The notes below the pieces were generated by a model. That model worked only from the letters and a program-made list of their open reading frames with translations, searched no databases and had not been told where the DNA came from. 6,860 nt of DNA from an uncultured delta proteobacterium (GTDB lineage Bacteria > RBG-13-61-14 > DRUE01), in assembly GCA_903930515.1 (NCBI GenBank), contig CAIYYW010000245.1, positions 1 to 6,860 of the forward strand. The letters are read 5' to 3'. A program made the position numbers and the translations under genes. The stretch's first letter is position 1. Each line of letters begins with the position of its first letter. Shown here one piece after another: positions 1 to 6,860 of the stretch.

Positions 1-1598
1 ATAGTGCAGGCCGCGCCGGTGATGGTATCGCCGTCATCATTGCAGGTATAAGTGTCGGTGGCCGCGGTCTTGGCGGAACCGATAGTGCAGGTCCTGCCGG
101 TATCGTTACCGCAGACCTCGGCGCAGGCTCCGGCCACTCCGGACTTATAGCAGCTGGTTCCGCTTACCGTGGCATCCGTGTCCGCATTATCATCAGAATC
201 ATTGCACACTTGGCCATCGCTCCAGAGATACTGGCAGCCCAGCGCGGAACTGGTCCCCTCTGTAACCGCGCCGACCGAACAGTTTATCCCGGCGATGACA
301 TCATTATCCAGAATGTCAATTGCATCGGAAAGGCTTGAGCCCGGATCGGTGATGGTGCACTGCGCCGGATCGTTCCCGCAGGAATTGAAGATGCTCACAA
401 CGCCGTCGCCGCCGGTGCAATTTCCCGAAACCGTGGAAGTAGCGGCCACATCCTCGGTGGTTCCGTCCGAGAGGCTCGCCACCAGCCGATAGGCCAGGTC
501 ATTGGTCCCTTCCCAAGCCGCAGTCGTGCTGAGCAGAACGCTCAGCGCGGTCTCGTCATTGACAATGGTCACGGCCGCGCTGTCGGATGACACCGGATTC
601 TTGCCGTCATCAAAGCTCGCGCTCACGCTCCCGCTTCCGCCGGCCAGACCCGGAATCTCATCGGCCTGAAAAGTCAGGCCCGGGCCGACCAGGGTTATAT
701 CTCCTTGATAATCCCATTGGGTCTGAACCTCGCAATAGGATTCTGTGCAATCAACCGTGCTCCCGTCGTCCAGCGAGCAGGTAGCCGCAAAAGTCAGGTT
801 TTGTCCCTCGAGCATGGACGGGTTTGCCGGCTTGACCTCGATCGCGGTAACTTTCCGGCACACGGTGCCGATAATGTCGTCATCAGCAGGAAGAGGATCC
901 GGGAATCTGCCATCAGGAATTCCGACCTCGTCATTGTCTGGAATATAGACGCCTACGCTGACCGACTCTCCGTTCAAACAGTCAACCGGATACCTCAGTT
1001 TTACCCGCGCCCATCCTTCATTGCCCGCTTCATCCGTATATTCAAACGCCTTGGTATTTTGCCAGCCATAATGTTTCCCATCATTAGGATCCCGGCCCCA
1101 AATCTGCGCGCCCGCGCAGGTGCCTCCCGTGATCTCAAAAATGATCCCCCATCCGACCCGGTACCGTCCAAAGCCGGAAATCGCTCGGGCGCGAATTTCA
1201 ACCGAGTCCCCGGCAGTTGTTTTTGGATTATAATTCCCAACCTCAATGGAGATCGGATTCCCGGACAGGTCGCTGAAATCTCCGACCAGCCAGGCTTGGA
1301 TAATGGCGTAATCCGGGCCATCTAAAAACCCGTTTCCATCCAGGTCCTGCCAGAGGGTGGTCCGGGAACGAACCCCGCCCGGCGCCTGGTTGTCAGTAAT
1401 ATTCCAGTATCCCGGGTCCTGGGCGACCAATGCCAATTCCATCGCCCCCATATCCGGGTTGTCAATCAGGGCATTGTCCGAGTCTCCCCAGAAATTCGCG
1501 CCCGGCAGGTGTTGTTGAGCGTTGGCTGAAAAGGAAAGGATACAAATTGCGGTCAAGCAAAAAAAACCGATCCCCCAAAACCGTCCAAACTTTTTCAT
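1..1598 (-). CDS. Large secreted multidomain protein with dockerin-like loops, Ig-like domains and a Cys-rich repeat section (3' end outside window)
   Basis: The frame is open for 532 codons from the ATG at 1598 to the window edge, so the protein is incomplete. Residues 1-27 form a Sec signal peptide: basic MKKFGR start, hydrophobic core around 9-24, and an ANA cleavage site before QQ. Residues 39-60 and 84-106 look like two dockerin/EF-hand loops; the second is the clearer, with DLDGNGFLDGPDY followed by an Ile/Leu-rich helix. Residues about 113-247 are a beta-rich domain I do not recognise. Residues about 249-347 resemble a bacterial Ig-like (Big_2-type) domain, with a second, weaker one at about 350-440. 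From 394 the chain is rich in Cys (12 between 394 and 531), Asp, Thr and Gly, with a short repeated pattern near the end. A GAGGGGG ribosome site lies 5 nt before the start. It is presumably exported and surface-bound or released; ligand or substrate unknown. No enzyme domain is visible in the part present. Confidence 0.85.
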   Translation of the reverse strand, partial: MKKFGRFWGIGFFCLTAICILSFSANAQQHLPGANFWGDSDNALIDNPDMGAMELALVAQDPGYWNITDNQAPGGVRSRTTLWQDLDGNGFLDGPDYAIIQAWLVGDFSDLSGNPISIEVGNYNPKTTAGDSVEIRARAISGFGRYRVGWGIIFEITGGTCAGAQIWGRDPNDGKHYGWQNTKAFEYTDEAGNEGWARVKLRYPVDCLNGESVSVGVYIPDNDEVGIPDGRFPDPLPADDDIIGTVCRKVTAIEVKPANPSMLEGQNLTFAATCSLDDGSTVDCTESYCEVQTQWDYQGDITLVGPGLTFQADEIPGLAGGSGSVSASFDDGKNPVSSDSAAVTIVNDETALSVLLSTTAAWEGTNDLAYRLVASLSDGTTEDVAATSTVSGNCTGGDGVVSIFNSCGNDPAQCTITDPGSSLSDAIDILDNDVIAGINCSVGAVTEGTSSALGCQYLWSDGQVCNDSDDNADTDATVSGTSCYKSGVAGACAEVCGNDTGRTCTIGSAKTAATDTYTCNDDGDTITGAACT

Positions 1599-1603
1599 TA
1601 TTG

Positions 1604-1610
1604 CCCCCTC
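1604..1610 (-). promoter_or_regulatory. Ribosome binding site of the secreted protein gene
   Basis: GAGGGGG on the minus strand, 5 nt upstream of the ATG at 1598. It supports this start, which also places the signal peptide exactly at the N-terminus. Confidence 0.7.
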
Positions 1611-1660
1611 TGTCGTAATCCGCCAAGCCACAAATAAATCCGAGTCTAATGCTCTTGATT

Positions 1661-1689
1661 ATTATACCGAAACCAATTTATAATGTCAA
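1661..1689 (-). promoter_or_regulatory. Exact-consensus sigma-70 type promoter for the secreted protein gene
   Basis: On the minus strand a perfect -35 box TTGACA (1684-1689) is followed by exactly 17 nt and a perfect -10 box TATAAT (1661-1666). Transcription would start near 1654, giving a leader of roughly 55 nt before the ATG at 1598. The match to both hexamers and the ideal spacing make chance unlikely. It implies strong, housekeeping-sigma-driven expression of the secreted protein, separate from the redox operon upstream. Confidence 0.85.
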
Positions 1690-1737
1690 TGGGAACGGTT
1701 TCCGGAGTTTCGGCTAGGCGGTCTTCTACCCTGAGTC

Positions 1738-1795
1738 TCAGATCCGAAGGGAGGCTCGGCTTGATTGAGCTCTCGGAAGTCAGACCCGAAGGGAG
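1738..1795. repeat. Pair of 16-nt direct repeats, 42-nt period
   Basis: TCAGATCCGAAGGGAG at 1738-1753 and TCAGACCCGAAGGGAG at 1780-1795 differ at one base. Both are followed by related GCTCGGC / CTTGCCGA sequence. No function is evident; they could be remnants of a dispersed intergenic repeat. Confidence 0.7.
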
Positions 1796-1810
1796 CTTGC
1801 CGAACCATTT

Positions 1811-1845
1811 TTCATCCTTCATCCTTCACCCTTCATCCTTTATCA
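1811..1845. repeat. Imperfect heptanucleotide tandem repeat (TTCATCC)n
   Basis: Five consecutive heptamers: TTCATCC, TTCATCC, TTCACCC, TTCATCC, TTTATCA. Read as the minus strand it is a GGATGAA tract. Such short tandem tracts expand and contract by slippage and commonly sit between genes. Confidence 0.8.
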
Positions 1846-1873
1846 GCCGATCATCCCGCAGGGCCAAATCCTC

Positions 1874-1889
1874 TTCCGGGAAACCGGAA
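1874..1889. repeat. Small perfect hairpin with 4-nt loop
   Basis: TTCCGG and CCGGAA flank GAAA, so a plus-strand transcript would carry a 6-bp stem closed by a GNRA-type loop. On the minus strand the loop reads TTTC. There is no T-run on either side, so it is not a standard terminator. Its role is unknown. Confidence 0.45.
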
Positions 1890-1953
1890 CTGACTATGGC
1901 CTAAAATTTCCGGTGGATCAGGCTGCTCCGGGATCGCCGGTCCTAGGCGCCCT

Positions 1954-2003
1954 CCCAGGTCAAAGAAATTTGGCTTTAGGGGAAGCCTTTCCCTTGACCT
2001 GGG
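1954..2003. terminator. 50-nt inverted repeat just after the redox operon; possible 3' end structure
   Basis: Perfect 10-nt arms CCCAGGTCAA (1954-1963) and TTGACCTGGG (1994-2003) enclose a second, smaller stem (GGCTT/AAGCC on the minus strand) with extra GAAA/TTTC pairing between, so the whole 50 nt can fold into one long interrupted hairpin. It starts 23 nt past the stop of the glutamate-synthase-like gene, where an operon end is expected. A T-run (TTTT, 2004-2007) follows only on the plus strand. For the minus-strand operon it is therefore not a classical intrinsic terminator; it may instead stabilise the mRNA 3' end, aid factor-dependent termination, or block plus-strand transcripts. Confidence 0.45.
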
Positions 2004-2026
2004 TTTTCATAGATGCCCCCAATTGA

Positions 2027-3607
2027 CTATCCCAGGATTTTGTCCACTTCTTTTTTGTCCAGGTCGGTTATCATGGGGATGCCGGAAATTTTGGAGGCCT
2101 CGGGGGTAAGGGATGCGATGTCGTTCCGGTCAATGTGCTTCACCGCGAACTTTCTGTTCCCGGCCATCATTTGCCGGAGCCCCTGGGACAGCCGCTCGTA
2201 GTAGGTATAAAGGGCGATGGCCGAGGTCGGTATTTTGTTATAGTCCTTTCCGAATTCGCGTTTCAGTTTCTCTGCGGTCACGAAGATGGCTTCCCGCGAT
2301 CTTCCGAAGCGCTCCAGGTAAACCGGGAGGTCTCCGCTTTCAATGGCTTTGCCGATGGTCTTTCCGACCATGGCCGCGGCAATGGGTCCTCGGGCCATAC
2401 CGATTGCCTTGACATAGGGAGCGCCTAGGGAGAAGGCCTTAAACATCTGGTCTTCCAGGCCGATGCCGCCTGCGAACACGATGTCCGGGAGATATTGTCC
2501 TTTCTTGGCCAGCCGCTCGCAATATTGATAGGTCAGGGACCAGAGCTCAATGGAGGGTATTCCCCATTCATTCATCATTCTCCAGGGGCTCATTCCAGTG
2601 CCGCCTCCGGCGCCGTCCACGGTGAGGTAATCAATCTTGGCCATTGACGAGAACTTTACCGCGCGGGCAAGGTCCGCGGGCCGATAAGCGCCGGTCTTGA
2701 GCGCAACGCGCTTGGCGCCCGCTTTCCGGAGCTCTTCCACCCGGCTCATAAAGTCCTCTTCCGTGACCATTCCCACGCGCGAATGCCTTTCAAACTCGGT
2801 AAAAGCCCCGCGCTTGAAATCTTCAACCACCGCGGGGTCCAGCGGGTCCGGGAGCACGATATAGCCGCGCTTTTTCAGGAGCTGGGCTTTTTCCAGGTTC
2901 TTGATCTTGACCTCGCCGCCGATGTCCTTGGCGCCCTGTCCCCATTTCAATTCCACGGTCTCGGCGCCGAGTTTTTCCAGGGCGTATTCCTGAATGCCCA
3001 GCCGGGTATCCTCAACATTGGCCTGGATGATGATGTCTCCATAGCCTTCCCTCTGCCATTGCTTGTACATCTTCACCCGGCGCTCCAGTTCCGGGGAATG
3101 GATGACTTTCCCGTTCTTGACCTTGCTCTCTATATCCATCCCGCAGACATTCTCGCCGATGGTGAGCGGGGTTCCGGAAATGGCCGAGCCGATGGCGAGC
3201 CCTTCCCAGTTCAGCCTTGCCACATCGGTGGAACCGAGCCCGGGGATGATGATGGGGAGGCGCATTTTAATGGGGTTGCCGTTGGCGCCGAGCTTGATTT
3301 CCAAATCCACATTGGGGAAGATGGCCTTGTCCGAATCCGCTTCTATCCCGACGGCTCCGACCGCGGTTCCCATAATGTTGAAATGGGACAGGTCCACCGG
3401 ATAATCTTTTTGCGAGGCCGCGGTGATAATGCCGAAGGGCTGGGGATAGATCACCTCGTGTCCCCGGTAGGCGCTCTTTCCGATCTCGCACATGCCGATA
3501 CATCCGTCAATGCAGGTGACGCACATCCCGGAAAACGGGCACCAATCACTCCCGGTCCGGTTCTTGGTCAGGGTGGCCGCGGTCGCGTTATACCTTGTTA
3601 GTGTCAT
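2027..3607 (-). CDS. Glutamate-synthase-type FMN barrel protein (GltB central domain family), stand-alone
   Basis: A 526-aa protein of the FMN-binding glutamate synthase family, predicted to be cytoplasmic. In full-size glutamate synthase this TIM barrel binds FMN and aminates 2-oxoglutarate with ammonia channelled from a glutaminase domain. Visible barrel features include GLGSTDVARLNWEG near 123-136, the glycine-rich phosphate-binding segment GAGGGTGMSP at 332-341, and FAGGIGLEDQMFKAFSLGA near 378-396. The N-terminal glutaminase domain and the C-terminal beta-helix of GltB are missing. The usual Cys-rich 3Fe-4S motif after the barrel is also absent, the only late Cys being C362. Instead there is an N-terminal cluster at C23, C29, C32, C36 and C40 that could hold an Fe-S centre. 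I chose the ATG at 3607 because AGGAGG lies 7 nt upstream; a TTG two codons earlier is only 1 nt from that site. It is the last gene of the operon, 74 nt after the Fe-S protein. True substrate is uncertain. Confidence 0.88.
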   Translation of the reverse strand: MTLTRYNATAATLTKNRTGSDWCPFSGMCVTCIDGCIGMCEIGKSAYRGHEVIYPQPFGIITAASQKDYPVDLSHFNIMGTAVGAVGIEADSDKAIFPNVDLEIKLGANGNPIKMRLPIIIPGLGSTDVARLNWEGLAIGSAISGTPLTIGENVCGMDIESKVKNGKVIHSPELERRVKMYKQWQREGYGDIIIQANVEDTRLGIQEYALEKLGAETVELKWGQGAKDIGGEVKIKNLEKAQLLKKRGYIVLPDPLDPAVVEDFKRGAFTEFERHSRVGMVTEEDFMSRVEELRKAGAKRVALKTGAYRPADLARAVKFSSMAKIDYLTVDGAGGGTGMSPWRMMNEWGIPSIELWSLTYQYCERLAKKGQYLPDIVFAGGIGLEDQMFKAFSLGAPYVKAIGMARGPIAAAMVGKTIGKAIESGDLPVYLERFGRSREAIFVTAEKLKREFGKDYNKIPTSAIALYTYYERLSQGLRQMMAGNRKFAVKHIDRNDIASLTPEASKISGIPMITDLDKKEVDKILG

Positions 3608-3614
3608 AATCAAA

Positions 3615-3620
3615 CCTCCT
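3615..3620 (-). promoter_or_regulatory. Strong Shine-Dalgarno site that fixes the start of the glutamate-synthase-like gene
   Basis: AGGAGG on the minus strand sits 7 nt before the ATG at 3607 and only 1 nt before the in-frame TTG at 3613, so the ATG is the start. Confidence 0.85.
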
Positions 3621-3681
3621 TCATTTTCTTTCCGTTTTTTATTTCTCGCACGGGCTCAATGAATCAGCCCCTGCCATATCT

Positions 3682-4344
3682 TCAATATGCCTTATGTCCT
3701 CTCGGCCCGACCGCCTCTGAGCATTTGACGCAAATTTCGCAGGTTTGCACCAACGCCAGGTTCTGGCAACCGCCGCAAAGACCGTTCACCAGATTGTTGG
3801 CGTTACAGGCCAACTCGCAGACCGGGCAGACCCATTCGCACCCGCCGCAGTGCCTGCATTCCGCGGGCATAACTCCAAAAGCGGTTCCCACCCTTCGGGC
3901 AGTTCCCCGTCCCACGAACCCGATCCCGCCGGATTGCATCTGCTCCTTGCAATACCGGATGCACCTTCCGCACAGGATGCAATTCTTTTCCTTGATCCGG
4001 AACCGGACCTTGTTGATCGCCATCATTGAGGCCAGGTCCTGGAGCTTTTTGGATTTCGGGCAGGACGAGACCAGCAGTTCCACCACAATCTTGCGCGCCT
4101 TTTTCACCCGGTCCGACCCGGTGATGATCTCCAGACCTGATTCCACCGGCATGGTGCACGAGGCTTCCAATGAGGACTTCCTCCCCTTCACCTCCACCAT
4201 ACACACCCGGCATTCGCCGTAAGTGCTCAAGCCCGGGTAATAGCAAAGGGTCGGGATAATGATCCCCATGCTTTTGGCCGCCTCCAGAACCGTGGTTCCT
4301 TCTTCCACCCTGGTCTTGATTCCGTCAATTGTCAGTTCCACCAT
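3682..4344 (-). CDS. Short NuoG/HydA-like iron-sulfur protein, A-type subunit of a bifurcating-type complex
   Basis: A 220-aa soluble electron-transfer protein matching the N-terminal part of NuoG, HndD and HydA. Residues 1-75 are a plant-type [2Fe-2S] ferredoxin domain with C34, C45, C48 and C63. Two [4Fe-4S] motifs follow: C122-x2-C-x2-C-x3-C132 and C163-x2-C-x2-C-x3-C173. There is no hydrogenase H-cluster domain or molybdopterin domain, so it only carries electrons. The His/Cys-ligated [4Fe-4S] segment normally lying between the ferredoxin domains is missing: the text runs LLVSSCPKSKKLQDLA, with the flanking LL and LQDLA kept. After the last ferredoxin motif come seven more Cys (176, 180, 190, 193, 202, 205, 208), enough for another cluster or a metal site. 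An AAGAGG ribosome site is 5 nt before the ATG. It lies 46 nt after the NuoF-like gene and 74 nt before the glutamate-synthase-like gene, which suggests it links the two. Confidence 0.88.
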   Translation of the reverse strand: MVELTIDGIKTRVEEGTTVLEAAKSMGIIIPTLCYYPGLSTYGECRVCMVEVKGRKSSLEASCTMPVESGLEIITGSDRVKKARKIVVELLVSSCPKSKKLQDLASMMAINKVRFRIKEKNCILCGRCIRYCKEQMQSGGIGFVGRGTARRVGTAFGVMPAECRHCGGCEWVCPVCELACNANNLVNGLCGGCQNLALVQTCEICVKCSEAVGPRGHKAY

Positions 4345-4349
4345 TTTTG

Positions 4350-4355
4350 CCTCTT
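4350..4355 (-). promoter_or_regulatory. Ribosome binding site of the short iron-sulfur protein gene
   Basis: AAGAGG on the minus strand, 5 nt before the ATG at 4344. Confidence 0.65.
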
Positions 4356-4390
4356 TTCCTACGGGCGACCCGGCTGGTCTCCCCTACAAT

Positions 4391-6250
4391 TCAACTCACT
4401 AAAATCGCGTCAAACTTGCAGGCGTCCTTGCACAGCCCGCATTTGATGCAAAGTTCCTGATTGATCTTATGCGCCTTCTTCTTCTCCCCCTTGACTGCGG
4501 CCTGCGGGCAAACTTTCGCGCATCTGGCACAGCCGTTGCAGTTTTCCTTGATCACCGAGAAGGTGATCAGGCTCTTGCAGACCCGGGCCGGACAGCGTTT
4601 ATCCTTGATGTGCGCGGTGTATTCGTCCCGGAAATAATTGATCGTGCTTAAAACCGGGTTGGGAGCGGTCCTTCCCAGGGCGCAGAGCGAGGTTTCCCGG
4701 ATCATTGTTCCCAATTCCTCCAGGAGTTCCACATCTCCCGGCCCGGCCTTGCCCTCGGTAATATCGGTCAGGATATCCAGCATCCGGTCCAATCCCTCCC
4801 GGCAGGGCACGCATTTTCCGCACGACTCCTCGGTAAGAAATTTGATAAAATATCTGGCCACATCCACCATACAGGTGTCTTCATCCATCACGATCATTCC
4901 GCCCGAGCCCATCATTGAGCCGACCTCAGAAAGCCGGTCAAAATCCACCGGAAGGTCCAGCAGTTTTTCCGGGAGGCATCCGCCGGAGGGACCCCCGGTC
5001 TGGACCGCCTTGAATTTTTTCCCGTTCGGAATTCCGCCGCCGATGTCATAAACGATCTCGCGGAGGGTGATTCCCATGGGCACTTCCACCAAACCGGTGT
5101 TATTGATCTTGCCCACCAGCGAGAATATTTTGGTGCCCTTGGAATGTTCGGTTCCGATTTTGGAATACCATTTGGATCCCTGGTTGATGATCAGCGGGAC
5201 ATTGGCCCAGGTTTCCACATTGTTCAGATTGGTGGGCCGTCCGTTCAAGCCCTGCACCACCGTGTGGATATGCTTGGGCCGAGGCTCTCCCATTTTTCCC
5301 TCCAGGCTCGCCACCAAGGCGGTGGATTCCCCGCAGATGAAGGCGCCGCCGCCCCGCGCAATCCGGATGTCAAAATCAAAGCCGGACCCGAGGATATTCT
5401 GGCCCAGCAGACCGTATTTCCTTGCCTGGTCAAGGGCGATTCCCAGGTTTTTCACTGCCAAGGGATATTCGTTCCGGACATAGACATAGCCGGTGTGCGC
5501 GCCGATGGCATACGCTCCGATGATCATTCCTTCAATTACGCTGTGCGGGTTGCCTTCCAGCACCGACCGGTCCATAAACGCGCCCGGGTCTCCCTCGTCC
5601 GCGTTGCAGATCACATAGCGGATCCCGTCCGAAGAAGGCGCGGCCCGGCAGGCCTCCCATTTTTTGCCGGTCGGGAACCCTGCGCCCCCCCTGCCCCTTA
5701 AGCCCGAATTCTTGACCTCGTCAATAATCTCTTTGGGCTTCATTCTGGACAGGGCTTTAGCGAGCGCGGAATACCCTCCCAGGGCCAGGAAATCATCAAT
5801 TTGATAGGGATCAATCAGCCGGTTCGCGTCCAAGAGATGCCGGGTTTGCTTGCGGAAGAAATTTAAATCCTGCTCATAAACGATCTTTTTCCCGCTCACT
5901 GGATCTGTGAAAAGAAGGCGTTCCACCAACTGTCCGTCCCGGATGGATTTGGAGATGATTTCCGGAATGTCTTGGGGGCTGACCTTCTGATACAGAACCC
6001 GCTCCGGATATATCACCACCACCGGTTCTATTTCGCAGAAGCCCTGACAGCCGGTGACTTTTAAGGAAACCTTTCTGTCCAGCCCTTTTTTCCGCAGTTC
6101 TTTACCAATCGCCTGGGCAACCTCAATGGCGCCGCGGGCGATTCCGCAAGTGCCGGCGCTGGTTACGATCCGCTTCTGCTCGCGCTCGCTTTTGCCGACG
6201 ATCTTTTTCCGCAGTTTTTCCAGTTCAGCTACTGATTTCAGTTTTTTCAT
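4391..6250 (-). CDS. NuoF/HydB/HndC-type NAD(H)-binding flavoprotein, B subunit of a bifurcating-type complex
   Basis: This 619-aa subunit oxidises NADH or reduces NAD+ on FMN and passes electrons to iron-sulfur clusters. Residues about 25-112 are a thioredoxin-fold [2Fe-2S] domain with three obvious Cys (C35, C68, C72). Residues about 175-330 hold the FMN and NAD site: GRGGAGFPTGKKW (186-198), NADEGDPGAFMDR (216-228) and GGAFICGESTAL (301-312). An SLBB-type segment follows at about 375-440. The [4Fe-4S] motif is ESCGKCVPCREG with C477, C480, C483 plus C523. The C-terminus has a CPARVC motif (C553, C557), known in HydB-type proteins near a metal-binding hinge, then a 2x[4Fe-4S] ferredoxin with C571, C574, C577, C581 and C601, C604, C607, C611. 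Both added domains distinguish it from respiratory complex I NuoF (about 440 aa) and are typical of HydB, HndC and other Bfu proteins. Its ATG overlaps the stop of the NuoE-like gene (ATGA), implying translational coupling. Confidence 0.95.
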   Translation of the reverse strand: MKKLKSVAELEKLRKKIVGKSEREQKRIVTSAGTCGIARGAIEVAQAIGKELRKKGLDRKVSLKVTGCQGFCEIEPVVVIYPERVLYQKVSPQDIPEIISKSIRDGQLVERLLFTDPVSGKKIVYEQDLNFFRKQTRHLLDANRLIDPYQIDDFLALGGYSALAKALSRMKPKEIIDEVKNSGLRGRGGAGFPTGKKWEACRAAPSSDGIRYVICNADEGDPGAFMDRSVLEGNPHSVIEGMIIGAYAIGAHTGYVYVRNEYPLAVKNLGIALDQARKYGLLGQNILGSGFDFDIRIARGGGAFICGESTALVASLEGKMGEPRPKHIHTVVQGLNGRPTNLNNVETWANVPLIINQGSKWYSKIGTEHSKGTKIFSLVGKINNTGLVEVPMGITLREIVYDIGGGIPNGKKFKAVQTGGPSGGCLPEKLLDLPVDFDRLSEVGSMMGSGGMIVMDEDTCMVDVARYFIKFLTEESCGKCVPCREGLDRMLDILTDITEGKAGPGDVELLEELGTMIRETSLCALGRTAPNPVLSTINYFRDEYTAHIKDKRCPARVCKSLITFSVIKENCNGCARCAKVCPQAAVKGEKKKAHKINQELCIKCGLCKDACKFDAILVS

Positions 6251-6729
6251 CTTTTCTTTCCATTTGATTTCTTTTTCACCCCAGCCAAAAGCTCAGCCAC
6301 TTTTCCCGGCTTCATCTGGCCGTGATACTTTTCATCCACCACCACAATCGGCCCCAGCGCGCAGGCGCCCAGGCAGTTGACCGTTTCCAGCGTGAACTCC
6401 TGGTCCTTGGTGGTCTGCTTGGGAGCGATTCTCAGCTTTCGCTCCAGTTCGTCCAATACCCTTGGCGCCCCCCGGACATGACAGGCGGTTCCCATACAGA
6501 CCGTGCAGGTATGCTTCCCGGCAGGCTCCATGCGGAAGGCCTTGAAAAAGGTGGAAACGCCATAAACCTGGATCAGGGGAAGGCCGACTTGGTCCGCCAC
6601 CAGCTTGATCGCTTCTTCCGGAAGATACCGGTATTCGGCCTGAACATCCTGAAGCATTGACACCAGGCAATCGTGACGGCCCCGGTACTTATCTACAATC
6701 TCCTTGACCTTCTTCGCGTTAACCTTCAT
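6247..6729 (-). CDS. NuoE/HydC/HndA-type [2Fe-2S] subunit, C subunit of a bifurcating-type complex
   Basis: This 160-aa protein has the standard length for the 24-kDa subunit family. Residues about 1-65 form the helical N-terminal region, with the family-typical GVSTFFKAF at 57-65. The thioredoxin-fold domain carries the four [2Fe-2S] ligands as C78-x4-C83 (CMGTAC) and C119-x3-C123 (CLGAC). C75 is an additional Cys. The tail is Lys-rich (KKKSNGKKR). It partners the NuoF-like protein, with which its gene overlaps by 4 nt, and helps relay electrons between FMN and the clusters. The ATG at 6727-6729 has an AAGGA site 5 nt upstream. It is the first gene of the operon within this window. Confidence 0.95.
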   Translation of the reverse strand: MKVNAKKVKEIVDKYRGRHDCLVSMLQDVQAEYRYLPEEAIKLVADQVGLPLIQVYGVSTFFKAFRMEPAGKHTCTVCMGTACHVRGAPRVLDELERKLRIAPKQTTKDQEFTLETVNCLGACALGPIVVVDEKYHGQMKPGKVAELLAGVKKKSNGKKR

Positions 6730-6776
6730 TGCTTTCCTTTCTTGATCCCGATTCCATAATTCCTTTTTCCCCCGAC

Positions 6777-6860
6777 TTACTGCTTTTGAGATAGGAGTGA
6801 ACGCAAGCTGAGCGGCTTTTCACCGATCACAAAAGCGAACCCATAATTAATATATTTGAC
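6777..6860 (-). CDS. Possible 3' end of an upstream gene (27 codons, uncertain)
   Basis: From the window edge one minus-strand frame is open for 27 codons to a TAA at 6777-6779, with the last residues reading GEKPLSLRSLLSQKQ. It ends 47 nt before the NuoE-like ATG, a spacing that would suit an operon. An open stretch of this length is common by chance, no domain is recognisable, and the same bases contain an inverted repeat, so this may equally be non-coding leader. Confidence 0.2.
   Translation of the reverse strand, partial: VKYINYGFAFVIGEKPLSLRSLLSQKQ
6815..6836. repeat. Inverted repeat upstream of the redox operon
   Basis: Perfect 6-nt arms GCTTTT (6815-6820) and AAAAGC (6831-6836) around a 10-nt centre, about 86 nt before the NuoE-like start. 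It could be an operator for a redox regulator or a weak leader hairpin. It does not match the Rex or CRP/FNR consensus well. Confidence 0.3.

Follow-up and report, generated by a model that had tools for sequence, protein, structure and literature searches.

Introduction

What might a Bfu core be doing when its third partner resembles not a hydrogenase but a glutamate synthase? In Bfu enzymes the core stays the same and the third reaction varies: FMN is the site of electron exchange with NAD(H), the B3/B4 clusters serve ferredoxin, BfuA passes electrons on to the third substrate, and 17 clades of the family have been left without a function (Schut et al., 2022; PMC9304861). The locus analyzed here lies in a window of 6,860 nucleotides (the whole stretch of DNA under study), which is contig C245 of a 3.65 Mb, 401-contig genome. 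In it, the genes for such a core are followed by gltX, which encodes a GltB-like FMN barrel.

Gene order and composition of the core

The four genes lie head to tail on the minus strand (Table 1), with the bfuC and bfuB reading frames sharing 4 bases. Pfam and NCBIfam assign the products to NuoE, extended NuoF, the N-terminal part of NuoG/HydA, and Glu_synthase, respectively. A preliminary description of this DNA had reported four same-strand genes, a HydABC-type core followed by a GltB-type barrel without a hydrogenase domain; both its coordinates and its reading of the genes prove correct against the ORFs and Pfam matches. Homologs of gltX lack the first two codons of the ORF, so its start is probably the ATG at 3605–3607. 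The ORF downstream of gltX has no Pfam or NCBIfam match, and differs from the CCG and glutaminase genes found downstream of gltX in a genome of the same genus (G001).

Table 1. Features of the window, all on the minus strand.
Feature	Position	Strand	Length	Description
bfuC	6247..6729	(-)	160 aa	NuoE/HydC-like [2Fe-2S] thioredoxin-fold subunit; C1 cluster, Cys 78, 83, 119, 123
bfuB	4391..6250	(-)	619 aa	Extended NuoF/HydB-like: NAD(H)/FMN domain, SLBB, B1, N-terminal 2Fe-2S, B2 ligands, C-terminal 2x[4Fe-4S] (B3/B4)
bfuA	3682..4344	(-)	220 aa	Short NuoG-like: 2Fe-2S (C34/45/48/63), two 4Fe-4S, Cys-rich C-terminal tail
gltX	2027..3613	(-)	528 aa	GltB-like FMN (beta/alpha)8 protein; N-terminal CxxCxxxCxxxC (C31/34/38/42)
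ORF	3..1631	(-)	543 aa	Open-ended; signal peptide-like start, repeats, secreted-looking

BfuC is a 2Fe-2S_thioredx protein (PF01257, IPR002023 type; E 4.8e-50 in the Pfam search), and its four cluster cysteines are kept in essentially all aligned loci. BfuB carries Complex1_51K, SLBB, NADH_4Fe-4S, and paired C-terminal [4Fe-4S] domains, with PF01512, PF10531, PF10589, and PF00037 all above cut-off and equivalent to IPR011538, IPR019554, IPR019575, and IPR017896, as expected of a Bfu subunit; a thioredoxin-like 2Fe-2S domain lies at its N-terminus. Its best solved relative is the bifurcating NiFe-HydB of A. mobile (7t2r; 4e-237), followed by the A. woodii and T. kivui structures, with complex I NuoF far behind. 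The B2 cluster of Bfu enzymes is ligated by C438, C476 (mostly Thr), H525, C531, and C536, and non-bifurcating homologs lack the histidine (PMC9304861); C460, T498, H547, C553, and C558 of the window BfuB align with these residues in 7t2r, and the B2 cysteines and histidine are present in all 75 aligned BfuB sequences. The eight cysteines of B3/B4 occur in the window protein and throughout the non-fused BfuB sequences (35/35). The B5 region, a thioredoxin-like 2Fe-2S domain resembling the T. sibiricus-type NfnB (9n5u), conserves C68 and C72, while C35 lines up in no more than 39 of the 75 sequences and a fourth cysteine is not obvious. A complex I remnant is ruled out, given the Bfu ligands of BfuB and the bifurcating enzymes that are its closest solved relatives. 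By sequence criteria, the B5 ligands aside, the core is of the Bfu type, much as the preliminary description had proposed, and may bifurcate.

BfuA matches Fer2_4 (2.1e-19), with Fer4 matches below threshold, and its eight ferredoxin-type cysteines are found in 84 of 84 sequences; Pfam detects neither a hydrogenase domain nor NADH-G_4Fe-4S_3 (His-Cys) in it. Because the 2Fe-2S and two 4Fe-4S clusters are kept and the His-Cys domain is absent, BfuA resembles that of Type 2 enzymes, which lacks A3 and A5 (PMC9304861); equating the missing A3 with the His-Cys cluster is our own reading of the published numbering. The tail of the protein (C176–C208) adds six or seven cysteines, conserved in at least 87% of the 84 sequences. 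This tail was not seen in the Por- and Codh-linked BfuA proteins examined, and within that comparison it is confined to the GltX-linked type. It could hold an extra cluster that faces GltX.

Two architectures of BfuB were recovered. In 40 of the 75 BfuB sequences (the 1058-aa protein at L045:4129-7302 and those of some 39 further loci), Fer4_20 and Pyr_redox_2 take the place of the C-terminal B3/B4 domain and together amount to a GltD-like domain; the window BfuB is of the non-fused, ferredoxin type. GltD is the natural partner of GltB. The replacement is not unique to GltX, however, because the same GltD-like (DPD_II-FAD) substitution occurs in a sub-type of [FeFe]-hydrogenase Bfu (PMC11406978) and, within the window genome itself, in a BfuB paired with an Fdh-type BfuA. 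Among the other Bfu systems of the window genome (G000) are a BfuB-GltD fusion with a molybdopterin-type BfuA on contig C243 (L202), and a 1245-aa BfuA joining GltD-like and molybdopterin domains on C35 (L205).

Conservation and phylogeny

The survey comprised one genome per species, in which at least 577 stretches encode GltX relatives, and the best 80 loci were read. BfuA is encoded directly upstream of GltX at 77 of these 80, usually in the order BfuC, BfuB, BfuA, and at a median gap of 114 bases, which rules out chance adjacency of bfuA and gltX; the three exceptions are two loci with room for Bfu genes but none present (L062, L109) and one at a contig edge (L111). Beyond the Bfu genes and gltX, none of the catalytic genes nearby is constant. 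The gene set spans about 20 phyla, so the adjacency that the preliminary description had expected relatives to retain is indeed conserved. Hosts include Planctomycetota, Chloroflexota, Zixiibacteriota, Aminicenantota, Bacteroidota, Ignavibacteriota, Acidobacteriota, Bacillota, Actinomycetota, Myxococcota, Spirochaetota, Latescibacterota, and one archaeal (Altiarchaeales) assembly; many are MAGs, and some host assignments may therefore be wrong.

All 84 Bfu-linked GltX sequences fall in one clade of the GltX tree (support 98; shuffled mean, 12.3 changes). Distances between GltX proteins track those between BfuA proteins more closely than for any other gene pair (Spearman 0.81, 68 loci), a correlation to which host relatedness contributes. 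The BfuB tree, quickly built and weakly supported at many forks, places 65 GltX-linked BfuB in one group (support 91), and the window's group of eight among Por-linked and other Bfu proteins; the nearest relatives of the window BfuB outside the GltX-linked set belong to Por-, Codh-, and Fdh-linked enzymes. Because the window's group sits apart from the larger one, it is possible that GltX was retained through at least one exchange of the Bfu core.

Sister GltX proteins without Bfu genes adjoin glutamine synthetase, ANTAR regulators, or glutaminase and GXGXG genes. More distant GltX-like subfamilies (L030 and L031, at 45% identity; L027, L028, and L029) share the N-terminal CxxCxxxCxxxC; no Bfu genes neighbor L028, L030, or L031, and at L027 and L029 the upstream sequence is too short to tell. 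A second gltX lies near the Bfu-linked copy in L047 and in L066 (the Altiarchaeales assembly), and falls in non-Bfu branches of the tree.

GltX as a glutamate-synthase-type barrel

GltX scores 54.4 bits against PF01645 Glu_synthase (cut-off 20.4), and aligns with a canonical split GltB at E 3.6e-13 (hhalign). Glu_synthase is the Pfam match in 59 of 59 family members, and FMN_dh reaches E 0.0024 at best. The alignment with Fd-GltS retains the QGAK..GG and GGTGxSP motifs. Lys972 of Fd-GltS, a contact of 2-oxoglutarate, is kept as Lys229 of GltX, and Gln978 is replaced by Glu234. The AF2 model is an FMN barrel (pLDDT 85.9, pTM 0.88), superseding an earlier model built from 13 sequences (pLDDT 70.9). 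With the glycine-rich FMN and substrate motifs of glutamate synthase kept and the barrel confidently modeled, the FMN site assumed in the preliminary description is borne out.

In other respects GltX departs from glutamate synthase. There is no cysteine where GltS has its [3Fe-4S] motif beside the FMN, and the class II glutaminase and GXGXG beta-helix are absent from the window, neither fused to GltX nor encoded in the operon. The N-terminal cysteines of GltX are nearly invariant (93 or 94 of 94 sequences). Because GltX has the barrel but lacks the [3Fe-4S] motif and the glutaminase, we keep it outside the canonical GltS family, and class the system as a Bfu variant with a probable glutamate-synthase-like function.

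Structure comparison adds a caution, since IDI-2 and hydroxyacid oxidases match the GltX model at least as well as GltS does, and the fold alone therefore does not single out a substrate. A PDB sequence search with the GltX profile returned designed TIM barrels only. Identification of GltX as a hydroxyacid oxidase, IDI-2, or IMPDH would suit the fold, but the sequence families favor Glu_synthase, and such identities survive only within the broader alternative, considered below, that GltX reduces some other substrate.

Nitrogen context

In genome G001, gltX is followed by a gene for a 445-aa CCG/HdrB-HdrC-like Fe-S protein, and then by one for a GltS-type class II glutaminase (L018:3717-6135, contig C550). 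Orthologs of both are located elsewhere in the window genome, at the end of C329 and the start of C356, contigs that, judging from G001, would join inside the glutaminase gene. They adjoin genes that appear by sequence to be AmtB- and PII-like, followed by canonical gltB, GXGXG, GS, and GDH genes; the window genome thus harbors canonical split GltS, GS, and GDH as well as GltX. Other arrangements include GltX-GATase_2-GXGXG (L111) and GS-GltX-ANTAR (L062). GDH-family genes occur in the retrieved flanking sequence at 8 of the 80 loci, versus 0.37 genes expected (about 20-fold, with the frequency taken from 18 genomes and the hosts not independent).

Gene complements differ between hosts. A Bfu-linked GltX and GS are present, and GDH and canonical GltS were not detected, in L074 (a single-contig chromosome), L035, and L033; the same complement (GS, and no match to GDH or canonical GltS) is found in L062 and G047, but there GltX is not next to Bfu genes. 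These absences are weaker for all but L074, because MAGs are incomplete. Canonical GltS and GltX coexist in the window genome, L085, L109, L047, and L061. GXGXG was not found in 8 of 10 genomes tested, nor GATase_2 in 10 of 14, and the nitrogen source would therefore be free ammonia or another glutaminase. The gene neighbors, and the genomes in which GltX is the only glutamate-synthase candidate, point to glutamate as the product of GltX; the glutamate-synthase-like third partner suggested in the preliminary description holds in outline, and its glutamate product is at present what we infer.

A proposed NADH- and ferredoxin-dependent glutamate synthase

We propose that the products of the four genes assemble into a single cytoplasmic enzyme, here called Glt-Bfu, in which a Bfu core (BfuB, BfuC, and a Type-2-like BfuA) is joined to GltX, and NADH and reduced ferredoxin drive glutamate formation. 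We place the probability of this reading at roughly 55%. That BfuABC and GltX form a single complex is strongly indicated by the genomic evidence. The electron path, substrate, NADH–ferredoxin coupling, and direction that we infer would be as follows. NADH would reduce the FMN of BfuB, and reduced ferredoxin would deliver electrons at its C-terminal B3/B4 clusters; the merged electrons would pass from B1 to A1, then through A2/A4 to the extra cluster in the BfuA tail, from there to a [4Fe-4S] cluster at the GltX N-terminus, and on to the barrel FMN. Ammonia, either free or from a separate glutaminase, would condense with 2-oxoglutarate to 2-iminoglutarate, which would be reduced in the barrel to L-glutamate. 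The net reaction would be NADH + Fd(red) + 2 2-oxoglutarate + 2 NH3 -> 2 glutamate.

The glutamate couple, at about -130 mV, lies well above those of NADH (-280 mV) and ferredoxin (-500 mV), and synthesis is therefore the feasible direction; the catabolic direction, in which glutamate oxidation would reduce NAD+ and ferredoxin, is ruled out on potentials. Because the glutamate couple falls outside the span from NAD(H) to ferredoxin, coupling of the two donors is thermodynamically unneeded, and it would therefore serve as a gate. Gate-type coupling has also been proposed for Rub-Bfu (PMC9304861). A more ambitious claim is put forward tentatively: that Glt-Bfu is a glutamate synthase with an obligate need for both NADH and ferredoxin (confurcating), dispenses with the glutaminase and GXGXG domains of GltS, and is the chief source of glutamate in many anaerobic lineages that have yet to be cultured. 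We would sooner expect this claim to need revision than to stand in full.

The alternative that survives best accepts the Bfu-GltX complex but has GltX reduce something else: a 2-oxo or imino acid, a hydroxy acid/oxo acid pair, or some unrecognized flavin-barrel substrate. It gains from the sharing of the FMN barrel with IDI-2, hydroxyacid oxidases, and IMPDH, whose scores equal those of GltS, from the missing [3Fe-4S] motif and the one altered substrate-site residue, from the lack of glutaminase and GXGXG in most genomes tested, and from the retention of canonical GltS beside GltX in some. The uniform Glu_synthase matches and marginal FMN_dh score argue otherwise, as do the GDH, GS, GATase/GXGXG, and ANTAR neighbors and the position of GltX as the sole glutamate-synthase candidate in several genomes. 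We regard a different substrate as unlikely, though deserving of serious consideration.

It is also conceivable that a single complex makes glutamate without bifurcation or confurcation, BfuBC acting as a plain NADH (or ferredoxin) input to GltX. Glutamate synthesis requires no low-potential push, and at the 40 fused loci the GltD-like domain stands in place of the ferredoxin-docking B3/B4 domain, whose loss has been tied to loss of bifurcation with ferredoxin (PMC9304861, PMC11406978). Against this, the window and other non-fused loci keep every Bfu cluster ligand tested, including His547 and the eight B3/B4 cysteines, whereas B2–B5 are lost in non-bifurcating homologs (PMC9304861); we consider a simple input module improbable. 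Finally, two separate enzymes sharing an operon, a Bfu enzyme with some third substrate of its own and a GltX that works on its own with electrons from ferredoxin or some other carrier, would account for the GltX homologs that occur without nearby Bfu genes (L023–L025, L028, L030, L031, L062, and L109), but are very hard to reconcile with the single clade of Bfu-linked GltX, the lack of any other constant catalytic gene, and a BfuA tail special to GltX loci.

Relation to known systems

Glt-Bfu shares with the Type 2 enzymes (Por-, Codh-, Wor-, and Bam-Bfu; PMC9304861) a BfuB/BfuC core with its cluster ligands, a BfuA with A1 and two 4Fe-4S clusters but no His-Cys cluster, and a catalytic subunit gene adjoining the core genes; it differs in its GltB-like third subunit and in the extra Cys-rich tail of BfuA. 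The glutamate synthases (GltS/GOGAT; ferredoxin- and NAD(P)H-dependent and archaeal split forms, PF01645) have in common with it the FMN barrel and its motifs, a GltD-like partner domain (at about half of Glt-Bfu loci), and linkage to GS, GDH, and glutaminase genes. Unlike them, GltX has the N-terminal CxxCxxxCxxxC rather than the [3Fe-4S] motif, carries no fused glutaminase or GXGXG, and presumably receives its electrons via BfuA, not directly from GltD or ferredoxin.

Three further systems invite comparison. The Stn/Nfn-Bfu transhydrogenase (StnABC; PMC10482914) likewise combines a Bfu core with a glutamate-synthase-derived module, but there it is the GltD (NADPH/FAD) half, within the NuoG-like subunit, whereas Glt-Bfu has the GltB (FMN synthase) half, present as a subunit of its own. 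The sub-type I [FeFe]-hydrogenase Bfu of Hydrogenedentota (PMC11406978) shows the same B3/B4 replacement as the fused Glt-Bfu loci; its BfuA has an H-cluster, and the window BfuB is non-fused. The F420-dependent glutamate synthase of ANME (FrhB and GltS clusters; PMC9012536) is also a glutamate synthase rewired to another electron-input module, although the input protein is unrelated and there is no Bfu core. The third substrates listed for the Bfu family include no glutamate-synthase member, and the words "glutamate" and "Glt" are absent from that main text (PMC9304861). Our search of open-access main texts found no glutamate-synthase Bfu; earlier mention elsewhere is possible.

Glt-Bfu offers a concrete candidate for a third reaction, represented by a single GltX clade across about 20 phyla, and may constitute an undescribed route to glutamate in anaerobes. 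If the proposal is correct, electron bifurcation would be tied directly to nitrogen assimilation, with the state of the NADH and ferredoxin pools gating glutamate synthesis, and, were the need for both donors obligate, a further donor class would join the NADPH-, NADH-, and ferredoxin-dependent glutamate synthases. Such an enzyme would also close a metabolic gap wherever a genome encodes glutamine synthetase and neither GDH nor a canonical glutamate synthase can be detected.

Associated genes

Several further genes recur at these loci. A small Cys-rich protein of about 100–150 aa (CTTCNYGSDCVRR...LYCEEFD), without a Pfam match, is encoded at 26 loci, mostly upstream of bfuC (for example, L045:2733-3185). 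A histidine kinase and a sigma-54 NtrC-type response regulator, recognized by sequence motifs, lie upstream of the operon at L045:3-2553 and about 30 other loci, which suggests that this two-component system may regulate the Glt-Bfu operon. GAF-ANTAR regulators adjoin gltX at L023–L025, L062, L085, L102, and L109, both with and without Bfu genes.
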